Shown here: positions 1 to 64,000 of the stretch, in pieces | How the letters are laid out: every line of letters starts with the position of its first letter | Numbering within the stretch: the first letter of the stretch is position 1 | NCBI GenBank assembly: GCA_021809105.1 | Contig: JAKBAM010000001.1 | Coordinates: forward strand, 248,001-312,000 | DNA: 64,000 nt | Direction of reading: 5' to 3' | Origin: Actinomycetes bacterium | Lineage (GTDB): Bacteria > Actinomycetota > Acidimicrobiia > Acidimicrobiales > Palsa-688 | Notes under the pieces: model-generated | The model's input: only the letters and a program-made list of their open reading frames with translations | The model's database searches: none | Told to the model about the DNA's origin: nothing | Program-made: the position numbers and the translations under genes

Positions 1-189
1 AACGCCGCCGGGAGCTTCACGTCATCCCACATCGTCGGAGCACCCGACACCGTGCACGCCGGTTTGTCAGAGCTGGCGCAAGTCACGGGGGCCGACGAGC
101 TCATCGTCGCCACCAGCACCTTCTCCCAGGAGGACAGGCTGCGCTCCTACCGGTTGGTCGCAGGCGCGATGTCTCCTGCGGCCGCGTAG
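1..189 (+). CDS. Luciferase-like (LLM-class) flavin-dependent oxidoreductase, C-terminal end only
   Basis: The open frame runs from the window edge to a TAG at 187-189 and gives 62 residues. The segment GAPDTVHAGLSELAQ followed by GADELIV and a closing RSYRLVAGA is the typical end of bacterial luciferase-family FMN monooxygenases, where a 'G(S/T)P..V...L..L' helix precedes 'ADE(L/I)(M/I)V' and a final 'R..S..L.A' helix. The substrate cannot be inferred because the start and the flavin-binding part lie outside the window. It converges on the ECF gene, 49 bp away. Confidence 0.75.
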   Translation, partial: NAAGSFTSSHIVGAPDTVHAGLSELAQVTGADELIVATSTFSQEDRLRSYRLVAGAMSPAAA

Positions 190-238
190 GTCCGAGCGCC
201 ACACCACGCATTCCCGCGGCGGCTCGCCTCGGAGCGAC

Positions 239-1099
239 TCATAATGAGGCCAACCCGATTGCCGCGGCGCCGGCCACTGCCACCACGCAAAAAGCTAAGG
301 CGTCCGCGCGGTGCGGCCCCAGCGGCTGGGCGGTGATCTGGCCGGTACCTCCCCGTGCACTGATGGCCTCACCCATCTCATTCGCTCTACGGATCGACGC
401 AGCCAGCACCGCTGTCATCAAGTCGATGCCCTCGTCGACCACGGTGTCGAGGTTCCATCGATGCCCGGGCGGCCGGGGCCGAAGCCGCCGGGCGGCGACC
501 AAGACACGCATCTCGTCCACCAGCAGCGGGAGGCTGCGAATGCAAAGGGCCACGGTGACAGCCCACTCGTCGACGGGTAACCTCAGCCGACGCAGCGGCG
601 CACCGAGGCGCGCCACCGCCGGCGCTACGTCGCCTAATGCCGTCGTCCAGCCCACGAGGGCTGATGCCCCCAGCAAGACGGCGCTCAGGCAGGCGAAGCG
701 GAGGTAGAGCTCGAGGTCGCCCAGTCCCACCCGGGCCGAGCCGACCGGCACCTCCGGCCTGCCGCCGGAGGCGAGGGTGGCCAGCGCGCCGAGCGCCATC
801 ACCGCCCAGAACCAACGCGGCGGACGCGGCACAGCACCCCGAGGGATCCCGGCGAGCCGGCTCGAGGCGAGCAGCAGCACGGCGCCGATGGCGATGCCGG
901 GCCAGCTCGGCACCAGGGACAGGATCACTCCGTAGGCTACGACCGCCACCAGCTTGGTCCCGGCCCACAGCCGGTGGATGACGCTGTCCCCGGGGATCTG
1001 GCGCAGCAGGACGACGGAACGCTGCCTCCGCTGCCGCCGGCGCCGGGACCACCGGTCCCAGCGCTCGCCCTGGGCGGCCGTCGACGCGCTGGTCGTCAA
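239..1099 (-). CDS. ecfT: ECF transporter transmembrane T component (EcfT/CbiQ family)
   Basis: Membrane coupling subunit of an energy-coupling-factor (group II ABC) importer; it links the ATPases to a substrate-binding S protein. Several hydrophobic segments precede two family-type Ala-Arg motifs, AARRLRPRP and ISARGG, in the cytoplasmic coupling helices. I chose TTG at 1099 because it overlaps the stop codon of the upstream ATPase gene (TTGA), which suggests translational coupling. The frame stays open to 1186, but those residues are Arg-rich and overlap the ATPase. The resulting 286 residues are close to mycobacterial Rv2325c, whose neighbour Rv2326c matches the upstream gene. No substrate is evident. 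Confidence 0.85.
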   Translation of the reverse strand: MTTSASTAAQGERWDRWSRRRRQRRQRSVVLLRQIPGDSVIHRLWAGTKLVAVVAYGVILSLVPSWPGIAIGAVLLLASSRLAGIPRGAVPRPPRWFWAVMALGALATLASGGRPEVPVGSARVGLGDLELYLRFACLSAVLLGASALVGWTTALGDVAPAVARLGAPLRRLRLPVDEWAVTVALCIRSLPLLVDEMRVLVAARRLRPRPPGHRWNLDTVVDEGIDLMTAVLAASIRRANEMGEAISARGGTGQITAQPLGPHRADALAFCVVAVAGAAAIGLASL

Positions 1100-3177
1100 T
1101 GACCAACACCGGCGCCGGTGGCCGGCGTGGCGGCGACGTTCCCGGTCGCGATCTGGCCCCGATCCAATCTCACGATGCGCTCGCACACGCTTCCCATGCC
1201 CTCCAGATCGTGGGAGATCACGATCAGCGTCACGCCCTGGCGCCGGAGCCGGGCCAGCAGTCCCAGCAAGCCCTCCCGGCTAGGGAGATCGAGGCCCGCC
1301 AGCGGCTCGTCGAGGATGACCACCTGCGGTCGGTGCGCCAGGAGGCCTGCCAGCGCCACCCGGCGCATCTCGCCGCCGCTCAACTGGTCGATCGAGCGCG
1401 CCGCGAACGCGGGGTCGAAACCCATGTCAGCCAGCGCATCTGCCATGGCGTCGGGCCCGACCCCTGCGGCGGCCATGACGTCGGCTCCCACGGTCGGGCG
1501 CTGCAGCTGGAGCCTGGCGTGCTGGAACGCCAGCGCCACCGCTCCGACCTGACTGCTCACGGGGCGGCCGCCTAGCAGGCATGACCCCTGGCTCGGCTGC
1601 AGGAGTCCGGCCAGGATCCAGGCCAAAGTGGACTTGCCCGACCCGTTCCCCCCTACCACCAACAGCCCGTCGCCTTCGCCCACGGCCAGGTCCACGCCTC
1701 TCAGGGCCGGCTGCGCCCACGGGGTTCCCTGGGCATAGGTGTGGAAGACTCCCTCGACCCTGAGCAGTACCTTCGAGCCAGCCACTTCACCTCCCGTGCT
1801 TGGCGGCTGCGGAGCTGCTGCGGGGGGGTCGGCACGCGCGGGCACATCGGCGGTTGCGATGGCGGGCTCGTCGTCTGCGCCGTCGAGCATCCGGCCGCGG
1901 GAGAGGCGCACCACGCGATCGGCGGCGCCAGCTTCCTCCGCGCGGTGAGTGACATGCACCACCGTCATGGGGCGCGTCGCTGGCAGGCCGGCGAGCAGGG
2001 AAGTGACGTCCCGACGACCTTCCGCGTCGAGCATGGCCGTCGATTCGTCGGAGAGCAGCAACCGAGGCCGGCGGGCCAGGGCAGCCGCGATGGCCAGGCG
2101 CTGCATCTGGCCCCCCGAAAGCGTCGCAGTGTCGCGTGCTTCCATCCCCGCGAGGCCGACGGAGCGGAGAAGGGCTTCGACATCGACGGTCATGCCGGGT
2201 GGAAGCCCCCACACGACGTCGTCGGCCACCCGCACCCCGAGAACCTGGCTCTCGGGCCGCTGCGAGACGAGGGCCGTGCCGCCCGTATGCCCCAACCCGG
2301 CCGCCCCCGCCCTGACTACTTCGCCGGCCGTCGGCGCCCGCCCCGCCAGGATTCGGGTGAGGGTCGACTTGCCCGACCCGTTGGACCCGACCACAGCGAC
2401 CATTTCAACACCTTCGAGGCGCAGATCGATGCCCTCCAGGGCGTTGCACCCCGCCTGCGGGTAGCGAAAGGCAACATCTCGCATCGATACTGGGAGCGGC
2501 GCCACAGGTCGCCGATCATCGGGGGCCTCCAGGAGGTCGACCGGTACCATCCAAGCCAGCCGGGCCAGCACCGAGCCGAGGACCACCCAGGCGATTGTTA
2601 CGCCGACGACCAGCCCGACGATCACGAGCAGAGCGATAGTTGCCCACCAATCGCGAAGGGCGATGTCGATCAGCCGGTTGGCGCCCAGCGAGGCACCCCG
2701 CAGGGCAGGGATCCGGGCTGCAACCCCGGTGACGCCGCGGCCCATGTGGCGGATCTGGTCGAGGGCCAAGGCTCTGCTGGCGCTGAACACGACGAGAAGC
2801 GCGTCGGCGGCCGCAGCCAGTACGGGCGCCAGGACGGCGGTGACCGCCGCGAGAGTCCAGGCTCCCCTCCGCCGGCGCTTCGTGTCACCTACGACGCCGC
2901 CGACGATGGCGCAGGTGACCACGCTGTAGGCCGGGCCGGTGCCAGCCACCAGGAAGGAGACGACGCAGCCCGCCACCGCCGCCGCCACCACCGCTCGCGG
3001 CCGGTGTCGGTAGGCGAGCAGGCCGATCGGGACGGCGCCGAGCGCCTGCACGACGCTGGCATGAGGCAGCAGCCATCCGAGCACCGACAACGCAACCGCT
3101 ATACCTCCGAGCACCGCCGCGGTGGCCAGCTCGACCGGGCGAAGCGGTCCGCTCGGCGACGACGGGCGCTCAGCCAT
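1096..3177 (-). CDS. ECF transporter fusion: N-terminal membrane domain plus two ABC ATPase domains
   Basis: About 215 N-terminal residues form several hydrophobic segments (possible S-component-like domain). Two ABC ATPase domains follow. ABC1 has Walker A VVGSNGSGKS, signature LSGGQMQRLAI and Walker B LLLSDES; ABC2 has VVGGNGSGKS, LSGGEMRRVAL and VILDEP. The Walker B of ABC1 ends in DES rather than DEP, but the glutamate is kept. Membrane-A1-A2 in one 693-residue chain is the arrangement of Mycobacterium Rv2326c. The gene overlaps ecfT by 4 bp, so both are probably one vitamin, metal or small-metabolite importer. The substrate is unknown; no riboswitch or biosynthetic neighbour hints at it. 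Confidence 0.85.
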   Translation of the reverse strand: MAERPSSPSGPLRPVELATAAVLGGIAVALSVLGWLLPHASVVQALGAVPIGLLAYRHRPRAVVAAAVAGCVVSFLVAGTGPAYSVVTCAIVGGVVGDTKRRRRGAWTLAAVTAVLAPVLAAAADALLVVFSASRALALDQIRHMGRGVTGVAARIPALRGASLGANRLIDIALRDWWATIALLVIVGLVVGVTIAWVVLGSVLARLAWMVPVDLLEAPDDRRPVAPLPVSMRDVAFRYPQAGCNALEGIDLRLEGVEMVAVVGSNGSGKSTLTRILAGRAPTAGEVVRAGAAGLGHTGGTALVSQRPESQVLGVRVADDVVWGLPPGMTVDVEALLRSVGLAGMEARDTATLSGGQMQRLAIAAALARRPRLLLSDESTAMLDAEGRRDVTSLLAGLPATRPMTVVHVTHRAEEAGAADRVVRLSRGRMLDGADDEPAIATADVPARADPPAAAPQPPSTGGEVAGSKVLLRVEGVFHTYAQGTPWAQPALRGVDLAVGEGDGLLVVGGNGSGKSTLAWILAGLLQPSQGSCLLGGRPVSSQVGAVALAFQHARLQLQRPTVGADVMAAAGVGPDAMADALADMGFDPAFAARSIDQLSGGEMRRVALAGLLAHRPQVVILDEPLAGLDLPSREGLLGLLARLRRQGVTLIVISHDLEGMGSVCERIVRLDRGQIATGNVAATPATGAGVGH

Positions 3178-3257
3178 CCAGCCAGCCTGCCACCCTTCGA
3201 GAAGTCATCCGGCGCGAGCCCACCCAGACGCGACCCAGCGGCTCCCCGGCAAAGCCG

Positions 3258-4430
3258 CTACTCCCCCAGGCGGCGCTCGAACCCCGGCGGCACGACAATG
3301 TCGCCCGGCGAAAGGTCGTGGATGGATGAATGGCCCAAGCCGAGGAGTGCGGAGTCGATGCCGCCCCGGAGGATGTCGAGCACGTTTTCGACTCCGGCCT
3401 GGCCGTTGGCGGCCAGGCCCCACAGATACGCCCGACCGATCATCACGGCCCTTGCACCGAGCGCCACGGCCTTTACAACGTCGCTCCCCCGCCGCACCCC
3501 GCCGTCGAGGAGTACCTCGATTTGGCCACCTATCGCCTGGGCCACCGCCGGCAACGCCCTGATGGTGGCCGGCGTGGTGTCGAGGTTGTTGCCACCGTGG
3601 TTCGACACGGAGATGGCCGTGACGCCGGCATCCACCGCACGCTTGGCGTCGTCCACCCGCGAGACTCCCTTCAGCATGAACGGCCCGCCCCACTGCTCGC
3701 GGAGCCAAGCCACGTCCCCCCAGGTGGGCAGGGGTGTCTGCATCCACTCCCCGTAGGCCCCGAAGAAAGTCGGCGGGTCCTCGCCCGGCGCCGCCAGGTT
3801 CGGGGTCGTGAGGTCCGGCAACCGCTTGGTCTTGGCGTACTCGAGGAGCCACCGCGGCCGGACGATTCCCTCGGGCGCCACTTTGATCATGGCCTTCAGG
3901 TCCATCTTCTCGGGGATCACCGGGCTGCCCCAATCCCGGCCCATGGAGAACGACCAGTCGAGCGTGGCGATCAGGCCGACGGCGCCGGCGGCCCGGGCAC
4001 GGTCCATGCGCTGGATCATGCGGTCCTTGGTCCCCACCCAGTACACCTGGAAGAAAGTCTGAGGGTTGGCGGCCACCACCTCCTCGATGGGCTTGCTGGC
4101 AAAGGAGCTCAGCCCCATCGCCGTCCCGCGCGCCGCAGCCGCCCGGGCGACGGCGACCTCACCGTCGGGATGGACTGCTTGGACGCCGGTGGGGGAGATG
4201 ACGACTGGCAACGAGATCGATTGTCCCATCACCGTCGTCGCCAGATCTCGCTCGGGCGGCAGCCCGGCCACGTGGGGGGCGAAGCCGAGCTCGCCGAAAG
4301 CCCCGACGTTGTCCTCTACGGTGAGACCTCGCTCCGAGCCGGCCAGCAATGCGGCATAGACGGACTTCGGTAGGCGCTTCTTGGCGCGGCGTTGTGCTTC
4401 GGCGACGGTCTCGAACCAGGGGTTCCCCAT
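3258..4430 (-). CDS. mftD: Pre-mycofactocin synthase MftD (FMN-dependent alpha-hydroxy-acid oxidase family)
   Basis: FMN enzyme that oxidatively deaminates the Val-Tyr-derived intermediate (AHDP) to give the redox-active core of mycofactocin. The 390-residue protein closely follows the known mycobacterial MftD pattern: start region WFETVAEAQ.RAKKRLPKSVY, then PVVISPTGVQAV, MGLSSFASKPIEEV, SVSNHGGNNLD and LLDGG(V/I)RRGSDVVKAVALGARAV near the C-terminus. 'SNHGGNNLD' instead of the lactate-oxidase 'SNHGGRQLD' separates MftD from ordinary lactate dehydrogenases. It is divergent from mftR. The peptide precursor mftA and radical-SAM mftC are not in the window, so the locus is split here. Confidence 0.92.
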   Translation of the reverse strand: MGNPWFETVAEAQRRAKKRLPKSVYAALLAGSERGLTVEDNVGAFGELGFAPHVAGLPPERDLATTVMGQSISLPVVISPTGVQAVHPDGEVAVARAAAARGTAMGLSSFASKPIEEVVAANPQTFFQVYWVGTKDRMIQRMDRARAAGAVGLIATLDWSFSMGRDWGSPVIPEKMDLKAMIKVAPEGIVRPRWLLEYAKTKRLPDLTTPNLAAPGEDPPTFFGAYGEWMQTPLPTWGDVAWLREQWGGPFMLKGVSRVDDAKRAVDAGVTAISVSNHGGNNLDTTPATIRALPAVAQAIGGQIEVLLDGGVRRGSDVVKAVALGARAVMIGRAYLWGLAANGQAGVENVLDILRGGIDSALLGLGHSSIHDLSPGDIVVPPGFERRLGE

Positions 4431-4461
4431 GGCAGTGCTCCTCTGCTGGCGTGGGAGCGAT

Positions 4462-4480
4462 CATAATGGCACTGAGTGTC
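4462..4480 (+). promoter_or_regulatory. Candidate mftR promoter -10 and overlapping operator
   Basis: The 65-bp gap between mftD and mftR contains a -10-like CATAAT (4462-4467) directly followed by the dyad GGCACTGAGTGTC (4468-4480), whose core CACT-G-AGTG is perfectly symmetric. TetR-family regulators commonly bind such dyads in divergent intergenic regions, so this may be the MftR operator acting on both genes. No convincing -35 is visible. The assignment is inference from position and symmetry. Confidence 0.35.
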
Positions 4481-4495
4481 GAAGGAGGAACCGTG

Positions 4496-5116
4496 ATGAC
4501 GGATCTCGTGGCGCCCGGTGGTGGTGCCCGCGCCGAGCGATCGCACAGGCTGGGGCGCCCTCCCTCCACTTCGCGCGCCGAGCTCGAGGAGGTAGCCCTC
4601 CGTTTGTTCGCCGAGAGGGGTTTCGACGAAACCAGCGTCGAGGACATAGCTGCGGCAGCCGGCATCGGGCGCCGCACGTTCTTCCGGTACTACCCGTCGA
4701 AGCTGGACTTGGTCTGGGGCGACTTCGGGGCCGGGCTGGACGACATGCGGACCCGCCTGGCGGCGACACCGCCGGAGGTGCCCACGATGCAGGCGGTGCG
4801 GGCCGGGGTGGTGGAATTCAACCGGATACCGCAGGAGAAAGTCGAGCAGCATCGACGACGCTTGGGGCTGATCCTCGGCGTGTCGACGCTGGTGGCCAAC
4901 TCCACTCTGCGCTTTTCCCAGTGGCGAGAAGTGATCGCCGAGTTCGTGGCGGCGCGCACCGGCTGCCGTCCCGACGACCTGCTGCCTCGCGTGGTCGGCC
5001 ATTGCGCGCTCGGCGCCGCGGTCGCCGCCTACGAAGGCTGGCTGCAGGGCGCCGGCACCGACCTGGCCGCAATGCTCGACGAAGCCCTTCGCCTGTTGGC
5101 CGACGGGTGCACCTAA
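4496..5116 (+). CDS. mftR: Mycofactocin system TetR-family regulator MftR
   Basis: Transcriptional regulator of the mycofactocin locus. The N-terminal TetR helix-turn-helix is clear: ALRLFAERGFDETSVEDIAAAAGIGRRTFFRYYPSKLDLVW in order, where RRTFFRYY is the recognition helix. The C-terminal ligand domain is of the length seen in MftR proteins (206 residues total). ATG at 4496 is chosen because AGGAGG at 4483-4488 sits 7 nt upstream; a GTG at 4493 is the alternative. It is divergent from mftD. Its stop codon overlaps the dnaE2 stop on the other strand (convergent, TAA at 5114-5116). Confidence 0.88.
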   Translation: MTDLVAPGGGARAERSHRLGRPPSTSRAELEEVALRLFAERGFDETSVEDIAAAAGIGRRTFFRYYPSKLDLVWGDFGAGLDDMRTRLAATPPEVPTMQAVRAGVVEFNRIPQEKVEQHRRRLGLILGVSTLVANSTLRFSQWREVIAEFVAARTGCRPDDLLPRVVGHCALGAAVAAYEGWLQGAGTDLAAMLDEALRLLADGCT

Positions 5117-8100
5117 CGGAAATCCCGGGAGGGGAGCCCCGTGGATGACAATGGTAGGGCGCTGATGCGGTAGGCGACGATGTTGATCACCCCTTCGATC
5201 CGCTCCAGCTTGCCGGTGACGACCAGGGCCGGGGCGGCCCGGGCCACCTGCCGGTAACGGGCCCACGCACCCCGCGAGCACACGATATTGATCAGGCCGG
5301 TCTCGTCCTCCAAGTTGAGGAAGGTGATCCCTTGCGCAGTCGCCGGACGCTGCCGATGAGTGACCACACCGGCCACGGTGACCCGGGCGTCGGCGGCAAC
5401 CGTCGCCAGGTCGGCGGCGGTGACCACTCCCGCATCTTCCAGCTCCTTGCGCACGAACTGCGTCGGGTAGCTCTCAGGCGAAAGACCTATAGCCCACAAG
5501 TCGGCTCGGTTTGTCTCCACCTGGTCCATGGCGGCCAGTTGGGGCGGCTCGGCACCGGTCACCAAACCGGCCAGCCGGGCGCTGCGAGGACGGGCGCTGT
5601 GAGGACTGCCGGCGACTGGAGCCGAGGTGGCGACCTCCAGCGACGGACCGGCCTGGGCCACTGCCCCCGCAGCCCACAACGCCTCCCGCCGAGGCAAGCC
5701 GAAGCAGCCGAAGGCGCCAGCGGTGGCCAACGCCTCGGCCTGCGGAGTGGTCATACCGCACCGGCGGACCAGATCCTCGATACTGGCGTAGGGGCGCCCT
5801 GCCTCGATCCGCGCCGCCAGGTCGGGACCGATGTGGCGCACGTAGGACACTCCGGTGCGCACCGCAGCACCTCCTGTGCTGGAGGCACACGGCTCGAGCA
5901 CCGAAGCCGCTGCGCTGGCGTTGACGTCGGGGCCACGCACCACCACCCCGTGGCGGCGGGCATCGGCCACGATGGTCTGCGGGGACCAGAATCCCATCGG
6001 CTGACCATCGAGTAGACCGGCGCAGAAAGCCGCGGGGTAGTGCAACTTCATCCACGACGATGAGTACACGAGGTAGGCGAAGCTCACCGAATGGCTCTCG
6101 GGAAAGCCGAAGTTGGCGAACGCCAGCAGCTTCTCATAGATCTGGTCCGCCACCGTGCCGGTGATCCCCCGCTCAGCCATACCGTCGTACAAGCGTTCCC
6201 TGAGTGAAGCCATTCGCTCGATGCTGCGCTTGGAGCCCATGGCCTGGCGCAGCCGGTCGGACTCCGCGGGCGTGAAGCCAGCCACGTCGATGGCCATCTG
6301 CATCAGCTGCTCCTGGAACAGCGGAACCCCTAGGGTCTTGGCCAGGCTGCGCTCCAGGAGGGGATGCAGATAGGTCACCGGCTCGTCGCCGTTGCGCCGG
6401 CGGATGTAGGGGTGGACCGAACCCCCCTGGATGGGACCGGGCCGGATGAGGGCGACCTCCACGACCAGGTCGTAGAACTCCCGCGGTTTCAGCCGCGGCA
6501 GCGTCGCCATCTGGGCCCGGCTCTCGACCTGGAACACTCCCACGGAGTCGGCCCGGCACAGCATCTGGTACACCTCATCCTCCTGCGGGAGGGCGCCCAG
6601 GTCCACCTCGACACCGTGGAAGTCCCTGACGTGGTCGACGGTGGCATGCAGCACTGTCAGCATTCCCAGGCCGAGCATGTCGAACTTGACCAGCCCCACC
6701 GCCGCACAGTCGTCCTTGTCCCACTGCACCACGCTGCGGTCCGCCATGCGAGCCCACTCCACCGGGCACACCTCCGCCACTGGCCGGTCGCAGATCACCA
6801 TGCCCCCCGAGTGGATTCCCAGATGGCGGGGGAAATCCTGGATCTCCTCCGCCAGGGCTAACACCGAGGCCGGGACCCCGTGATCCCCGTGGGCAATCGT
6901 CTCGCTGAGAGGTCCCCACCCATCCACCTGCTTGGACCAAGCGTCGAGCTGGCCGGGCGCGGCACCGAGGGCCTTACCCATGTCGCGCACTGCGGAGCGG
7001 GGCCGGTAGGTGATGACGTTGGCCACCTGCGCCGCGCATCCCCGCCCGTAACGCTGGTACACGTACTGGATGGCCTCCTCCCGCCGGCCGCTCTCTATGT
7101 CCACGTCGATATCGGGCGGACCGTCACGCTCGGGCGACAGGAAGCGCTCGAAGAGCAGGCCCAAGCGGACCGCGTCGGCGTTGGTCACCCCCAGGGCGAA
7201 GCACACCGCCGAGTTGGCTGCAGATCCCCGCCCCTGGCAGTAGATGCCGTGCTCCCGACAGAATCGTACGATGTCCCACACGATCAGGAAATACCCGGCG
7301 AAGCCCAGATGCTCGATCATCGCCAGCTCATGGTCGATCTGGATCCAGGCCCTCGGGTGGTTGGGCCGATCTCTCGGCCCGTACCGCTGCGCCGCCCCCT
7401 CCTCGGTCAGGTGACGTAGCCAGCTCACCTCGGTGTGCCCCGGCGGCGCAGGCCAAGGCGGTAGCCGGGGGGCAACCAGGGACAGGTCGAACGCGCACTC
7501 CCGCCCCAGAGCAGCGGCGCTCTCCACCACACCGGGGTAACGGGCGAAGCGGAGGGCCTGCTCGTGGCCGCTGCGCAGGTGGGCCGCAGCGGCAGGCGGC
7601 AGCCACCCGTCGATGTCGTCCAGGCTCCGCCGGGCTCGCACCGCGGCCATGGCGGTAGCCAGCCGCCGGCGGGGCGGCACGTGATAGTGGACATTGTTGG
7701 TGGCCACCACTTCGGCCCGGGCCCGGTGAGCGATCTCGGCCAGGGCGTCGTTACGGGCTGAGTCGAGCGGGTCGCCGTGATCCCAGAGCTCGACCACCAC
7801 GTTGGCCGTCCCGAAGTGCCGCTGCAGGCCACCGAGCGCGGCGGCGGCCCGAGCCGGGCCGGCATCGATGAGGGTGGAGGGCACGACGCCTTTACGGCAT
7901 CCGGTCAGCACCACCCAGTGATCGGCGACGCTCGGGGCCGAGGTCGGTGAAAGCAGCGGCGGGTACCTCGGGGCTGTCTCGGGCCCGCTGGCCCGCAGAT
8001 GGCTGCGGGCCGGGTCGCCGATCGCGGCAAAGTCGGGAACCGACCCGGCTCCGATGGCAGCCAGGGTGTCGAGGTCGATGGTCGGCCTGCCCTTCTCGCC

Positions 8101-8520
8101 GCCTTGGAGGTGGGCCACCGAAAGGGCCCGGCACAGCCGGGTGTAGCCGACCGGGTCCCGGGCTAGGACCAGCAAGTGGGTGCCCTCGGGATCGGCTACG
8201 CCTTGCTGGGGCCGGGTAAGACCTAGGGACAGCTCGGTTCCGAAGATGGACCGCATCCCCACTGTCCGGGCCGCCTCGGCGAAGCGCACCACCCCGTACA
8301 TGCCGTCGTGATCAGTGAGGGCCAGGGCCTCGAGACCCAATCGGGCGGCCTCCTCCACCAGCTCCTCGGGATGGGAAGCACCGTCCAGGAAGCTGAAGTT
8401 GGAATGGCAGTGCAGCTCGGCGTAGGGAGTCGAGCCAGCCGGCCGCCGGCTGCTCGAAGTCCTGCCGGATCGCCGGGCTTCGAGCTCTGACCACGGCACC
8501 GGTAGGTTCCCCCCGTCCAT
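5113..8520 (-). CDS. dnaE2: Error-prone DNA polymerase III alpha subunit DnaE2 (ImuC)
   Basis: SOS-inducible C-family translesion polymerase that works with ImuA' and ImuB in damage-induced mutagenesis. The N-terminal PHP domain has YAELHCHSNFSFLDGASHP and ALTDHDGMYGVVRFAEAA. The palm active site carries PDIDVDIESGRREE near residue 470, with the two catalytic aspartates. The C-terminus has an OB-fold (GVVTHRQRPATAQGITFLNLEDETG). Its 1135 residues and lack of extended replicative C-terminal domains fit DnaE2 rather than DnaE1. ATG at 8520 lies 10 bp from a near-perfect LexA box, so LexA regulation is strongly expected. The imuA'-imuB pair sits 0.9 kb away on the same strand behind an identical box. 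Confidence 0.93.
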   Translation of the reverse strand: MDGGNLPVPWSELEARRSGRTSSSRRPAGSTPYAELHCHSNFSFLDGASHPEELVEEAARLGLEALALTDHDGMYGVVRFAEAARTVGMRSIFGTELSLGLTRPQQGVADPEGTHLLVLARDPVGYTRLCRALSVAHLQGGEKGRPTIDLDTLAAIGAGSVPDFAAIGDPARSHLRASGPETAPRYPPLLSPTSAPSVADHWVVLTGCRKGVVPSTLIDAGPARAAAALGGLQRHFGTANVVVELWDHGDPLDSARNDALAEIAHRARAEVVATNNVHYHVPPRRRLATAMAAVRARRSLDDIDGWLPPAAAAHLRSGHEQALRFARYPGVVESAAALGRECAFDLSLVAPRLPPWPAPPGHTEVSWLRHLTEEGAAQRYGPRDRPNHPRAWIQIDHELAMIEHLGFAGYFLIVWDIVRFCREHGIYCQGRGSAANSAVCFALGVTNADAVRLGLLFERFLSPERDGPPDIDVDIESGRREEAIQYVYQRYGRGCAAQVANVITYRPRSAVRDMGKALGAAPGQLDAWSKQVDGWGPLSETIAHGDHGVPASVLALAEEIQDFPRHLGIHSGGMVICDRPVAEVCPVEWARMADRSVVQWDKDDCAAVGLVKFDMLGLGMLTVLHATVDHVRDFHGVEVDLGALPQEDEVYQMLCRADSVGVFQVESRAQMATLPRLKPREFYDLVVEVALIRPGPIQGGSVHPYIRRRNGDEPVTYLHPLLERSLAKTLGVPLFQEQLMQMAIDVAGFTPAESDRLRQAMGSKRSIERMASLRERLYDGMAERGITGTVADQIYEKLLAFANFGFPESHSVSFAYLVYSSSWMKLHYPAAFCAGLLDGQPMGFWSPQTIVADARRHGVVVRGPDVNASAAASVLEPCASSTGGAAVRTGVSYVRHIGPDLAARIEAGRPYASIEDLVRRCGMTTPQAEALATAGAFGCFGLPRREALWAAGAVAQAGPSLEVATSAPVAGSPHSARPRSARLAGLVTGAEPPQLAAMDQVETNRADLWAIGLSPESYPTQFVRKELEDAGVVTAADLATVAADARVTVAGVVTHRQRPATAQGITFLNLEDETGLINIVCSRGAWARYRQVARAAPALVVTGKLERIEGVINIVAYRISALPLSSTGLPSRDFR

Positions 8521-8530
8521 GGCACCAACT

Positions 8531-8550
8531 TATCGAACACATGTTCGATA
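8531..8550 (-). promoter_or_regulatory. LexA (SOS) box of dnaE2
   Basis: Perfect 8-bp arms TATCGAAC and GTTCGATA flank a 4-nt centre ACAT. This matches the actinobacterial LexA consensus CGAAC-N4-GTTCG at all ten defined positions. It lies 10 bp upstream of the dnaE2 start codon, so the transcript must have a very short leader or none. It could also affect the divergent PAP2 gene, whose start is 74 bp away. The same 19-bp core recurs at 11817. Confidence 0.93.
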
Positions 8551-8624
8551 CACCAGAGGTCTGGTCACCTTGACTCGTGCCCTGCCGCCTCCCGGCGCCT
8601 GCGGATCCCTAGGATCTCGTCTCC

Positions 8625-9407
8625 ATGGCGTCCCCCACCCCTGTGCGGCGTCGTCCCCGGGTATGGGTCGAGCTCTTAACCATCGTGTGGCTGGCATGGC
8701 TCTACGACGCCGTGTCCAACCTGGCCCCGATACGCCAAGCCGCTGCGGTGGCCCACGCTCGCAGCGTGTTGCACCTCGAGCAGATCTTGCACTTGGACCC
8801 GGAGAAGTGGCTCAACCACCTGCTGGCGCCCCACCCGGCCATCGGCCTGTGGATCAGCGATTACTACGACAACGCCCACTTCGTCGTCACCTTTGGCGTG
8901 CTCGGGTGGCTGTGGTGGCGCCACCCGGGCCAATACCGGCCGCTGCGTACTGGCCTGGTTCTGATCAACGTCATCGGGCTGGCTGTCTACTGGCGATACC
9001 CAATGGCCCCGCCGCGCCTGGTGCCGGGGCTCGGGATCGTCGATGTGGTGGCCAAGACCGGGGCTTTCGGCTCCTGGCACTCAGGCACCCTCGCCACCCA
9101 CGCCAACGAGTTGGCCGCCATGCCCTCCTTGCACCTGGCCTGGGCTACCTGGTCAGCTTGGGCCATCTGGCGGGTTTGCCGGGCCCGGCGCTGGGCGGCG
9201 GCGATATGGCTGTACCCCGCGGCCACCGCTATAGCGGTCGTCACCACCGGCAACCACTTCATCGCCGATGTGATCGCTGGAGTGGCAGTCACCTTAGTGG
9301 CCATCCCCGTCGCCGATTGGCTGCACCGCCGCCAGATCGTCAGGGCGGCCGGGTCGGCTCTCCACGTCGAGGAGGCCGAGACCGGCACGGAGTCCATGGC
9401 GGTCTGA
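8625..9407 (+). CDS. PAP2-superfamily membrane phosphatase/phosphotransferase
   Basis: Integral membrane protein of 260 residues with about six hydrophobic segments. The three-part PAP2 signature is seen as YPMAPPRL, then AAMPSLHLAWA (the conserved Ser-x-His), then TGNHFIADVIAG (the nucleophile His and supporting Asp). The MAPPR and MPSLH spelling is typical of the inositolphosphotransferase (AUR1-like) branch of actinobacteria. It probably acts on polyisoprenyl or phosphatidic lipids, or transfers phosphoinositol, in the envelope. It sits between the two SOS loci with no evident functional tie to them. Confidence 0.85.
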   Translation: MASPTPVRRRPRVWVELLTIVWLAWLYDAVSNLAPIRQAAAVAHARSVLHLEQILHLDPEKWLNHLLAPHPAIGLWISDYYDNAHFVVTFGVLGWLWWRHPGQYRPLRTGLVLINVIGLAVYWRYPMAPPRLVPGLGIVDVVAKTGAFGSWHSGTLATHANELAAMPSLHLAWATWSAWAIWRVCRARRWAAAIWLYPAATAIAVVTTGNHFIADVIAGVAVTLVAIPVADWLHRRQIVRAAGSALHVEEAETGTESMAV

Positions 9408-9435
9408 GGCGGCCACCGCACCCCCGTCTCTCGTG

Positions 9436-11025
9436 TCAGTCGTAGGTGGCGTCGACGCCCCACCGGCCTCCCTCCCGGCTGAGCAGGCGGGCAGAGCCGT
9501 CTGCAAGGACCATCTGGAGCCGGGCCCGGCGCCGGGCCCGGTCATCCCACCACCTCTCCTCCACCGGCCACGGACCAGCCCAGGAGGTGACCTCGAGCCC
9601 CCGGCCCCCGGCGATGGACACAGTGGCGGGCGGCGCGCTGATTGCACCCCGGCCGGTGACTGCCACCATGTCTCCTCCTCTGTCCCGAACCTCCGCAGGC
9701 AGCGCCGGGCAGTGCACCGTGGCGGGCGCCAGCCCTGGAAGGCGTCCCGGCCACGGCGGTAGCTCGGTGGACCCAAGCGGATGCGTCTGGGTCCGCTCGT
9801 CACCCCACGGGACCAAATGGACTTGCTCGGCCGGATCCCGCCCGCCACCTACCACCGCAGTGACCACCCCGTGGGGGCCCAGCATTCCCTGCACCCGAGC
9901 CAGAGCCCGGGCCACCCCGGCGTCACCCAACGCCGAGCCACCCCAGAAACCCAGCTGCCGCCCATGGTCGGCGCGTACCTCGTCGGGCCGGAGCCGGAGG
10001 AGGATCAGACCGCCGGAGGCGCCCACCCCCTCCGACTTGGAGCGAAGCCACTCGTCGAGCTGCCATCGCACCCGTTCGGCGACGGCTCCGGCGGTGAGGG
10101 TGCCATCGTGGCGCCAAAACCGTTGCAGCCGCTCGCCATGGTCGGTCTCCCCCTCGATGGAGATCCGGGTGCAGGACAAGCCGAGGGCTCCCAACTCCTC
10201 GTGCAGCTCATCGGCCAGCGCCCGAGCCACGAACGCCACGGTGTCGACTCGCTCCGCCGGCGGGTCCAACTCGGCACTGACCGCCAGGTCCGGCGGGGGC
10301 ACCCGAGCCGCCGGTGGGCGCTCGTCGAGGCCCCGCGCCAGGCGATGGGCCTCGATCCCCTCTTCCCCAAAGCGTGCCAGCACCGCTCTCGGGTCCAAAG
10401 CGGCCACCTCCCCGAGGGTCCGCAAACCCAAGCGCGCCCACAAGTCAGTCAGGTCAGGTCGACCCAGTGCACTGGCCGGAAAAGGCGCCAGCCAGGCGGC
10501 GCTGGTGCCGGGGGTGACCACAGTGGCCCTAAGATCCTCCGGTCTCGCTCCAACTGGGGTGGCGTGCGCCGCCAGCTCCGCGGCAAAACGGCCATCGGCG
10601 ACACCGACGCGTGCCCCGCTCCCCCGCCACCCGGCGGCGACGACGGCGGAGTCGACGGCCCTCGCCACGAGCTCGGCCAAGGCCCTATCTCCCCCGAAGT
10701 AGCGCGAAGGACCCCGGGTGGCCACGGCCACTATCCCAGCCCGCGTCACCTCGACCAGGGGGGTCAGCGACTCCACAGCCAGGACCGCTGGCTCCCAGGC
10801 CCTCAGGTCACGCGACGGATCGGCCGACACCACTACCAGCTCGGGGCAGCGGCCCTGCGCCTCCCGACGCCGCAGCCCCTGCGACACCCCGTCCTGGCGC
10901 GCCGCCGATGAGCACGCCACCACCCGGTTGGCGCTGACGACCGCCACCGGCACTTCCGGCGGATGGCCAGCGGCAACAACGGGCCAATCCGGGTACCAAA
11001 CCACCAGGGTACGGACCCCGGGCAT
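9436..11025 (-). CDS. imuB: ImuB, catalytically inactive Y-family polymerase homologue of the mutasome
   Basis: ImuB is the hub that binds ImuA', DnaE2 and the beta clamp; it is not itself a polymerase. The N-terminus is RTLVVWYPDWPVVAAG where active Y-family enzymes have a D-M-D motif, and the usual S-x-DE motif is replaced by ATRGPSRYFGG, so metal-binding carboxylates are missing as in known ImuB. A helix-hairpin-helix region (LGLRTLGEVAALDPRAVLARFG) and little-finger domain follow. The C-terminal ~150 residues include VTGRGAISAPPATVSIAGGRG and a Trp-rich PWPVEERWWDD segment typical of ImuB. It starts 3 bp after the imuA' stop, so the two form an operon under the LexA box at 11817. Confidence 0.92.
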   Translation of the reverse strand: MPGVRTLVVWYPDWPVVAAGHPPEVPVAVVSANRVVACSSAARQDGVSQGLRRREAQGRCPELVVVSADPSRDLRAWEPAVLAVESLTPLVEVTRAGIVAVATRGPSRYFGGDRALAELVARAVDSAVVAAGWRGSGARVGVADGRFAAELAAHATPVGARPEDLRATVVTPGTSAAWLAPFPASALGRPDLTDLWARLGLRTLGEVAALDPRAVLARFGEEGIEAHRLARGLDERPPAARVPPPDLAVSAELDPPAERVDTVAFVARALADELHEELGALGLSCTRISIEGETDHGERLQRFWRHDGTLTAGAVAERVRWQLDEWLRSKSEGVGASGGLILLRLRPDEVRADHGRQLGFWGGSALGDAGVARALARVQGMLGPHGVVTAVVGGGRDPAEQVHLVPWGDERTQTHPLGSTELPPWPGRLPGLAPATVHCPALPAEVRDRGGDMVAVTGRGAISAPPATVSIAGGRGLEVTSWAGPWPVEERWWDDRARRRARLQMVLADGSARLLSREGGRWGVDATYD

Positions 11026-11028
11026 CGT

Positions 11029-11805
11029 CTACCCCACCTGTGCGGCGGGTGTGTCCAGCGCCCCGACACGGTCCTGGAGAAACGACGACGGCATATCGGC
11101 GGGAAGGCGGATACTCCCTGATCGGGGCCTGGTAGCTCCCCTCCGCCCGGTGACGGTGACGGTCATATCCCGCCCTTGGAGGTGACCGCACCCCGAACCC
11201 AGACCCGACCAGCTCGATCCCGTCACCTCGAGGCGTACGTCCGCTCCCTCCGGCCACCTGGCAGTCCGAGTGGCTCCGTCCAGGACCACTAGCACCGCTC
11301 CGCGCTCCCGGGCGCGAGCCGTCAAGCGGCTGGCGTCACGTCGCCTGACCCGTGAGGGAGGCCGCAGCACGACGATGTCGACACTCTCTATCAAGGCGGC
11401 GACGATCAACGACCATTGCTCACCGGGCCAGGGCACCAGCGCTAAGCGCTCTAGGACAACACCCAGCTCTTCCGCCGCCACCAGCCCGAGATCGGGGATG
11501 GCCACCGCCGCACACCATGCGCCGGCAACCGAAGCCGATGCCAGGAGCGACAGGGTGAGCGAAACCGAACCCGGAGCTGCGCCAACCTCAACTGCGACCG
11601 TGCTCCCCCGCCGTAGACCCCCTTCGGGCAACAGCTCTGCGAGCTCCGGCGATACCTCCAACAACCGAGCAGCAGCACGGACGATCGGGGCGCTTCGGGT
11701 CGCCAAAGCCGTCAGCCCGGGGCGCCGTGCATCCTGATCGCGCCCACCGAAGCCCTGCGCCAGCGCAGGGCCGGATCGTCGTGGAGCGCTGTCCGTTGAA
11801 CCCAC
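11029..11805 (-). CDS. imuA': ImuA' (RecA-like accessory protein of the mutasome)
   Basis: Actinobacterial ImuA'-type partner of ImuB in LexA-controlled mutagenesis. About 258 residues show a diverged RecA/SulA-like fold: GGLRRGSTVAVEVGAAPGSVSLTLSLLA occupies the Walker A position but lacks the canonical GxxxxGK(S/T), and DIVVLRPPSR is a Walker-B-like strand. Assignment rests on this plus the tight 3-bp linkage to imuB. The frame stays open into the LexA box (GTG at 11826). GTG at 11805 is preferred because it lies 11 bp from the box, nearly the same spacing as dnaE2 (10 bp). GTG at 11814 is also possible. Confidence 0.85.
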   Translation of the reverse strand: MGSTDSAPRRSGPALAQGFGGRDQDARRPGLTALATRSAPIVRAAARLLEVSPELAELLPEGGLRRGSTVAVEVGAAPGSVSLTLSLLASASVAGAWCAAVAIPDLGLVAAEELGVVLERLALVPWPGEQWSLIVAALIESVDIVVLRPPSRVRRRDASRLTARARERGAVLVVLDGATRTARWPEGADVRLEVTGSSWSGLGSGCGHLQGRDMTVTVTGRRGATRPRSGSIRLPADMPSSFLQDRVGALDTPAAQVG

Positions 11806-11816
11806 GCCGACCACTG

Positions 11817-11836
11817 TATCGAACACATGTTCGATC
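11817..11836 (-). promoter_or_regulatory. LexA (SOS) box of imuA'-imuB
   Basis: TATCGAAC-ACAT-GTTCGATC. It shares 19 identical bases with the dnaE2 box, including the same non-symmetric centre ACAT, and only the last base departs from symmetry. It satisfies the actinobacterial LexA consensus fully and sits immediately ahead of imuA'. The malic-enzyme gene ends 2 bp away on its other side, so the imuA'B promoter must overlap the end of that gene. Confidence 0.93.
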
Positions 11837-11838
11837 CT

Positions 11839-13242
11839 CTAGGCGCTTCGCACGACTCCTTCAGCACGCGCGGCATCCGCCACGGCGGCGGCCACCGAGG
11901 AGCCCACACCGGGTTCGAACACACTGGGGACGACCTCCTCGGCGCTGAGCTGCGCAGCCGGGACCGCAGCAGCGATCGCTTCGGCGGCGGCCAGCTTCAT
12001 CCCCTCGGTGATCCGGGTGGCGCCGGCGTCGAGAGCGCCGCGGAAGATACCCGGGAAGCACAGCACGTTGTTGATCTGGTTGGGGTAATCGCTGCGCCCA
12101 GTGGCCATGACCGCCACGACCCCTTCCGCCTCCTCGGGCAGCACCTCAGGCACCGGGTTGGCCAGGGCGAACACGATCGGATCTGGGGCCATCGCCTCCA
12201 GGTCGGCTCGAACCAGCAGGCCCGGACCGCTGACCCCCACGAACACATCGGCGCCGGCCAACAGCTCCTGCAGGGTGCCCGCTCTCCCACCTGGGTTGGC
12301 GTAGTCCGCCAGCCACTGCTTGGAGGGGTCGAGGCCGTCACGGCCCTTATGGATGGCGCCTTTGCGGTCGGCGGCAGCCACATCGGCGACGCCGGCGCTC
12401 ATGAGGATCTTGGCGATGGCCACACCCGCCGCCCCCGCGCCCGAGAGGACCACACGCATCGATTCCATCGGACGCCCGACCACCTTGGCGGCGTTGCGCA
12501 AAGCCGCCAGCACCACCACTGCGGTGCCGTGCTGGTCGTCGTGGAAGACCGGGATCGACATCGTCTCACTCAAGATGCGCTCGATCTCGAAGCAGTGGGG
12601 CGCCGCTATGTCTTCGAGGTTGATGCCACCGAACATCGGCTCCATTCGCTGCACGGTCTCGATCAGCTCGGCGGGGGTGCTGACCGCGAGACACACGGGG
12701 ACCGCATCGACGCCCGCGAAGGACTTGAACAGCACCGCCTTGCCCTCCATCACCGGGAGGGCCGCCTCGGGTCCGATATCGCCCAGGCCGAGGACCGCCG
12801 TCCCGTCGGTGACCACCGCCACCGTGTTGGACTTCATCGTGTATCGGTGGACCAGCGCCGGAGTCTGGGCGATGGCAGTGCAAACCCGGGCCACACCCGG
12901 GGTGTAGGCCATCGCTAGGTCGTCGCGGTCGCGCAAGGGCTGCTTGCCTTGCACGTGCAACTTGCCTCCTTCGTGGAGAGCGAAGGTCCGGTCCTCGACC
13001 TCGACGACCTGCACCCCTTCGACGTGGCGGGAGGCGGCCGTAACATCGGCGGCGTGTCCCTCAGAGGGGCAGAACACCACTAAGTCGCGGGTGACCGTGG
13101 CGCCGTCCGTGGCGACGATCTCGATGCCCATGAGGCTCCCGCCGGCCTCTCCGACCACCGTGGCGAGCTGGCCGAGCACCCCCGGGTGGTTGCGTAGACG
13201 GGCACGGATGCGCAGCGAGTAGGCGGCGAGGGCGGTGGCCAT
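11839..13242 (-). CDS. NAD(P)-dependent malic enzyme with N-terminal ACT domain
   Basis: Oxidative decarboxylation of malate to pyruvate, linking the TCA cycle to pyruvate/acetyl-CoA. Residues 1-80 form an ACT domain (SLRIRARLRNHPGVLGQLATVVGEAGGSLMGIEIV), a small-molecule sensing module. The malic domain follows with AMAYTPGVARVC, GDIGPEAALPVMEGKAVLFKSFAGVDAVP and FHDDQHGTAVV. The NAD-binding fold has VVLSGAGAAGVAIAKIL and the C-terminal part has NQINNVLCFPGIFRGAL. ATG at 13242 gives 467 residues beginning MATALAAYSLRIRARL; the frame stays open to 13365 but the extra residues look non-coding. ACT-malic enzymes of this size are known in actinobacteria and Firmicutes. Confidence 0.92.
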   Translation of the reverse strand: MATALAAYSLRIRARLRNHPGVLGQLATVVGEAGGSLMGIEIVATDGATVTRDLVVFCPSEGHAADVTAASRHVEGVQVVEVEDRTFALHEGGKLHVQGKQPLRDRDDLAMAYTPGVARVCTAIAQTPALVHRYTMKSNTVAVVTDGTAVLGLGDIGPEAALPVMEGKAVLFKSFAGVDAVPVCLAVSTPAELIETVQRMEPMFGGINLEDIAAPHCFEIERILSETMSIPVFHDDQHGTAVVVLAALRNAAKVVGRPMESMRVVLSGAGAAGVAIAKILMSAGVADVAAADRKGAIHKGRDGLDPSKQWLADYANPGGRAGTLQELLAGADVFVGVSGPGLLVRADLEAMAPDPIVFALANPVPEVLPEEAEGVVAVMATGRSDYPNQINNVLCFPGIFRGALDAGATRITEGMKLAAAEAIAAAVPAAQLSAEEVVPSVFEPGVGSSVAAAVADAARAEGVVRSA

Positions 13243-13324
13243 GAGCAGAGGGTACCGACTTGGTGGGAACGGCCATCGCCCGTGAGGTTCCGCACCGTAA
13301 AGGCAAGTCAGGGCCCGGGCGCGA

Positions 13325-13356
13325 CGAAGGACCGGCGGGGGGGTGCCGGTCCTTCG
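13325..13356. repeat. 12-bp perfect hairpin between malic enzyme and acetoacetyl-CoA synthetase genes
   Basis: CGAAGGACCGGC (13325-13336) and GCCGGTCCTTCG (13345-13356) are exact inverted complements around an 8-nt G-rich loop. It lies in the 272-bp gap between two divergently transcribed genes, so it is not at the end of either. There is no adjacent T tract. It may be a leader hairpin or attenuator for the downstream plus-strand gene. The rest of this gap includes an AT-richer patch at 13433-13485 that could hold the promoter, but I cannot fix -35/-10 boxes. Confidence 0.6.
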
Positions 13357-13514
13357 CATGCTCAAGGGGCGAGTTGGGGGGATAACTGCCCCGAGCTGTC
13401 ACCAGTATGGCCCGGGCCAAGCTATCTCGTCAAGAGACTTTGGTCACACTGTTCATCTATTTTTCAGATAGCACCGATCAGGCTATGTGCCCTCGCCCGG
13501 CCGCTCGTGATCAG

Positions 13515-15572
13515 ATGATGGAGATGCACAGCACCAGCAAACAGTCGGGGCCGTTGTGGGAGCCCAGTGCGGCGCGACGGCAAGCCAGCCGGCTCGGAGC
13601 GTGGCTACGGAGGCTCCAGCGCGAGGGAGTCCTCCCGCCCCCACATCCCGACGGCGACGACAGCCACTACGGCGACGACTGCTACGAGACGGCGTGGCGC
13701 TGGTCGGTGGAGCATCCTGAGCAGTTCTGGCCGGCAGCCGCCGAGGCCCTCGGTATCGCCTGGTCGACGCCTCCGTCCACCACGCTGGCCCCCACTCCCG
13801 ACGGGGAGCCTGGCTCTTTCCTGGGCACGCGCTGGTGGCCCGGGGGCCGGATCAGCTACACCCGCCAGGCCCTGTCGGGGGCGGGGCAGCCTGGCGACTC
13901 CGTCGCCGTCCTCGCCCGTTCCCAGACGCGCCCCGCCGAAGACCTGACCTGGGACCAGCTGCGGGACCTCGTAGAGCGAGTGCGCTTCGGGCTGGAGGCC
14001 GCCGGTGTCGGCCCTGGCGACCGGGTGGCCGGCTATTTGCCCAACATCCCCGAGGCCCTGGCCGCGCTCCTCGCCGCTGCCGCCCTGGGGGCGATATGGA
14101 CCTGCTGCGCGCCTGAGATGGGCGTGGCCGGCGTCCTGGACCGTCTCGCCCAAGTGGAGCCGGCGATCCTCATCGGCGTCGACGGGTACCGCTACGGCGA
14201 GCGGGACATCGATCGCCGCACCGAGATGGAAGCGATTCGTCAAGGGTTGCCGACGCTGCGCAGCGCAGTATGGGTCCCCTACCTCCGCACCGAGGCCGCA
14301 GCGCCGGACGGATGGACATCGTGGGATGAGCTGACCGCCACTCCCGGGCACGGCACCCCACCGGCGGAGGTGGCCGCCGACCACCCGCTCTACATCCTCT
14401 ACTCGTCGGGCACCACCGGGCGTCCGAAGGCCATCGTTCACGGCCACGGCGGGATCGTCCATGAGCACGCCAAGGCACTCGCTTTCCAGTTCGACGTCGG
14501 GCCAGGTGACCGCTTGTTCTGGTACACCACTACGGGCTGGATGATGTGGAACTTCCTCGTGTCGGGACTGCTCGTCGGCGCGGCCGTGGTCCTCTTCGAC
14601 GGCAACCCGTCTTGGCCTGACGCCGACTCCTTGTGGGCCCTCATCGAGGACACCGCTACCACCTGCGCAGGCCTCGGCGCAGCATCACTGGTGGCGGCAG
14701 AGAAGGCGGCGCTCCACCCGCGCCAAGCACACGGCCTGACGAGGCTCCGTACCCTCGGCTCCACGGGGAGCCCGCTACCAGCGGCCGCGGCGCGTTGGGT
14801 CTACGACGCGGTCGCCGACCCCGACCAACCCGACCTCATGCTGGCCTCGTTCAGCGGCGGAACCGACGTGTGCACCGGCTTCGTCGGGCCCAGCCCGCTG
14901 CGCCCCGTATGGGCCGGGGAGATCTCCTGCCGCTGCCTGGGAGCCGCTGTCGAGGTGTTCGACGACGACGGCCGCTTCGTGGTCGACGAGGAAGGAGAAC
15001 TGGTCCTCACCGCGCCGCTCCCCTCCATGCCGGTCGGCCTCTGGGATGACGACGACCGCCGGCGCTACCGAGAGGCCTACTTCGAGCGGTTCCCCAACGT
15101 GTGGGCCCACGGCGACAGGATGACCCTCACCGACCGGGGCACCTGCATCATCACCGGCCGCAGCGACGGCACCCTCAACCGCGGAGGCGTCCGGATGGGC
15201 ACGGCGGAGTTCTACGACGTGGTCGAGGCCTTCGACGACGTCGCCGACAGCCTGGTCGTCCACGTCCCCGACGCCGAGGGCGGTAACGGCGAGCTTTGGC
15301 TGTTCGTCGTCCCCCTCGCCGGCAGCAGCGTCGACGACCGTGACCTGGCTGACCGCTTGAAGAGAGCCCTCCGGACGGATCTGTCCCCCCGCCATGTGCC
15401 CGACCACGTGGTAACGGTGGCAGCCGTCCCTCGGACCCTCTCGGGCAAGAAGCTCGAGGTGCCGGTCAAGCGCATCCTCGCCGGGACTGCGGTCGACGAC
15501 GCCTTGACCCTCGCCTCGGTAGCCAACCCCGACAGCATCGACGCCATCGTGGCGGCGCGCGCCCGGCGCTGA
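13515..15572 (+). CDS. Acetoacetate-CoA ligase (acetoacetyl-CoA synthetase)
   Basis: ATP-dependent activation of acetoacetate to acetoacetyl-CoA, part of ketone-body, leucine or polyhydroxybutyrate metabolism. It belongs to the ANL adenylate-forming family. Motif YILYSSGTTGRPKAIVHGHGG is the AMP-binding P-loop, FWYTTTGWMMWN is typical of the acetoacetyl/acetyl branch, and the C-terminal domain has GRSDGTLNRGGVRMGTAEFY with LSGKKLEVPVKRIL carrying the catalytic lysine. The N-terminal 'GPLWEPSA' is the family's LW.PS start. The start is not certain: ATGs at 13515, 13518 and 13524 are candidates, without a clear ribosome site. The acyl-CoA dehydrogenase gene follows 39 bp downstream, probably co-transcribed. 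Confidence 0.9.
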   Translation: MMEMHSTSKQSGPLWEPSAARRQASRLGAWLRRLQREGVLPPPHPDGDDSHYGDDCYETAWRWSVEHPEQFWPAAAEALGIAWSTPPSTTLAPTPDGEPGSFLGTRWWPGGRISYTRQALSGAGQPGDSVAVLARSQTRPAEDLTWDQLRDLVERVRFGLEAAGVGPGDRVAGYLPNIPEALAALLAAAALGAIWTCCAPEMGVAGVLDRLAQVEPAILIGVDGYRYGERDIDRRTEMEAIRQGLPTLRSAVWVPYLRTEAAAPDGWTSWDELTATPGHGTPPAEVAADHPLYILYSSGTTGRPKAIVHGHGGIVHEHAKALAFQFDVGPGDRLFWYTTTGWMMWNFLVSGLLVGAAVVLFDGNPSWPDADSLWALIEDTATTCAGLGAASLVAAEKAALHPRQAHGLTRLRTLGSTGSPLPAAAARWVYDAVADPDQPDLMLASFSGGTDVCTGFVGPSPLRPVWAGEISCRCLGAAVEVFDDDGRFVVDEEGELVLTAPLPSMPVGLWDDDDRRRYREAYFERFPNVWAHGDRMTLTDRGTCIITGRSDGTLNRGGVRMGTAEFYDVVEAFDDVADSLVVHVPDAEGGNGELWLFVVPLAGSSVDDRDLADRLKRALRTDLSPRHVPDHVVTVAAVPRTLSGKKLEVPVKRILAGTAVDDALTLASVANPDSIDAIVAARARR

Positions 15573-15611
15573 GCGGCGACCCTTTGCCCACCCCCTGACA
15601 GGAGCAGCCAG

Positions 15612-16853
15612 ATGGCCATCGACTACACCTTCACCCCCGAGATAGAGGCCGTGCGCCACCGGGTCAGGGAGCTGGTCGAAACCGAGATCAAGCCCGCCGA
15701 GGACGAGCTGCGCCAGGCGGCCACCGGCGACGGGCGAGCTGACCGGCGGGCGCTGGTCACGATGATCGCCACACTCCGTGGGCGAGCTCGAGATGCCGGG
15801 TTGTGGCTTCCGCACATGCCCGTCGAGTGGGGCGGCATGGGTCTCGGGCCGACAGCCATGGCGGCGGTCTCGGCGGAGGCAGCCAAGTCCAGCTTCGGCC
15901 CGTTCGTCATGAACTGCCAGGCTCCCGACGAGGGCAACCAGCACACCCTCCTGCATTGGGCCACCGACGAGCAGAAGGAAAAGTACCTGCGGCCGTTGTG
16001 CGAAGGCCGGATTCGCAGCTGCTTCGCCATGACCGAGCCCGAGGTGGCCGGCTCGGACCCCACCCTCATCCAGACCCGGGCGGTGCTCGAGGGCGACGAG
16101 TGGGTGATCAACGGGCACAAGTGGTTTATCAGTGGCGCCCGCCGGGCTGGGTTCGCCATCCTCATCGCTCGCACCGAGGACAACCCGGAGATCCCCCAAG
16201 CCGCCAACTCTGCCTTCCTCGTCGACCTCCCTTCAGACGGCTGGGAAATCGTCCGGGATGTCGAGACGATGTCCGGCAGCCACAACCATTGTGAGATCCT
16301 GATCACCGACTTGCGGCTGCCGGCTTCCAACATCATCGGCGGGCGCGGGCAAGGCCACCTGCTCGGGCAGGCCCGGCTCGGCCCAGCCCGCCTGGCCCAC
16401 TGCATGCGTTGGATCGCGCAGTGCGAGACGGCGCTGGACATGATGGTCGATCGGGCCCTGTCCCGCTACGCCCATGGCTCGCTTCTCGCGGACAAGCAGG
16501 GAATCCAATGGATGATCGCTGACTCGACGATGGAGTTGTACCAGGCAAAGCTCATGGTCCTCCACGCGGCCTATCGGATCGAAAGCGGCCTTTCCTTCAA
16601 GGCTGAGGTGTCGATGGCCAAGCACTTCGTGGCCAACAGCTTGTGGCGCATCGTCGACCGAGCCATCCAAGTCCACGGTGCGCTCGGCTACTCGACCGAC
16701 ACGCCGTTGGCCGAGATGCTCAAGCAAGCCCGGTGGAGCCGCTTCGCCGATGGGGCTGACGAAGTACACCAGTGGACCATCGCCCGTAGCGCGCTGGCTG
16801 CCTACAAGGAGGACGGTTCCACCCGGCGGGCGACCGGTGACCTGCCGCTCTGA
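15612..16853 (+). CDS. Acyl-CoA dehydrogenase family protein
   Basis: FAD-dependent alpha,beta-dehydrogenation of an acyl-CoA thioester. The 413-residue protein has the expected order: N-terminal helical domain, then CFAMTEPEVAGSDPT and WVINGHKWFISGA in the beta-domain (FAD/substrate binding), then a C-terminal helical domain with QVHGALGYSTDTPLAEMLKQARWSRFADGADEVH. The long-chain or branched-chain preference cannot be read directly. It follows acetoacetyl-CoA synthetase in the same direction and converges on the MarR gene, suggesting a small fatty-acid or branched-chain catabolic unit. AGGAG about 10 nt upstream of the ATG supports the start. Confidence 0.9.
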   Translation: MAIDYTFTPEIEAVRHRVRELVETEIKPAEDELRQAATGDGRADRRALVTMIATLRGRARDAGLWLPHMPVEWGGMGLGPTAMAAVSAEAAKSSFGPFVMNCQAPDEGNQHTLLHWATDEQKEKYLRPLCEGRIRSCFAMTEPEVAGSDPTLIQTRAVLEGDEWVINGHKWFISGARRAGFAILIARTEDNPEIPQAANSAFLVDLPSDGWEIVRDVETMSGSHNHCEILITDLRLPASNIIGGRGQGHLLGQARLGPARLAHCMRWIAQCETALDMMVDRALSRYAHGSLLADKQGIQWMIADSTMELYQAKLMVLHAAYRIESGLSFKAEVSMAKHFVANSLWRIVDRAIQVHGALGYSTDTPLAEMLKQARWSRFADGADEVHQWTIARSALAAYKEDGSTRRATGDLPL

Positions 16854-16873
16854 GCCCCTCGCCGCAGCCGCAC

Positions 16874-17335
16874 CTATTCGTCGCTGATGAGGCGCTCCAG
16901 GAGCGGGACCGCGCGCGCCACGACCTCCCGCTCGGACTCCGAAAGCTCGTTCAGCCGATCCGCCAAGAACAGGTCCCGCCTGGTCTTGGTCTCCTCGAGG
17001 AGCGCCCGCCCGGCCTCGGTGATCACCAATCGGGCCACCCGGCGGTCGGAGACATCGGCGCGCCGGCCCACCATCCCATTCTCCTCCAGCCGTGCCGCGA
17101 TCCGTGTCATCGACGGGGGCGCCACTCGCTCGATGGCCGCTAGCTCCCCGAGCGACAGCTCACCGTGCTTGGCGATAGACGCAAGTGCCGAGATCTGAGA
17201 CGGGGTGATCTGGCCCATGGCCTCCTGGCGCAGTCGCCGCGACAGCCGAAGGACGGCGAGACGGAGCTGGCTCGGCAGCGCCGCCCCTTGCTGCACTGGC
17301 AAGTCGACCGCTGCGGACGGTTCCATCTCCGACAT
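16874..17335 (-). CDS. MarR-family transcriptional regulator
   Basis: A 153-residue winged-helix regulator. LRLAVLRLSRRLRQEAMGQITPSQISALASIAKHGELSLGELAAIERVAPPSMTRIAARLEENGMVGRRADVSDRRVARLVITEAGRALL, read in order, is the canonical MarR core: the dimer helix, the recognition helix (PPSMTRIAARLE) and the beta wing (DVSDRRVARLVIT). It is convergent with the acyl-CoA dehydrogenase and divergent from the small Cys-rich gene, and could regulate either. No ligand or operator is identifiable. ATG at 17326 is an alternative start. Confidence 0.88.
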   Translation of the reverse strand: MSEMEPSAAVDLPVQQGAALPSQLRLAVLRLSRRLRQEAMGQITPSQISALASIAKHGELSLGELAAIERVAPPSMTRIAARLEENGMVGRRADVSDRRVARLVITEAGRALLEETKTRRDLFLADRLNELSESEREVVARAVPLLERLISDE

Positions 17336-17412
17336 GTTAGCGACCCTTAGCTCCGCAAACTATCCTCGGCTCACGACGGCTGTGCTTGTCGTGGACATGA
17401 CAGGATGGGGCC

Positions 17413-17781
17413 GTGCCGATGCGCGAGGACTGTCGCCACTTCCAAAGCCGCACCTACTCCACCGGCGAGGTAGCCCGGTTCTGCGTGCTCAACCTGGCGC
17501 CGGAGGCGCCATGGCGCTGCCCAGACGACTGCGGCCGCTACCAGCGCGACATCATCGACGCCACCTTCGTCTTGGGCTCGCTCGTGCGCCCACCGGTCGA
17601 ACAGGAGCCCGACGACCCGCCCGGCGAGATCGCAGCGATCCTCGACGAGGCCGACGCCATCGTCACCGCGGCCGGTCCGGCGATACTGGCGGAGGTGGAG
17701 TCGGCACGGCAGGAGCGACACTGGTGGCAGGTCTGGAAGCGGCGCGACGACGGCAACGGGTTCCGTCTCAGCAACAGGTAG
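17413..17781 (+). CDS. Small conserved-type protein with N-terminal Cys cluster, function unknown
   Basis: 122 residues. The N-terminal ~45 residues carry four cysteines in DCRHF..., RFCVLNLAPEAPWRCPDDCGRYQR, spaced like a small metal-binding knuckle. The middle is acidic (QEPDDPPGEIAAILDEADAIV) and the C-terminus Trp/Arg-rich (RHWWQVWKRRDD). I recognise the opening as a pattern seen in unannotated actinobacterial proteins but know no function. The start is GTG at 17413, with ATG at 17419 as the alternative. It is divergent from the marR gene and 36 bp upstream of the lipoprotein gene on the same strand. Confidence 0.7.
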   Translation: MPMREDCRHFQSRTYSTGEVARFCVLNLAPEAPWRCPDDCGRYQRDIIDATFVLGSLVRPPVEQEPDDPPGEIAAILDEADAIVTAAGPAILAEVESARQERHWWQVWKRRDDGNGFRLSNR

Positions 17782-17817
17782 AGCTGACGTGGGCTTGACA
17801 TCCACCCCCGACTGCCG

Positions 17818-20412
17818 GTGACGCCGCTCAACCGGCGGGCAGGCGCCCTCGCCGGGTCACTGTTGATAGTGACCCTCGCGGTCTCGGCGTGTGGTGGGCG
17901 CGGCGCGGCCAAGCCACCCCCTGCGACCGCATCCGCGACCTCGGCAAGGCCGGCGCCGCCCGTCGCTTCGACAGGCAGCGCCACGACGGCCTGGGTCCGG
18001 GCCACATCGCCGGCGCTGGCCGTCGGCGGCGGCGCCACTTCCACGCTTGGCGCGGTGCTCGCCCCAGCCCAGCCCGGTGACGACTGGGTGGTCGCCGGCT
18101 CCAGGACCTCCGCCGACGGGACGTCGAGCGCCACTGTGTGGACCTCACCCGATGCCGCAACCTGGACAGCCACCACGCTGACCGGCCCGGGCGTGACCAG
18201 CACCGCCGCCGCAGTCACGCTGTTCGGCGAACGGACGGTCGTCGTCGGCTCAGTCGGTGCGGGTAGCGCCCGCCGAGCTGCGGTCTGGGTGTCCGCCGGC
18301 CCGGGCGAGCCTTTCACCCCGGTCACGGACCAGCCGGCCCTCGGCGCTACGACGGGGGACGCATCGGGCGCCAACGCTTCACCAGAGGGCGCCGAGATGC
18401 ATACCGTCGCCGCTGGCGCTCTGGGGTTGTTCGCCTCCGGAACCGTCGACGGCCACCAGGCCATGTGGTATTCGACGGACGGACGCCACTTCACGCGGGT
18501 GGCCGCCGCCGAGCGCCTCATCAATGGCACTTCGCCCGGCATCGTCCAGAGCCTGCTCGTCACCGACGCGGGCGTGTTCGCCGCCGGTACCCGCCAAGAC
18601 GGGACGAGCACCGACGGCACCATCTGGACATCCACCGACGGACTCCACTGGGGTCAGGAGAGTGATGCCGGGCAAGCGTTCAGCGGGGGCGGGGATCATC
18701 GGATCTCGGCGATCACCTCGATGATCCGGGGCACCGCCAGGATCTACGAGGCAGTCGGCGCCATCAATACCAACGGGAGCTGGGCGCCCGCTTCGTGGAT
18801 CTCACCCGACGGCTTCAACTGGAGCGCACCCTCGCTGTCATTCCCGATCGCAGCCACCGCCCGGCCCGACCCCGGCGGAGCGACCGTGGACTCCGTTTCG
18901 GCCACCTCGACAGGCCTCGTCGCTGTCGGCGGCGGTGACGGCATCGCCATGGCGTGGACCTCGACTGACGGGCGCAGCTGGACACCGCTCAGCCTCCCGA
19001 CCTTGGCCACCACAGCTGCATGGCACTCGGGATTGGTGGCCAGCGACGGCACCACGACCGCAATCGCCGACCCCGACGCCGGCACGCCGCGCCTGCTCGT
19101 GGGGCGCGGTTCACTCGTCTCGCCGGCAACCGCCACCGCACCGACCGCCTCCAGCCCGACCGGGTTGTCACCTTCTCTGGGGTGGAGCGAACCCACGTCG
19201 TCGGCACCGGTGTGGGGCACACCCCGCGCCGAGGCAAAGCCAGTCGAGCTGCTCAGCGCCGGGGGCACCCTTCTGCTGATCGTCGACGTCGCCCAACCTG
19301 GACAGGTCCTCGGCCAGGACCAGCTATCGGTGGTCGTGCTCACCTCCACCGACGGCTCGGCGTGGAACGTCGTGCCGACCGGGACGGCGTTCGCCGGCGG
19401 GCGGGTAGCCGCAGCGTTGGCCGCTCCCTCCTCCACGATTGGGGCCCTCTCCCACGTGGTGGCAGTCGGCGCGCAGGCCGCGCCCATTGCCCTCCTGGCC
19501 TCACCGCAGACCGAAGCCGCCGCCTGGCTCTACTCCCCCGATCCGGCGAAGGCAGGGACCGCCGGCGCCGGCGGCTCGTGGACCACGGCCCGCGCCACAG
19601 GAGAAGGCTTCGGGACCGGCGCCACCGCCACCGCCGCCGACGCAGTCACCCGCCTCGCCGACGGAAGCTACGTCGCAGTGGGGACCGGGCCTGGCGTCGG
19701 CACCTCGGGGCCCGGCGGCCAACCCATCGCCTGGACCTCGGCAGACGGGACGGCATGGACGCTGACCGGCGCCCTCGATCGCCCCACAGCGCTGCTCGAC
19801 CAAACGCCCAACGGAGCGTGCACCGGGCCTTCCGGGGCAGTAGCAGTGGGCGCGGGCGCTGTCGGCGGCCCAGGCAGCAAGGCCGTGGCCTGGACCAGCC
19901 CCAACGGTGCGTCGTGGACCAAGGCGACGGTGCCCGCTCCCGTAAACGGGGGCGTCGACACGATGACCGGATGCGCTTCGCTGCGCTCTCCCGGCCCGTC
20001 CGCATCCAGAGGCATGGTGGCTTGGGGGTCCGCCACCGCCGCCGACGGCACCCACCAGCCGGCCCTGTGGCGCTCGCCCACTGCGGCAACCTGGACCCGC
20101 CAGAAGGTAGCTGCCTTCGACGAGGTCCCTGGCATCAGCTTGAGCGACGTCGCCATCGCCGGCTCGTCGTGGTTGGCCGCCGGCGGACGCTCCACCGCCA
20201 CCACCGACACGGGTGCCGGCGGCGGCCTCGGCCTCTGGCAGTCCACAGACGCCGGTGCCACCTGGGCGCGCGTCGACACCGGCACCATGCCATGGCAGGC
20301 CAGCTCCTCCGCTTCCCTCGATCAGGTGGCCTGGTTGGGGGGGACTGGCGTAGCTGCCGGCACCATCAACGGGCAACTGGCAGTGTGGATCTCCCCTGCG
20401 TCAGCGGGATAG
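17818..20412 (+). CDS. Large secreted lipoprotein built of about ten Asp-box/BNR-like repeats
   Basis: 864 residues from a GTG start. Residues 1-25 are a lipoprotein signal: positively charged NRR, hydrophobic core, then lipobox V-S-A-C with the lipid-modified Cys at 25. A low-complexity Ala/Pro/Thr linker follows. The rest repeats a strand motif W-x-S-x-D-G-x-x-W (for example WTSPDAATW 108, WYSTDGRHF 217, WTSTDGLHW 270, WISPDGFNW 327, WTSTDGRSW 380, WTSADGTAW 639, WTSPNGASW 692, WRSPTAATW 751), the signature of Asp-box (BNR) beta-propellers. Each motif is preceded by a strand ending AVG or VAVG. Probably one or two surface-exposed beta-propellers. No sialidase catalytic residues are evident, so binding or scaffolding is more likely than catalysis. 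Confidence 0.8.
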   Translation: MTPLNRRAGALAGSLLIVTLAVSACGGRGAAKPPPATASATSARPAPPVASTGSATTAWVRATSPALAVGGGATSTLGAVLAPAQPGDDWVVAGSRTSADGTSSATVWTSPDAATWTATTLTGPGVTSTAAAVTLFGERTVVVGSVGAGSARRAAVWVSAGPGEPFTPVTDQPALGATTGDASGANASPEGAEMHTVAAGALGLFASGTVDGHQAMWYSTDGRHFTRVAAAERLINGTSPGIVQSLLVTDAGVFAAGTRQDGTSTDGTIWTSTDGLHWGQESDAGQAFSGGGDHRISAITSMIRGTARIYEAVGAINTNGSWAPASWISPDGFNWSAPSLSFPIAATARPDPGGATVDSVSATSTGLVAVGGGDGIAMAWTSTDGRSWTPLSLPTLATTAAWHSGLVASDGTTTAIADPDAGTPRLLVGRGSLVSPATATAPTASSPTGLSPSLGWSEPTSSAPVWGTPRAEAKPVELLSAGGTLLLIVDVAQPGQVLGQDQLSVVVLTSTDGSAWNVVPTGTAFAGGRVAAALAAPSSTIGALSHVVAVGAQAAPIALLASPQTEAAAWLYSPDPAKAGTAGAGGSWTTARATGEGFGTGATATAADAVTRLADGSYVAVGTGPGVGTSGPGGQPIAWTSADGTAWTLTGALDRPTALLDQTPNGACTGPSGAVAVGAGAVGGPGSKAVAWTSPNGASWTKATVPAPVNGGVDTMTGCASLRSPGPSASRGMVAWGSATAADGTHQPALWRSPTAATWTRQKVAAFDEVPGISLSDVAIAGSSWLAAGGRSTATTDTGAGGGLGLWQSTDAGATWARVDTGTMPWQASSSASLDQVAWLGGTGVAAGTINGQLAVWISPASAG

Positions 20413-20470
20413 AGGCGTCGGCTGCGAAGGGCCCGCGCCAGCGGCTGTTTGGTCGAGCACTTCGTCCAGC

Positions 20471-20506
20471 GTCCACTTGGATGCTGCGAGCGGCACCCAA
20501 GTGGAC
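20471..20506. terminator. Candidate bidirectional terminator hairpin
   Basis: GTCCACTTGG (20471-20480) and CCAAGTGGAC (20497-20506) are exact inverted complements around a 16-nt loop. It sits in the 101-bp gap between two convergent genes, the lipoprotein and the uvrD2-like helicase. A 12-bp perfect palindrome CTTGAATTCAAG follows at 20507-20518, overlapping the helicase stop codon. No long T tract is present, as is common for high-GC actinobacterial terminators. Confidence 0.55.
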
Positions 20507-20513
20507 CTTGAAT

Positions 20514-23423
20514 TCAAGAGCTCGAAGGCGGTGCTGCCAGCGTTGCCAGCTCGGCCAGGATCTCCTCGCCGTACTGGTCGAGCTTGGTCGGCCCGATCCC
20601 CGGGACTTGTCGGAGAGCGACCAGCGTCGACGGGCGGCTCGTGGCAATCGCCCGCAGCGTCTTGTCCGAGCACACGATGAAGGGCGCCACCTTGTCCGAC
20701 CTCGCCCGAGAGGTGCGCCACGCCCGAAGTGCCGCCTCCGCTGCGGCAACCTCCGGTGCCAAATCCGCCGGCGGCCGCAGCGAAATCTCACGGCCGCCGA
20801 CCATTAGGCTGTCGCCCCAGCGGACCCGGAGCGACGATCCCGTGCCGAGGGCGACCAGGACTCCCTCGGCATCGATCGAGCCAATGGTGCCCCCAAGGCC
20901 GCCCGCGACGGTGACAGCCAAGCCTACGCGAGCCTCCAAGCTCCTCGGCCCTCCGCCCCCCTGCCCCCGTGGGCCTCCGGCAGGAGGTCGAGTGCCTCCT
21001 GCATGAGGTCGAGTGATCGAGCTCGAGCCCGCGCCGGCGGGGACAGAGCCGGCCGAACGAGGCGCCCGGTGTGGCGCTGACCCGTCCAACTCCTCGATGA
21101 AGGGCGACGGCCGCCCGCGGTCGACCATCAGGACTGCGCGCTCACGGGCCCGGGTCATCGCCACGTGCAAGATGCGGCGTTCTTCTTCGACGTCCTCTGC
21201 CAACCGGTGCGGGAGGAGCCCAGCAGTCACCCCGTAGACGACAACCCGGTCCCACTCCATGCCTTTGACTCGATGCACCGTCGACAACGTCACGCCTTGA
21301 TGATCGGGTGGGCGCTCCAACTCAGATCGAAGCCAAACCTCCAAGGTGGCGGGATCGGGGTGGAGCGCCGCCACCTCGGCCAAGGCATCGAGATCGTCGA
21401 GGTGGCTCGAGCCTTCGCCGCCCCGGCCCGAGTCCAGGAGGCCCATAGCGCCGCCGAGCCCGATCTGATCTCGGACGACCCGCAACAACGTCGCCGCATT
21501 GGCGCCCGAGCGGGACGCCTCCAATCGGAGGAGCACGATGTCCTCCACCAGGCGATCGACCTTGGAGGCGTCCTTGTCCGCCACGCTCGCGGCGATCGCG
21601 CCCAGCCCCTTGGCCGACCACCAAGACCGGCGCCTGACCCGGTCGGAGAACCATGGGGGCAACCCGCGACTGGGCCGCCTGAGGACCTCCACCACATCCG
21701 ACGCAGCGATCCGGTCGCCGGCGGCGGTGGCGATGCGCAGGTAAGCCAGCGCAGCGCGCAGGCCGGTGCGCTCAAGGATGTCCGCCCGTACCGTGGCAGA
21801 AACCGGGATGCCTGCGGCACCAAGTGCTGACACCGGGGCCAGGAGGGCGGAGTGGACGCGGGCAAGCACCGCTATGTTCTGCGGCGATACCCCCTCCGAC
21901 AGCCATTCGGCGACGAGCGCTGCGGCCACTGCGGCGCCCTGGCTGCCACCGTGCCGCTCGATGCGCAACGCTCGGTCCTTAGAGGCCGGATCTTCGGCCC
22001 GACCCGCCCGGATAACCTTGGTCACCCGCCTGTGATTGTACGACAGCAGTGTCGCAGCCGCCTGGACCAGCTCCCCCCGGCATCGGTAATTGACCTCGAG
22101 GAGATGGTCACCGGCGCCGGGGAACAAGGCGCCGTAGTCGATCAAGAAGCGAGGGTCCGCTCCCGCATGCCCGTAGATCACCTGGTCATCGTCACCGACT
22201 CCGAAGACATCCCCGACGGGTCCAGCCAGCAACCGGAGAAGCAGCATGTGCGCAGGCGTGAGGTCCTGGAACTCGTCGACCAGGAGGTGTCGGCATGCCG
22301 CCTGCAACCGGCCGCGGAGATCGCCGTCGACCAGCAGCGACTCGATCGCCCCGTAGATCTGCTCGTCGAAGTCCACGCTCCCGCTGGACGCGAGCTCGCT
22401 TCGGAAGCCGGCGAACACCGCACCCAGCCCGGGGACGTCGTCGCGCTCGGCCTCCACCTCGTCAGGGTCGATCAGCGCCAGGCGAATCCTGGAGAGAGCC
22501 TCCAGGTAGGGGCCGACCGGATCCGTGTTGGCCCGGTGGCGGCGGGTCGGGGCCAGGCGGTCGAGGAGCCGTCGCACTTCGCGCTCGGCAAGCAGCTGCG
22601 GCGTGCGGCCCCGCGCCTGGGAGAGGACCCACAGGCCCAACGAGTTGAGGGTTCGGGTCCGGGGCCTGAAATCACGGCAACGGGCGTCCAGTTCCTCCTG
22701 CGCCTTCTTGTTGTAGGCGACAGCCAGGACCGTGTCACGCTCCCACCCCCGGTCAACCACGAGGTGGCGGAGCCGCTCCGCGAGGACCCTGGTCTTCCCC
22801 GAGCCGGCCGGGGCGATGATGCGGGCCGGTCCCCGGGCGTGACCAACGGCCCGCAACTGGTCGCCGGCCAGCTCGGCGGTCGGACCGATCAACGCCGGGG
22901 CTACGGCCAAGCTCCCACGCTCGATGCTCTCGCGATGCACCACCGGCAAGCCGGCGAGAAGCTGCGGGAGAGCCTCCCGCGGCCCACCATCGACCCAGAC
23001 GGCCCCTATCCGAGGCATCTCCACGTCCCCCGCGCCCGACGCAACGGGCCGCGCCCCACAGCGCTGCGCCTTGCGCCCCCACCACCAGACGGGATCGCCA
23101 TCGCCACGGGCGTCGTAGGTGTTCGCCCACACGAGGAACTGCAACTCCTCATCCCATAACCGCAAATCGGCATCGAGGCTCCACGGCTCAGCCGTCACGA
23201 CCGGCGGAGCCCGGAACGCGGCCGGATCGATGCCGAGCGCGATCACGACAGGTCGGCGCTCGGCCCACGCCGAGCGCAACGTGCCCACCACGGAGGAGGG
23301 CCCCGCCATCGCCGCGGCGTCCACAGTGACCAGAGGCGCATCCCGCCACGGCGGCGGAACCCGCTGTCCGGTGCCGATAACCACTCCCCGTCCGAGCTGG
23401 AGGGGTCCTGGGGCAACCACCAC
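20514..23423 (-). CDS. uvrD2: UvrD/Rep-type superfamily 1 helicase with C-terminal HRDC domain (UvrD2-like)
   Basis: ATP-driven 3'-5' DNA helicase. Motifs in order: Walker A IIAPAGSGKTRV (203-213), LLVDEFQDLTPAH (Walker B), GDDDQVIYGHAGADPRFL (motif III), EVNYRC (IV), VTLSTVHRVKGMEWDRVVVYG (V) and EEERRILHVAMTRARE (VI). The last ~80 residues (SDKTLRAIATSRPSTLVALRQVPGIGPTKLDQYGEEILAELATL) are an HRDC domain, as in mycobacterial UvrD2. Two parts are unusual: an N-terminal ~190-residue extension with no motif I recognise (LWDEELQFLVWANTYD, VWWWGRKAQRCGARP), and a Gly/Pro-rich linker before HRDC. It is downstream of msrB and ftsH on the same strand. Confidence 0.9.
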   Translation of the reverse strand: MVVAPGPLQLGRGVVIGTGQRVPPPWRDAPLVTVDAAAMAGPSSVVGTLRSAWAERRPVVIALGIDPAAFRAPPVVTAEPWSLDADLRLWDEELQFLVWANTYDARGDGDPVWWWGRKAQRCGARPVASGAGDVEMPRIGAVWVDGGPREALPQLLAGLPVVHRESIERGSLAVAPALIGPTAELAGDQLRAVGHARGPARIIAPAGSGKTRVLAERLRHLVVDRGWERDTVLAVAYNKKAQEELDARCRDFRPRTRTLNSLGLWVLSQARGRTPQLLAEREVRRLLDRLAPTRRHRANTDPVGPYLEALSRIRLALIDPDEVEAERDDVPGLGAVFAGFRSELASSGSVDFDEQIYGAIESLLVDGDLRGRLQAACRHLLVDEFQDLTPAHMLLLRLLAGPVGDVFGVGDDDQVIYGHAGADPRFLIDYGALFPGAGDHLLEVNYRCRGELVQAAATLLSYNHRRVTKVIRAGRAEDPASKDRALRIERHGGSQGAAVAAALVAEWLSEGVSPQNIAVLARVHSALLAPVSALGAAGIPVSATVRADILERTGLRAALAYLRIATAAGDRIAASDVVEVLRRPSRGLPPWFSDRVRRRSWWSAKGLGAIAASVADKDASKVDRLVEDIVLLRLEASRSGANAATLLRVVRDQIGLGGAMGLLDSGRGGEGSSHLDDLDALAEVAALHPDPATLEVWLRSELERPPDHQGVTLSTVHRVKGMEWDRVVVYGVTAGLLPHRLAEDVEEERRILHVAMTRARERAVLMVDRGRPSPFIEELDGSAPHRAPRSAGSVPAGAGSSSITRPHAGGTRPPAGGPRGQGGGGPRSLEARVGLAVTVAGGLGGTIGSIDAEGVLVALGTGSSLRVRWGDSLMVGGREISLRPPADLAPEVAAAEAALRAWRTSRARSDKVAPFIVCSDKTLRAIATSRPSTLVALRQVPGIGPTKLDQYGEEILAELATLAAPPSSS

Positions 23424-23463
23424 CTCAGGCTACGGGCAGCGCGCGACAGCCCAGGCGCCGAAC

Positions 23464-23862
23464 TCAGGATTTCGGAGCGAACTCCAGCGACAGGGAGTTC
23501 ATGCAATACCGCTGACCGGTCGGCTTCGGGCCGTCGTCGAACACGTGCCCGAGGTGTCCTCCGCAGCGCCGGCAGGTGACCTCGGTGCGAGACATGCCGT
23601 GGCTCTGGTCCTCATGGAGGTCCACTGCGTCGGTTACTGCCGGCTCGTAAAAGCTCGGCCATCCCGATCCGGACTCGAACTTGGTGCCGGCATCGAACAA
23701 CAGGGCGCCGCAGGCCGCACAGTGGTAGGTGCCGTCGTCGTGGTTGGCGACGTACTTACCGGACCAGGGCCGCTCCGTGCCCTTCTGCCGAAGCACCTCG
23801 TATTGTTCCGGGCTGAGCTGCGCCCGCCATGCCTCATCCGTCTTGACGACCTCAGGTGCCAT
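23464..23862 (-). CDS. msrB: Peptide-methionine (R)-S-oxide reductase MsrB
   Basis: Repairs methionine-R-sulfoxide in proteins with thioredoxin as reductant. The 132-residue protein has the structural zinc site as two CxxC pairs (C48/C51 and C97/C100), the substrate pocket [12 protein letters not shown], and [22 protein letters not shown] with catalytic Cys at 120. Length and motifs are those of ordinary MsrB. It lies 27 bp after ftsH and 40 bp before the helicase gene, all on the minus strand, so co-transcription is plausible. Confidence 0.96.
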
Positions 23863-23889
23863 GCCGACAGGGTATGTGCAGATCCGGAG

Positions 23890-25833
23890 CTACTCCACGA
23901 CGCGCACCGGGTGGGGGCTGGGCACGTCGGCCCGACCCGGATAGACGATGGCAGCCAAGTCGTCGCCATCGATCGTCTCGCGCTCGATCAGCAGGTCCAC
24001 CGTTCGGTCCAGCTCCTCCCTGTGTGAACGAAGCAACTCGGTCGCCCGTTCTTCAGCTTGACGCAGGAGTGCAGCTACCTCCTCGTCGATCGCGCGCTGC
24101 GTCGCCTCCGCGTAGGGACGCCCCATCAGCCCGTTCTCTCCGAGGTAGCCGGGACCATCGCTGGCGTAGCCGACCGGCCCCAGCCGTGGCGAGAGGCCCC
24201 ATTCCCGCACCATCCGCGTAGCCAGCTGCGTCGCGCCTGCCAGGTCGTTGGAGGCGCCGGTGGAGGGCTCCCCCAAGACCAGCACCTCCGCCGAGCGGCC
24301 TCCGAGCCGAACCGCCAACGAGTCGAGCAGGTAGCTCTCCGGGTAGAGATGGCGCTCGATCTCGGGGAGCTGCTCGGTGACGCCGAGGGCCTGGCCGGCA
24401 GGGAGGATGGTCACCTTCGCCACCGGGTCGGCGTGGGGCGAGAGCATCGCCACCATGGCGTGGCCGGCCTCGTGGACAGCCACCGAGTGCTTCTCCTCCG
24501 GCAGGAGCGCGTTGGAGCTCTCCCGCCGGCCGAGCAGCAAGCGGTCGCGCGCGGAATCGAAGTCGTCGGCGTCGACGACGGAGCGGTTGTCCCTCACGGC
24601 ATGGACAGCGGCCTCGTTGACCAGGTTGGCCAGGTCCGCCCCGGAGAAGCCGGGGGTCCCCCGAGCCACTATCCCGAGATCGACATCAGGCCCGAGATGC
24701 ACCTCCTTGCCGTGCACGCCGAGGATCGCCCTCCGTTCAGCCAGGTTGGGCAGGGGGATCTCCACGGTCCGATCGAAGCGGCCGGGGCGCAACAGCGCCG
24801 TATCCAATGCCTCCGGCCGGTTGGTGGCAGCGATGACCACCACGCCCGTCGCCGGGTCGAAGCCGTCCATCTCGGCCAGCATCTGGTTGAGGGTCTGCTC
24901 GCGCTCATCGTTGCCACCGAAGCCGTGCCCACCTCCCCGCTTGCCTCCGATGGCATCGATCTCGTCGATGAAGATGATTGACGGGGCTCGCTTACGGGCG
25001 TCCGAGAAGAGATCGCGGACCCGCGAGGCCCCCACCCCCACGAACATCTCGACGAAGCTGGATCCGGTGAGAGCCAGGAACGGGACTTCAGCCTCGCCGG
25101 CGACAGCCCGCGCCATTAGCGTCTTGCCGGTACCGGGGGGGCCCACCATCAAGACACCCTTGGGTCCGACGGCGCCGGCCTTCTCGTAGCGGTGGGGGTT
25201 CTTCAAGAAGTCCACGACCTCAGACACCTCCTGCTTGGCTCCTTCGTAGCCGGCGACGTCAGCGAAGCGGGTGGTGGGGCGCTCCTCGTCGTAGACCTTC
25301 GCCTTCGACCCACCGAAGCCCATGAGACCTCCGCCGATACCAGCCCCGCCCAGCTGCTTCTTGGCGCGCCTGCCGATCCACATGAACAGCCCGACCAGAA
25401 AGATGAGCGGTAGCAGGTCGAATATGACCGTCACCAACGAGACACCCGTGCTCGGAGCGGTGCCGGTGATCTGGACATGGTGGGTGGTGAGCAGGCCGCT
25501 GAGCCCGGTGTCCTGCAGCGCAGTCGGGATCTGGGTCGTGTAGCCCCCGCCCTTGACGAAGGTGCCACTCACGTGGCCGGTGCTGCCGATAGTCGCGGTC
25601 TTGACCTGGTCGGCGGAGACCGACGACTGGAAGGCCGTGAAGGTCAGAGTCTTCGGCGAGGCCGCCTGGCCGTTGACCCCGGACACGACGAATAGGAGGA
25701 TGGTGAGAGCGACCCCTACGAGTAGCAACCACGGCCGCCAGGGTGGCGGAGGGGGCGGCGCCGGGGCCGGACGGCGGTCCGTCGGCGGTCCGGACTTCGC
25801 GGGTGCGGACGGATGGATTTGCTTGCGGATCAT
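23890..25833 (-). CDS. ftsH: ATP-dependent zinc metalloprotease FtsH
   Basis: Membrane-anchored AAA+ protease for quality control of membrane and regulatory proteins. After a Pro-rich cytoplasmic start, TM1 spans about 32-52 and TM2 about 132-153, with the periplasmic part between them. AAA+ motifs: GPPGTGKT (231-238), [11 protein letters not shown] (about 287) and a second region of homology ending RPGRFDR. The protease site is HEAGH at 454-458 with a third zinc ligand Asp in [11 protein letters not shown] (about 530). All catalytic parts are intact at 647 residues. The C-terminal tail is short compared with E. coli FtsH but complete. Confidence 0.96.
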
Positions 25834-25888
25834 GGGGGCTCCCTGTAGGCGCCGTCAGCGTGGCTCCATCCTGCCGGTCACGAGCCCA

Positions 25889-27964
25889 CTAGCTGCTGGC
25901 CTTCACCAGGTCGTAAGCCGTAATTCCTCCCACTGTCGTGGTGGCGTAGTGGCTCGTGACCCATGCCGTGATCTGGTCGGCGACGGTGGACGATGCGCTC
26001 GAGCCGCCTCCGATCCCGCCCCCACCTGCGCCACCGGGGACGAAGTAGTGGATACGCCCCTGCGACACGTAGGTCTCGAACTGGGCTAGCGAGGGTGCCG
26101 GATCCGTGCCGTTGAAGCCGCCGATCGACATGACAGCGTCACCGGTTGCCAGCTGGTAGGCCGCCGCCTGCTCTGATCCCACCGTTGCTGCGATCCAGGT
26201 GTAGCGGGAGGCACCGGCAGCCAGGGCCACAGCAGTCGCCTTGCTGACGGCGGAGCCCCCGAGGATGCTCCCCAAGCCGCTCCCGCCGAAGGCGTTGGCG
26301 CCGGGGAATCCACCGAACGGCCTGCCGAACCTCCCAGGCCCGAACCCGGGCGCCGGAGGCGCAAAGCCGCCAGCACGGGTGCCCCCGGGGCCCCCGAATC
26401 GGGGCCCGGTCCCCTGAGGAGGACCACCGGAGCCGAAGCCGGAGGCGGCCGGCCCCGCGGAGGGAATGGCGCCGGCGTGGGTCGTCGAGGCCGTCTGGAG
26501 GCTGTACGCGGCTGGCGCAGCCAGGCCGGCGACGACCCCGAGGCCTCCGACAGCGCCGAGCAATGCCGGGGCCCGGCGCAATCCCGGCACCCAAACGGTC
26601 ATCCCCATGACGCAAAGCGCGCCAGTCACCAAGACGGCGGCCCGCAGCTCGGGATGCCACTGCGCGTCCCGACCGAGCAGCGCCCACGCCCACCAGGTGG
26701 TGACCGCTACCGAGACACCTAGGACCGCGCGCGCCTGCCACCTACTGCGCTCGCCCCAGAACAGCGCCACCCCGGCAGCGATCAGCCCACCGATGCCGGG
26801 GCTCAGGGCCACTGTGTAATAGGGATGGATGATCCCCTGACCCAGGCTGAATACCGCCGCAGTGACCAACGTCCAGCCGCCCCAGAGGACCAGGCCACAC
26901 CGAGCTCGATCGGTGCGGGACCGCCGCAGAGTCCACGCCATCCCGGCGACTAGGAAGACACCGCAGGCCGGGAGCAGCCAGGAGGCCTGAGCCCCGAAAT
27001 CGGCGTTGAACATGCGCGTCAACCCGGTGAGCCCCCAGCGACTGGCAGTTCCGGCCGCCCCACCACCCACGCTTCCTGACTCGTTGCCAGTGAGACGGCC
27101 GAAGCCGTTGTAGCCGAAGATCAGGTTCAAGAGGCTGTTGTTCTGCGATCCGCCAATGTAGGGCCGGTCTGCGGCTGGCGTCAGCTGGACTGCGAGCACC
27201 CACCAACCGGCGGATACCAACATGGCTGTACCGCCCGCGGCCAGCTGTGCCAGGCGGACGCGCAACCTCGGGACCCCCGCCAGCAGGTAAGTCCCTCCGA
27301 GGGCGGGCACGACGATGAAGGCCTGAAGCATCTTGGCTATGAACCCGAATCCGACGAAGGCCCCTGCAAGGAGGAGCCACCGGGTCCTGCCACTCTCGAT
27401 CGCCCTCACGGTGGCATAAGCCGCGATGGTGAGGAGCAACACCAAGAGCGCGTCAGGATTGTTGAAGCGGAACATCAGTGTGGCCGCTGGGGTCAGAGCC
27501 ATGGTGGCCCCGCCCAGGAGGGCCGGACCAGCCGACACCCAGCGGCGCAGGGTCGCACAGAGGACAGCGACCGACAACACCCCCTCGATGGCCTGCGGGA
27601 CCAGGATGCTCCAAGCATTGAGTCCGAAGACCCGAGCCGACAGCTCCATCACCCAAAGCGCTGCCGGCGGCTTGTCGACGGTAATGAAGTTAGCGCTATC
27701 GAAAGACCCGAAGAAGAAGGCCTTCCACGACTTGGTGCCCGCTTGCACGGCCCCGGAGTAAAAGGTATTGGCGTACCCGGAGCGGCCGAGGCCCCACAGG
27801 TACAGCACGGCGGCGGCACTCAGCAGCACGAGCAGCGCCGGGCGCGCCCACGCAGGGTCACCCTCCCTAGCGAGGAGCCGCTGCCAGGGCGAGCTACGGC
27901 GCGGGGCGCCATCCAGGTGGGTCCTGGCATCGGTCCGAGGGGGCGGGAAGGCCGTGATTGCCAT
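25889..27964 (-). CDS. Membrane glycosyltransferase of the ArnT/PMT (GT39, YkcB-like) family
   Basis: Polytopic enzyme that transfers a sugar from a polyprenyl-phosphate donor to an envelope acceptor. The first 60 residues lead into TM1; a GT39-type acidic loop follows (TITVDKPP-like 'FITVDKPPAALWVMELSARVFG'), then about ten more hydrophobic segments to residue ~500. Residues ~500-570 are a Gly/Pro/Phe-rich low-complexity stretch, then a ~125-residue extracytoplasmic domain with ASRYTWIAATVGSEQAAAYQLATGDAVMSIGGFNGTDP. ATG at 27964 is preferred over 27973 because a GAGG lies 9 nt upstream. The gene is 41 bp after the histidine kinase, suggesting a response-regulator/kinase/transferase operon. 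Confidence 0.82.
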   Translation of the reverse strand: MAITAFPPPRTDARTHLDGAPRRSSPWQRLLAREGDPAWARPALLVLLSAAAVLYLWGLGRSGYANTFYSGAVQAGTKSWKAFFFGSFDSANFITVDKPPAALWVMELSARVFGLNAWSILVPQAIEGVLSVAVLCATLRRWVSAGPALLGGATMALTPAATLMFRFNNPDALLVLLLTIAAYATVRAIESGRTRWLLLAGAFVGFGFIAKMLQAFIVVPALGGTYLLAGVPRLRVRLAQLAAGGTAMLVSAGWWVLAVQLTPAADRPYIGGSQNNSLLNLIFGYNGFGRLTGNESGSVGGGAAGTASRWGLTGLTRMFNADFGAQASWLLPACGVFLVAGMAWTLRRSRTDRARCGLVLWGGWTLVTAAVFSLGQGIIHPYYTVALSPGIGGLIAAGVALFWGERSRWQARAVLGVSVAVTTWWAWALLGRDAQWHPELRAAVLVTGALCVMGMTVWVPGLRRAPALLGAVGGLGVVAGLAAPAAYSLQTASTTHAGAIPSAGPAASGFGSGGPPQGTGPRFGGPGGTRAGGFAPPAPGFGPGRFGRPFGGFPGANAFGGSGLGSILGGSAVSKATAVALAAGASRYTWIAATVGSEQAAAYQLATGDAVMSIGGFNGTDPAPSLAQFETYVSQGRIHYFVPGGAGGGGIGGGSSASSTVADQITAWVTSHYATTTVGGITAYDLVKASS

Positions 27965-28005
27965 GACCGACATCCTCGGAGACGAAACTCAGAGAGCGCT
28001 TGGAG

Positions 28006-29538
28006 TCAGCGAGCAACCTGCTGGGAGTCGCCGATCACCTGCGCGGTAGCTGGCACCGGGAGCCGGACGGTGAACCTGGCTCCGCCGCCCTCGGCATTGA
28101 CGGCGGACGCGTGCCCACCGTGCTCAGCTGCCACACCGGCCACGATCGCCAGACCCAGCCCCGCACCCCCGCCCGTTCGCGAACGGTCGGCTCGCCAAAA
28201 GCGGTCGAACGCATGCATCAGGCCGTCGGATGACAACCCGGCGCCGTGGTCCCTGACAGTCACCGAAGCGGTACCCCCCTCCAGGCCGACCGTGACCTCT
28301 ACGGGAGTGCCCGCCGCCGTGTGACGGACCGCGTTGGTCAGGAGGTTGGTCACCATCTGGCGCAGATGAGCAGGGTCACCGATCACCTTGACCGGTACGG
28401 GTGCATCGAGTGTCAGGTGGCGGTCGGGCACTGTGACCGCAGTGTCTCCGACTATGTCGGCGGCAACCACCGTCAGGTCCACCGGTTCTCGCCTCGGTGC
28501 CCGGGTCTCGTCCAAGTGGGCCAATAGCAGCAGCTCCTCGACCAGAGCGGCCATCTCCACAGCATGCTGCTCGATGCGACCGATGGCAGTCTCCAGATCG
28601 GCCCCCGTCGCGCCCAGGCGGTAGAGCTCGGCATAGCCGCGGATCGAAGTCAAAGGGGTGCGCAGCTCGTGCGACGCGTCGGAGAGGAATTGGCGCAGCC
28701 GTTCCTCGGAGGCTTCGCGGTCGGCAAAGGCCTGCTCGATGTTGGTCATCATGGTGTTGAAGGCCAAGCCAAGCTGCCCGACCTCTCCTCGGCCATCAGT
28801 GGGCGAGGCGCGCCGGGCGAGATCGCCTCCGGCGATGGCGCGAGCGGTCGAGGTCAGTCTGGTGAGGGGCGCAAGGCCGCGCCCGATCACGACCAGACCG
28901 CCCGCGGACAAGGCCAGCAACACGAGCACCCCGACAACCACTTCCAGCTCGACGAGATGCTGGAGGCTACGGGTCACCTCGTTCAGGGGAACCGCAGTCA
29001 CGACGAAGCCGCCGTTGACCGTCGAGGGGAAGATGACCGGCGGGGGGAAGGTCGACGCCGAGGTGCTCGTCCCGTTAGGTCCGCCGTCTGGGCCGCGACC
29101 GGGAGGCGCTCCGGGCTGGAACAGCGGCTGCACCAAAACGCGGAAGCTGCCCGAGCCGGAGACTGCCGAGACTGTGAGGAACCGGCCGTGCGACCCCGGA
29201 GCCACGCTGAGCAGTGCGGGCAGGGACGGCGCCGAGCACGAAGAAGCCGACGTGTAACACGAGATCCGTTTGGAGGCCCCGTCGGTCGTCGCCCCCGCGG
29301 ACGTCCTCAACTGCACGTAACTGCCTGGGGGGAGGTTGTCGTCAGAACCTGCGTCGGCTGGGGAGTTGCCCGCTTGGGACAGATACCGGAGCAAACCGGG
29401 GGTAGCAGACTGCAGTTGGTCGTCTACGCGCTGGTACTGGGAGCGACTGTAGAGCTGATAGGTGACGACCGCGAATACCCCAAGGCCCAACGCCACGAAC
29501 ACCACCTGGATGGTGAGAAGGCGGCGCCTCAGGTTCAT
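28006..29538 (-). CDS. Two-component sensor histidine kinase
   Basis: 510 residues. TM1 at about 7-29, an extracytoplasmic sensor of ~165 residues with two cysteines close together (ISCYTSASSCSAPS, positions 94 and 101, perhaps a disulfide), and TM2 at 198-220. HAMP domain 220-272, HisKA with FLSDASHELRTPLTSIRGYAELYR (phospho-acceptor His 290), and HATPase with NLLTNAVRHTAAG (N box), VRDHGAGL (G1) and GGGAGLGLAIV (G2). ATG at 29538 overlaps the response-regulator stop codon (ATGA). Architecture resembles MprB/TcrY-type actinobacterial kinases. The signal is unknown; the neighbours suggest envelope state. Confidence 0.93.
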   Translation of the reverse strand: MNLRRRLLTIQVVFVALGLGVFAVVTYQLYSRSQYQRVDDQLQSATPGLLRYLSQAGNSPADAGSDDNLPPGSYVQLRTSAGATTDGASKRISCYTSASSCSAPSLPALLSVAPGSHGRFLTVSAVSGSGSFRVLVQPLFQPGAPPGRGPDGGPNGTSTSASTFPPPVIFPSTVNGGFVVTAVPLNEVTRSLQHLVELEVVVGVLVLLALSAGGLVVIGRGLAPLTRLTSTARAIAGGDLARRASPTDGRGEVGQLGLAFNTMMTNIEQAFADREASEERLRQFLSDASHELRTPLTSIRGYAELYRLGATGADLETAIGRIEQHAVEMAALVEELLLLAHLDETRAPRREPVDLTVVAADIVGDTAVTVPDRHLTLDAPVPVKVIGDPAHLRQMVTNLLTNAVRHTAAGTPVEVTVGLEGGTASVTVRDHGAGLSSDGLMHAFDRFWRADRSRTGGGAGLGLAIVAGVAAEHGGHASAVNAEGGGARFTVRLPVPATAQVIGDSQQVAR

Positions 29539-30242
29539 GGGTCGCCCCGGGGCTCCCGCAGGGAATATCCGACGCCGCGCACCGTGTGGATCAGCGGTGG
29601 ACTGGTGGCGTCGACCTTGTGCCGCAGGTAGCTGACATAGGTCTCGAGCACGCTGGCGTTCCCGGCGAAGTCGTAGTCCCAGACGTGCTCGAGGATCTGC
29701 GCCCGCGTGAGGACCCGGCGGGCGTTGAGCAGCAGGTAGTGGAGCAGTCGGAACTCCGTCGCCGTCAGGTCGATGTGGCGGCTTCCTCGCCACACCTCGC
29801 GGGTATCCTCGTCGAGCACCAGGTCGGCGAACTGGATGCGGTGATCACTGGGGCCGGAGGCCACAGAGCGACGCAGTACCGCTTGGACCCGCGCCACCAA
29901 CTCCTCCACGCTGAACGGTTTTGTCACGTAGTCGTCCCCACCGAGCTCGAGTCCAGCGATCTTGTCCGCGGTGGTGTCGCGTGCCGTGAGGAATATCACC
30001 GGCACCCGGTCTGCACCTCCGTCGGTCTCCCGTATCCGGCGAGCCACCTCGAAGCCGTCCAAATCGGGAAGCATCACGTCGAGCACGATGAGGTCGGGAC
30101 GGCTCTGGCGCACCTCCCCAAGCGCCTCGCGCCCGGTGGCGGCCGTGGTCACCTCGAACTTCGAATAGCGAAGCCCGAGGCTCACCAGTTCGGCGATGTG
30201 TGGCTCGTCGTCGACAACCAGGATTCGTGCCATCGTCAACAT
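29535..30242 (-). CDS. OmpR/PhoB-family response regulator
   Basis: 235 residues starting MLTMARILVVDDEPHIAEL. The receiver domain has the acidic pair in VVDDE, phospho-acceptor Asp 55 in LIVLDVMLPDLDG, the switch Thr in FLTARD and Lys in DDYVTKPF. A C-terminal winged helix follows (LTATEFRLLHYLLLNARRVLTRAQILEHVWDYDF ... SVLETYVSYLRHKVD ... IHTVRGVGYSLR). ATG at 30242 has GAGGG a few bases upstream; ATG at 30233 is possible. It is co-transcribed with the kinase (4-bp overlap) and is likely to regulate the divergent glycosyltransferase/ApbE operon and itself. Confidence 0.94.
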   Translation of the reverse strand: MLTMARILVVDDEPHIAELVSLGLRYSKFEVTTAATGREALGEVRQSRPDLIVLDVMLPDLDGFEVARRIRETDGGADRVPVIFLTARDTTADKIAGLELGGDDYVTKPFSVEELVARVQAVLRRSVASGPSDHRIQFADLVLDEDTREVWRGSRHIDLTATEFRLLHYLLLNARRVLTRAQILEHVWDYDFAGNASVLETYVSYLRHKVDATSPPLIHTVRGVGYSLREPRGDP

Positions 30243-30334
30243 CTTGCCCTCAGTGTGGGAGACGATCCTCCGAAACTGCTGTGAGCCGCCTCGAGCCACC
30301 CGGAGCGGGCGTCGGCAAGTCCCAGGGGATTCCC

Positions 30335-30344
30335 AGACCGGTCT
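30335..30344. promoter_or_regulatory. Palindrome in the divergent regulator/glycosyltransferase intergenic region
   Basis: AGACCGGTCT is a perfect 10-bp palindrome inside the 138-bp region between the response-regulator gene and the divergent glycosyltransferase gene. It could be an operator for the response regulator or another factor. OmpR-family proteins usually bind direct repeats, which I do not see clearly, so the assignment is weak. Confidence 0.25.
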
Positions 30345-30380
30345 CAGAGGTGCCACAGCCGGGGACGCCACATTGTCGAC

Positions 30381-31586
30381 ATGCTCAGCGATCCCATACA
30401 GGACCAGCGCCGGCGCCGGCCCCTCCACCAGGCGAGCGTCGACATAGTCCTGCCGGTCCACAACGAGGAGCAGGGGCTGGCGAGGAGTGTCCGAACCCTC
30501 CGTGCTTACTTGGACAGTGAGCTCCCCTTCGCCGCGACCGTGACCATCGCAGACAACGCCAGCACCGACGCCACCTGGGACGTCGCTTCCAGACTGGCAG
30601 CACAGCTGACCGGCGTGCGCGCACTACACCTGGACCGCAAAGGAAGGGGTAACGCCCTCAAGGCGGTCTGGGGCGAGAGCGACGCCGATGTGGTCGCCTA
30701 CATGGACGTCGATCTGGCCACTGACCTCGATGCCATCCTCCCGTTGGTGGCTCCACTCGTCTCGGGGCATAGCGACGTCGCCATCGGGAGCCGGCTGGCG
30801 CGCGGCGCCCGAGTGCTGAGGGGCCCCCGCCGGGAGGTCATATCACGGATCTACAACCTGATCTTGCGGGCGACCCTGCGCAACCAGTTCACCGATGCCC
30901 AGTGCGGGTTCAAGGCGATGAGGACCGACGCGGCGAGGCTGCTCCTGCCGCTCGTTGACGATGGTGGGTGGTTCTTCGACACCGAGCTCCTGGTGCTCGC
31001 CGAGCACAACGGCATGCGCATCCACGAAGTGGCCGTCGACTGGATCGACGACCCCGATTCGCGCGTGGACATCCTGACGACGGCGATCGATGACCTTCGC
31101 GGGCTGCTACGGGTCAGCCGCCAGCTAGCGGTGGGCGGCGGTCGCACGGCGCAGTACTACGGCACCACCCTCGACGCAACCACCCGTTCAGCACATCTAG
31201 GCGGGCTCTCAACCATCGCCTACCTGGTCATGTACCTAGGGATGCAGGGGGCGCTGGGGGCGCTAGGTGCCAACGCCATCGCCATCGCCGTCTGCGCTCT
31301 GGCCAACCTCGCGGCCCACCACCGCCACACGGGGCGGGAGGCGGTCGAAGGACCACCACGCCGCATCGTCATAGCTGGCGCCGCTGCCTGGGGTGCGGCC
31401 CTGGCACTCACGAGCGCAGCGCTGGGTGTCACGGCACTGCTTTCCACCTCTGTCCTGACCTCGCTGCTCGCCGTGGTATGCGCCAAGGGGCTGATCAGTG
31501 TCGGGCGGTACATCGTCGTGCGGGGCGTCCTCTTCGACCGGTATCTCGACACCCTGTCCGGGTCCGTTTCGGGCTCGAAACCTTGA
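30381..31586 (+). CDS. Bifunctional GT2 glycosyltransferase / GtrA-like membrane protein
   Basis: Residues ~15-245 form a GT-A glycosyltransferase of the dolichyl-phosphate-mannose-synthase type: VDIVLPVHNEEQGLARSV, TIADNASTDATWDVA, LHLDRKGRGNALKAVW, the metal-binding AYMDVDLATDLDA, and QCGFKAMRTDAA. From ~270 on, four hydrophobic segments (STIAYLVMYLGMQGALGALG ... LISVGRYIVVRGVLFD) form a GtrA-like membrane domain used to flip or position polyprenyl-linked sugars. It probably makes the polyprenyl-phosphate sugar used by the GT39 enzyme encoded in the divergent operon. No Shine-Dalgarno site is evident before the ATG, so a leaderless or alternative start is possible. Confidence 0.85.
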   Translation: MLSDPIQDQRRRRPLHQASVDIVLPVHNEEQGLARSVRTLRAYLDSELPFAATVTIADNASTDATWDVASRLAAQLTGVRALHLDRKGRGNALKAVWGESDADVVAYMDVDLATDLDAILPLVAPLVSGHSDVAIGSRLARGARVLRGPRREVISRIYNLILRATLRNQFTDAQCGFKAMRTDAARLLLPLVDDGGWFFDTELLVLAEHNGMRIHEVAVDWIDDPDSRVDILTTAIDDLRGLLRVSRQLAVGGGRTAQYYGTTLDATTRSAHLGGLSTIAYLVMYLGMQGALGALGANAIAIAVCALANLAAHHRHTGREAVEGPPRRIVIAGAAAWGAALALTSAALGVTALLSTSVLTSLLAVVCAKGLISVGRYIVVRGVLFDRYLDTLSGSVSGSKP

Positions 31587-31641
31587 CATTCCCAGTCCCC
31601 GAGCTCTCACCCTCACGTTTATCTTTAACCTAAAGGATTCC

Positions 31642-31911
31642 ATGCCTTTCTCCCGCCCCTACTCCGACCACCATCACCCGGCCAGCCGGGCCCGAGCGGC
31701 GACTGCCCTCGCGAGCGCCGCTGCGTTGATTGGTATCGGCGCCACCATCGCCAGCACGTCCCGCACCTCGAGTAACTCCTCGAGCGCCGTGGCGACCGGA
31801 TCCGCCAAGACAACAACAGCCAACGGCGCAACGACTGGCTCGTCAGCGACGACGGCCACCCCGGCGACGACCACCCCTACGACCGTGGCGAGCACCAGCC
31901 ATGGCAGCTGA
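31642..31911 (+). CDS. Small Ser/Thr-rich membrane-anchored or secreted protein
   Basis: 89 residues from ATG 31642, with AAGGA about 6 nt upstream. After a short basic/His-containing start there is one hydrophobic segment (ATALASAAALIGIGATIAST), then a tail made almost only of Ser, Thr, Ala and Gly (TTTANGATTGSSATTATPATTTPTTVAST), ideal for O-glycosylation. In related clusters this position often holds an FMN-binding-domain protein modified by ApbE. No such domain is present here, so it may be a truncated relative or an unrelated stalk protein. Its end overlaps the apbE start by 11 bp. Confidence 0.65.
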   Translation: MPFSRPYSDHHHPASRARAATALASAAALIGIGATIASTSRTSSNSSSAVATGSAKTTTANGATTGSSATTATPATTTPTTVASTSHGS

Positions 31912-32866
31912 TCCCCGCCCCGGGTCCGAACGTCGCCTCCGGGTGATGGGGTCGGACGCCCACATTGTCCTCGACGGGGATCCGCGCCTGCTCGACGTCG
32001 CGCAGCGGCGCCTCGCCGAGCTCGAGGCCCGATGGTCCCGGTTCCTGCCCACGAGCGAGATCAGCCGCCTGAACGGTAGCGCTGGTGCCTTGACTGTTGT
32101 CTCAGCCGAGACCTACCGCCTCGTCTCGCTGGCTGTCGACGCCTGGAGGGCGACCTCCGGGCGATTCGACCCGACGGTACTGGGCGATGTGATCCGAGCC
32201 GGCTATGACTGCAGCTTCGAGCAATTGAACGCACGACGCGCCCATGCCCCCCTGAGCGGTCTGAGCCGTGGAGCGGGCGGCATCGTCTTGATGCCCTCCG
32301 TGTCCGCGGTGGCACTACCCCCGGGTATCGCCATCGACCCGGGCGGCATCGGCAAGGGGCTGGCAGCCGACCTACTCGCCGAAGAACTGATCGCCGCCGG
32401 GGCCGCTGGCGTGTGCGTCAATGTAGGCGGCGACCTCAGGGTGGGCGGCACTTGGGGCGGCGAGGAAGCTTGGCTCGTAGCGGTCGACCCTGCCGATGAT
32501 GGTCATCCCGTCGCCTACGTCGAGCTCGGCGCCGGAGCAGTTGCTACCACCACCCGCCGGCGCCGGACATGGACCATCGCCGGCTCCGAGTACCACCACG
32601 TCATCGACCCATCGACAGGCGCGCCGAGCGATGCGGGAGTCGCCAGCATCGCAGTCCTAGCCGGCGAGTGCTGGTGGGCCGAGGTCCTGGCCAAAGCTGC
32701 CTTCGTCGCCGGAGCCGTCGATGCCCTGTCGGTCATCGACGAGGCCGGTGCGGCAGGGCTTGTCGTCGACCGAGACGGTCGAGCGCGCCACTCGAGCGGT
32801 CTCGCCCGGTACCTCGCCGGCGGCTGCCTGTTGGCGGCGGGGGATCGGGTCAGGGGCACCCGATGA
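31901..32866 (+). CDS. apbE: FAD:protein FMN transferase (ApbE family)
   Basis: Covalently attaches FMN from FAD to Thr/Ser of target flavoproteins outside the membrane. 321 residues from ATG 31901. Visible ApbE elements are the start 'RRLRVMGSDAHIVLDG', the glycine-rich IAIDPGGIGKGLAADLLAEEL, CVNVGGDLRVGG and the metal-site region HHVIDPSTGAPSDAGVAS. No lipobox is visible, so export is uncertain. It overlaps both neighbours (11 bp with the Ser/Thr-rich protein and ATGA with the ferric-reductase-like gene), showing a tight operon. Its protein target is not evident. Confidence 0.9.
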   Translation: MAADPRPGSERRLRVMGSDAHIVLDGDPRLLDVAQRRLAELEARWSRFLPTSEISRLNGSAGALTVVSAETYRLVSLAVDAWRATSGRFDPTVLGDVIRAGYDCSFEQLNARRAHAPLSGLSRGAGGIVLMPSVSAVALPPGIAIDPGGIGKGLAADLLAEELIAAGAAGVCVNVGGDLRVGGTWGGEEAWLVAVDPADDGHPVAYVELGAGAVATTTRRRRTWTIAGSEYHHVIDPSTGAPSDAGVASIAVLAGECWWAEVLAKAAFVAGAVDALSVIDEAGAAGLVVDRDGRARHSSGLARYLAGGCLLAAGDRVRGTR

Positions 32867-33498
32867 GTGGCCAGTTGCCTTGGTATGTGGCACGCTCCGC
32901 GGGTCTCATATCGTGGGCCCTCCTAACGGCATCGGTGCTGTGGGGGCTCGCGCTGTCGGGGCGCACCATGCGCAAGTGGGCCAAGCCGTCATGGATCTTG
33001 GATCTCCACCGCTTCCTCGGGGGTCTGACGATCGTCTTCGTGCTGGTCCATGTGAGCGCCTTGCTGCTCGACACCTATGTCCACTTCGGATTGGTCCAGC
33101 TGCTCATGCCCTTGGCCACCTCGTGGCATCCCCTCGGAGTAGCGTGGGGGATAACGGGCCTCTACCTCCTGGCAGCGGTCGAGGTCACCTCGCTGCTGCG
33201 CGGCCGCCTCCGGCGTAAGGTCTGGAAGCGCACCCACTACGCCACGCTGCCGCTCTTCGTCGTCGCGACCGCTCACGGCTTCAACACCGGCACGGACCGG
33301 GCCAACATGGCCGTGATCTTCATTGGCGTGGCCGGGGTAGTTGCGGTGGCGTTCCTCGGGTGCAGGCGCCTGGCCCGCAAGACCAGCGTCATGCCGGCAG
33401 CCCGGAAGGCCACGCCCCGGCTGTCCGCGACCGAGGACCGTGAACACCCCCAGAACGGGCGCTCCTACGTCGATGATCTGCTGGTCACCGCCGACTAG
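32863..33498 (+). CDS. Ferric-reductase-like transmembrane protein
   Basis: 211 residues with about five membrane segments in the ferric-reductase-like transmembrane fold (FRE/YedZ type). Candidate haem-ligand histidines lie in LDLHRFLGG, FVLVHVSALLLDTY, KRTHYATLP and VVATAHGFNTGTD. It lacks the FAD/NAD(P)H-binding domains of full ferric reductases, so electrons must come from a partner, possibly an ApbE-flavinylated protein. The C-terminal ~40 residues are polar. It starts by ATGA overlap with apbE, forming an extracytoplasmic electron-transfer pair. Confidence 0.88.
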   Translation: MSGQLPWYVARSAGLISWALLTASVLWGLALSGRTMRKWAKPSWILDLHRFLGGLTIVFVLVHVSALLLDTYVHFGLVQLLMPLATSWHPLGVAWGITGLYLLAAVEVTSLLRGRLRRKVWKRTHYATLPLFVVATAHGFNTGTDRANMAVIFIGVAGVVAVAFLGCRRLARKTSVMPAARKATPRLSATEDREHPQNGRSYVDDLLVTAD

Positions 33499-33580
33499 CG
33501 TTGCTTCCCGTTCGTCGCGGCCATCGCCTGCGGTGGGCTTGCACAGCACGAGCCGAGATAGCAGAGCGCAAGGAGATTCG

Positions 33581-34429
33581 ATGCCGCTGTTCGGAAAGGG
33601 CAACACCGATGCCGGTGCGACCTGGGAGCCCGAAGCTGCCGATGGCCGCCTCGCTCATACCGCCGGCGCCGACCCGGCCGGGGTGTTCACCTCCGACCTG
33701 TCCGTGTCGGAGTACGTGTTGCTGGGCGAAGCTGGCTTCGAGCCCCTCGGCTTCGTGGTCGGGTCTTCGATCTACCACATCGGCATCCAGGTTGCCCGAT
33801 GGGGGCAAAACCAAGAGCTCGGGGTTCTGACCCAGGCCATGTACAGCGCCAGGGAGCTGGCGATGAACCGGATGCGATCCGAAGCCGAGCACCTCGGAGC
33901 GGACGGGATCGTAGGCGTCAACCTGGGTATCCAGGCCTACGTATGGGGCCAAGACGTCCTGGAGTTCATCGCCACCGGGACCGCGGTCAGAGCGACGGCC
34001 GGACAGCCAGGGAGCCACCGGACGCCCGACGGGCACCCATTCACCTCGGATGTCTCAGCCCAGGACTTCTTCCGGCTCCTAGCCGGTGGAGCCGTACCGG
34101 TAGCCTTCGTCCTCGGGACCTGCGTGTACCACATCGCCCACCAGTCGGCTCTCCAAGCGCTGCGACAGGCCGGCCAGAACCAGGAGATGACCATGTTCAC
34201 CCAGGGCATCTACGAGGCCCGGGAGCTGGCACTCACCAGGATGCAGGTCGAGGCAACCGACGCCCGATCGTCTGGGATCGTCGGTGTAGGTGTCAGCGTC
34301 CAAAACCATGTGTGGGGCGAGCACGCAACTGAGTTCCTCGCCACCGGGACCGCCATCCGGCGGCTGAGCGACGAGCAGCGCCAGGCGAAGCCGCCGACGC
34401 CTACCTTCACGCTGGGCCTCGATCTCTAG
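33581..34429 (+). CDS. Tandem YbjQ-family (heavy-metal-binding domain-like) protein
   Basis: 282 residues with two copies of a ~100-residue YbjQ/DUF74 domain. Copy 1 (about 37-140) has SDLSVSEYVLLGEAGFEPLGFVVGSSIYHIG, then ELAMNRMRSEAEHLGADGIVGVNLGIQ and FIATGTAV. Copy 2 (about 150-260) has SDVSAQDFFRLLAGGAVPVAFVLGTCVYHIA, ELALTRMQVEATDARSSGIVGVGVSVQ and FLATGTAI. Family members usually have one copy and form pentamers; metal binding has been suggested but not established. AAGGAG precedes ATG 33581. It follows the ferric-reductase-like gene by 82 bp and converges on the SNF2 gene. Confidence 0.82.
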   Translation: MPLFGKGNTDAGATWEPEAADGRLAHTAGADPAGVFTSDLSVSEYVLLGEAGFEPLGFVVGSSIYHIGIQVARWGQNQELGVLTQAMYSARELAMNRMRSEAEHLGADGIVGVNLGIQAYVWGQDVLEFIATGTAVRATAGQPGSHRTPDGHPFTSDVSAQDFFRLLAGGAVPVAFVLGTCVYHIAHQSALQALRQAGQNQEMTMFTQGIYEARELALTRMQVEATDARSSGIVGVGVSVQNHVWGEHATEFLATGTAIRRLSDEQRQAKPPTPTFTLGLDL

Positions 34430-34492
34430 CTCCCCGCTCGGCGAATCCTGTACGAGAACGCCCGGGAACTGACCCGCAAAGGCTGAACACGA

Positions 34493-37400
34493 CTACTCGA
34501 TCAGCACCCGGATGTCCTCGGCCGTTAGCGCCGCGGACTCGAACCCGCCGCCGTCGATGACATTGGCGAAGAGCGCGGCCTTCCTCGCCTTGAGCGCCAT
34601 GACCTTCTCCTCGATGGTCCCCTTGGCCACCAGCCGGTAGACCATGACCTGCTTTTTCTGACCGATGCGGTGTACTCGGTCAACCGCCTGTGCCTCGGTC
34701 GCAGGGTTCCACCACGGGTCGAGGAGGATGCAGTGGTCGGCCTCGGTCAGGTTGAGACCGAAACCGCCCGCCTTGAGGCTGATGAGAAAGATCGGAACGT
34801 CCCCGGTGCGAAAACGCTCGATGGCCTCGGAGCGCCTGCGAGTCCGTCCGTCGAGATAGCTGTGGTCGATGCCGGCCGTGCTCAGTCGCTCCCGCATCGC
34901 GCCCAGGAATCGGGTGAACTGGCTGAATATCAGCACGCGATGACCCTCGGCCACAACCTCGTCGACCATCTCGGAGAGCACGTCGAGCTTCGTGGAGGGG
35001 ACATCGACGTACGCCGGGTCGATCAGCCAGGGTGCCAGGCTGGCCTGACGCAACAATGTCAGTGAACGCAGGATCTCGAAGCGGTTGGCATTCATGTCGC
35101 CCAGCAGGCCGAGGACCTTCTGCCGCTCACGCTGGAGGTGGCGGTCGTAGACGCGGCGATGCTTGGGGTCGAGCTCCAACTCGAGCACCTGTTCCTGCTT
35201 GGGGGGCAACTCGGCCAGCACCTGATCCTTGGTCCGGCGCAAGACGAGCGGACGGATGCGCCGGCGGAGTTGGTCGAGGCGATCGCTGTCGCCGTGGCGC
35301 TCGATGGGCAGGCGGTAGTCCTGCCCGAACGACTTGGGGTTGGGAAAGAGCCCCGGCGCGGCGATCGACAGCATCGACCACAGTTCGTGGAGGTTGTTCT
35401 CCATTGGGGTGCCGGTGACCGCAACCTTGTAGTGCACCGGGAGAGACCTGATCCGCTGGTAGGTCTGGGAGTTGTGGTTCTTGGCGAACTGGGCCTCGTC
35501 GAGGAAGAGACCGGCCCAGTCGAGGGCTGCGTATTGGTCGTGCTCCAGCCGGAACAGGCTGTAGGAGGTGACGACGACGTCGGCACCTTCTACCAGCGCA
35601 GCCAGAGGTATGTGACGACGGGCGACGGTATTGGCGACAGCGACTGTGCGCAGCCCCGGCGCGAAGCGGGCGCACTCCGCAGCCCAGTTACCGACGACGC
35701 TGGTCGGAGCGATGACCAGCCAGGGAGCGCCTCCCTTGCCCCCTTGGCGCTCATGACAGATGAGAGCGAGGGCCTGGAGGGTCTTGCCGAGCCCCATGTC
35801 GTCGGCCAGGATGCCACCGAGGCGGCGCTGGTAGAGGAACGCCAGCCAGTTGAAGCCCGCCAGCTGGTAGGGGCGCAACGTGGCTTGCAAGCCCGGCGGA
35901 GATTGGAGGTCCTCGCTCTCGGACGCGTCGAGGAGCGCCCGCACCGAGGCCTCCCACTGCTGGGCCTGTCCGTGGACGACGCCAAGGCGGGCCAGCTCCT
36001 CCCACAGCCCCGCCTGCCACCGACTGACGCGGGCGGTGCCTCCCGCCGGGTCCTGCAACGCCCTGGCCTCCGCGATGAGTTGGGCCAACGCCTGCAGCTC
36101 AGGGGTGTCGAGGGCAAAGTACGTGCCAGACGGAAGGACGAGGTGCGAGCGGCCTTCGGCGATCGCGGAGAACAGGTCTAGAAACGGCACGTCCTCGCCG
36201 TCCACGCTCACAGATACCGTCAGGTCGAACCAGTCGCCATCGCCGCCCGCGCTTCCGTCGAAGGCGACCTTCGCCGCCCCGTCGGCCTCCCGGTACTCGG
36301 GGACGGCATCGTCCACCGTGACCTCGGCTGCGGAGAGCGACCGCAACTCCTCGACTGCTCGTGTCAAGAAGGCCACTGCGGTCATTCCGTCCAGCTCGGC
36401 GCGCGCACACAACTCCTCGCCGAACACGGTCTGGCTCAGGAGCCCGGGATAGCCTCTCGCAATACCGTGTGCGACTTCCAGGGTCGTCATGGGTCCTAGG
36501 CCACCCATGCTCTCCCTCGTCGTGGGTCCGACGGGCCGACGCATCTCTCGGGCGCCGTGGCGCGTCAGCCAAGACCAGGCCAGGCTGATCCGCTGCCCAC
36601 CGAGCGCTTCGACCCGCAGCTCCAGGACCTCGGGCGACTCCTCGGCCAGGCACACCGACTCGTCAGCCGCCCGCACTGCGATGCTCCTCCTCAGCAGGGG
36701 CACGATCTCGGAGGCGAAACGCTCCTCGTCCTCTGCCGGGACGATGACGGGCGGCGCTTCGAGCAAGGCTCGGACGGTGTCCTCCATCGGCTCCCGCAGC
36801 GCGGCGACGCTCAGGCGGGCAGGGCTTCCGGGCGATATCGCGCCGCCGGCGACACCCGAGCTACTGGCGCCTTGGTCCCACCACACGACGCCGTGAGGGG
36901 GGCGCCCCACGAGGAGGGTGGCATCGGTCGGGACCGCCGTGCCATCCACCCGGATGACGGGCGATGCCACCAGGCACCTGCCCTCCCTGGTGACCTCGAC
37001 GGCGACCGCAGCCGGATCCAGGTGCAATGCGACGGGGCGGGCCGGGCGCCCTGCGTCGAGCAGCGGGAGCCCGGCGGAGCGCATCTCCGTGAGCAGGTCC
37101 CACAGCCGCCGACTGGTGACGCCAGCGACATCGATGGCGTCCGGGCTGCGGGAGCCGTACGAGCGACGGGGGCAGGACATCCGCAACAGCTCCTCGAGGA
37201 GCGCCACCTGACGTCGGGTTCCATCGGCGATCGATCGGCCGTACAGAGCGTACTGCAGGCTGTTCCACGCGATCCCCGAGCGGACCCAGTTGCCGGCGTA
37301 CCCGGGGACCACCGGGCGCAGCATGACCCGCGGCGCAGGAGCGCTCGGCTGGGCGCTCGCCTTCGGTAGCACCAGCTCGAACTGCAGGCCGACGCGCGCT

Positions 37401-37981
37401 GCCTCGCCGCCCGCTCCCGTCCCGAGCACCGGGTTTGTCCCGGCCCCCGCCTCGGGCTCGAGAAGCTTGCGGAGCGACTCTTCCCATCTGGTCGGCACAA
37501 TGGCCCCACGACCGGGTGCCAGCGCGGTCGTGGTGCGGCGACCCCGCGCGGCGGCCGTAGCGCGCGCCGTACCCGCACTCGGCCGCGGCACCCGGGAGGC
37601 GTCGCCGCCTAGAGGCCCGGCAGCAAGCCTGGTGATCGTGGCCCCAGGGTGCTCCCGAGTCGCGTCGCCAGTGACACTCGAGGCAGCCACCAGGAGAGCA
37701 ATCACATGCTTGCAGTCAAACCCGACCGGGCAGCTGCACGTGCCGCCAACGAGCTGCACCGTCCCCGTGCCGGAGGTACGGTACTGAGCAATCGTGCTGT
37801 AGGGGGTGCGACGCGTGCCTTGGACCTCCCCGGCGACGGAGCCGCCCATCTCGTCCCACGCGCAGCTGGTCACCGCCCCCCGGCGGGCGTACGCAACGCC
37901 ACGCGCGTAGGTTGTCGCACCAACGGTCCTCTTGACCGCCTCGACGTCCAGGGGCCCCCCATGGACGTCGAGATCGGTCAT
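34493..37981 (-). CDS. SWI2/SNF2-family DNA-dependent ATPase with N-terminal SWIM zinc finger
   Basis: 1163 residues. A SWIM zinc finger lies at 82-92 (C-x-C-x5-C-x-H in TCSCPVGFDCKH), followed by a large central domain found in bacterial SNF2 proteins. The C-terminal Snf2 ATPase has ILADDMGLGKTLQAL (motif I), LFLDEAQFAKN (II), VAVTGTPMENNLHELW (III), RVLIFSQFTRFLGAM (IV), LISLKAGGFGLNLTEADHCILLDPWWNPATEAQAVDRVHRIGQKKQVMVYRL (V-VI, read in parts). Probable DNA translocase that remodels protein-DNA complexes, in repair or transcription. ATG at 37981 avoids overlap with nrdJ; upstream codons lie inside the nrdJ 3' end. Gap to nrdJ is 52 bp, same strand. Confidence 0.9.
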   Translation of the reverse strand: MTDLDVHGGPLDVEAVKRTVGATTYARGVAYARRGAVTSCAWDEMGGSVAGEVQGTRRTPYSTIAQYRTSGTGTVQLVGGTCSCPVGFDCKHVIALLVAASSVTGDATREHPGATITRLAAGPLGGDASRVPRPSAGTARATAAARGRRTTTALAPGRGAIVPTRWEESLRKLLEPEAGAGTNPVLGTGAGGEAARVGLQFELVLPKASAQPSAPAPRVMLRPVVPGYAGNWVRSGIAWNSLQYALYGRSIADGTRRQVALLEELLRMSCPRRSYGSRSPDAIDVAGVTSRRLWDLLTEMRSAGLPLLDAGRPARPVALHLDPAAVAVEVTREGRCLVASPVIRVDGTAVPTDATLLVGRPPHGVVWWDQGASSSGVAGGAISPGSPARLSVAALREPMEDTVRALLEAPPVIVPAEDEERFASEIVPLLRRSIAVRAADESVCLAEESPEVLELRVEALGGQRISLAWSWLTRHGAREMRRPVGPTTRESMGGLGPMTTLEVAHGIARGYPGLLSQTVFGEELCARAELDGMTAVAFLTRAVEELRSLSAAEVTVDDAVPEYREADGAAKVAFDGSAGGDGDWFDLTVSVSVDGEDVPFLDLFSAIAEGRSHLVLPSGTYFALDTPELQALAQLIAEARALQDPAGGTARVSRWQAGLWEELARLGVVHGQAQQWEASVRALLDASESEDLQSPPGLQATLRPYQLAGFNWLAFLYQRRLGGILADDMGLGKTLQALALICHERQGGKGGAPWLVIAPTSVVGNWAAECARFAPGLRTVAVANTVARRHIPLAALVEGADVVVTSYSLFRLEHDQYAALDWAGLFLDEAQFAKNHNSQTYQRIRSLPVHYKVAVTGTPMENNLHELWSMLSIAAPGLFPNPKSFGQDYRLPIERHGDSDRLDQLRRRIRPLVLRRTKDQVLAELPPKQEQVLELELDPKHRRVYDRHLQRERQKVLGLLGDMNANRFEILRSLTLLRQASLAPWLIDPAYVDVPSTKLDVLSEMVDEVVAEGHRVLIFSQFTRFLGAMRERLSTAGIDHSYLDGRTRRRSEAIERFRTGDVPIFLISLKAGGFGLNLTEADHCILLDPWWNPATEAQAVDRVHRIGQKKQVMVYRLVAKGTIEEKVMALKARKAALFANVIDGGGFESAALTAEDIRVLIE

Positions 37982-38033
37982 CGCCACGGCGGGACTCCAA
38001 CCGGGAAAGTCGGTGGTGGCGTTCGGCCAGCGG

Positions 38034-41000
38034 TCACGAGCAGCCGCTGGTCGTCCCACACGACGGGCAGGCGTGGCAGCTTCCGGCTCGCTGCATCTGG
38101 ACCCCGCATTGACCGCAGTAGGGCGCATCCGACTCGGTCGGGCGCACGGCGGGCGGCGTAGGCGCCGCTGCAGCGGCCACCGGAACCGGCATTTCGCCGG
38201 TCTCAAACAACGGGGTGACGTCAGCGCTCGACCGGTTGGGCGTGACGGTCTCGTCGATCCCCGGCAGGGTCTGCTGAGTCCGCTCGGCCGAGGTCATCAC
38301 GCCGAGCTCGGCCCGCTCGGAAGGCGGAAGGTAGTCCACGGCGAGCCGGCGGAAGATGTAGTCCACCAGTGACGACGCTATGCGCAGATCGGGATCGTCT
38401 GTCATGCCGGCAGGTTCGAACCGCATGTTGGTGTACTTCTTGACGTAGGTGGCCAACGGCACGCCGTGCTGCAGGCCCAAGCTGACCGATATGGCGAACG
38501 CATCCATGATGCCGGCGAGGGTCGAGCCCTGCTTGGCCACCTTCATGAAGACCTCGCCGGGACGGCCGTCCTCGTACTCGCCGACGGTCACGAATCCCTC
38601 GCAATCCGCCACACGGAAGGCAAAGGTGCTGGAGGTGCGCCGCCGGGGCATGCGCTCCCTGATCGGTTGCTTGACGACCACGGTCGTCTGGCGCTCCAGC
38701 GCCCTCTCCAGCTCGGCCACCTTGACCGCCAGCTCGGCATCGTGGCGCTCGCCGCCGGAGAGGGAAGGATCGGCCAAGGCCTTCTTGGCGGTCGCCAAGG
38801 GCTGGGCCACCTTACAGTTGTCCCGATACATGGCGATCGCCTTGAGGCCAAGTTGCCACGCCTCTATGTGCAGCTGCTCCACCTCCTCCACGGTGACCGA
38901 CTCGGGGACGTTGACCGTTTTCGAGATCGCACCGGAGATGAACGGCTGCACCGCCGCCATCATGTGGATATGACCCTGGTAATGGATGGTGTTGTCGCCC
39001 ATCGAGCAGGCAAACACCGGGAGGTGCTCGGCGGTGAGGTGAGGTGCACCCAGGATCGACTTGTGCTCGTCGATGTAGCCGATTATCTCGGCGATCTGGG
39101 CATCGCCATATCCCAGGCGCCGCAGAGCGCGAGGTACGGTCTGGTTGACGATGGACATCGTCCCCCCGCCGACCAGCTTCTTCATCTTCACGAGGCCGAG
39201 ATCCGGCTCGACACCAGTGGTGTCGCAGTCCATCAACAGGCCGATGGTGTTGTGGCTTACGAAGCCATTGGCGGTGTAGGTCACGTTGGAGGGGACTGAT
39301 ATGTCGTAAGTGAACTCCTCCTCGCCGAGCTCCGCCGTACTGATCCGGTCGTAGAAGAAGGACAGGAGGCGGCTCAACTCGGGATCGCCCGTGGCGTCCA
39401 ACAGCTCGCCTGCGACCGTCCGAGTCACCGTGCCGCGCGCGCTCTCCGCTAGCAGCACCCGCCGCAGCCGATCGTTGGCCGGTGCGAGGCGGTCGATGAT
39501 CTCCCGAGTTAGCGGGATGTGGTCGTGTCGACCCGATTGCGCAGTCGTAACGGCGGCCACGGCTGCTCGCTTCCGCTCGCTCATGAACCCGATCTCCCTC
39601 CCCCACCGGGCGGTGTGAGACAGGTTGAGCAACCGGAGATGGAACAGAGGAGCACTGCCCCAACGGCCCGCACCTGGCATCACCGTCGTCAGAGAGGTGG
39701 GGTATCCCAACGCCAGCAACAGGCTCTGCACGTCCCGGGCAAGCTGCGAGGAGGTGTTCTTGAGGTTGGCATAGCCGCCACTGGCGTCGCCGTCGGCCTC
39801 GAAGAGGCCGCGGATGAACGCTTGGTAGACACGAGGGTCGTTGGCGCCGAGCACGGCGTCGGGCACTTGAGCCTCATAGCCCTTGCCGTGGTGGGTGGCC
39901 GAAGGCGTTCGCTTCGCGAACCCGCACGCCTCCCACCACAGGACCAGTCTGACCGAGTCGATCCGGACTTCGGTGTACCCGCCCTTGTCAGAGATCACGG
40001 CCTCTAGAGCGAACAACTCCTTTGCCAGATCTCGGAGCCGACCGACGACATCGACATCCACGGCGGTGACGCAGAAGCGCAGGCCTCGGCTATGGAGTGA
40101 GCCGTCTCCCATGAAGTACCCGACCAGCTCAGCCAAGTCGGCGGTCATCGTCCTGGGCACGAGCGCGTTGTGCTCACCCGTCCAGTAAGCCTCAGCCAGT
40201 GGCGGCAGCACCACCTCCACCGGATCGCCGACCAACTGGTCTAGCGACATCGGGACGATGTCCTCCGGGCGGAGGTCGGCGAAGCGCACCCATCTCCATT
40301 CGCCGGTCACAGCGTCGACCACCTTGATCCTGTGCTGCGGCGTTCCCTGGATGCGGTGCCCGCGCACCGTCGTGGCAGTGACAATCGGCTCGAGCCCGTT
40401 GACGTAGAACTTGGTGGCCCGGCGCGGTCCGTCATCGGTGGCCACCTGTGCGTCGAGGTCCTGCCATTGTGCGCCCTCGGGATCGCCGAGCGAAGCCAGT
40501 CGAACCAGACCGCGGTCGGTCGCCACCAACGATCCGCCGACCAGGCATCCCGTCGGAGCCAACACGCTGGCCTGGGCGTTGCGCACCCCGTACTGCTCGG
40601 CAACCTCGACCGCCTGATCCCACGCCTCCTGGGCGGCGGACAGCAACTCTGGGGGAACCAGTTCCTCGTTGATGGAGGCCGCTGCATCACGGTGCATCCG
40701 CAGGACGCCGAGCATCGCGTCCCGGTCCTGGGTGAAGCCCGAGAAGGGTCCCATGCGCGCAGCGGTCCGTGCCGAGGTGGCGTACGCATGACCGGTGAGC
40801 AGGGCAGTGATGGCTCCGGCCCAGGCTCGACCTTCTTCTGAATCGTAGGGCAGTCCCTGGGCCATCAGCAGGGCGCCGAGGTTGGCGTAGCCGATGCCCA
40901 ACTGGCGGAAGCGGCGAGAGTTCTCGGCGATCTTCTCGGTCGGGTAGGAGGCGTTGCCGACGAGGATCTCCTGCGCCGTGAAAACCACTTCGGTGGAGGA

Positions 41001-44000
41001 CCGGAAGCCGTCGATGTCGAAGCTGCCCTCGGGCTCCAGGTAGGTCAGCAGGTTGAGGCTGGCCAGGTTGCACGCCGAGTTGTCCACGTGCATGTACTCG
41101 GAGCAGTTGCGCACCACCAGGCCATTGACGACGTATGAGTGGTTGCGCGGCTCGGAGAGGTTATAGGTGAGCTCATAGCCATCCTCGATCCGCTCGGCAA
41201 GGTGCGTCGTGGTAGCGGTCTGGCAGAGGCCGCTGACTCCAGCGGAGATGAGACCGGACAGCGCGGTGACCTTCTGGGGAACCGAAAACCCGACCATCGA
41301 TGCGAACTGCGAGATGGACGCCGCCGAGATGCGAAGGTCGAACATCGACCGGGCTTGGTAGTCGACGGTCTTGCCATCCGCGCTCTTGTGAGAGACACCG
41401 CTCTCCTCGGCCAGGCTGCCCTCATAGATCCGGGAGGCGATGCCCAGCGTGGACAGGAGCCGCTGGGCACCGACTAGGAGTTGGCGGGAGCTCGAACCGA
41501 GCCCGACATGACTGCCATCGAGGTCGTCGCTGTGTACGCAGCCGTCGGAGTCGAAGAGTCCCTGCAGGAAGGCGGCAACGATCTCCGACGGAGCCTGGTA
41601 GACCGACCATGGGATCTGCTTGTCGTGAGCCCGGGCGCTCGAAAGCCCCAACGCCTGGAACAAGTCGCTCAGGGAAGGACCGCTGAGGCCCAGCTGGGCC
41701 GTGCCATTGTCTGCGCCGCACCCATCACCGACGACCCAGCCGAGGTAGTGGGCCAACTCCGCAGTCCACTTCTCCGGGAGCCGCGTCGGGGCCGAGCGGT
41801 CGCCGACCTGGCGATGCGCCGCCACGTCAGTCGCCACCGGCAATGTCAGGTCCGCGCTGACAGCCAGCGCAGGAAGATCGAGCGTCTTCACCTCATCGGC
41901 AGGCGTCAGGTCCTTGGCTTCGACGTATCCCCGGTTGGTGGTGAAGATGCGGTGGCCGGGTGTGCAACGCAGCTCCATCCCGTTGGTGAAGCGCAACCGG
42001 ACGACGTCGTTGTACCCGGTGATCATGAAGGCTTCAGGTCTGGTCAGCTCCATCCGCTCTTCGGGGCTGTCAGGGTTGGTCGCGTCATGGGTCCACACCC
42101 CGAAGGTCTCGCCCTGGTTGGCTCGATCGAACAGCTCCCGGAACGCGACGAGGCCTTTGTCGGTGTGGACCAAAGCGTCACCGGTGAAGCAAGGGTTGCT
42201 CCCGTTGATCCGCCCATGGTTGGGGGCGGTATGCCACCGGTTGATGGTGGTGTCGAACTGCATGCCCGGGTCGGCGCACTCCCACGCTGCCTTGGCAATC
42301 TGGCGGAAAAGGTCGCGGGCGCGAATGGTCCTGACGACCTCGCCGTCAGTGACGGCCTTGAGCCCCCAGTCGGCATCGTCGACGACGGCCTGCATGAACT
42401 CGTCAGTCACCCTCACCGAATTGTTGGCGTTCTGGTACTGGATCGAGTGGCTGTCCTTGCCATCGAGGTCCATGTCGAACCCGGCGTCGCGAAGAGCCCG
42501 GGCCTTGCGCTCCTCGATCGTCTTGCACCAGATGAAGTCCTCGATGTCGGGATGGTCGACATCGAGGATCACCATCTTCGCGGCGCGGCGCGTCTTTCCA
42601 CCTGACTTGATGGTCCCAGCCGAAGCATCGGCACCTCGCATGAAGCTCACTGGGCCCGATGCGGTACCACCGCCGCGCAGGCCCTCGTAGGAAGAGCGGA
42701 TCCGCGAGAGGTTGACCCCGGCCCCAGAGCCTCCCTTGAAGATTACGCCTTCCTCCTTGTACCAGTTGAGGATGGAGTCCATCGAGTCCTCGACGGCGAG
42801 GATGAAGCAATTGTGAACCCGTAAGTTGCCGCTCAGATACTCGCCGCTCTCCGTTTGGATGTCGAAGACATCCATCTCGCCGCGCGCCTCGACGCGCTCA
42901 ATCTCCAGTCGCTTCTCATCGTTGTGGCCGCGCCCGGGGGTATCGAGGGAGGCTTCGAGCTTCGTCGCCTCCGTCTCGTCGATGAAACCGATCTCGTCGG
43001 CGAATCGCTGCCGGTCGCCGGCATTGCCGATGCTCAGGCACCAGCATCCCTGGCGATTCAGGCGGGCGTCTGCCTTGAATCGGACACGAGAGAATATCCC
43101 GAAGCGGGCCAGCAGAGCTTGAGCCCCCCGCACGATCCCCTCCGAGATCATGTCGAGGCCCACCTTCGACCCGCCGCCGAGACGGGGGGACACGTAGCCA
43201 TCGGCCTGGAAGATGCTCCGGAGGTAGGCACGAACGACCGGCAGCGGTGCGTCGAACAGCTGAGGTGGGACGGTCATGTCAGCGCCTCGGGCGCACCCAG
43301 CCAGGGCGGCCTCGGCCAGGGCCGTCGTGGTGATCTCACCGATGCCCCAGCTCTCGGTACGGTGCCAGGACAGCTGGTCACCGGCGACAAGATCGCTCGC
43401 CGGCACGAAGGATCCAGTCCGATCGCCGGATGCGCGCCAGACGAGGTGGTCACCCGTGACATCGAGCGTCACGCCAGCCTTGGTGTGAATACGCAGGACG
43501 GGCTTGCGCCCATTTGCCTTCGCAGCGACGATGCGGGTGAGACCATTGGCGTCGTAGACCTTGGTCCCGATCGCAGCACACTCGACCAATCGGCCGATCG
43601 GCTGCAACCCGTCGGGGGTGACGACCAAGGCGTCGTAGGGCTGGCACGCCGAGCCTTGCTGAGGCACCCCCTTGACTCCGATGTTGAACCACACCGGCGA
43701 GTTGAAGGCAGCCTTCTGGTGGATGATCAGGTACTTGAGCTCATCAGAGAAGATCTCCGCCTCGCTGTCATCGACGAAGTAGCCGTCCTTGACGCCCCAG
43801 GCGGTGATCGTGTCGACCACCCGGTCGGCGACCTGCTTGAGCGAGGACTCCCGCTCGGGCGTCCCCATGGTGCCCCGGAAGTACTTCTGAGCGAGGATGT
43901 TGGTGGCATTCACGCTCCACGTCGAGGGCACCTCCACCCCCGCCTGCTCGAAGGCGACCGCTCCGGTGGCCCAGTGAGAGATGCGAGCGTCGCGTCGCTC

Positions 44001-44087
44001 CCAGACCACGGTGTCGTAGGGGTGCTGACCGGCGGTGGTGTAACGCCGGCGAAGACCGATGCCCACGCTCTCGGGTGCGATTGCCAT
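38034..44087 (-). CDS. nrdJ: Adenosylcobalamin-dependent (class II) ribonucleotide reductase interrupted by three inteins
   Basis: Reduces ribonucleotides to deoxyribonucleotides using a B12-generated thiyl radical, independent of oxygen. The 2017-residue precursor contains three in-frame inteins (148-426, 633-994, 1181-1613); removing them leaves ~943 residues, normal for NrdJ. Extein landmarks: QQGSA|CFILAVEDSM (redox Cys equivalent to E. coli NrdA C225), GSNP|CSEYMHVDNSACNLASLNL (radical Cys C439 and partner C462 equivalents), and VLAPTG|TIGLLMDCDTTG (substrate phosphate loop). The C-terminal half has SSTFAFRVADCEGFVTVGEYEDGRPGEVFMKV (TSCPB domain) and ends in a Cys cluster CGQCG...CHACPSCG for re-reduction. 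AGAGGA precedes ATG 44087. No ATP-cone is evident at the N-terminus. Confidence 0.95.
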   Translation of the reverse strand: MAIAPESVGIGLRRRYTTAGQHPYDTVVWERRDARISHWATGAVAFEQAGVEVPSTWSVNATNILAQKYFRGTMGTPERESSLKQVADRVVDTITAWGVKDGYFVDDSEAEIFSDELKYLIIHQKAAFNSPVWFNIGVKGVPQQGSACQPYDALVVTPDGLQPIGRLVECAAIGTKVYDANGLTRIVAAKANGRKPVLRIHTKAGVTLDVTGDHLVWRASGDRTGSFVPASDLVAGDQLSWHRTESWGIGEITTTALAEAALAGCARGADMTVPPQLFDAPLPVVRAYLRSIFQADGYVSPRLGGGSKVGLDMISEGIVRGAQALLARFGIFSRVRFKADARLNRQGCWCLSIGNAGDRQRFADEIGFIDETEATKLEASLDTPGRGHNDEKRLEIERVEARGEMDVFDIQTESGEYLSGNLRVHNCFILAVEDSMDSILNWYKEEGVIFKGGSGAGVNLSRIRSSYEGLRGGGTASGPVSFMRGADASAGTIKSGGKTRRAAKMVILDVDHPDIEDFIWCKTIEERKARALRDAGFDMDLDGKDSHSIQYQNANNSVRVTDEFMQAVVDDADWGLKAVTDGEVVRTIRARDLFRQIAKAAWECADPGMQFDTTINRWHTAPNHGRINGSNPCFTGDALVHTDKGLVAFRELFDRANQGETFGVWTHDATNPDSPEERMELTRPEAFMITGYNDVVRLRFTNGMELRCTPGHRIFTTNRGYVEAKDLTPADEVKTLDLPALAVSADLTLPVATDVAAHRQVGDRSAPTRLPEKWTAELAHYLGWVVGDGCGADNGTAQLGLSGPSLSDLFQALGLSSARAHDKQIPWSVYQAPSEIVAAFLQGLFDSDGCVHSDDLDGSHVGLGSSSRQLLVGAQRLLSTLGIASRIYEGSLAEESGVSHKSADGKTVDYQARSMFDLRISAASISQFASMVGFSVPQKVTALSGLISAGVSGLCQTATTTHLAERIEDGYELTYNLSEPRNHSYVVNGLVVRNCSEYMHVDNSACNLASLNLLTYLEPEGSFDIDGFRSSTEVVFTAQEILVGNASYPTEKIAENSRRFRQLGIGYANLGALLMAQGLPYDSEEGRAWAGAITALLTGHAYATSARTAARMGPFSGFTQDRDAMLGVLRMHRDAAASINEELVPPELLSAAQEAWDQAVEVAEQYGVRNAQASVLAPTGCLVGGSLVATDRGLVRLASLGDPEGAQWQDLDAQVATDDGPRRATKFYVNGLEPIVTATTVRGHRIQGTPQHRIKVVDAVTGEWRWVRFADLRPEDIVPMSLDQLVGDPVEVVLPPLAEAYWTGEHNALVPRTMTADLAELVGYFMGDGSLHSRGLRFCVTAVDVDVVGRLRDLAKELFALEAVISDKGGYTEVRIDSVRLVLWWEACGFAKRTPSATHHGKGYEAQVPDAVLGANDPRVYQAFIRGLFEADGDASGGYANLKNTSSQLARDVQSLLLALGYPTSLTTVMPGAGRWGSAPLFHLRLLNLSHTARWGREIGFMSERKRAAVAAVTTAQSGRHDHIPLTREIIDRLAPANDRLRRVLLAESARGTVTRTVAGELLDATGDPELSRLLSFFYDRISTAELGEEEFTYDISVPSNVTYTANGFVSHNTIGLLMDCDTTGVEPDLGLVKMKKLVGGGTMSIVNQTVPRALRRLGYGDAQIAEIIGYIDEHKSILGAPHLTAEHLPVFACSMGDNTIHYQGHIHMMAAVQPFISGAISKTVNVPESVTVEEVEQLHIEAWQLGLKAIAMYRDNCKVAQPLATAKKALADPSLSGGERHDAELAVKVAELERALERQTTVVVKQPIRERMPRRRTSSTFAFRVADCEGFVTVGEYEDGRPGEVFMKVAKQGSTLAGIMDAFAISVSLGLQHGVPLATYVKKYTNMRFEPAGMTDDPDLRIASSLVDYIFRRLAVDYLPPSERAELGVMTSAERTQQTLPGIDETVTPNRSSADVTPLFETGEMPVPVAAAAAPTPPAVRPTESDAPYCGQCGVQMQRAGSCHACPSCGTTSGCS
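39249..40547 (-). mobile_element. Intein 3 of NrdJ, 433 residues, two LAGLIDADG motifs
   Basis: Protein residues 1181-1613. It starts CLVGGSLVATDRGLVRLAS; block B is IQGTPQHRIKV; endonuclease motifs are LAELVGYFMGDGSL and YQAFIRGLFEADGDASG. The end is FTYDISVPSNVTYTANGFVSHN|T, with penultimate His, terminal Asn and a Thr as +1 nucleophile. It is the largest of the three and probably carries an intact LAGLIDADG endonuclease. Insertion is within the PTG|TIG phosphate-binding loop. Confidence 0.93.
41106..42191 (-). mobile_element. Intein 2 of NrdJ, 362 residues, two LAGLIDADG motifs, penultimate Arg
   Basis: Protein residues 633-994. It starts CFTGDALVHTDKGLVAF; block B is LRCTPGHRIF; endonuclease motifs are LAHYLGWVVGDGCG and AAFLQGLFDSDGCVH. 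The end is YNLSEPRNHSYVVNGLVVRN|C. The penultimate residue is Arg rather than the usual His that assists Asn cyclisation. It is inserted between Pro and the thiyl-radical Cys of NPCSE, so the +1 splicing nucleophile is the catalytic cysteine itself. Confidence 0.93.
42810..43646 (-). mobile_element. Intein 1 of NrdJ, 279 residues, degenerate homing endonuclease
   Basis: Protein residues 148-426. Block A starts CQPYDALVVTPDG; block B carries the T-x-x-H (VTGDHLVW); the end is VFDIQTESGEYL followed by ...VHN|C with penultimate His, terminal Asn and +1 Cys. Only one LAGLIDADG-type motif (YLRSIFQADGYV) is visible and the first is missing, so endonuclease activity is probably lost while splicing should work. 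It is inserted directly before the redox-active cysteine of the reductase. Confidence 0.92.
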
Positions 44088-44186
44088 TCGGAAGTCCTCT
44101 CGGTCTCTGCTGTTCGCGTAGTCGGTTCGTGCTCGGAGAACGAGCGGTGGAGCCAGGTTGTCGGTTTGGGCGGCGGCAGTGACCGT

Positions 44187-44228
44187 CCGGCGTCCCCTAC
44201 CACAAGTACTTGTGGTAGGGGACGCCGG
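44187..44228. promoter_or_regulatory. 42-bp perfect palindrome upstream of nrdJ with NrdR-box-like core
   Basis: Two exact 21-nt arms meet without a spacer between 44207 and 44208; the left arm starts CCGGCGTCCC and the centre reads CCACAAGT-ACTTGTGG (44200-44215). The central 16 bp resemble the NrdR box, a dyad of form aCaCwA-TwGtGt that represses ribonucleotide reductase genes. A half-matching copy, CCACAAGATACAGGAT, lies at 44241-44256, 41 bp away centre to centre, about four helical turns. It is 100 bp upstream of the nrdJ start. As RNA it would fold into a very stable hairpin. Confidence 0.6.
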
Positions 44229-44260
44229 AGCGGCTTACGACCACAAGATACAGGATCGTA

Positions 44261-44290
44261 ATTTCATCACTGTTACTTACAGCGTGTCAA
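44261..44290 (-). promoter_or_regulatory. Candidate nrdJ promoter
   Basis: Reading the minus strand, TTGACA (44290-44285) is followed after 18 bp by TGAAAT (44266-44261). Transcription would start near 44254, inside the second NrdR-like site (44241-44256) and upstream of the 42-bp palindrome, leaving a leader of ~165 nt with AGAGGA before the ATG. The consensus -35 is good and the -10 moderate. Confidence 0.45.
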
Positions 44291-44692
44291 TGGCTGGGCA
44301 GATGGGAAACCCCTGGTCAGATGCCGCTCGCGAAGGTTTGCACCCAGACCGGTACCAGGCCGTCCCCGCTTGGGCACGCTAGGCCGGTGTCGCTGTGGAC
44401 CGATAGACGTACATCCTGTGGATCTCCGGGGGACAAGGGGGCGACTGTTCCACACCCCTTCGCAGTTGCCCGTCGAGCCGTCCGTGCTCTTACGAGAACT
44501 TGTCCTTCAAGCCCGGACCATGCCGGTTAAAGTACCCACAGACGGGGTACCCTCTTTACAGCCGCCGAAGCTGCCCCCTCGGCGGTGCCCCCTCCGACGC
44601 AGGCCCTCCTGTCCCCGCCCCTTCGATGGGAGGGTCGCGTCGGAGCCCTCAGACGCTCGGCGCCCCTCGATTCCCTTCCCTGCCAGGGGGCG
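44291..44692. other. Non-coding region rich in inverted repeats between nrdJ promoter and the ACT gene
   Basis: I find no credible gene here. The half nearer the ACT gene has four successive inverted repeats: TAAAG-TACCC / GGGTA-(ccct)-CTTTA (44528-44558), CCGCCGA / TCGGCGG (44562-44585), CTCCGACGC / GCGTCGGAG with an inner CCCTCC / GGAGGG (44592-44645), and GCGCCCC(T) / (A)GGGGGCGC (44660-44693). The last two follow the ACT gene's stop codon and could be its terminator. The density also permits a small structured RNA. The other half (44291-44520) shows no motif I can name, and no B12 riboswitch was found. Confidence 0.4.
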
Positions 44693-45370
44693 CTACGGCG
44701 TGGCGCTGGGGTGCAGCATCCGAGCCGATCTGGTGACCAGGTCCATCCAGCGCTGATCCACGATGCGAGCCAGCGCCGAAAGCTGCCGGCGCTCACGTGC
44801 CCGGAACGGCCGACCGCGCCTACCTAGCAGGACGACCAGGTCCGCGGCCCCCAGCTCGGCCCATGCCATGTCATCGGGGCCTCCGAGGTCGCCAGGCGCG
44901 GCAGACGCGCGGCTTCCAGCCACGAAGGCCCGCAACCAGGCGGCCGGGGGCGCAGTCCCCACCTGGGCCACCGCCGACGCGGCCTCGAGGTCGAGGACCA
45001 CCGCCCAGTCGGCCTGGAAGTCCCGGCTGCTGCGCCGAGCCAGCGCCTCGAGCAGCTCCGGCACGCTCAACTGATCGACCAGGAATGCCGCTGTCTCAAG
45101 CGCGTCGAGGCGGGGGTCCACGACCGACGACAAGGCAGGACGGACGTCCTCCACGTCGACCCCATCGACCTCGGACACCTCCGATACCAGCAGCGGGACC
45201 AGATCCTCGTTGGGCAGCTCCACCACCAGTTCGTCGATCGCCCTGCCCGCTCCCCGCTCGAGGATGTCGATACCGATCAGATCGCCGCGCACAGCACCGA
45301 TCCGGCTGGCTACTGCACCAAGGGCGCCCGGACGGTCGGGTACCCACACGCGGAGGAGGAACGTCGCCAT
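44693..45370 (-). CDS. ACT-domain protein, function unknown
   Basis: 225 residues from ATG 45370 (a TTG at 45379 would add three). Residues 1-75 form an ACT domain (FLLRVWVPDRPGALGAVASRIGAVRGDLIGIDILERGAGRAIDELVVELP in order), which usually binds an amino acid. The remaining ~150 residues include QADWAVVLDLEAASAVAQVGTAPPAAWLRAFVAGSRAS and LVVLLGRRGRPFRARERRQLSALARIVDQRWMDL, which resembles the end of a GAF-like sensor domain. It is probably a ligand-responsive regulatory protein; no DNA-binding motif is seen. It lies 87 bp downstream of plsC on the same strand. Confidence 0.75.
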   Translation of the reverse strand: MATFLLRVWVPDRPGALGAVASRIGAVRGDLIGIDILERGAGRAIDELVVELPNEDLVPLLVSEVSEVDGVDVEDVRPALSSVVDPRLDALETAAFLVDQLSVPELLEALARRSSRDFQADWAVVLDLEAASAVAQVGTAPPAAWLRAFVAGSRASAAPGDLGGPDDMAWAELGAADLVVLLGRRGRPFRARERRQLSALARIVDQRWMDLVTRSARMLHPSATP

Positions 45371-45457
45371 GGGGCCCAACCTAAACCGGCGATGTGAACC
45401 CCATGTTTCGCTGCGGCCGCCGGGCGGTTACATCCTCCGAACGGTTGTGGGGCGAGC

Positions 45458-46204
45458 TCAGTCGGCCAGCACTCGGGGATCGTCGGCCGAGGCCGGGGCG
45501 GACAACGAGTTGGAAGCATGCTCCGGAGGGCCCGGGGCACGTGAGTCCTCCTCCGACCCGTGGCGTTTGGCGTAGTGAGCGACGCGGACCTGCCCGGTGA
45601 TGGCCCCGATGGCGTCGACGATCTCGTCGGTCACCCGCCGCAGCGTGTCCCTGTCGACATGGTCGTCCGCCTCGTCGTCCCAGCGCAATGGAGGCGCGAT
45701 AGTAACCGTGATGGTGCCGAAAGGCCTTGGCACGCGAGCGCCGATCGGCTGGGCCTCGGCCGTGCCCCGCAGCCCGATCGGCACCACCGGCACCTTGCAG
45801 GCCAGCGCCATTCGCGCCGCGCCGGTGCGCCCCTTGTACAGCCGGCCATCCGGGGAGCGTGTGCCTTCCGGGTAGATCCCGAGAGCACCGCCGGCCTCAA
45901 GCACCTCCCGCGCTGCGGCCAGCGCCCGATCGGCAGCAGAACCCCCCTCCCGCTTGATGGGGATCTGGCCGCCGAGGCGAAAGAACCATGCCACCCGCCG
46001 GTCCTCGAAGTACTCGGCCTTGGCCAGGAACGTGACCCTCCGGCCAGCGATAAGCGGGATTATCAGGTTGTCCAGGAACGACACGTGATTGGCGGCGAGG
46101 ATCACCGCGCCCCGCTTGGGCAGGTGATCCCTGCCGACGACCTCGATCCGGTAGAACAGTCTCAGGATCGGGGATAGCACCAACTTGATCAGCGTGTACC
46201 CCAT
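45458..46204 (-). CDS. plsC: 1-acyl-sn-glycerol-3-phosphate acyltransferase (PlsC family)
   Basis: Adds the second acyl chain to lysophosphatidic acid in phospholipid synthesis. 248 residues: a short hydrophobic N-terminus, the catalytic NHVSFLD motif (H40, D45), block II-like FEDRRVAWFFRLGGQIPIKR, YPEGTRSPDG (111-120) and VVPIGLRGTAEA. The C-terminal ~40 residues are polar and probably disordered (GSEEDSRAPGPPEHASNSLSAPASADD). All acyltransferase motifs are intact. Confidence 0.92.
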   Translation of the reverse strand: MGYTLIKLVLSPILRLFYRIEVVGRDHLPKRGAVILAANHVSFLDNLIIPLIAGRRVTFLAKAEYFEDRRVAWFFRLGGQIPIKREGGSAADRALAAAREVLEAGGALGIYPEGTRSPDGRLYKGRTGAARMALACKVPVVPIGLRGTAEAQPIGARVPRPFGTITVTIAPPLRWDDEADDHVDRDTLRRVTDEIVDAIGAITGQVRVAHYAKRHGSEEDSRAPGPPEHASNSLSAPASADDPRVLAD

Positions 46205-46270
46205 GTGACGGACGTTACGCGCTGCCTCCGGGGGCGGGCGGCAAAAAGGGTATCCCCGGCCACGTCGAGG

Positions 46271-47488
46271 TCACCCGAGCTTGGTCAGAGAGCGGCGCAG
46301 GTTTCGAATGCTCTGGTGTATCCGCTGCTCGTTCTCGATCAGAGCGAAGCGCACGAAGCCCTCCCCCCCCTTGCCGAAGCCGACGCCAGGCGATGTGGCG
46401 ACCTCGGCGTCGGTGACGAGAAACTTGGAGAAGTCCAGCGAGCCCATCTCCCTGTACGGCTCGGGGATGGGAGCCCAAACGAACATCGTGCCTTTGGGCG
46501 CTTCGATCTCCCAGCCGATCCGGTTGAGGCCTTCGCAGAGTGCGTCGCGCCGTCCCTGGTAGATCTCATTGACAACCTTGGGGTAGTCCTGCGCCTCGTT
46601 CATAGTGACGATGGCAGCGATCTGGATCGGCTGGAAGGTGCCGTAGTCCAGGTAGCTCTTGAGCTTGGTCAGCGCCTGGACGATCTCGCGGTTGCCGACC
46701 ATGAACGCGACCCTCCAGCCCGCCATCGAGAAGCTCTTGGTCAGCGTATAGAGCTCCACGGCGACATCCTTGGCTCCCGGCACCTGCATGATCGAAGGCG
46801 GCTGATAGCCGTCGAAGGCGGTGTCGGAGTACGCGAAATCGTGGACCAGGATCACGTCGTGCTCGCGGGCGAAGTCGACGATGCGCTGCATCCACGCCAG
46901 GTCTACGCACTCCGTCGTGGGGTTGTGCGGGAACGAGAAGACGATGACCCGAGGCCGGGGCCACGTGGACTCCCAGCTCTCCATCAGGTTGGCGAAGAAA
47001 TCCTGGTCCGGCCCCAATCGCACCTGCTGGACGTCGGCGCCGGCAAAGAGGGGCGCGTAGATATGGATCGGGTAGCTGGGCGTAGGCACCAGGGCAGTGT
47101 CGCCAGGCCCTACGAGAGTCCACATCAGGTGAGACAGACCCTCCTTGGCACCGATGGTGGTCACCACCTCGGTGTCGGGGTCCAGTTCCACGCCGAAACG
47201 GCGCAGGTAGAGGTTGGAGGCCGCCAAGCGCAGCTTGGGGATGCCCCGGGATGCGGAATAACGGTGGTTGCGGGGGTTGCGGGCCGCCTCGACCAGCTTG
47301 TCCACCGCCAGGTCGGGGCTCGGTATGTCGGGGTTGCCGAAACCCATGTCCACGATGTCGCGACCGGCCTGGCGGCCCTCGTCGCGAAGCTCGTTGATGA
47401 TGCTGAACACATACGGCGGCAGGCCGTTGATCCTGCGGAACTCCACGCCTCCCACGCTACTTGACACCGCATCCGCTCCCGGTCGCAT
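46271..47488 (-). CDS. alaC: PLP-dependent class I/II aminotransferase, AlaC-like
   Basis: Probable glutamate-pyruvate (alanine) transaminase. 405 residues. The [39 protein letters not shown] opening (in order) matches the AlaC branch. PLP-binding lysine is K251 in [16 protein letters not shown], with upstream [10 protein letters not shown] and [13 protein letters not shown] at 47446 is an alternative start nearer the conserved region. The stop codon of the ROK kinase gene overlaps the ATG by one base (TAATG), so translation is coupled. Related proteins are often labelled LL-diaminopimelate aminotransferase, so substrate is not certain. Confidence 0.85.
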
Positions 47489-48576
47489 TACGGACCTCCG
47501 CTCCGACCCCCGCCGGCGGCGATCAGCGCAGACCCGACGGCGCCGGCCCGCTCACCGAGGGCGGCGGCCTCGATGCGAACGCCTCGTAGCCGCCCGGCTT
47601 CGACCAGGCGATCGAATGCGACCCGCACCGGGGGTAGCAGCAGATCGCCGGCCTCGATCAAACCTCCGCCGAGGACAATCACCCGAGGATCGAACGCGTT
47701 CGCCAGGTTGGCCAAGCCGAGGGCGAGCCACCAGGCGAATCGACCCATGATCTCGCGAGCATCGGAGTCACCCGCCCGGGCCGCCTGGGTCACATGCTCC
47801 CCCCGCACCGCCTCGGGGTCACCGCCGGCCAGTTCGCGCACTGCGGGAGCCCGTTCGCCGAGCGCGGCCTCCCGTCCCAGCTGGCCCAGCCCACTACCGG
47901 AGGCGTAACGCTCCCAGCACCCTTGCTTTCCGCACGGGCACAGCTGCCCATGCGGGTCGATGACCATGTGACCGAACTCCCCGGCAAAGCGGTTGGTGCC
48001 CTCGTTGAGAATTCCGCCGCTGATGATGCCGCCGCCAATCCCGGTCCCCAACGTGACCATGAGGACGTCCTCGGCACCGACTGCAGCCCCCAAGCGGTGC
48101 TCGGCCCAGGCTGCGGCGGTGGCGTCGTTACCCACCCAAAAGTCGGAGGTCGGGAGATGGGCGCGGACCCGCTCTGTCACCGGCAGGCCGACCAGCCCTG
48201 GCAGATGTGGAGAGAAGCGCAGCACACCGCCGAGATCCACCAGGCCCGGGACTCCGATCCCGATAGCGGCCGGCGCCCCCTCCGGGCACAGCTCGTGCAC
48301 CAACTCGACGATCCGCGCCACGACCTCGCCGCCTTCCAGCGGGGTGGGACAGCGAGCCTCTGCCTCCACGGGCTGCTCGAGACCCTGCGGCTCGGTGCCG
48401 ACCGCCTCCGCCGCCAGGCGCACGGCCAGCATCTTGGTCCCCCCGATGTCCACGCCGACACAAGGCGCGCCGTAGCCGCGCCTTGTGTCGGCCTGGGCGC
48501 GCGCCCCACCATTCGAAGCCGCGCCAGATGTAGGCACAGGATCCGGTTTGACGTCAGGACGCAGCGATGCGAGCAC
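47488..48576 (-). CDS. ROK-family sugar kinase, glucokinase-like
   Basis: Phosphorylates a hexose, most likely glucose. After a polar N-terminal tail the ATP site GVDIGGTKM appears near residue 41. [12 protein letters not shown] holds the catalytic Asp, [13 protein letters not shown] the phosphate loop, and [29 protein letters not shown] the ROK zinc site (C-x-C-GKxG-C) with its upstream His. The GTG start at 48576 overlaps the SDR gene by 23 bp; GTG at 48537 would avoid this. No helix-turn-helix precedes the kinase domain, so it is an enzyme rather than a ROK repressor. Confidence 0.9.
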
Positions 48577-49333
48577 GCAGCTTTCGCATCACGGCCAGCC
48601 ACCGGTCCCTGTCAGCCACCTTCCCCACCTCGTAGTCGTGGACCTCGGGGTGCGGCAAGATCAAGAAGACCCCCGAGGCGATCGCCGCTACGACGTCATC
48701 CGCCACCTTCGAGGGTTCGAGGATGTCCCCGCTCGCCGCCACCTCGGCCTCGCCTAGGGCATTGGCTGCAACCATCGGCGTCCGCACGCCCTGCGGGCAG
48801 AGGCAGTGCACGCTGACTCCGCTCCCCCCGTAGGTGATGCTCAACCACTCTGCGATGGCCACCGAGGCGTGCTTGGTAACGGTATAGGGAGCGGACTGCA
48901 TCATGGCCAAGAGGCCCGCTGCCGATGCCGTGATCACGAATGCCCCCGCCCCGCGCTCCACCATTGGGGGCAGCACAGCGCGGGCGGCGTGGACGTGGGC
49001 CATCCCATGCACCGCCCAGCTGCGAGCCCAGTCGACCTCGTCGCCCAGGCCGGCGCCGCTGCCGATGCCGGCGTTGGAGCAGTAGACGCCGATCGGGCCG
49101 AGCTCTGCGCCCACCCGGTCGACCATCTCGGTCACAGCCACCGGGTCGGTGACATCTACTCCGAGGGCTAGCGCCTCGGGAAGTGTGCGCGCCACAGCTT
49201 CGGCGTTGCCGGCGTCGAGGTCGACCACGGCGACCCTCGCCCCCTCCCGTGAGAGCCGGGCCGCGAGAGCCGCTCCGATGCCGCTGCCGCCGCCGGTAAC
49301 CACCGCCACATTGCCAGCCAGTCGGACACTCAT
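48554..49333 (-). CDS. Short-chain dehydrogenase/reductase (SDR) family oxidoreductase
   Basis: NAD(P)-dependent oxidoreductase of 259 residues. The classical SDR elements are all present: TGGGSGIG near residue 14, VDLDAG after beta-2 (an Asp favouring NAD+), CSNAGIG (NAG motif), catalytic Ser in VITASAAG, and YTVTK (Y and K). CPQGVRTPMV follows. The substrate is not deducible. It sits 11 bp after the TrmH-family gene and overlaps the ROK gene, so it is part of a run of tightly packed same-strand genes. Confidence 0.88.
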   Translation of the reverse strand: MSVRLAGNVAVVTGGGSGIGAALAARLSREGARVAVVDLDAGNAEAVARTLPEALALGVDVTDPVAVTEMVDRVGAELGPIGVYCSNAGIGSGAGLGDEVDWARSWAVHGMAHVHAARAVLPPMVERGAGAFVITASAAGLLAMMQSAPYTVTKHASVAIAEWLSITYGGSGVSVHCLCPQGVRTPMVAANALGEAEVAASGDILEPSKVADDVVAAIASGVFLILPHPEVHDYEVGKVADRDRWLAVMRKLRARIAAS

Positions 49334-49344
49334 CGCGATCCACC

Positions 49345-50322
49345 CTAGGCCAGGCGGTCACCACGGGAGCGCTCCAAAGCACCCAGCTGGTACAGGACGA
49401 TGGCCGCCGCTGTGCCCACGTTCAGGGAATCCACTCCTGCGGCCATCGGGACGCGTACCTCGACATCCGCGGCGGCGCGGGTTGCAGCGCTCAGCCCCGA
49501 GCCCTCAGCGCCGATGACGAGCGCTATGGAGGTCGGTCGGGTTGTGCCGTCACAGATCGCGCAGCTGCGCGATCCCGGCGACCTGTCAACACAAACCGCG
49601 CAGCGACGGAGCCGGTGCACCGGCGCGTGGCGCTTCGGGTGCGCGTCCGCGTGCGCGTCCAGGTGCGCCCCCGCCTGCCAGCAGAACGCCACGTCGCCCA
49701 CCGGGACTGCGGACGGGTCGGGCGTCAACGCGACTGTGGCGAAGCCAGCGGCCCTCAGCTCTCCGAGCCCAGCCGGCCACGGGACCAGGCGGGCGAAGGG
49801 GACCCGAAGGACATGGCCGAGCGACACCCGGATGCTCCGCCGGTACAGAGGGTCTGCGCAGGTCGGGTCGAGCACAACGGCGCCGACGCCGAGGGCCCGC
49901 GCGTTGCGGAAGAGCGCACCGAGGTTCTCGTGGTCGTTGATGCCTTCGAGCACCATCACGACCCTGGCGGCTCGGAGGAGCGCGACAGGGTCGATCCTCC
50001 CGATGCGGCGCCCGACCGCTACGACGCCGCGGTGCAGGTCGAACCCCACGGTCGCCGCCAGCACCTCCCTAGGGGCAACGTACACGGGAGCGGCGACATT
50101 GGCCAGCAGGGGGCCCAGCAGCTCGAATCGGTTCGGAGAGACCAGAACGGACACGACTGGGTACGGCGAGCCCACCAGCTGCTCGAGCGCCAGCCGTCCT
50201 TCCGCCACGAAGATCCCGCGCTCCGCTTCCAACCGCTCTCTGCGCGCCGGATCGTTCAGCTGGCGGTAGGCGGAGAGCCGTTCGTCGCCAGAGTCGGTGA
50301 TGCAGATCGGCTCAAGCCGCAC
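49345..50322 (-). CDS. TrmH/SpoU-family RNA 2'-O-methyltransferase with a Cys-rich insertion
   Basis: SAM-dependent SPOUT methyltransferase acting on rRNA or tRNA. An N-terminal substrate-binding domain (LNDPARRERLEAERGIFVAEGRLALEQL) precedes SPOUT motif 1 (LEGINDHENLGALFRNARALG), motif 2 (ALVIGAEGSGLS) and motif 3 (RVPMAAGVDSLNVGTAAAIVLYQL), the knotted SAM site. Between motif 1 and 2, residues ~214-263 are an extra segment: a His/Ala-rich AHLDAHADAHPKRHAP followed by C241-x2-C244 and C254-x2-C257, which looks able to bind zinc. Ordinary family members lack it. The exact target nucleotide is unknown. Confidence 0.88.
   Translation of the reverse strand: MRLEPICITDSGDERLSAYRQLNDPARRERLEAERGIFVAEGRLALEQLVGSPYPVVSVLVSPNRFELLGPLLANVAAPVYVAPREVLAATVGFDLHRGVVAVGRRIGRIDPVALLRAARVVMVLEGINDHENLGALFRNARALGVGAVVLDPTCADPLYRRSIRVSLGHVLRVPFARLVPWPAGLGELRAAGFATVALTPDPSAVPVGDVAFCWQAGAHLDAHADAHPKRHAPVHRLRRCAVCVDRSPGSRSCAICDGTTRPTSIALVIGAEGSGLSAATRAAADVEVRVPMAAGVDSLNVGTAAAIVLYQLGALERSRGDRLA
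49534..49683 (-). repeat. Repeat-containing insertion inside the TrmH-family gene
   Basis: The DNA of the extra protein segment contains three 12-bp tandem units of form GTGCGCGTCC-NN (49639-49674) and a 20-bp perfect palindrome, GATCGCGCAG-CTGCGCGATC (49555-49574). The insertion keeps the reading frame. The combination of repeats and palindrome looks like a small inserted or expanded element. No target duplication is visible, so its origin is open. Confidence 0.55.
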
Positions 50323-50341
50323 CTCTAACGCTGCGTCCTCC

Positions 50342-50830
50342 CTACTTCGGGAGCACGCCCTCTATCGCCGAGACAACATCGGCGGACTCCGGCTCGGTCT
50401 GTGGTCTGAACCGGGCTACCACCTCGCCGCTAGGGGCAAGCAGAAACTTCTCGAAGTTCCAGGTCACATCGCCGGCCTCGCCCTTGTCGTCTGCGGTAGC
50501 GGTCAACCAGCTGTAGAGAGGGTGGCGTCCGGGCCCGTTGACGTCCACCTTCTCGGTCATCGGGAACGTCACTCCGTAGGTCGTCGAGCAAAAGGTCTCG
50601 ATCTCCTGAGCTGTGCCAGGCTCCTGGGCGGCGAATTGGTTGCACGGTACTCCGAGCACCGTGAAACCTCGGTCGCCGTAGCGCTTCTGGAGCGCCTCCA
50701 GCCCGCTGTATTGCGGAGTCAACCCGCATTTCGAAGCGACGTTGACCACCAGCACTGCGTCCTCGGCCAGGGCGGAGGTGTCCAGTGGGGAGCCGTCGAG
50801 GCCGGTGATGGTGATATCGGAGAGAGCCAT
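50342..50830 (-). CDS. Glutathione peroxidase family thiol peroxidase
   Basis: Reduces hydrogen or lipid peroxides, in bacteria usually with thioredoxin. 162 residues. Peroxidatic Cys 35 is in NVASKCGLTPQYSGLEAL (Cys rather than Sec). Next come VLGVPCNQFAAQEPGT (the Gln of the catalytic tetrad) with a probable resolving Cys in EIETFCSTTYGVTFPM, and VTWNFEKFLLAPSGEVVARF (Trp and Asn of the tetrad). Length and motifs are complete. It sits 19 bp from the TrmH-family gene and 17 bp from the SRPBCC gene. Confidence 0.94.
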   Translation of the reverse strand: MALSDITITGLDGSPLDTSALAEDAVLVVNVASKCGLTPQYSGLEALQKRYGDRGFTVLGVPCNQFAAQEPGTAQEIETFCSTTYGVTFPMTEKVDVNGPGRHPLYSWLTATADDKGEAGDVTWNFEKFLLAPSGEVVARFRPQTEPESADVVSAIEGVLPK

Positions 50831-50847
50831 GCCCGAAATCTAGGGCT

Positions 50848-51309
50848 CTATGTGGTCGTCGCGTCGGCTCCGCTGCTTTCGACCCGGGCCTTCAGCTCCC
50901 GCAGCGCCGTACCCATGATCCGTCCCTCTGCCCGACGCTTCACGAAGCCAGGAAGCGGGACGACCAGGTCCACGGTTAGGTGGTATGTGATCTCGGTCGC
51001 GCCGTCGGCGGCGGGGCGCAACTCGTATGCGCCATCGAGGCGGCGGGTGATATCGCCCGCGACCTGGACCCACGACAGCTCCGCCGGGGCCTTCGTGTAG
51101 TCGTAGAGCAAGGTGTAGGAGGTACTGCGACCAAACGCAGCCGCTCGGAAGGTAACCCGCACCGGGCGCCCTTCGTCGTCGCGTCCATCCACCATGACGG
51201 CCTTGATGTCGGCGGCCCAATCGGGATAGTGCTCGAAGCCGATCAAGACCTCGAAGCAGTGGTCGGGCGTGCCGCCGATAGTCAGGCGTTCGGTGACCTG
51301 CTCTTCCAC
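50848..51309 (-). CDS. SRPBCC (START-like/polyketide cyclase) family protein
   Basis: A 153-residue ligand-binding protein of the helix-grip fold: VTERLTIGGTPDHCFEVLIGFEHYPDWAADIKAVMVDGRDDEGRPVRVTF, then SYTLLYDYTKAPAELSWVQVAGDITRRLDGAYELRPAADGATEITYHLTVDLVVPLPGFVKRRAEGRIMGTALRELKARVE, in order. This is the common actinobacterial 'cyclase/dehydrase' layout with a C-terminal long helix. GTG at 51309 is chosen because a GGAGGAG site lies about 7 nt upstream; longer frames look non-coding. It probably binds a hydrophobic ligand, which one is unknown. The 160 bp to the GT4 gene hold nothing I can name. Confidence 0.82.
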   Translation of the reverse strand: MEEQVTERLTIGGTPDHCFEVLIGFEHYPDWAADIKAVMVDGRDDEGRPVRVTFRAAAFGRSTSYTLLYDYTKAPAELSWVQVAGDITRRLDGAYELRPAADGATEITYHLTVDLVVPLPGFVKRRAEGRIMGTALRELKARVESSGADATTT

Positions 51310-51469
51310 CTGTCGTCTCCTCCTAGGGAACCGTAGGGATACCCGGGCGCCGTCGTCGAACCGCCGACCGACCGTAGTCCCTCGGCGGCCCGACGACCAA
51401 CGGCAAGGCACAGATGCGCGGCCACCTGAGCACTGCGACGCCACTGCGGCGACGGGTCAGCGGTCCGGC

Positions 51470-52609
51470 TCAGGCCCCGAGTCGGCCACCTATCTCGTTG
51501 ATCGCGGTGCCGAGCGTCCGAGCCAGGATGTCGTAATCGAAATCGTTCTCGGCGCGGCGGCGCGCGGCCTGGCCCCATCGACTACCGAGCGGCCTGTCGC
51601 CGACCAGGCGGCCGATCGCGGCCGCCACCGACCGCACGTCCTCGGGATCATCCACGACGATACCAGTCTCGTTGTCGAGCACCGCCTCGGCGGCCCCTCC
51701 ACTTCGCCCGGCGACGGCCGGCACCCCGGCGGCCGCTGCCTCGAGGAAAACGATACCGAAGCCCTCCTGTTCGAGACCTCTCCAGCGCGTGCGGCAGCAG
51801 AGAGCGAACACATCGGCGCACGCGTACAGCCCCGGCAGCTCCGAGTCGGACACCCGGCCGAGGAGACGCACCGGGGCACCTGTCTTCTTGATCAACTGCT
51901 CCAGGCGACCGTGGTCGCGCCCGGCTCCGGCGATGGCCACCGTCAACCCCGGGTGGTGCGGAGCCAGTCGGCCGGCGGCCTCGACCAACGTGTCCATACC
52001 CTTACGCGGCACGAGGCGGCTGACACTCAGGACCAAGGGGCCCGACGCTGGGAGGCCGAGACGGGTCCGGGCCGCCGCCCGGTCGATAGCGGCGAGCGGC
52101 AGGAAACGCTGGCTGTCGACCCCCGGGGGCACCTGGACGACGGGCGGGATCGGGCCGCGGGCCGCCCGGCGCGCCTCTGCCTCGGGATAGCCGCCCGCGG
52201 CGATCAGCAGCGAGGCGCCCTGCACCACCTTTCGTAACAACTGACGGCTGGCTGGGAGGCGGCCGGGCACGGTCACCTCGGCCCCGTGCAACACCACTGC
52301 ATAAGGGAGCCCGAGTCTCGGGCCGAGCGCACCGAGGGGCAGGCCGGGGTCGAGCACGACAACCTCGGCTCCCACCTCGTCTGCCAGGCGGCGGATGTGT
52401 CGCCGCAGGACGGGGTTCGGAAGGAGGAACGGCTCCCTGGTTCGCTCTATTCGGAATGGCTGCTCACGGTCAAAGGCACCAGCGTCCCGATAGGGGGTGG
52501 TGAGAACCGTCACGTCCTCCGTGGGCAGGCGACGCCAGAGCTCCCAGAGGTAGGACTGGATACCGCCGATTTTTGGTGGGAAGTCGTTGGTGACGAGGAG
52601 GTGGCGCAT
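51470..52609 (-). CDS. GT4-family glycosyltransferase, PimB'-like
   Basis: Retaining GT-B glycosyltransferase of 379 residues. N-terminal acceptor domain: LLVTNDFPPKIGGIQSYLWELWRRLP, with the GGIQ loop typical of phosphatidylinositol-mannoside mannosyltransferases, then LHGAEVTVPGRLP. C-terminal donor domain: VLSVSRLVPRKGMDTLVEA and the E-x7-E motif in EGFGIVFLEAAAAGVPAVA. This matches the PimB' (second mannosyltransferase of PIM synthesis) pattern, but other GDP-mannose or UDP-sugar donors are possible. It starts 48 bp after the queG gene on the same strand. Confidence 0.82.
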   Translation of the reverse strand: MRHLLVTNDFPPKIGGIQSYLWELWRRLPTEDVTVLTTPYRDAGAFDREQPFRIERTREPFLLPNPVLRRHIRRLADEVGAEVVVLDPGLPLGALGPRLGLPYAVVLHGAEVTVPGRLPASRQLLRKVVQGASLLIAAGGYPEAEARRAARGPIPPVVQVPPGVDSQRFLPLAAIDRAAARTRLGLPASGPLVLSVSRLVPRKGMDTLVEAAGRLAPHHPGLTVAIAGAGRDHGRLEQLIKKTGAPVRLLGRVSDSELPGLYACADVFALCCRTRWRGLEQEGFGIVFLEAAAAGVPAVAGRSGGAAEAVLDNETGIVVDDPEDVRSVAAAIGRLVGDRPLGSRWGQAARRRAENDFDYDILARTLGTAINEIGGRLGA

Positions 52610-52657
52610 GCGAAGGATGTCGGGGTACGTCTTGACGCGGCGATGAGGTGGAGACGG

Positions 52658-53833
52658 TCAGCCTGTCACGGCGGAGGCGTCGCGCGCTGGGCGCGTGACG
52701 CGTCGGGGAACGGAACACGCTGGATCCATCTCGGCCAGCACCCTCGGATCGGCGTCATCCTCCACGATCGCGAGCAGCCCGTCGAGCCCCAGCCGGCGAG
52801 CCGCCCACACGGCGTGCGCCCGAACCAGGGGCTGTGGATGACGCAAGGCGGCGGACACGGCCGACTTGATCGCACCAGACTCCGGGTTGCCGGCGTTGCC
52901 GATGACGAGGAGAGCGTTGCGCCGGAGGTATGTCGGATCTCGGGCCGGTATGTACCACCTCCCCCAGGACTCGAGGAGTGCCGCGTCATCCGCCGCTAGG
53001 ATCGCCAGAGCGTCCACGCTGGCCCGGGCCCCCGGCTCTGCGGGCTCCAGCGGATGCCTGCGTTCGGCCAACCGGTTGACTGGGCACACCTCCTGGCAGT
53101 CGTCGCAGCCGTAGATGCGATCGCCCAGGGCGACCCGATGCTCAATCGGGAAGACGCCCGGGGCTTGGACCAGCCACGCCAGGCAACGGCGGGCATCGAG
53201 CGTCCCGGGAACATCGAGGGCGCCGGTCGGGCAAGCCGCAGAGCAGCGACGGCACGAGCCGCAGCCATCGCCGATCGGAGTTGCGCCGGCCGGTAGCAGA
53301 GCGTCGGTCACGACCGTACCCAAGACGAACCATGAGCCGGCACCGGGCAGGAGGATCGTCGTGTTGCGGCCGTACCAACCGAGGCCGGCCCGGTGCGCAG
53401 CAGCCCGGTCCACCAGGGCATTGTCATCGGCCACAACCAATGCCGCGAATCCCTTGTCCCGGAGGCATCGGGCTACGACCTCCAAAGCCGCACGCAGAGG
53501 CATGTAGTGATCCACCCACGAGTATCGGGCGATCCGCCCCGCCGGTCCGGCACTGATGCCCGCATCCGGGGATGTACCGGGGAACTGTCGGACGTAGCGT
53601 CGGGCACCGACGACCAGTGAGCGGGCGCCGGCGAGGGCGCGGGACGGGTCGGTCGAGCGGGCCGGATTGCGGTAGGTGAACTGCATGCCGGCGTGGAGAC
53701 CGGCCGCCTTTCGCTCTTCGATCACGCTACGAGCGTCTAAGAACGGGACAGCGTCGGCGAAACCCAGCGCGTCCAATCCGGCCTCGAGCCCTACATCTCG
53801 AAGCTCCGCTGCCATCTGCGCCGAGTCATCCAC
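52658..53833 (-). CDS. queG: Epoxyqueuosine reductase QueG
   Basis: Last step of queuosine synthesis: reduces the epoxide of epoxyqueuosine in tRNA using cobalamin and two [4Fe-4S] clusters. 391 residues. The N-terminal cobalamin domain has LGFADAVPF, YARSTDPSRAL-like 'NPARSTDPSRALAGARSLVV', and RIARYSWVDHYMPLRAAL; a nitroreductase-like part has GLGWYGRNTTILLPGAGSWFVLG. The Fe-S sites are CGSCRRCSAACPTGAL and CDDCQEVCPVN. C-terminal HEAT-like repeats (LRRNALLVIGNAGN, VRAHAVWAARRLG) bind tRNA. GTG at 53833 is chosen for a GGTGGAG site just upstream; the longer frame to 53899 looks non-coding. Confidence 0.92.
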   Translation of the reverse strand: MDDSAQMAAELRDVGLEAGLDALGFADAVPFLDARSVIEERKAAGLHAGMQFTYRNPARSTDPSRALAGARSLVVGARRYVRQFPGTSPDAGISAGPAGRIARYSWVDHYMPLRAALEVVARCLRDKGFAALVVADDNALVDRAAAHRAGLGWYGRNTTILLPGAGSWFVLGTVVTDALLPAGATPIGDGCGSCRRCSAACPTGALDVPGTLDARRCLAWLVQAPGVFPIEHRVALGDRIYGCDDCQEVCPVNRLAERRHPLEPAEPGARASVDALAILAADDAALLESWGRWYIPARDPTYLRRNALLVIGNAGNPESGAIKSAVSAALRHPQPLVRAHAVWAARRLGLDGLLAIVEDDADPRVLAEMDPACSVPRRVTRPARDASAVTG

Positions 53834-53969
53834 ACTGGCTCCACCTCTAACAGACCCGCCTTCCGGGCCCGGTAGCAAGGTACTCGGGCAACAGACCAAT
53901 CGGATCGGGCGGGACTCGTGACCGAACGGTGAACCAGACCCCAGCCAGCACAGTCATCTCCGCGGTGCC

Positions 53970-54173
53970 TCAGGCACAGGCCGAGCGCGCCTGGTGCCGC
54001 AAAGGAGGCACCAGGCCCGAACAGCCCAACAATCGCACGGCGCGCGCCTCCGCCACATCGATCACGACGGCGTCGTCGGGCTCACGCCCACAGATCGCCG
54101 TCACCACGCATTCGTCGCAGACCGCCGTCCGCTGCATCGCGCAGTCGTCGCAGTCGATGGTCACCGTCGTCAT
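53970..54173 (-). CDS. Small Cys-rich protein, function unknown
   Basis: 67 residues from ATG 54173. Cysteines are arranged C8-x2-C11, C19-x2-C22 and C28 (TIDCDDCAMQRTAVCDECVVTAICGREPDD), followed by VVIDVAEARAVRLLGCSGLVPPLRHQ. The two CxxC pairs suggest a zinc-ribbon or Fe-S knuckle. I recognise the layout as common to unannotated small actinobacterial proteins; no function is known to me. It is divergent from the Lrp-domain gene (92-bp gap), which hints at shared control. The 136 bp between it and queG contain nothing recognisable. Confidence 0.7.
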   Translation of the reverse strand: MTTVTIDCDDCAMQRTAVCDECVVTAICGREPDDAVVIDVAEARAVRLLGCSGLVPPLRHQARSACA

Positions 54174-54265
54174 GGGACGATCTTCGCCCAGAGGTGTGAC
54201 ATTCTCGGATCCCAGGCCGGCTCGCTTCCGGTCGCCGATCGTCGACCGCCGGGTAGCCTGCCCCC

Positions 54266-54544
54266 ATGGTCCACGCGTTCGTGCTGATCGACGCCGTCCC
54301 TGCACGAGTCGCATCACTGGCTGCTGAGCTGGCTGACGTCGAAGGTGTCGCCGAGGTGTATTCCGTTGCCGGCCACGCCGACATCGTCGCTGTCGTCCGG
54401 GTCCGCCGCCATGACGAGCTGGCCGACGTGGTCACCCGCGGCATCCACTCACTCGAAGGCATCACCAACACGCGCACCCTCATAGCGTTCCAGGCCTTCA
54501 GCCGCCACGATCTCGAAGCCATGTGGGATCTCGGCACCGAGTAA
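54266..54544 (+). CDS. Stand-alone Lrp/AsnC ligand-binding (RAM) domain protein
   Basis: 92 residues: VHAFVLIDAVPARVASLAAELADVEGVAEVYSVAGHADIVAVVRVRRHDELADVVTRGIHSLEGITNTRTLIAFQAFSR, read in order, is a complete RAM/AsnC C-terminal domain with the G-x-x-D (GHADIV) motif. No helix-turn-helix is present, so it cannot bind DNA on its own. Such proteins oligomerise, sense amino acids and may modulate full-length Lrp partners. It lies next to trpD (convergent, 52-bp gap), which fits an amino-acid link but does not prove it. Confidence 0.88.
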   Translation: MVHAFVLIDAVPARVASLAAELADVEGVAEVYSVAGHADIVAVVRVRRHDELADVVTRGIHSLEGITNTRTLIAFQAFSRHDLEAMWDLGTE

Positions 54545-54596
54545 GGGGTAGCCGGCACAGCGCGAGCCCTTCTGCTGGGAGAAGTCGGCGTGCGCC

Positions 54597-55682
54597 TCAG
54601 GAGGCAGCAGCATCCTGCGAGGTCGAGACCAGCAACTCGAGGGCACGGGCCGCCCGGCCGTCGTCTATCGCGGCCGCAGCCAGCACCAGTCCCTCGGCCA
54701 CGTGGGCGGCGAGACCCGCAACTACCAGGCCGGCGGCGGCGTTGAGGACCACGATGTCTCGGTGGGGCCCTACTCCCCCCTCGAGGACGGCTCGGGCCAG
54801 GGCTGCGTTGGTGGATGTGTCGCCTCCTAGCAGCTCATCTGGGCGGCACGCCGAGATGCCGAGGTCGGCGGGGTCGATGACCCAGCTACGGATCTCGGGG
54901 TCCTCGACCCTCCACTCCAGAACCGTCGACGGACCGGTCACGGTCAGCTCGTCGAGGCCGTCGGAGCCGTGCACTACCAACACGTGGGTGGCCCCGCTGG
55001 CAGCCAGGACACCGCACATCTTGGTAGCCATTGCGGGATCTCCGACGCCGACGACCTGTCGGCGCACCCGCGCCGGGTTGGCCAGCGGACCAAGGAAGTT
55101 AAAGGCGGTCGGGACACCGAGCTCCCGGCGGGTGGCGCTCGCGTGGCGCAACGCCGGGTGGTAACGAGGAGCAAAGCAGAACCCGATCCCCGCCGTCTCG
55201 ATACAGCGGGCCACCCCCTCGGGTGGCAGTTCGATGGCCACACCCAGCGCCTCGAGCAGGTCCGCTGAGCCAGCTCGCGACGAGGCGGCCCGTCCTCCGT
55301 GCTTGCACACAGGGACTCCGGCCCCGGCTACCACCAGCGCCGCCAGCGTCGACACGTTGATAGTGCCACTTCGGTCACCACCAGTGCCGCAGGTGTCGAT
55401 GAGCCGCTCGGCCAGGGCGGGGGCCACGGTGATCCGGGTGGCCGCCGCGAGCATCGCCGCCACCATCCCGCTCATCTCCTCCACCGTCTCGCCCTTGCAG
55501 CGCAAACCGAAGACCAGCGCAGCGATCTGTGACGGCGTGGCGTTTCCTTCGAGCACCTCGCCGAGGGCGCAGGCCGCCTCGTCGCCGGTCAGGTCCAGCC
55601 CGGCCGCCAGCCGACCGAGCACGCCCGGCCACCCGCCAAGGCTGTCGATGTTCGGTGGCCCGGACTGCCTCGACGTCTCCAC
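54597..55682 (-). CDS. trpD: Anthranilate phosphoribosyltransferase TrpD
   Basis: Second step of tryptophan synthesis: anthranilate + PRPP to phosphoribosyl-anthranilate. 361 residues. PRPP loop DTCGTGGDRSGTINVST; anthranilate/phosphate site VCKHGGRAASSRAGSADLLEALG; FCFAPRYHPALRHASATRRELGVPTAFNFLGPLANPA; and HGSDGLDELTVTGPS, all characteristic of TrpD. No other trp gene is adjacent, so the pathway genes are dispersed. It is downstream of whiB on the same strand (69 bp). Confidence 0.95.
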   Translation of the reverse strand: METSRQSGPPNIDSLGGWPGVLGRLAAGLDLTGDEAACALGEVLEGNATPSQIAALVFGLRCKGETVEEMSGMVAAMLAAATRITVAPALAERLIDTCGTGGDRSGTINVSTLAALVVAGAGVPVCKHGGRAASSRAGSADLLEALGVAIELPPEGVARCIETAGIGFCFAPRYHPALRHASATRRELGVPTAFNFLGPLANPARVRRQVVGVGDPAMATKMCGVLAASGATHVLVVHGSDGLDELTVTGPSTVLEWRVEDPEIRSWVIDPADLGISACRPDELLGGDTSTNAALARAVLEGGVGPHRDIVVLNAAAGLVVAGLAAHVAEGLVLAAAAIDDGRAARALELLVSTSQDAAAS

Positions 55683-55751
55683 AGGACCGAGACGATAATG
55701 GCCCCGCAGGGCGGGGCGCCTACGACCCTCGTCGAAGTGGTCGCTGAGACC

Positions 55752-55994
55752 TCAGGCCGACCGTCGGCGCTGACGAATCATCCGCCGGCGCTCGCGCTCG
55801 GTGGCGCCGCCCCACACGCCGTCGCGCTCGCGGTTGGCGAGTGCCCACTCCAGGCAACGCTCCCGGACCGTGCACGAGAAGCAGACGGCCTTCGCCTCGT
55901 CGGCTTCCTCGTCGGTGAGGGGGTAGAAGACTTCGGGTTCGACTCCGCGACATGCAGCCCGCTGCCGCCATGTCGAGGTTTTGGTGGGTTCCAT
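55752..55994 (-). CDS. WhiB-family iron-sulfur transcriptional regulator
   Basis: 80 residues from ATG 55994, with GGAGA upstream. The four cluster-binding cysteines are C15, C38, C41 and C47 (ACRG ... CFSCTVRERC). The G-V-W-G-G turn at 59-63 binds sigma factor, and the basic tail ERERRRMIRQRRRSA contacts DNA. This is a complete WhiB protein, restricted to actinobacteria; the compact size resembles WhiB1/WhiB2-type members. A good promoter lies ~85 bp upstream (56081-56109). Confidence 0.94.
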   Translation of the reverse strand: MEPTKTSTWRQRAACRGVEPEVFYPLTDEEADEAKAVCFSCTVRERCLEWALANRERDGVWGGATERERRRMIRQRRRSA

Positions 55995-56080
55995 CACGGA
56001 TCTCCGGTTGGGCGGACCCCCCACCAGCCGGGTCCGGCACTTGCCGGGCCCGGGCCCGCGGAGAGCACTCGAGACACCCC

Positions 56081-56109
56081 ATAATGTCGCAGAGCTTCGC
56101 GAGTGTCTA
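56081..56109 (-). promoter_or_regulatory. Promoter of the whiB gene
   Basis: On the minus strand TAGACA (56109-56104) is separated by exactly 17 bp from CATTAT (56086-56081). Predicted transcription start is near 56074, giving a leader of about 80 nt that includes a C/G-rich segment 'GGGCCCGGGCCCG' able to fold. It lies 63 bp after the DUF3501 gene, so whiB need not be read from the peroxide operon. Confidence 0.6.
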
Positions 56110-56172
56110 GGAGGTCCATCCCAAGGGATCGTGACACCGAGAGCGGCGCCCGAACGCCGCCGGCCTGCCCAC

Positions 56173-56772
56173 TCATCGGCCTCGGAGGTCCTCGAGCAGG
56201 GTGGCCCTGGTCTCGTCGGAGAGCCGCACGCCCTCGGCATACGACGGATGGTTCACGGCGAGGACGACCGGTTCGGAAGCGAAGCCGTCGATCTCCGATG
56301 GCTCCAACGAAAACCGGATGTAATGGACCGAGGCAGTGATCCGCTCGCGCGTCAACTGACGCGCATGGGCCTCGTCGACCGCACAGCGCACCACACGCGC
56401 GTCGGGGCCCTCTCCGATCAGCAGCTCGATGGATCCCTCGACGCCAACCAGCTTGGGCAGCCATTCCTCCATCTCGGCTCGCGTAGTGAGCTCGACGAAG
56501 AGCGTGGCGGAGAGGGCCCCCGGCTCGGGGATGAGCGGGTTGTACGTATCGAGCTCAACCTGTAGGGCCTCGTCGGAGACGATGCGTTCCGCCCGGGCCA
56601 TCTCTTGAACCTGGAACAAGACGGTCTCACGGTTTTCGAACACCAGCGTCACCACCGGCCCGATTGACACCCGCCGTCGGCGCTTCAGAGCGATGATCCG
56701 GGCTCGGAGCTCCTCCCGGCCGCGCTCGTAGGCGCGCACGTCAGATATGTCATCGAGGGTCAGCTTGGCCAT
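56173..56772 (-). CDS. DUF3501 family protein of the rubrerythrin operon
   Basis: 199 residues. Recognised by LTLDDISDVRAYERGREELRARIIALKRRRRVSIGPVVTLVFENRETVLFQVQEMARAERI and DTYNPLIPEPGALSATLFVEL, typical of DUF3501. Function is unknown. In other bacteria this family is found next to rubrerythrin and a GlpC-like Fe-S protein, as here, so a role in peroxide or reactive-species handling is inferred. It starts 36 bp after the GlpC-like gene. Confidence 0.85.
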   Translation of the reverse strand: MAKLTLDDISDVRAYERGREELRARIIALKRRRRVSIGPVVTLVFENRETVLFQVQEMARAERIVSDEALQVELDTYNPLIPEPGALSATLFVELTTRAEMEEWLPKLVGVEGSIELLIGEGPDARVVRCAVDEAHARQLTRERITASVHYIRFSLEPSEIDGFASEPVVLAVNHPSYAEGVRLSDETRATLLEDLRGR

Positions 56773-56808
56773 GGATCCTCCTAAGTACTGATCTCAGACC
56801 TGTGGACG

Positions 56809-58143
56809 TCAGCGTCGGGGATCGTCGAGCTCTTCGGGGATGCCATACGCCCGGGCCAGCAGCTGCAGAGGGTGCAGCGGGCGGCGACCGGTCTCTTGGT
56901 CGATGGCGCCATTGGCCAGGTGGCAATCACCGGCGACCACCTCGGCGTCGGCCTCGTCGACGGCCCGGGCCAGGGGTTGGGCGACCTTGCGGGCGAGCTC
57001 ATAATTCTCCGAGCGCATCCCCCACATGCCGTCGATGCCCGAGCACTTGTTGATGGTCGTCACCTTGGAGCCGGTCAGCTTTATGAGATCCCGACTCCGC
57101 ATACCGATGTTCTGGGCCTGTAGGTGGCAGGGCATGTGGTAGGCGGTCGTCTCGGGCACGTCTCCTGTGAACTCGGTATCGATGCTGGTCTCGACCCCTG
57201 CGAGCTGCTTCTTGTGGAGCTTCCACAGGTACTCGGACGCGTCGTAGGTGTGCTCGGCGACCAGGCGCGCCTCGTCGGTCTTCAGGTACTCGGGGTAGTC
57301 CCGCTTGAGGACGTACCCACAGGTCGGCTGAGGGACCACGACGTCGCTGCCTGACCGCACCGAGGCGGCGAGGATCTCGACGTTCTTCGCTGCCTGCTTG
57401 GTGAACTGGCCGAACTCCCCGCTGTGCAACCACGGTGCACCGCAGCAGGTGAGTCCGTCGGGCAGGTCGCAGGTGACGCCGTTGCGCTCGTACACCTTGA
57501 CCAGGTCCTTGCCGATTCCGGGGTTTTGGTACTCGACCAGGCAGGTGGCGAACACCGCAGCCCGCGCCTGCTCGGGGCGACCCAGCCGCGCAGCCCCGCG
57601 CTTGCGGCGCCTCTTGAACCAGGTCGAGAAGCGAGTGCGCGCGTAAGGCGGCAGCACCCGCTCGGAGGCCAGGCCGACGGTCCGGTCCATGAGCCTCCGC
57701 ACCGCAGATCCGGGAGTTGCGATGGCGCGATTGGCTATCGGAGCGGCGACCGTCGACAGCGTGCCGATGAGATCGGTGTGCCCCAGGATCTGCGTCGTCA
57801 CCTTGCCCTTGAAATCACCGTGGTGCTCGTTGTGCACCGCCTCGGCCCGCTGCATCAGCTTGGGGAAGTCCAGCTGCCACTCGTGAGGTGGGATGTAGGG
57901 GCACTTCACGTAGCACAACTTGCACTGATAGCACTCGTCGACAACCTTGTCCTGCTCGGCTGGGGTTAGCTCCTCCACCGCGCCATCGCGGGCATCGATG
58001 GCATCGAACATCGTCGGGAACGACGGGCACAGCGACAGGCAGAGACGGCATCCGTGGCAAAGGTCGTAGACCCTGGTCAGCTCCGCTCGGAGGTCCGACT
58101 CGTCGTAGTAAGCGGGATCGTTCGGGTCGTAGGTGACGGTCAT
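56809..58143 (-). CDS. GlpC/HdrD-like (CCG-domain) iron-sulfur oxidoreductase
   Basis: 444 residues. The N-terminal ferredoxin-like domain has two 4Fe-4S motifs, [15 protein letters not shown] and [19 protein letters not shown]. Two C-terminal CCG (cysteine-rich) domains follow: [14 protein letters not shown] ... [14 protein letters not shown], and [13 protein letters not shown] ... [11 protein letters not shown], which in HdrB/GlpC hold a catalytic or quinone-linked cluster. It probably carries electrons between a quinone or thiol pool and a partner, here rubrerythrin or DUF3501. An 18-bp hairpin separates it from the rubrerythrin gene. Confidence 0.88.
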
Positions 58144-58193
58144 GGTGCTCCTCGAAAGGGATCGGAAAGGCGTCGGGGTGCAGGACGGCGGGG

Positions 58194-58235
58194 ACAGGAC
58201 CGGCCCGTCCCCGGAGTGGGACGGGCCGGTCCTGT
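58194..58235 (-). terminator. 18-bp perfect stem-loop between rubrerythrin and GlpC-like genes
   Basis: The arm at 58194-58211 (ACAGGACCGGCCCGTCCC) and its exact inverted complement at 58218-58235 enclose a 6-nt loop. Lying 27 bp after the rubrerythrin stop, it could be a partial terminator or an RNA 3'-stabiliser that gives more rubrerythrin than downstream products. No T-run follows on the minus strand. The core AGGACCGG also occurs in the hairpin at 13325. Confidence 0.7.
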
Positions 58236-58262
58236 GCTCAGGCGTTCAAGCGAACGGAAGGC

Positions 58263-58682
58263 TCAGCTGACGTTCTGCAGCCCGGAGGTGAAGCGCCCTG
58301 CATGGCTCTTCTCCGCCTTGGCCAAGGTCTCGAACCACTCGGCGATGGAGTCGAAACCCTCCTCGCGAGCGGTCTTGGCGAAACCGGGGTACATTTCGGT
58401 GTACTCGTAGGTTTCGCCCTCTATTGCCGACTTGAGGTTGTCCTCGGTGTCCCCCACGGCAACGCCGGTCACCGGATCGCCGACCTCGGCGAGGAAGTCG
58501 AAATGGCCGAAGGCATGGCCGGTCTCACCCTCAGCAACGCTGCGGAACAGAGCAGCCACGTCGGGGTAGCCCTCGACATCCGCCTTCTGGGCGAAGTACA
58601 GGTAGCGGCGGTTCGCTTGGCTCTCGCCGGCGAACGCCTCCTTCAGGTTCTCGTGGGTCTTGGATACTTTCAGGTCGGGCAT
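58263..58682 (-). CDS. Rubrerythrin-type diiron protein without rubredoxin domain
   Basis: Peroxide-reducing four-helix diiron protein of 139 residues. Iron ligands are visible as E20 ([11 protein letters not shown]), the E53-x2-H56 pair ([10 protein letters not shown]), the [12 protein letters not shown] helix, and E124-x2-H127 ([10 protein letters not shown]). The C-terminal rubredoxin (two CxxC) found in classical rubrerythrin is missing, so an external electron donor is needed; the GlpC-like protein is the obvious candidate. AAGGAG precedes ATG 58682. It is 55 bp downstream of perR. Confidence 0.92.
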
Positions 58683-58737
58683 CGCTGCTTCTCCTTGGTT
58701 GGGTGATCGTCTGGTGATTGGTGATGGCGGGGAACGG

Positions 58738-59154
58738 TCAGGGCACGCACTGGGCACAAACGCCCCTGAAAACCACCTCGGCGTCCTCGATGGCGAACCC
58801 CTGCTGCTCACTCAACGGGACGTCTAGCTCGGGGTACTCCACGTGCAGATCCCGGATCTTGCCGCAAACCCGGCAGACCAGGTGGTGGTGCTGGTCGACG
58901 TTGGGATCGAACCGGCTGGCACCGGTACCGACGTCGAGCTGCTGGATCTCACCCATCTGGGCCAGATCGTTGAGCGTCTGGTACACCGTCTTGAGCGACA
59001 TCATGGGCATCCGCTCCTGGGCCAGGGCGTAGACCGCCTCGGCCGTAGGGTGCACGTCGGATCCGTGCAGCACCCCGAAGATGCACTCCCTCTGCGGCGT
59101 GACCTTCAAGCCCCGGGCTCGGAAGGCGATGGCGAGCTCGGGCGGGGACTTCAC
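58738..59154 (-). CDS. perR: Fur-family peroxide-type regulator (PerR-like)
   Basis: 138 residues from GTG 59154. The winged helix is KVTPQRECIFGVLHGSDVHPTAEAVYALAQ with H35 and LKTVYQTLNDLAQMGEI as recognition helix. The regulatory metal site SRFDPNVDQHHHL has Asp 83 where PerR of Bacillus has Asp 85 and Fur has Glu, favouring a peroxide sensor. Structural zinc: C94-x2-C97 and the C-terminal CAQC. It heads the rubrerythrin operon and faces glpD across a 13-bp dyad (59174) that it probably binds. The longer TTG-started frame would run through this operator. Confidence 0.9.
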   Translation of the reverse strand: MKSPPELAIAFRARGLKVTPQRECIFGVLHGSDVHPTAEAVYALAQERMPMMSLKTVYQTLNDLAQMGEIQQLDVGTGASRFDPNVDQHHHLVCRVCGKIRDLHVEYPELDVPLSEQQGFAIEDAEVVFRGVCAQCVP

Positions 59155-59173
59155 ACAACAGAGGTTAGCACCT

Positions 59174-59186
59174 AACAATTATTGTT
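59174..59186. promoter_or_regulatory. PerR/Fur-type operator between perR and glpD
   Basis: AACAAT-T-ATTGTT is a perfect 13-bp dyad, AT-rich in an otherwise GC-rich sequence, and of the form of PerR/Fur boxes (6-1-6 arms as in TTATAAT-N-ATTATAA). It lies 19 bp from the perR start and 26 bp from the glpD start (59213), so it can control both directions: autoregulation of the rubrerythrin operon and possible peroxide or iron control of glycerol-3-phosphate oxidation. Confidence 0.72.
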
Positions 59187-59212
59187 GAGTGACTCTTCGA
59201 TACGTTAGTCGT

Positions 59213-60910
59213 ATGGCTGGCTTCGATCGCGCCGCCGCGCTGTCACGGTTGAGGGCGGACCAATTCGACCTCCTGGTCATCGGTGGCGGCGTCACCGGGT
59301 GCGGTGTGGCCCTCGACGCGGCGGCGAGAGGGCTGCGGACCGCCCTGGTCGATTCCGGCGACTTGGGCGGGGGCACCTCCTCCAAATCATCGAAAATGGT
59401 CCACGGAGGTCTCCGTTACCTCTCGCAGCGCCAGTACCGCCTGGTGGCCGAAGCGCTCGCCGAACGTCAGCGCCTCCTGACAAACGCCTGCCACCTGGTC
59501 AAGCCCCTCCCCTTCCTGATACCACTCTTCACCAAGGGCCAAGAGCGGTCCAAGTCCAAGGTGAAGAGCATTGCCAAGGCCTACTCCACGGCCCTCTGGC
59601 TCTATGACCTGGGGGGCGGCCTCCGCATCGGCAAGCGCCACCGGAGAATCAGTGCGTACGGAACCCAGGCCCACCTGCCGGCGCTCCGCCCCGATGTCTT
59701 GGTCGACGCCTTCCTCTATTGGGACGCCCAGACCGACGACGCCCGCCTGACGCTGGCCCTGGCCCGCACCGCCGCAGACCACGGCGCCGCGATCGCCACC
59801 TACGCGGCAGTGACCTCGCTTCTCGAGGAGGACGGTCGGGTCTCGGGGGCGCGCCTGGCCGACGGGACTGTGGTGCGGGCCGCGGCCGTCGTCAACGCCT
59901 GCGGAGTCTGGAGCGAGCAGGTGGCCAGCCTGTCCCCCAGCCCATCGGGCCACGTGCGCCTCCGGCCGGCTAAGGGCGTCCACCTCGCAGTCCCCTCCCG
60001 GCGGCTCCCCTGTGACTATGCCACCGTCCTGCCGGTGCCGGGCGACCGACGCTCGGTGTTCGTCGTTCCTTGGGATGCGGCCGGCGCGCCAGGGCCCGAA
60101 GGTCCGGGACGGTTCACCTACATCGGAACGACCGACACCGACTACATCGGTCCTCTCGACGAGCCGCGCGTCACTGCCGAGGACGCCGATTACCTGCTCG
60201 GCGTGGTCAACACGTGGACCACCGCAGAGCTCACGCCCGGCGACATCACCGGGTGCTGGGCCGGCCTGCGACCCCTCGTGGCCGAGCCTGGCGAAGGGGC
60301 AGGGGCCACCACGGATCTGTCCCGTACCCACCGCGTCCACACCTCGCCGCAGGGCCTCGTGACTATCACGGGCGGCAAGCTCACCACCTACCGGCTCATG
60401 GCCGCCGACACCGTCGACACCGTCCAGCGCCTCCTGGGGCGGCACCTACCCTACTGCCCGACGCGCCGGCTTCCCCTGCGGGGCTCCGAGGGCAGCGCTG
60501 AGCTCGCCGATCCGGGCGCGGCCCAGCGGCTCGGCACCACGCCAGCGGTCCTCTCCCACCTGGCCGGCCGATACGGCGGCGAGGCCAGGGCTGTCCTGGC
60601 CATGTTGGCAGCCGACCCGTCGCTCGGCGATGCGATGGTGGAGGGTCTTCCCTACCTCCGGGCCGAAGCTCTCTATGCGGCGCGCTACGAGATGGTCCAA
60701 ACCCTTTCCGACGTGCTCTACCGCCGCACCAGGGCAGGGATCCTCGCCCGGGACGCTACGGCTGCCGCCGCCCCGGCGGTCGCCGAGCTCGTAGGCGACG
60801 AGCTGGGGTGGGATGCCGCCCGAAAGGGTGCCGAAGTGGCGGCCGTCTTGGCCGAGATAAAATCCGAGCGCGCCTCGATCGCGGGATCAACGGTTACGAC
60901 GGGCGCGTGA
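59213..60910 (+). CDS. glpD: FAD-dependent glycerol-3-phosphate dehydrogenase GlpD
   Basis: Membrane-associated oxidation of sn-glycerol-3-phosphate to dihydroxyacetone phosphate, feeding electrons to quinone. 565 residues from ATG 59213 (GTG at 59189 is closer to the operator). FAD site FDLLVIGGGVTGCGVALDAAARGLRTALVDSGDLGGGTSSKSSKMVHGGLRYL, in order; further GWAGLRPLV-like 'CWAGLRPLVAEPG' and VTITGGKLTTYR, which contact FAD and substrate. The C-terminal helical domain (LRAEALYAARYEMVQTLSDVLYRRTRAG) is present. It is followed by an alkyl-DHAP-synthase-like gene and a glycerol-kinase-like gene on the same strand. Confidence 0.94.
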   Translation: MAGFDRAAALSRLRADQFDLLVIGGGVTGCGVALDAAARGLRTALVDSGDLGGGTSSKSSKMVHGGLRYLSQRQYRLVAEALAERQRLLTNACHLVKPLPFLIPLFTKGQERSKSKVKSIAKAYSTALWLYDLGGGLRIGKRHRRISAYGTQAHLPALRPDVLVDAFLYWDAQTDDARLTLALARTAADHGAAIATYAAVTSLLEEDGRVSGARLADGTVVRAAAVVNACGVWSEQVASLSPSPSGHVRLRPAKGVHLAVPSRRLPCDYATVLPVPGDRRSVFVVPWDAAGAPGPEGPGRFTYIGTTDTDYIGPLDEPRVTAEDADYLLGVVNTWTTAELTPGDITGCWAGLRPLVAEPGEGAGATTDLSRTHRVHTSPQGLVTITGGKLTTYRLMAADTVDTVQRLLGRHLPYCPTRRLPLRGSEGSAELADPGAAQRLGTTPAVLSHLAGRYGGEARAVLAMLAADPSLGDAMVEGLPYLRAEALYAARYEMVQTLSDVLYRRTRAGILARDATAAAAPAVAELVGDELGWDAARKGAEVAAVLAEIKSERASIAGSTVTTGA

Positions 60911-60938
60911 TCTTTGCAGAGGCCATCATGCCTACCCG

Positions 60939-62456
60939 ATGAGCACACCGTCGCCTGTCCCACCTCGCGGTACTGGCATACCTACGCCGCCGGTCGCCTT
61001 CGACCGGGCTGCCGGCGAGCTGGGCCGACGGTTCGCCGAACGGCCTTTACCTGCGGGCCTCCTTGCCCGGCTGCAGGGGGCGTGTAACACCGTTGCGACC
61101 GACGACGACACGTGTACGGAGGCGGCTCGGGACTGGTGGCCATTGTCGGTGACGTGGGCCCTCGCGGGCACGGCTCCGTCCCGGGCGGCGGCAGTGGCCC
61201 AGCCCCGGAGCGCAGCGGAGGTGGCGGCGGTGCTGACCGTGTGCCACCACGCCCGGGTGCCGGTGACGGTCGCCGCCGGGCGCAGCGGAGTCTGCGGGGC
61301 CAGCATCCCGGTGTTCGGTGGTGTAGTCCTCGACCTGACGGCGATGGCTGGCATCGAGGCCTACGACGACACCAGCCTCCTCGTCGACGTGGCTCCGGGT
61401 ACCTTCGGAGACCACTTCGAGGCGGCGCTGCGCCAGAAGCACGGAGCGACGAGTGGCCACTGGCCGCAGTCCATGGCCCTCTCCACGGTCGGCGGGTGGT
61501 TGGCATGCCGCTCGGCCGGCCAGTACTCCACCCGCTACGGAAAGATCGAAGACATGGTCACCGGCCTCCAGGTCGCCCTGGCCAACGGCACGCTGGTCCG
61601 TACGGGAGGGCGGGCACCTCGAGCTGCCACCGGGCCGGATCTGACGCAGCTGTTCGTCGGCAGCGAAGGGACCCTAGGGGTCATCACCTCCGCACGCCTT
61701 CGAGTCCATCCCCTGCCCCTCGCCGAGCGGCGAGGGGCGTGGGGATTCGCCAAGTTCGAGGACGGCCTCGAGGCGTGCCGGCACATCCTCCGCCGGGGAG
61801 CCACGCCGGCGGTGCTACGCCTCTACGATCCAACCGAGTCGGGCCGCAGCTTCGGTTTCCCCGATCACTGCGTGCTAGTCGCCCTCGATGAAGGGGCACC
61901 GACTCAGATCGACGGCGGCTGGCTGGTCGTAGAGGACGCGTGCGGGCGCGCCGAACCACTCGGAGAAGGTCCGGCGCAGCGTTGGCTTGCCCACCGAAAC
62001 CAGGTCGCCGACCTCGGCCAACTAGCCGCCGCCGGCATCGTGGCCGACACCGTCGAGATCGCCTCCTCCTGGTCGGCCCTGACGGGGATCTACCACGACG
62101 CCCTGCGTGGCGTGCAGGAGCTCCCAGGCACCCTGGCCGTCAGCGCCCACCAGTCCCACGCCTACCGCGACGGGGCGTGCCTGTACTTCACCTTCGCCGG
62201 ACGGCCCGATCCCGCCGCCGCCGAGGCCTACTACTGCTCTGCGTGGGATGCTGTGGTCGGCGCCACGCTCGAGCGCGGCGGCGCGCTCTCGCACCACCAT
62301 GGCATCGGGATCAACCGGGGACGGCACATGGCCTCGGCTCTCGAAGGCACACTGCCGATGCTGGCCTCGATCAAAGCCGCGCTCGACCCGCACGGCGTCC
62401 TCAACCCCGGAAAGCTGGGCCTCGACTCCCCTTGGGGGCCGCCGCCGTGGCCCTGA
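60939..62456 (+). CDS. FAD-binding oxidase related to alkyldihydroxyacetonephosphate synthase
   Basis: 505 residues. The N-terminal PP-loop/FAD_binding_4 domain has PRSAAEVAAVLTVCHHARVPVTVAAGRSGVCGASIPVFGGVVLDLTAM, then GHWPQSMALSTVGGWLACRSAGQYSTRYGKIEDMV (SVGG-type loop) and LFVGSEGTLGVITSARLRV. The C-terminal FAD_oxidase domain carries LSHHHGIGINRGRHM, whose HHHG is the AGPS active-site signature. Eukaryotic AGPS makes ether bonds from acyl-DHAP; actinobacterial homologues beside glpD/glpK are less well understood and may instead oxidise a glycerol derivative. Start ATG 60939 is 28 bp after glpD. Confidence 0.82.
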   Translation: MSTPSPVPPRGTGIPTPPVAFDRAAGELGRRFAERPLPAGLLARLQGACNTVATDDDTCTEAARDWWPLSVTWALAGTAPSRAAAVAQPRSAAEVAAVLTVCHHARVPVTVAAGRSGVCGASIPVFGGVVLDLTAMAGIEAYDDTSLLVDVAPGTFGDHFEAALRQKHGATSGHWPQSMALSTVGGWLACRSAGQYSTRYGKIEDMVTGLQVALANGTLVRTGGRAPRAATGPDLTQLFVGSEGTLGVITSARLRVHPLPLAERRGAWGFAKFEDGLEACRHILRRGATPAVLRLYDPTESGRSFGFPDHCVLVALDEGAPTQIDGGWLVVEDACGRAEPLGEGPAQRWLAHRNQVADLGQLAAAGIVADTVEIASSWSALTGIYHDALRGVQELPGTLAVSAHQSHAYRDGACLYFTFAGRPDPAAAEAYYCSAWDAVVGATLERGGALSHHHGIGINRGRHMASALEGTLPMLASIKAALDPHGVLNPGKLGLDSPWGPPPWP

Positions 62457-62469
62457 GCCCCATCTGTGT

Positions 62470-62500
62470 TGATCCACTCCGGAGATCCGTGGGTGGATCA
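62470..62500. repeat. Inverted repeat ahead of the FGGY kinase gene
   Basis: TGATCCAC (62470-62477) and GTGGATCA (62493-62500) are exact inverted complements with a 15-nt spacer, in the 112-bp gap between the AGPS-like and kinase genes. It may be an operator or a processing hairpin. Nothing else in this gap is recognisable apart from a GGGGAGGG ribosome-binding site at 62556-62563. Confidence 0.4.
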
Positions 62501-62568
62501 CCACCAGTAGGCTCCCAGGCCGTCCGCGATCACCCCTAGCCGTTCGCAACCACCCGGGGAGGGTTCTC

Positions 62569-64000
62569 ATCAGCATCCTCGTCATCGATGTCGGCACCAG
62601 CAGCATCCGGGCCGCCATCGTCCGCCCAGACAGCACCGTCACCCACGTGGCCCGGCGGTCGCTCAGCCTTTCGGTGCCCATGCCGGGGCTGCTTGAGTTG
62701 GACGCCGCAGCCTTGGCCGCGGCGTCGCTCGACGTCGCCCACGAGGTGCTGGCCGCCGCCGGCCCGGTGGAAGCAGTGGGTGTCACGGCGCAACGGGCCT
62801 CCACCGTCGCCTGGAGCTCCACCACGGGCGACCCCCTCGGCCCGGCCCTGGGCTGGCAGGACCTGCGCACGGCCGGCACCTGTCTGGAGCTGCAGGCCGA
62901 AGGTCTGCGCCTCTCCCCCAACGAGACGGCCACGAAGGCCGCGTGGCTGTTGGATACCTACGACCCGGACCGGTCGCCCGCAACCCGAATCGGGACGGTT
63001 GACAGCTGGCTGGTGTGGACGCTCTCGGGAGGCGGCTCCCACATCACCGATCTGTCCAACGCCGGCGTGACCGGGCTGGTTGCCGACGAGGGCCGGGGGT
63101 GGCGGGAAGACGTCCTCGATCGGCTGCGCATCCCTCACGGGGCCCTACCAGCAGTGGTCGACTCCTCCGGTTGGCTGGCTGAGGCCACGGCCCTACCGGG
63201 ACGGCCTCCGGTGTGTGGCATCGCCGGCGATCAGCAGGCCTCCCTCATGGGCCAGGGCTGCACACGCCCCGGCATGGCAAAGGCCACATTCGGCACCGGC
63301 GGGATGCTCGACATGTGTCTCGGCACGAACCGCCCGACGTTCGACCACCGGGGCGCCGCCGGCACCTTCCCCATCGTGGCATGGCGTCGGGACAGCCGTG
63401 TCACATGGGGGGTCGAGGGCATGATGCTGGCCGCCGGGAGCGCGGTCGATTGGCTGGTGGAGGACCTGGCCATACTGCCCTCGGCGGCCGAGTCGGAGGC
63501 GGTCGCCGCAGGGTGCGACGACACCGGCGGGGTGATCATGGTGCCGGCACTGCTCGGCATGGGTACGCCGCAGTGGGACTTCGGCGCCAGGGGGGCGGTC
63601 CTGGGCTTGACGCGAGGTACCGGCCGCGCACAACTGACCCGTGCGGTGCTCGAAGGGGTGGCGCACGCGGGCGCCGACCTCGTCGAGGCAGCCGAGGCAG
63701 ATACGGACATCCCCATCGAGCGCCTACGCGTCGACGGTGGCATGACCGCGAACGCCGTGTTCCTTCAGGCCCTGGCCGACGCGTGCGACCGGCCCGTCGA
63801 GGTCTCACGGGAGCTGGAGGCTACGACGCTGGGCGCCGGGTACCTGGCCGGACTAGCGGTCGGCACGTGGGGCAGCGACGAGGACGTCGCTGCGGCGTGG
63901 GCACCGAAGAATACCGTCGAGCCAGTCCGGACAGCAGATCGAGACGGCTGGAGGGCTGCGGTCGACCGAGCCCGCCAGTGGTACCCGGAGCTCACCGCTC
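62569..64000 (+). CDS. FGGY-family carbohydrate (glycerol-type) kinase, cut by the window end
   Basis: 477 codons are present without a stop. N-terminal ATP/substrate lobe: SILVIDVGTSSIRAAIVRPDS, VGVTAQRASTVAWSS, LGWQDLRT (catalytic D-x-R), and DSWLVWTLSGG. C-terminal lobe: GIAGDQQASLMGQGC and ATFGTGGMLDM. The FGGY signature region has TRGTGRAQLTRAVLEGVAHAGADLVEA and RLRVDGGMTANAVFLQALAD, as in glycerol kinase. With glpD and the AGPS-like gene it completes a glycerol unit. In-frame there is no ATG, GTG or TTG near the N-terminus; the codon at the expected start (62569) is ATC, 5 nt after GGGGAGGG. Confidence 0.85.
   Translation, partial: MSILVIDVGTSSIRAAIVRPDSTVTHVARRSLSLSVPMPGLLELDAAALAAASLDVAHEVLAAAGPVEAVGVTAQRASTVAWSSTTGDPLGPALGWQDLRTAGTCLELQAEGLRLSPNETATKAAWLLDTYDPDRSPATRIGTVDSWLVWTLSGGGSHITDLSNAGVTGLVADEGRGWREDVLDRLRIPHGALPAVVDSSGWLAEATALPGRPPVCGIAGDQQASLMGQGCTRPGMAKATFGTGGMLDMCLGTNRPTFDHRGAAGTFPIVAWRRDSRVTWGVEGMMLAAGSAVDWLVEDLAILPSAAESEAVAAGCDDTGGVIMVPALLGMGTPQWDFGARGAVLGLTRGTGRAQLTRAVLEGVAHAGADLVEAAEADTDIPIERLRVDGGMTANAVFLQALADACDRPVEVSRELEATTLGAGYLAGLAVGTWGSDEDVAAAWAPKNTVEPVRTADRDGWRAAVDRARQWYPELTA

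Follow-up and report, generated by a model that had tools for sequence, protein, structure and literature searches.

A putative long-spacer NrdR operator upstream of nrdJ in Acidimicrobiales, with one box extended into a 44-bp perfect palindrome

Results and Discussion

The window, the 64,000-nucleotide stretch of DNA analysed here, carries the ribonucleotide reductase (RNR) gene nrdJ on the minus strand, and the following features are found or predicted at its locus:

38034-44087, minus strand: nrdJ, B12-dependent class II RNR of 2017 amino acids, interrupted by inteins (NCBIfam PRK06556, TIGR02504; Pfam)
44186-44229, minus strand: predicted leader RNA hairpin with a 20-bp stem and a GUAC loop, at about +25 to +68 (RNA fold)
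44200-44215, no strand: strong NrdR box, the perfect palindrome CCACAAGTACTTGTGG, which fits the 18-mer learned from relatives, ACCACAACATGTTGTGGT
44241-44256, no strand: weak NrdR box, CCACAAGATACAGGAT (ATCCTGTATCTTGTGG on the minus strand), with one good half-site, recognized through the half-site spacing in relatives
44261-44266, minus strand: predicted -10 element TGAAAT, within the invariant TGAAATTAC block common with the same-genus relative
44285-44290, minus strand: predicted -35 element TTGACA, identical in the same-genus relative

nrdJ is the only gene for an RNR large subunit found in the genome, a search for a second one having returned none. NrdJ apparently carries three inteins (Intein_splicing matches and three LAGLIDADG_3 stretches), and the sole RNR would therefore depend on multiple protein-splicing events. 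The initial annotation, which had noticed an NrdR-like site in front of the gene, proposed scanning the genome for nrdR and for the same 16-mer upstream of other nrd genes. One nrdR gene was found (TIGR00244, 161.8 bits against a cut-off of 124.65), encoding a protein with a Zn-ribbon and an ATP-cone in the same genome as the nrdJ operator, while the whole-genome search (3.65 Mb) returned no other match to the 16-mer with up to two mismatches. The NrdR protein can be aligned to 7p37, the structure of S. coelicolor NrdR, and its VVDSR and RRRR motifs are intact; the DNA contacts of NrdR are made by residues D15, R17 and R26-29 (PMC9110341). Its gene (G000:C108:111556-111996) shares a contig with nrdJ at a distance of about 180 kb, whereas the two genes are no more than about 2 kb apart in several relatives (for instance G093, G104 and G116). 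Autoregulation of nrdR was also considered and rejected, as the 1.5 kb that surround and precede the gene contain no good box (best score -2.1).

The strong and the weak box are separated by a spacer of 25 bp and their centres lie 41 bp apart, about four helical turns, which bears out the second, half-matching site that had been noticed at this distance over the predicted transcription start. Upstream of nrdJ there is a pair of 16-bp palindromic boxes, and its spacing falls in one of the two helically phased classes, 14-17 or 24-27 bp. Box pairs of both classes are bound by the purified NrdRs of four bacteria (PMC12051234), and there is precedent for an NrdR box that overlaps the start site (PMC9110341). 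In a whole-genome pattern search TTGTGG-N13-28-CCACAA occurred once, and no second box pair was found elsewhere in the genome.

Conservation was assessed in nrdJ upstream regions gathered from relatives in Acidimicrobiales (n=149), from which the symmetric motif was learned. Of the 149 regions, 132 contain the strong box ACCACAACATGTTGTGGT. Where a weaker half-site, ATNTYGTG, is found upstream of this box, the spacer is either 14-16 bp (n=33) or 24-26 bp (n=31), and none of these 64 half-sites had another spacing in the scanned range of about 4 to 44 bp. The same-genus relative, Acidiferrimicrobium sp. IK (G001/L047), keeps the promoter, the weak box and the strong box. In four relatives (L069, L081, L117 and L121) nrdJ is preceded, at about 250 bp, by a diverged box (TTACACAGGATGTTGTGTT), and the second box-like site lies 15 bp downstream of that box, not upstream. 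Furthermore, one family (L151 and L166 versus L018-L027) holds both short (15-16 bp) and long (26 bp) spacers, so that the spacing there has changed by one helical turn at least once. No sign was seen of a tie between spacer length and the length of the NrdR linker: relatives with long and with short spacers have NrdRs whose alignments to the query cover the same length.

With a single nrdR, a single RNR, a unique two-box pair and strictly phased spacing in relatives, the NrdR reading of the core, already suspected in the initial annotation, is well supported. Judged on sequence, we put the probability that 44200-44215 and 44241-44256 form a long-spacer NrdR operator of nrdJ at roughly 0.8; the poor weak box, with one good half, counts against it.

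The consensus scan missed the predicted nrdJ promoter because its -10 element is poor and the predicted spacer to the -35 element is 18 bp. A promoter-like pair was located in 111 of the 132 relatives, and its distance to the strong box is fixed in most cases. On these elements, transcription of nrdJ would start near 44253-44254, inside the weak box, and the palindrome around the strong box would occupy about +25 to +68 of the minus-strand leader.

This palindrome had been described as perfect, 42 bp long and with 21-base arms. It is indeed perfect and spacer-less; its length is 44 bp (44186-44229), with arms of 22, one base more on each side. It consists of the 16-mer of the strong box with 14 bp added on each side. 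The rarity attributed to such arms was borne out in a background sample of 424 kb, made up of the window and 18 further 20-kb stretches of the genome, where it was the sole palindrome with arms above 11, the next longest having arms of 11. For the 13 extra pairs past the 18-bp box, the probability calculated from flank composition is about 3e-8, or 3e-6 over the 102 boxes examined. Many copies elsewhere would have pointed to a repeat family; across all 3.65 Mb, both the palindrome and its central 16-mer turned up once only, and a dispersed palindromic repeat family is therefore ruled out. Two further inverted repeats were observed in the window: a hairpin at 58194-58235 (ACAGGACCGGCCCGTCCC...), whose 18-bp arms are perfect and enclose a loop of 6 bases and which ranks second to the palindrome, and a GC-rich one at 48454-48492 with 16-bp arms and a 7-base loop, within the 5' part of ORF 47488-48576.

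The symmetry past about 18 bp is not conserved. Beyond the 18-bp box the window has 13 extra pairs per arm and no other promoter has more than six; the same-genus relative keeps the boxes without the long arms, its flanks forming a loose, bulged quasi-palindrome (p 0.024). Short extensions are nonetheless in excess among relatives. After removal of near-duplicates, three or more extra contiguous Watson-Crick pairs were found in 10 of 73 promoters against 1.9 expected, a count reached in none of 2000 shuffles of the right flanks among sequences. In the same 73 promoters G-U or A-C pairs outside the box remained at control level, and the extended bases differ between genomes, with no sequence common to relatives. 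Since Watson-Crick extensions exceed chance while G-U and A-C pairs do not and the extended bases vary, the excess speaks for an action at the DNA level, be it mutation by template switching or loose contacts of the repressor, and less for an RNA stem that is conserved. Contacts made by NrdR immediately beyond the 16-mer could also account for it.

Quasi-palindromes are known to become perfect through template switching (PMC7202029). We somewhat favour such an origin for the long arms, one arm having been copied onto the other. The upstream arm of the window is closer to the downstream arm of the congener (p 0.0007) than to its positional counterpart (p 0.06), in a comparison with one congener, arms of 14-16 bases and modest p values uncorrected for the several comparisons. 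This resemblance is as expected if the downstream arm had been copied onto the upstream one, and is suggestive only.

A second role for the extra symmetry, as an RNA hairpin, a site for a larger protein complex or a cruciform, had been put forward in the initial annotation and is not supported: the long arms occur in the window genome only, and relatives show no sign of the upkeep of a hairpin. A selected leader hairpin with an embedded NrdR box, which would influence the stability of nrdJ mRNA, processing by RNase III or pausing of the polymerase, is an unlikely alternative. A start near 44254 would place the hairpin in the transcript, its 20-bp stem is very stable (the 171-nt nrdJ leader folds at -77.7 kcal/mol, z -5.5), and longer stems also occur in a few relatives (L032, L149, L104 and L059). 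In addition, the box-centred leaders of relatives have on average a slightly more stable fold than shuffled sequences (mean z -0.54, p 8e-5, kinship ignored), which leaves room for weak selection on structure. However, the long arms are not conserved even within the genus, and conserved pairing with compensatory change was not seen: the congener does not have the long arms, and the relatives do not have the G-U excess that maintained RNA pairing would predict. No U-run follows the stem, which rules out an intrinsic terminator or attenuator, and no Rfam family scored above gathering in 43500-45500, so that a riboswitch or other known RNA was rejected as well. The hairpin is physically likely if the start is where predicted, and an effect on the life of nrdJ mRNA is possible.

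Slightly less probable still is a reading in which a larger NrdR assembly or another regulator sits on the extended dyad, or in which the dyad is extruded into a cruciform that competes with NrdR. Symmetry at the DNA level and the small Watson-Crick excess just outside the box in relatives would fit such a role, whereas the extended bases have no common sequence, symmetry at positions 16-23 in relatives is not consistently above control, and the known two-box NrdR complex is a tetramer on 16-bp boxes (PMC9110341, PMC12051234). A fold-back assembly artefact, conceivable in a draft of 118 contigs, is very improbable, as it would carry on as an inverted duplicate, whereas both flanks run into distinct sequence collinear with the same-genus promoter and leader. 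The extra symmetry is hence better explained as a mutational extension of an already palindromic box than by a second role.

Taken together with the two boxes, we propose that at high dATP an NrdR tetramer loaded with dATP and ATP would form on the nrdJ operator and bridge the two boxes, linking the strong one, located in the leader, to the weak one that covers the predicted start four helical turns away. The tetramer would bend or kink the DNA and keep RNA polymerase off the sole RNR gene; bridging and kinking are proposed by analogy with the solved NrdR-DNA complex (PMC9110341). The 44-bp palindrome would be the strong box together with an imperfect dyad that this lineage inherited and then perfected, most likely through a template switch during replication.

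The arrangement resembles known systems in part. Like the S. coelicolor nrdRJ operator, the window combines the NrdR family, a class II RNR target, two 16-bp boxes and overlap with the start site. In contrast to that operator, its spacer is 25 bp instead of 15-16 bp, nrdR lies far off instead of adjoining nrdJ, and one box is very weak. The same extra helical turn between boxes is found in the Streptococcus pneumoniae nrdHEF and nrdDG operators (24-26 bp), which belong to another phylum and another RNR class; in the window, the strong box is moreover downstream of the predicted start, in the leader. Conversion of an imperfect inverted repeat into a perfect one is known from quasipalindrome template-switch mutations at the E. 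coli thyA hotspot and in lacZ QP reporters, with the difference that for the window the switch is deduced by comparison, not observed, and that a regulatory site would be its seed.

Conclusions

The core of the nrdJ upstream region is ordinary, a putative long-spacer NrdR operator, and the lineage-specific part is the perfect extension of one of its boxes. Tentatively, palindromic repressor sites such as NrdR boxes might seed template switching, so that operators of essential genes would repeatedly grow perfect palindromes outside the bases read by the repressor; the window would be an extreme case, which may add a leader hairpin affecting nrdJ mRNA. No paper on NrdR in Acidimicrobiales was found among the open papers searched, and the present analysis would put a sole, essential class II reductase of this order under the control of NrdR. 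Short and long box spacing coexist within one order and even within one family, and the excess symmetry around the boxes offers a natural test of the interplay between operators and mutation hotspots.
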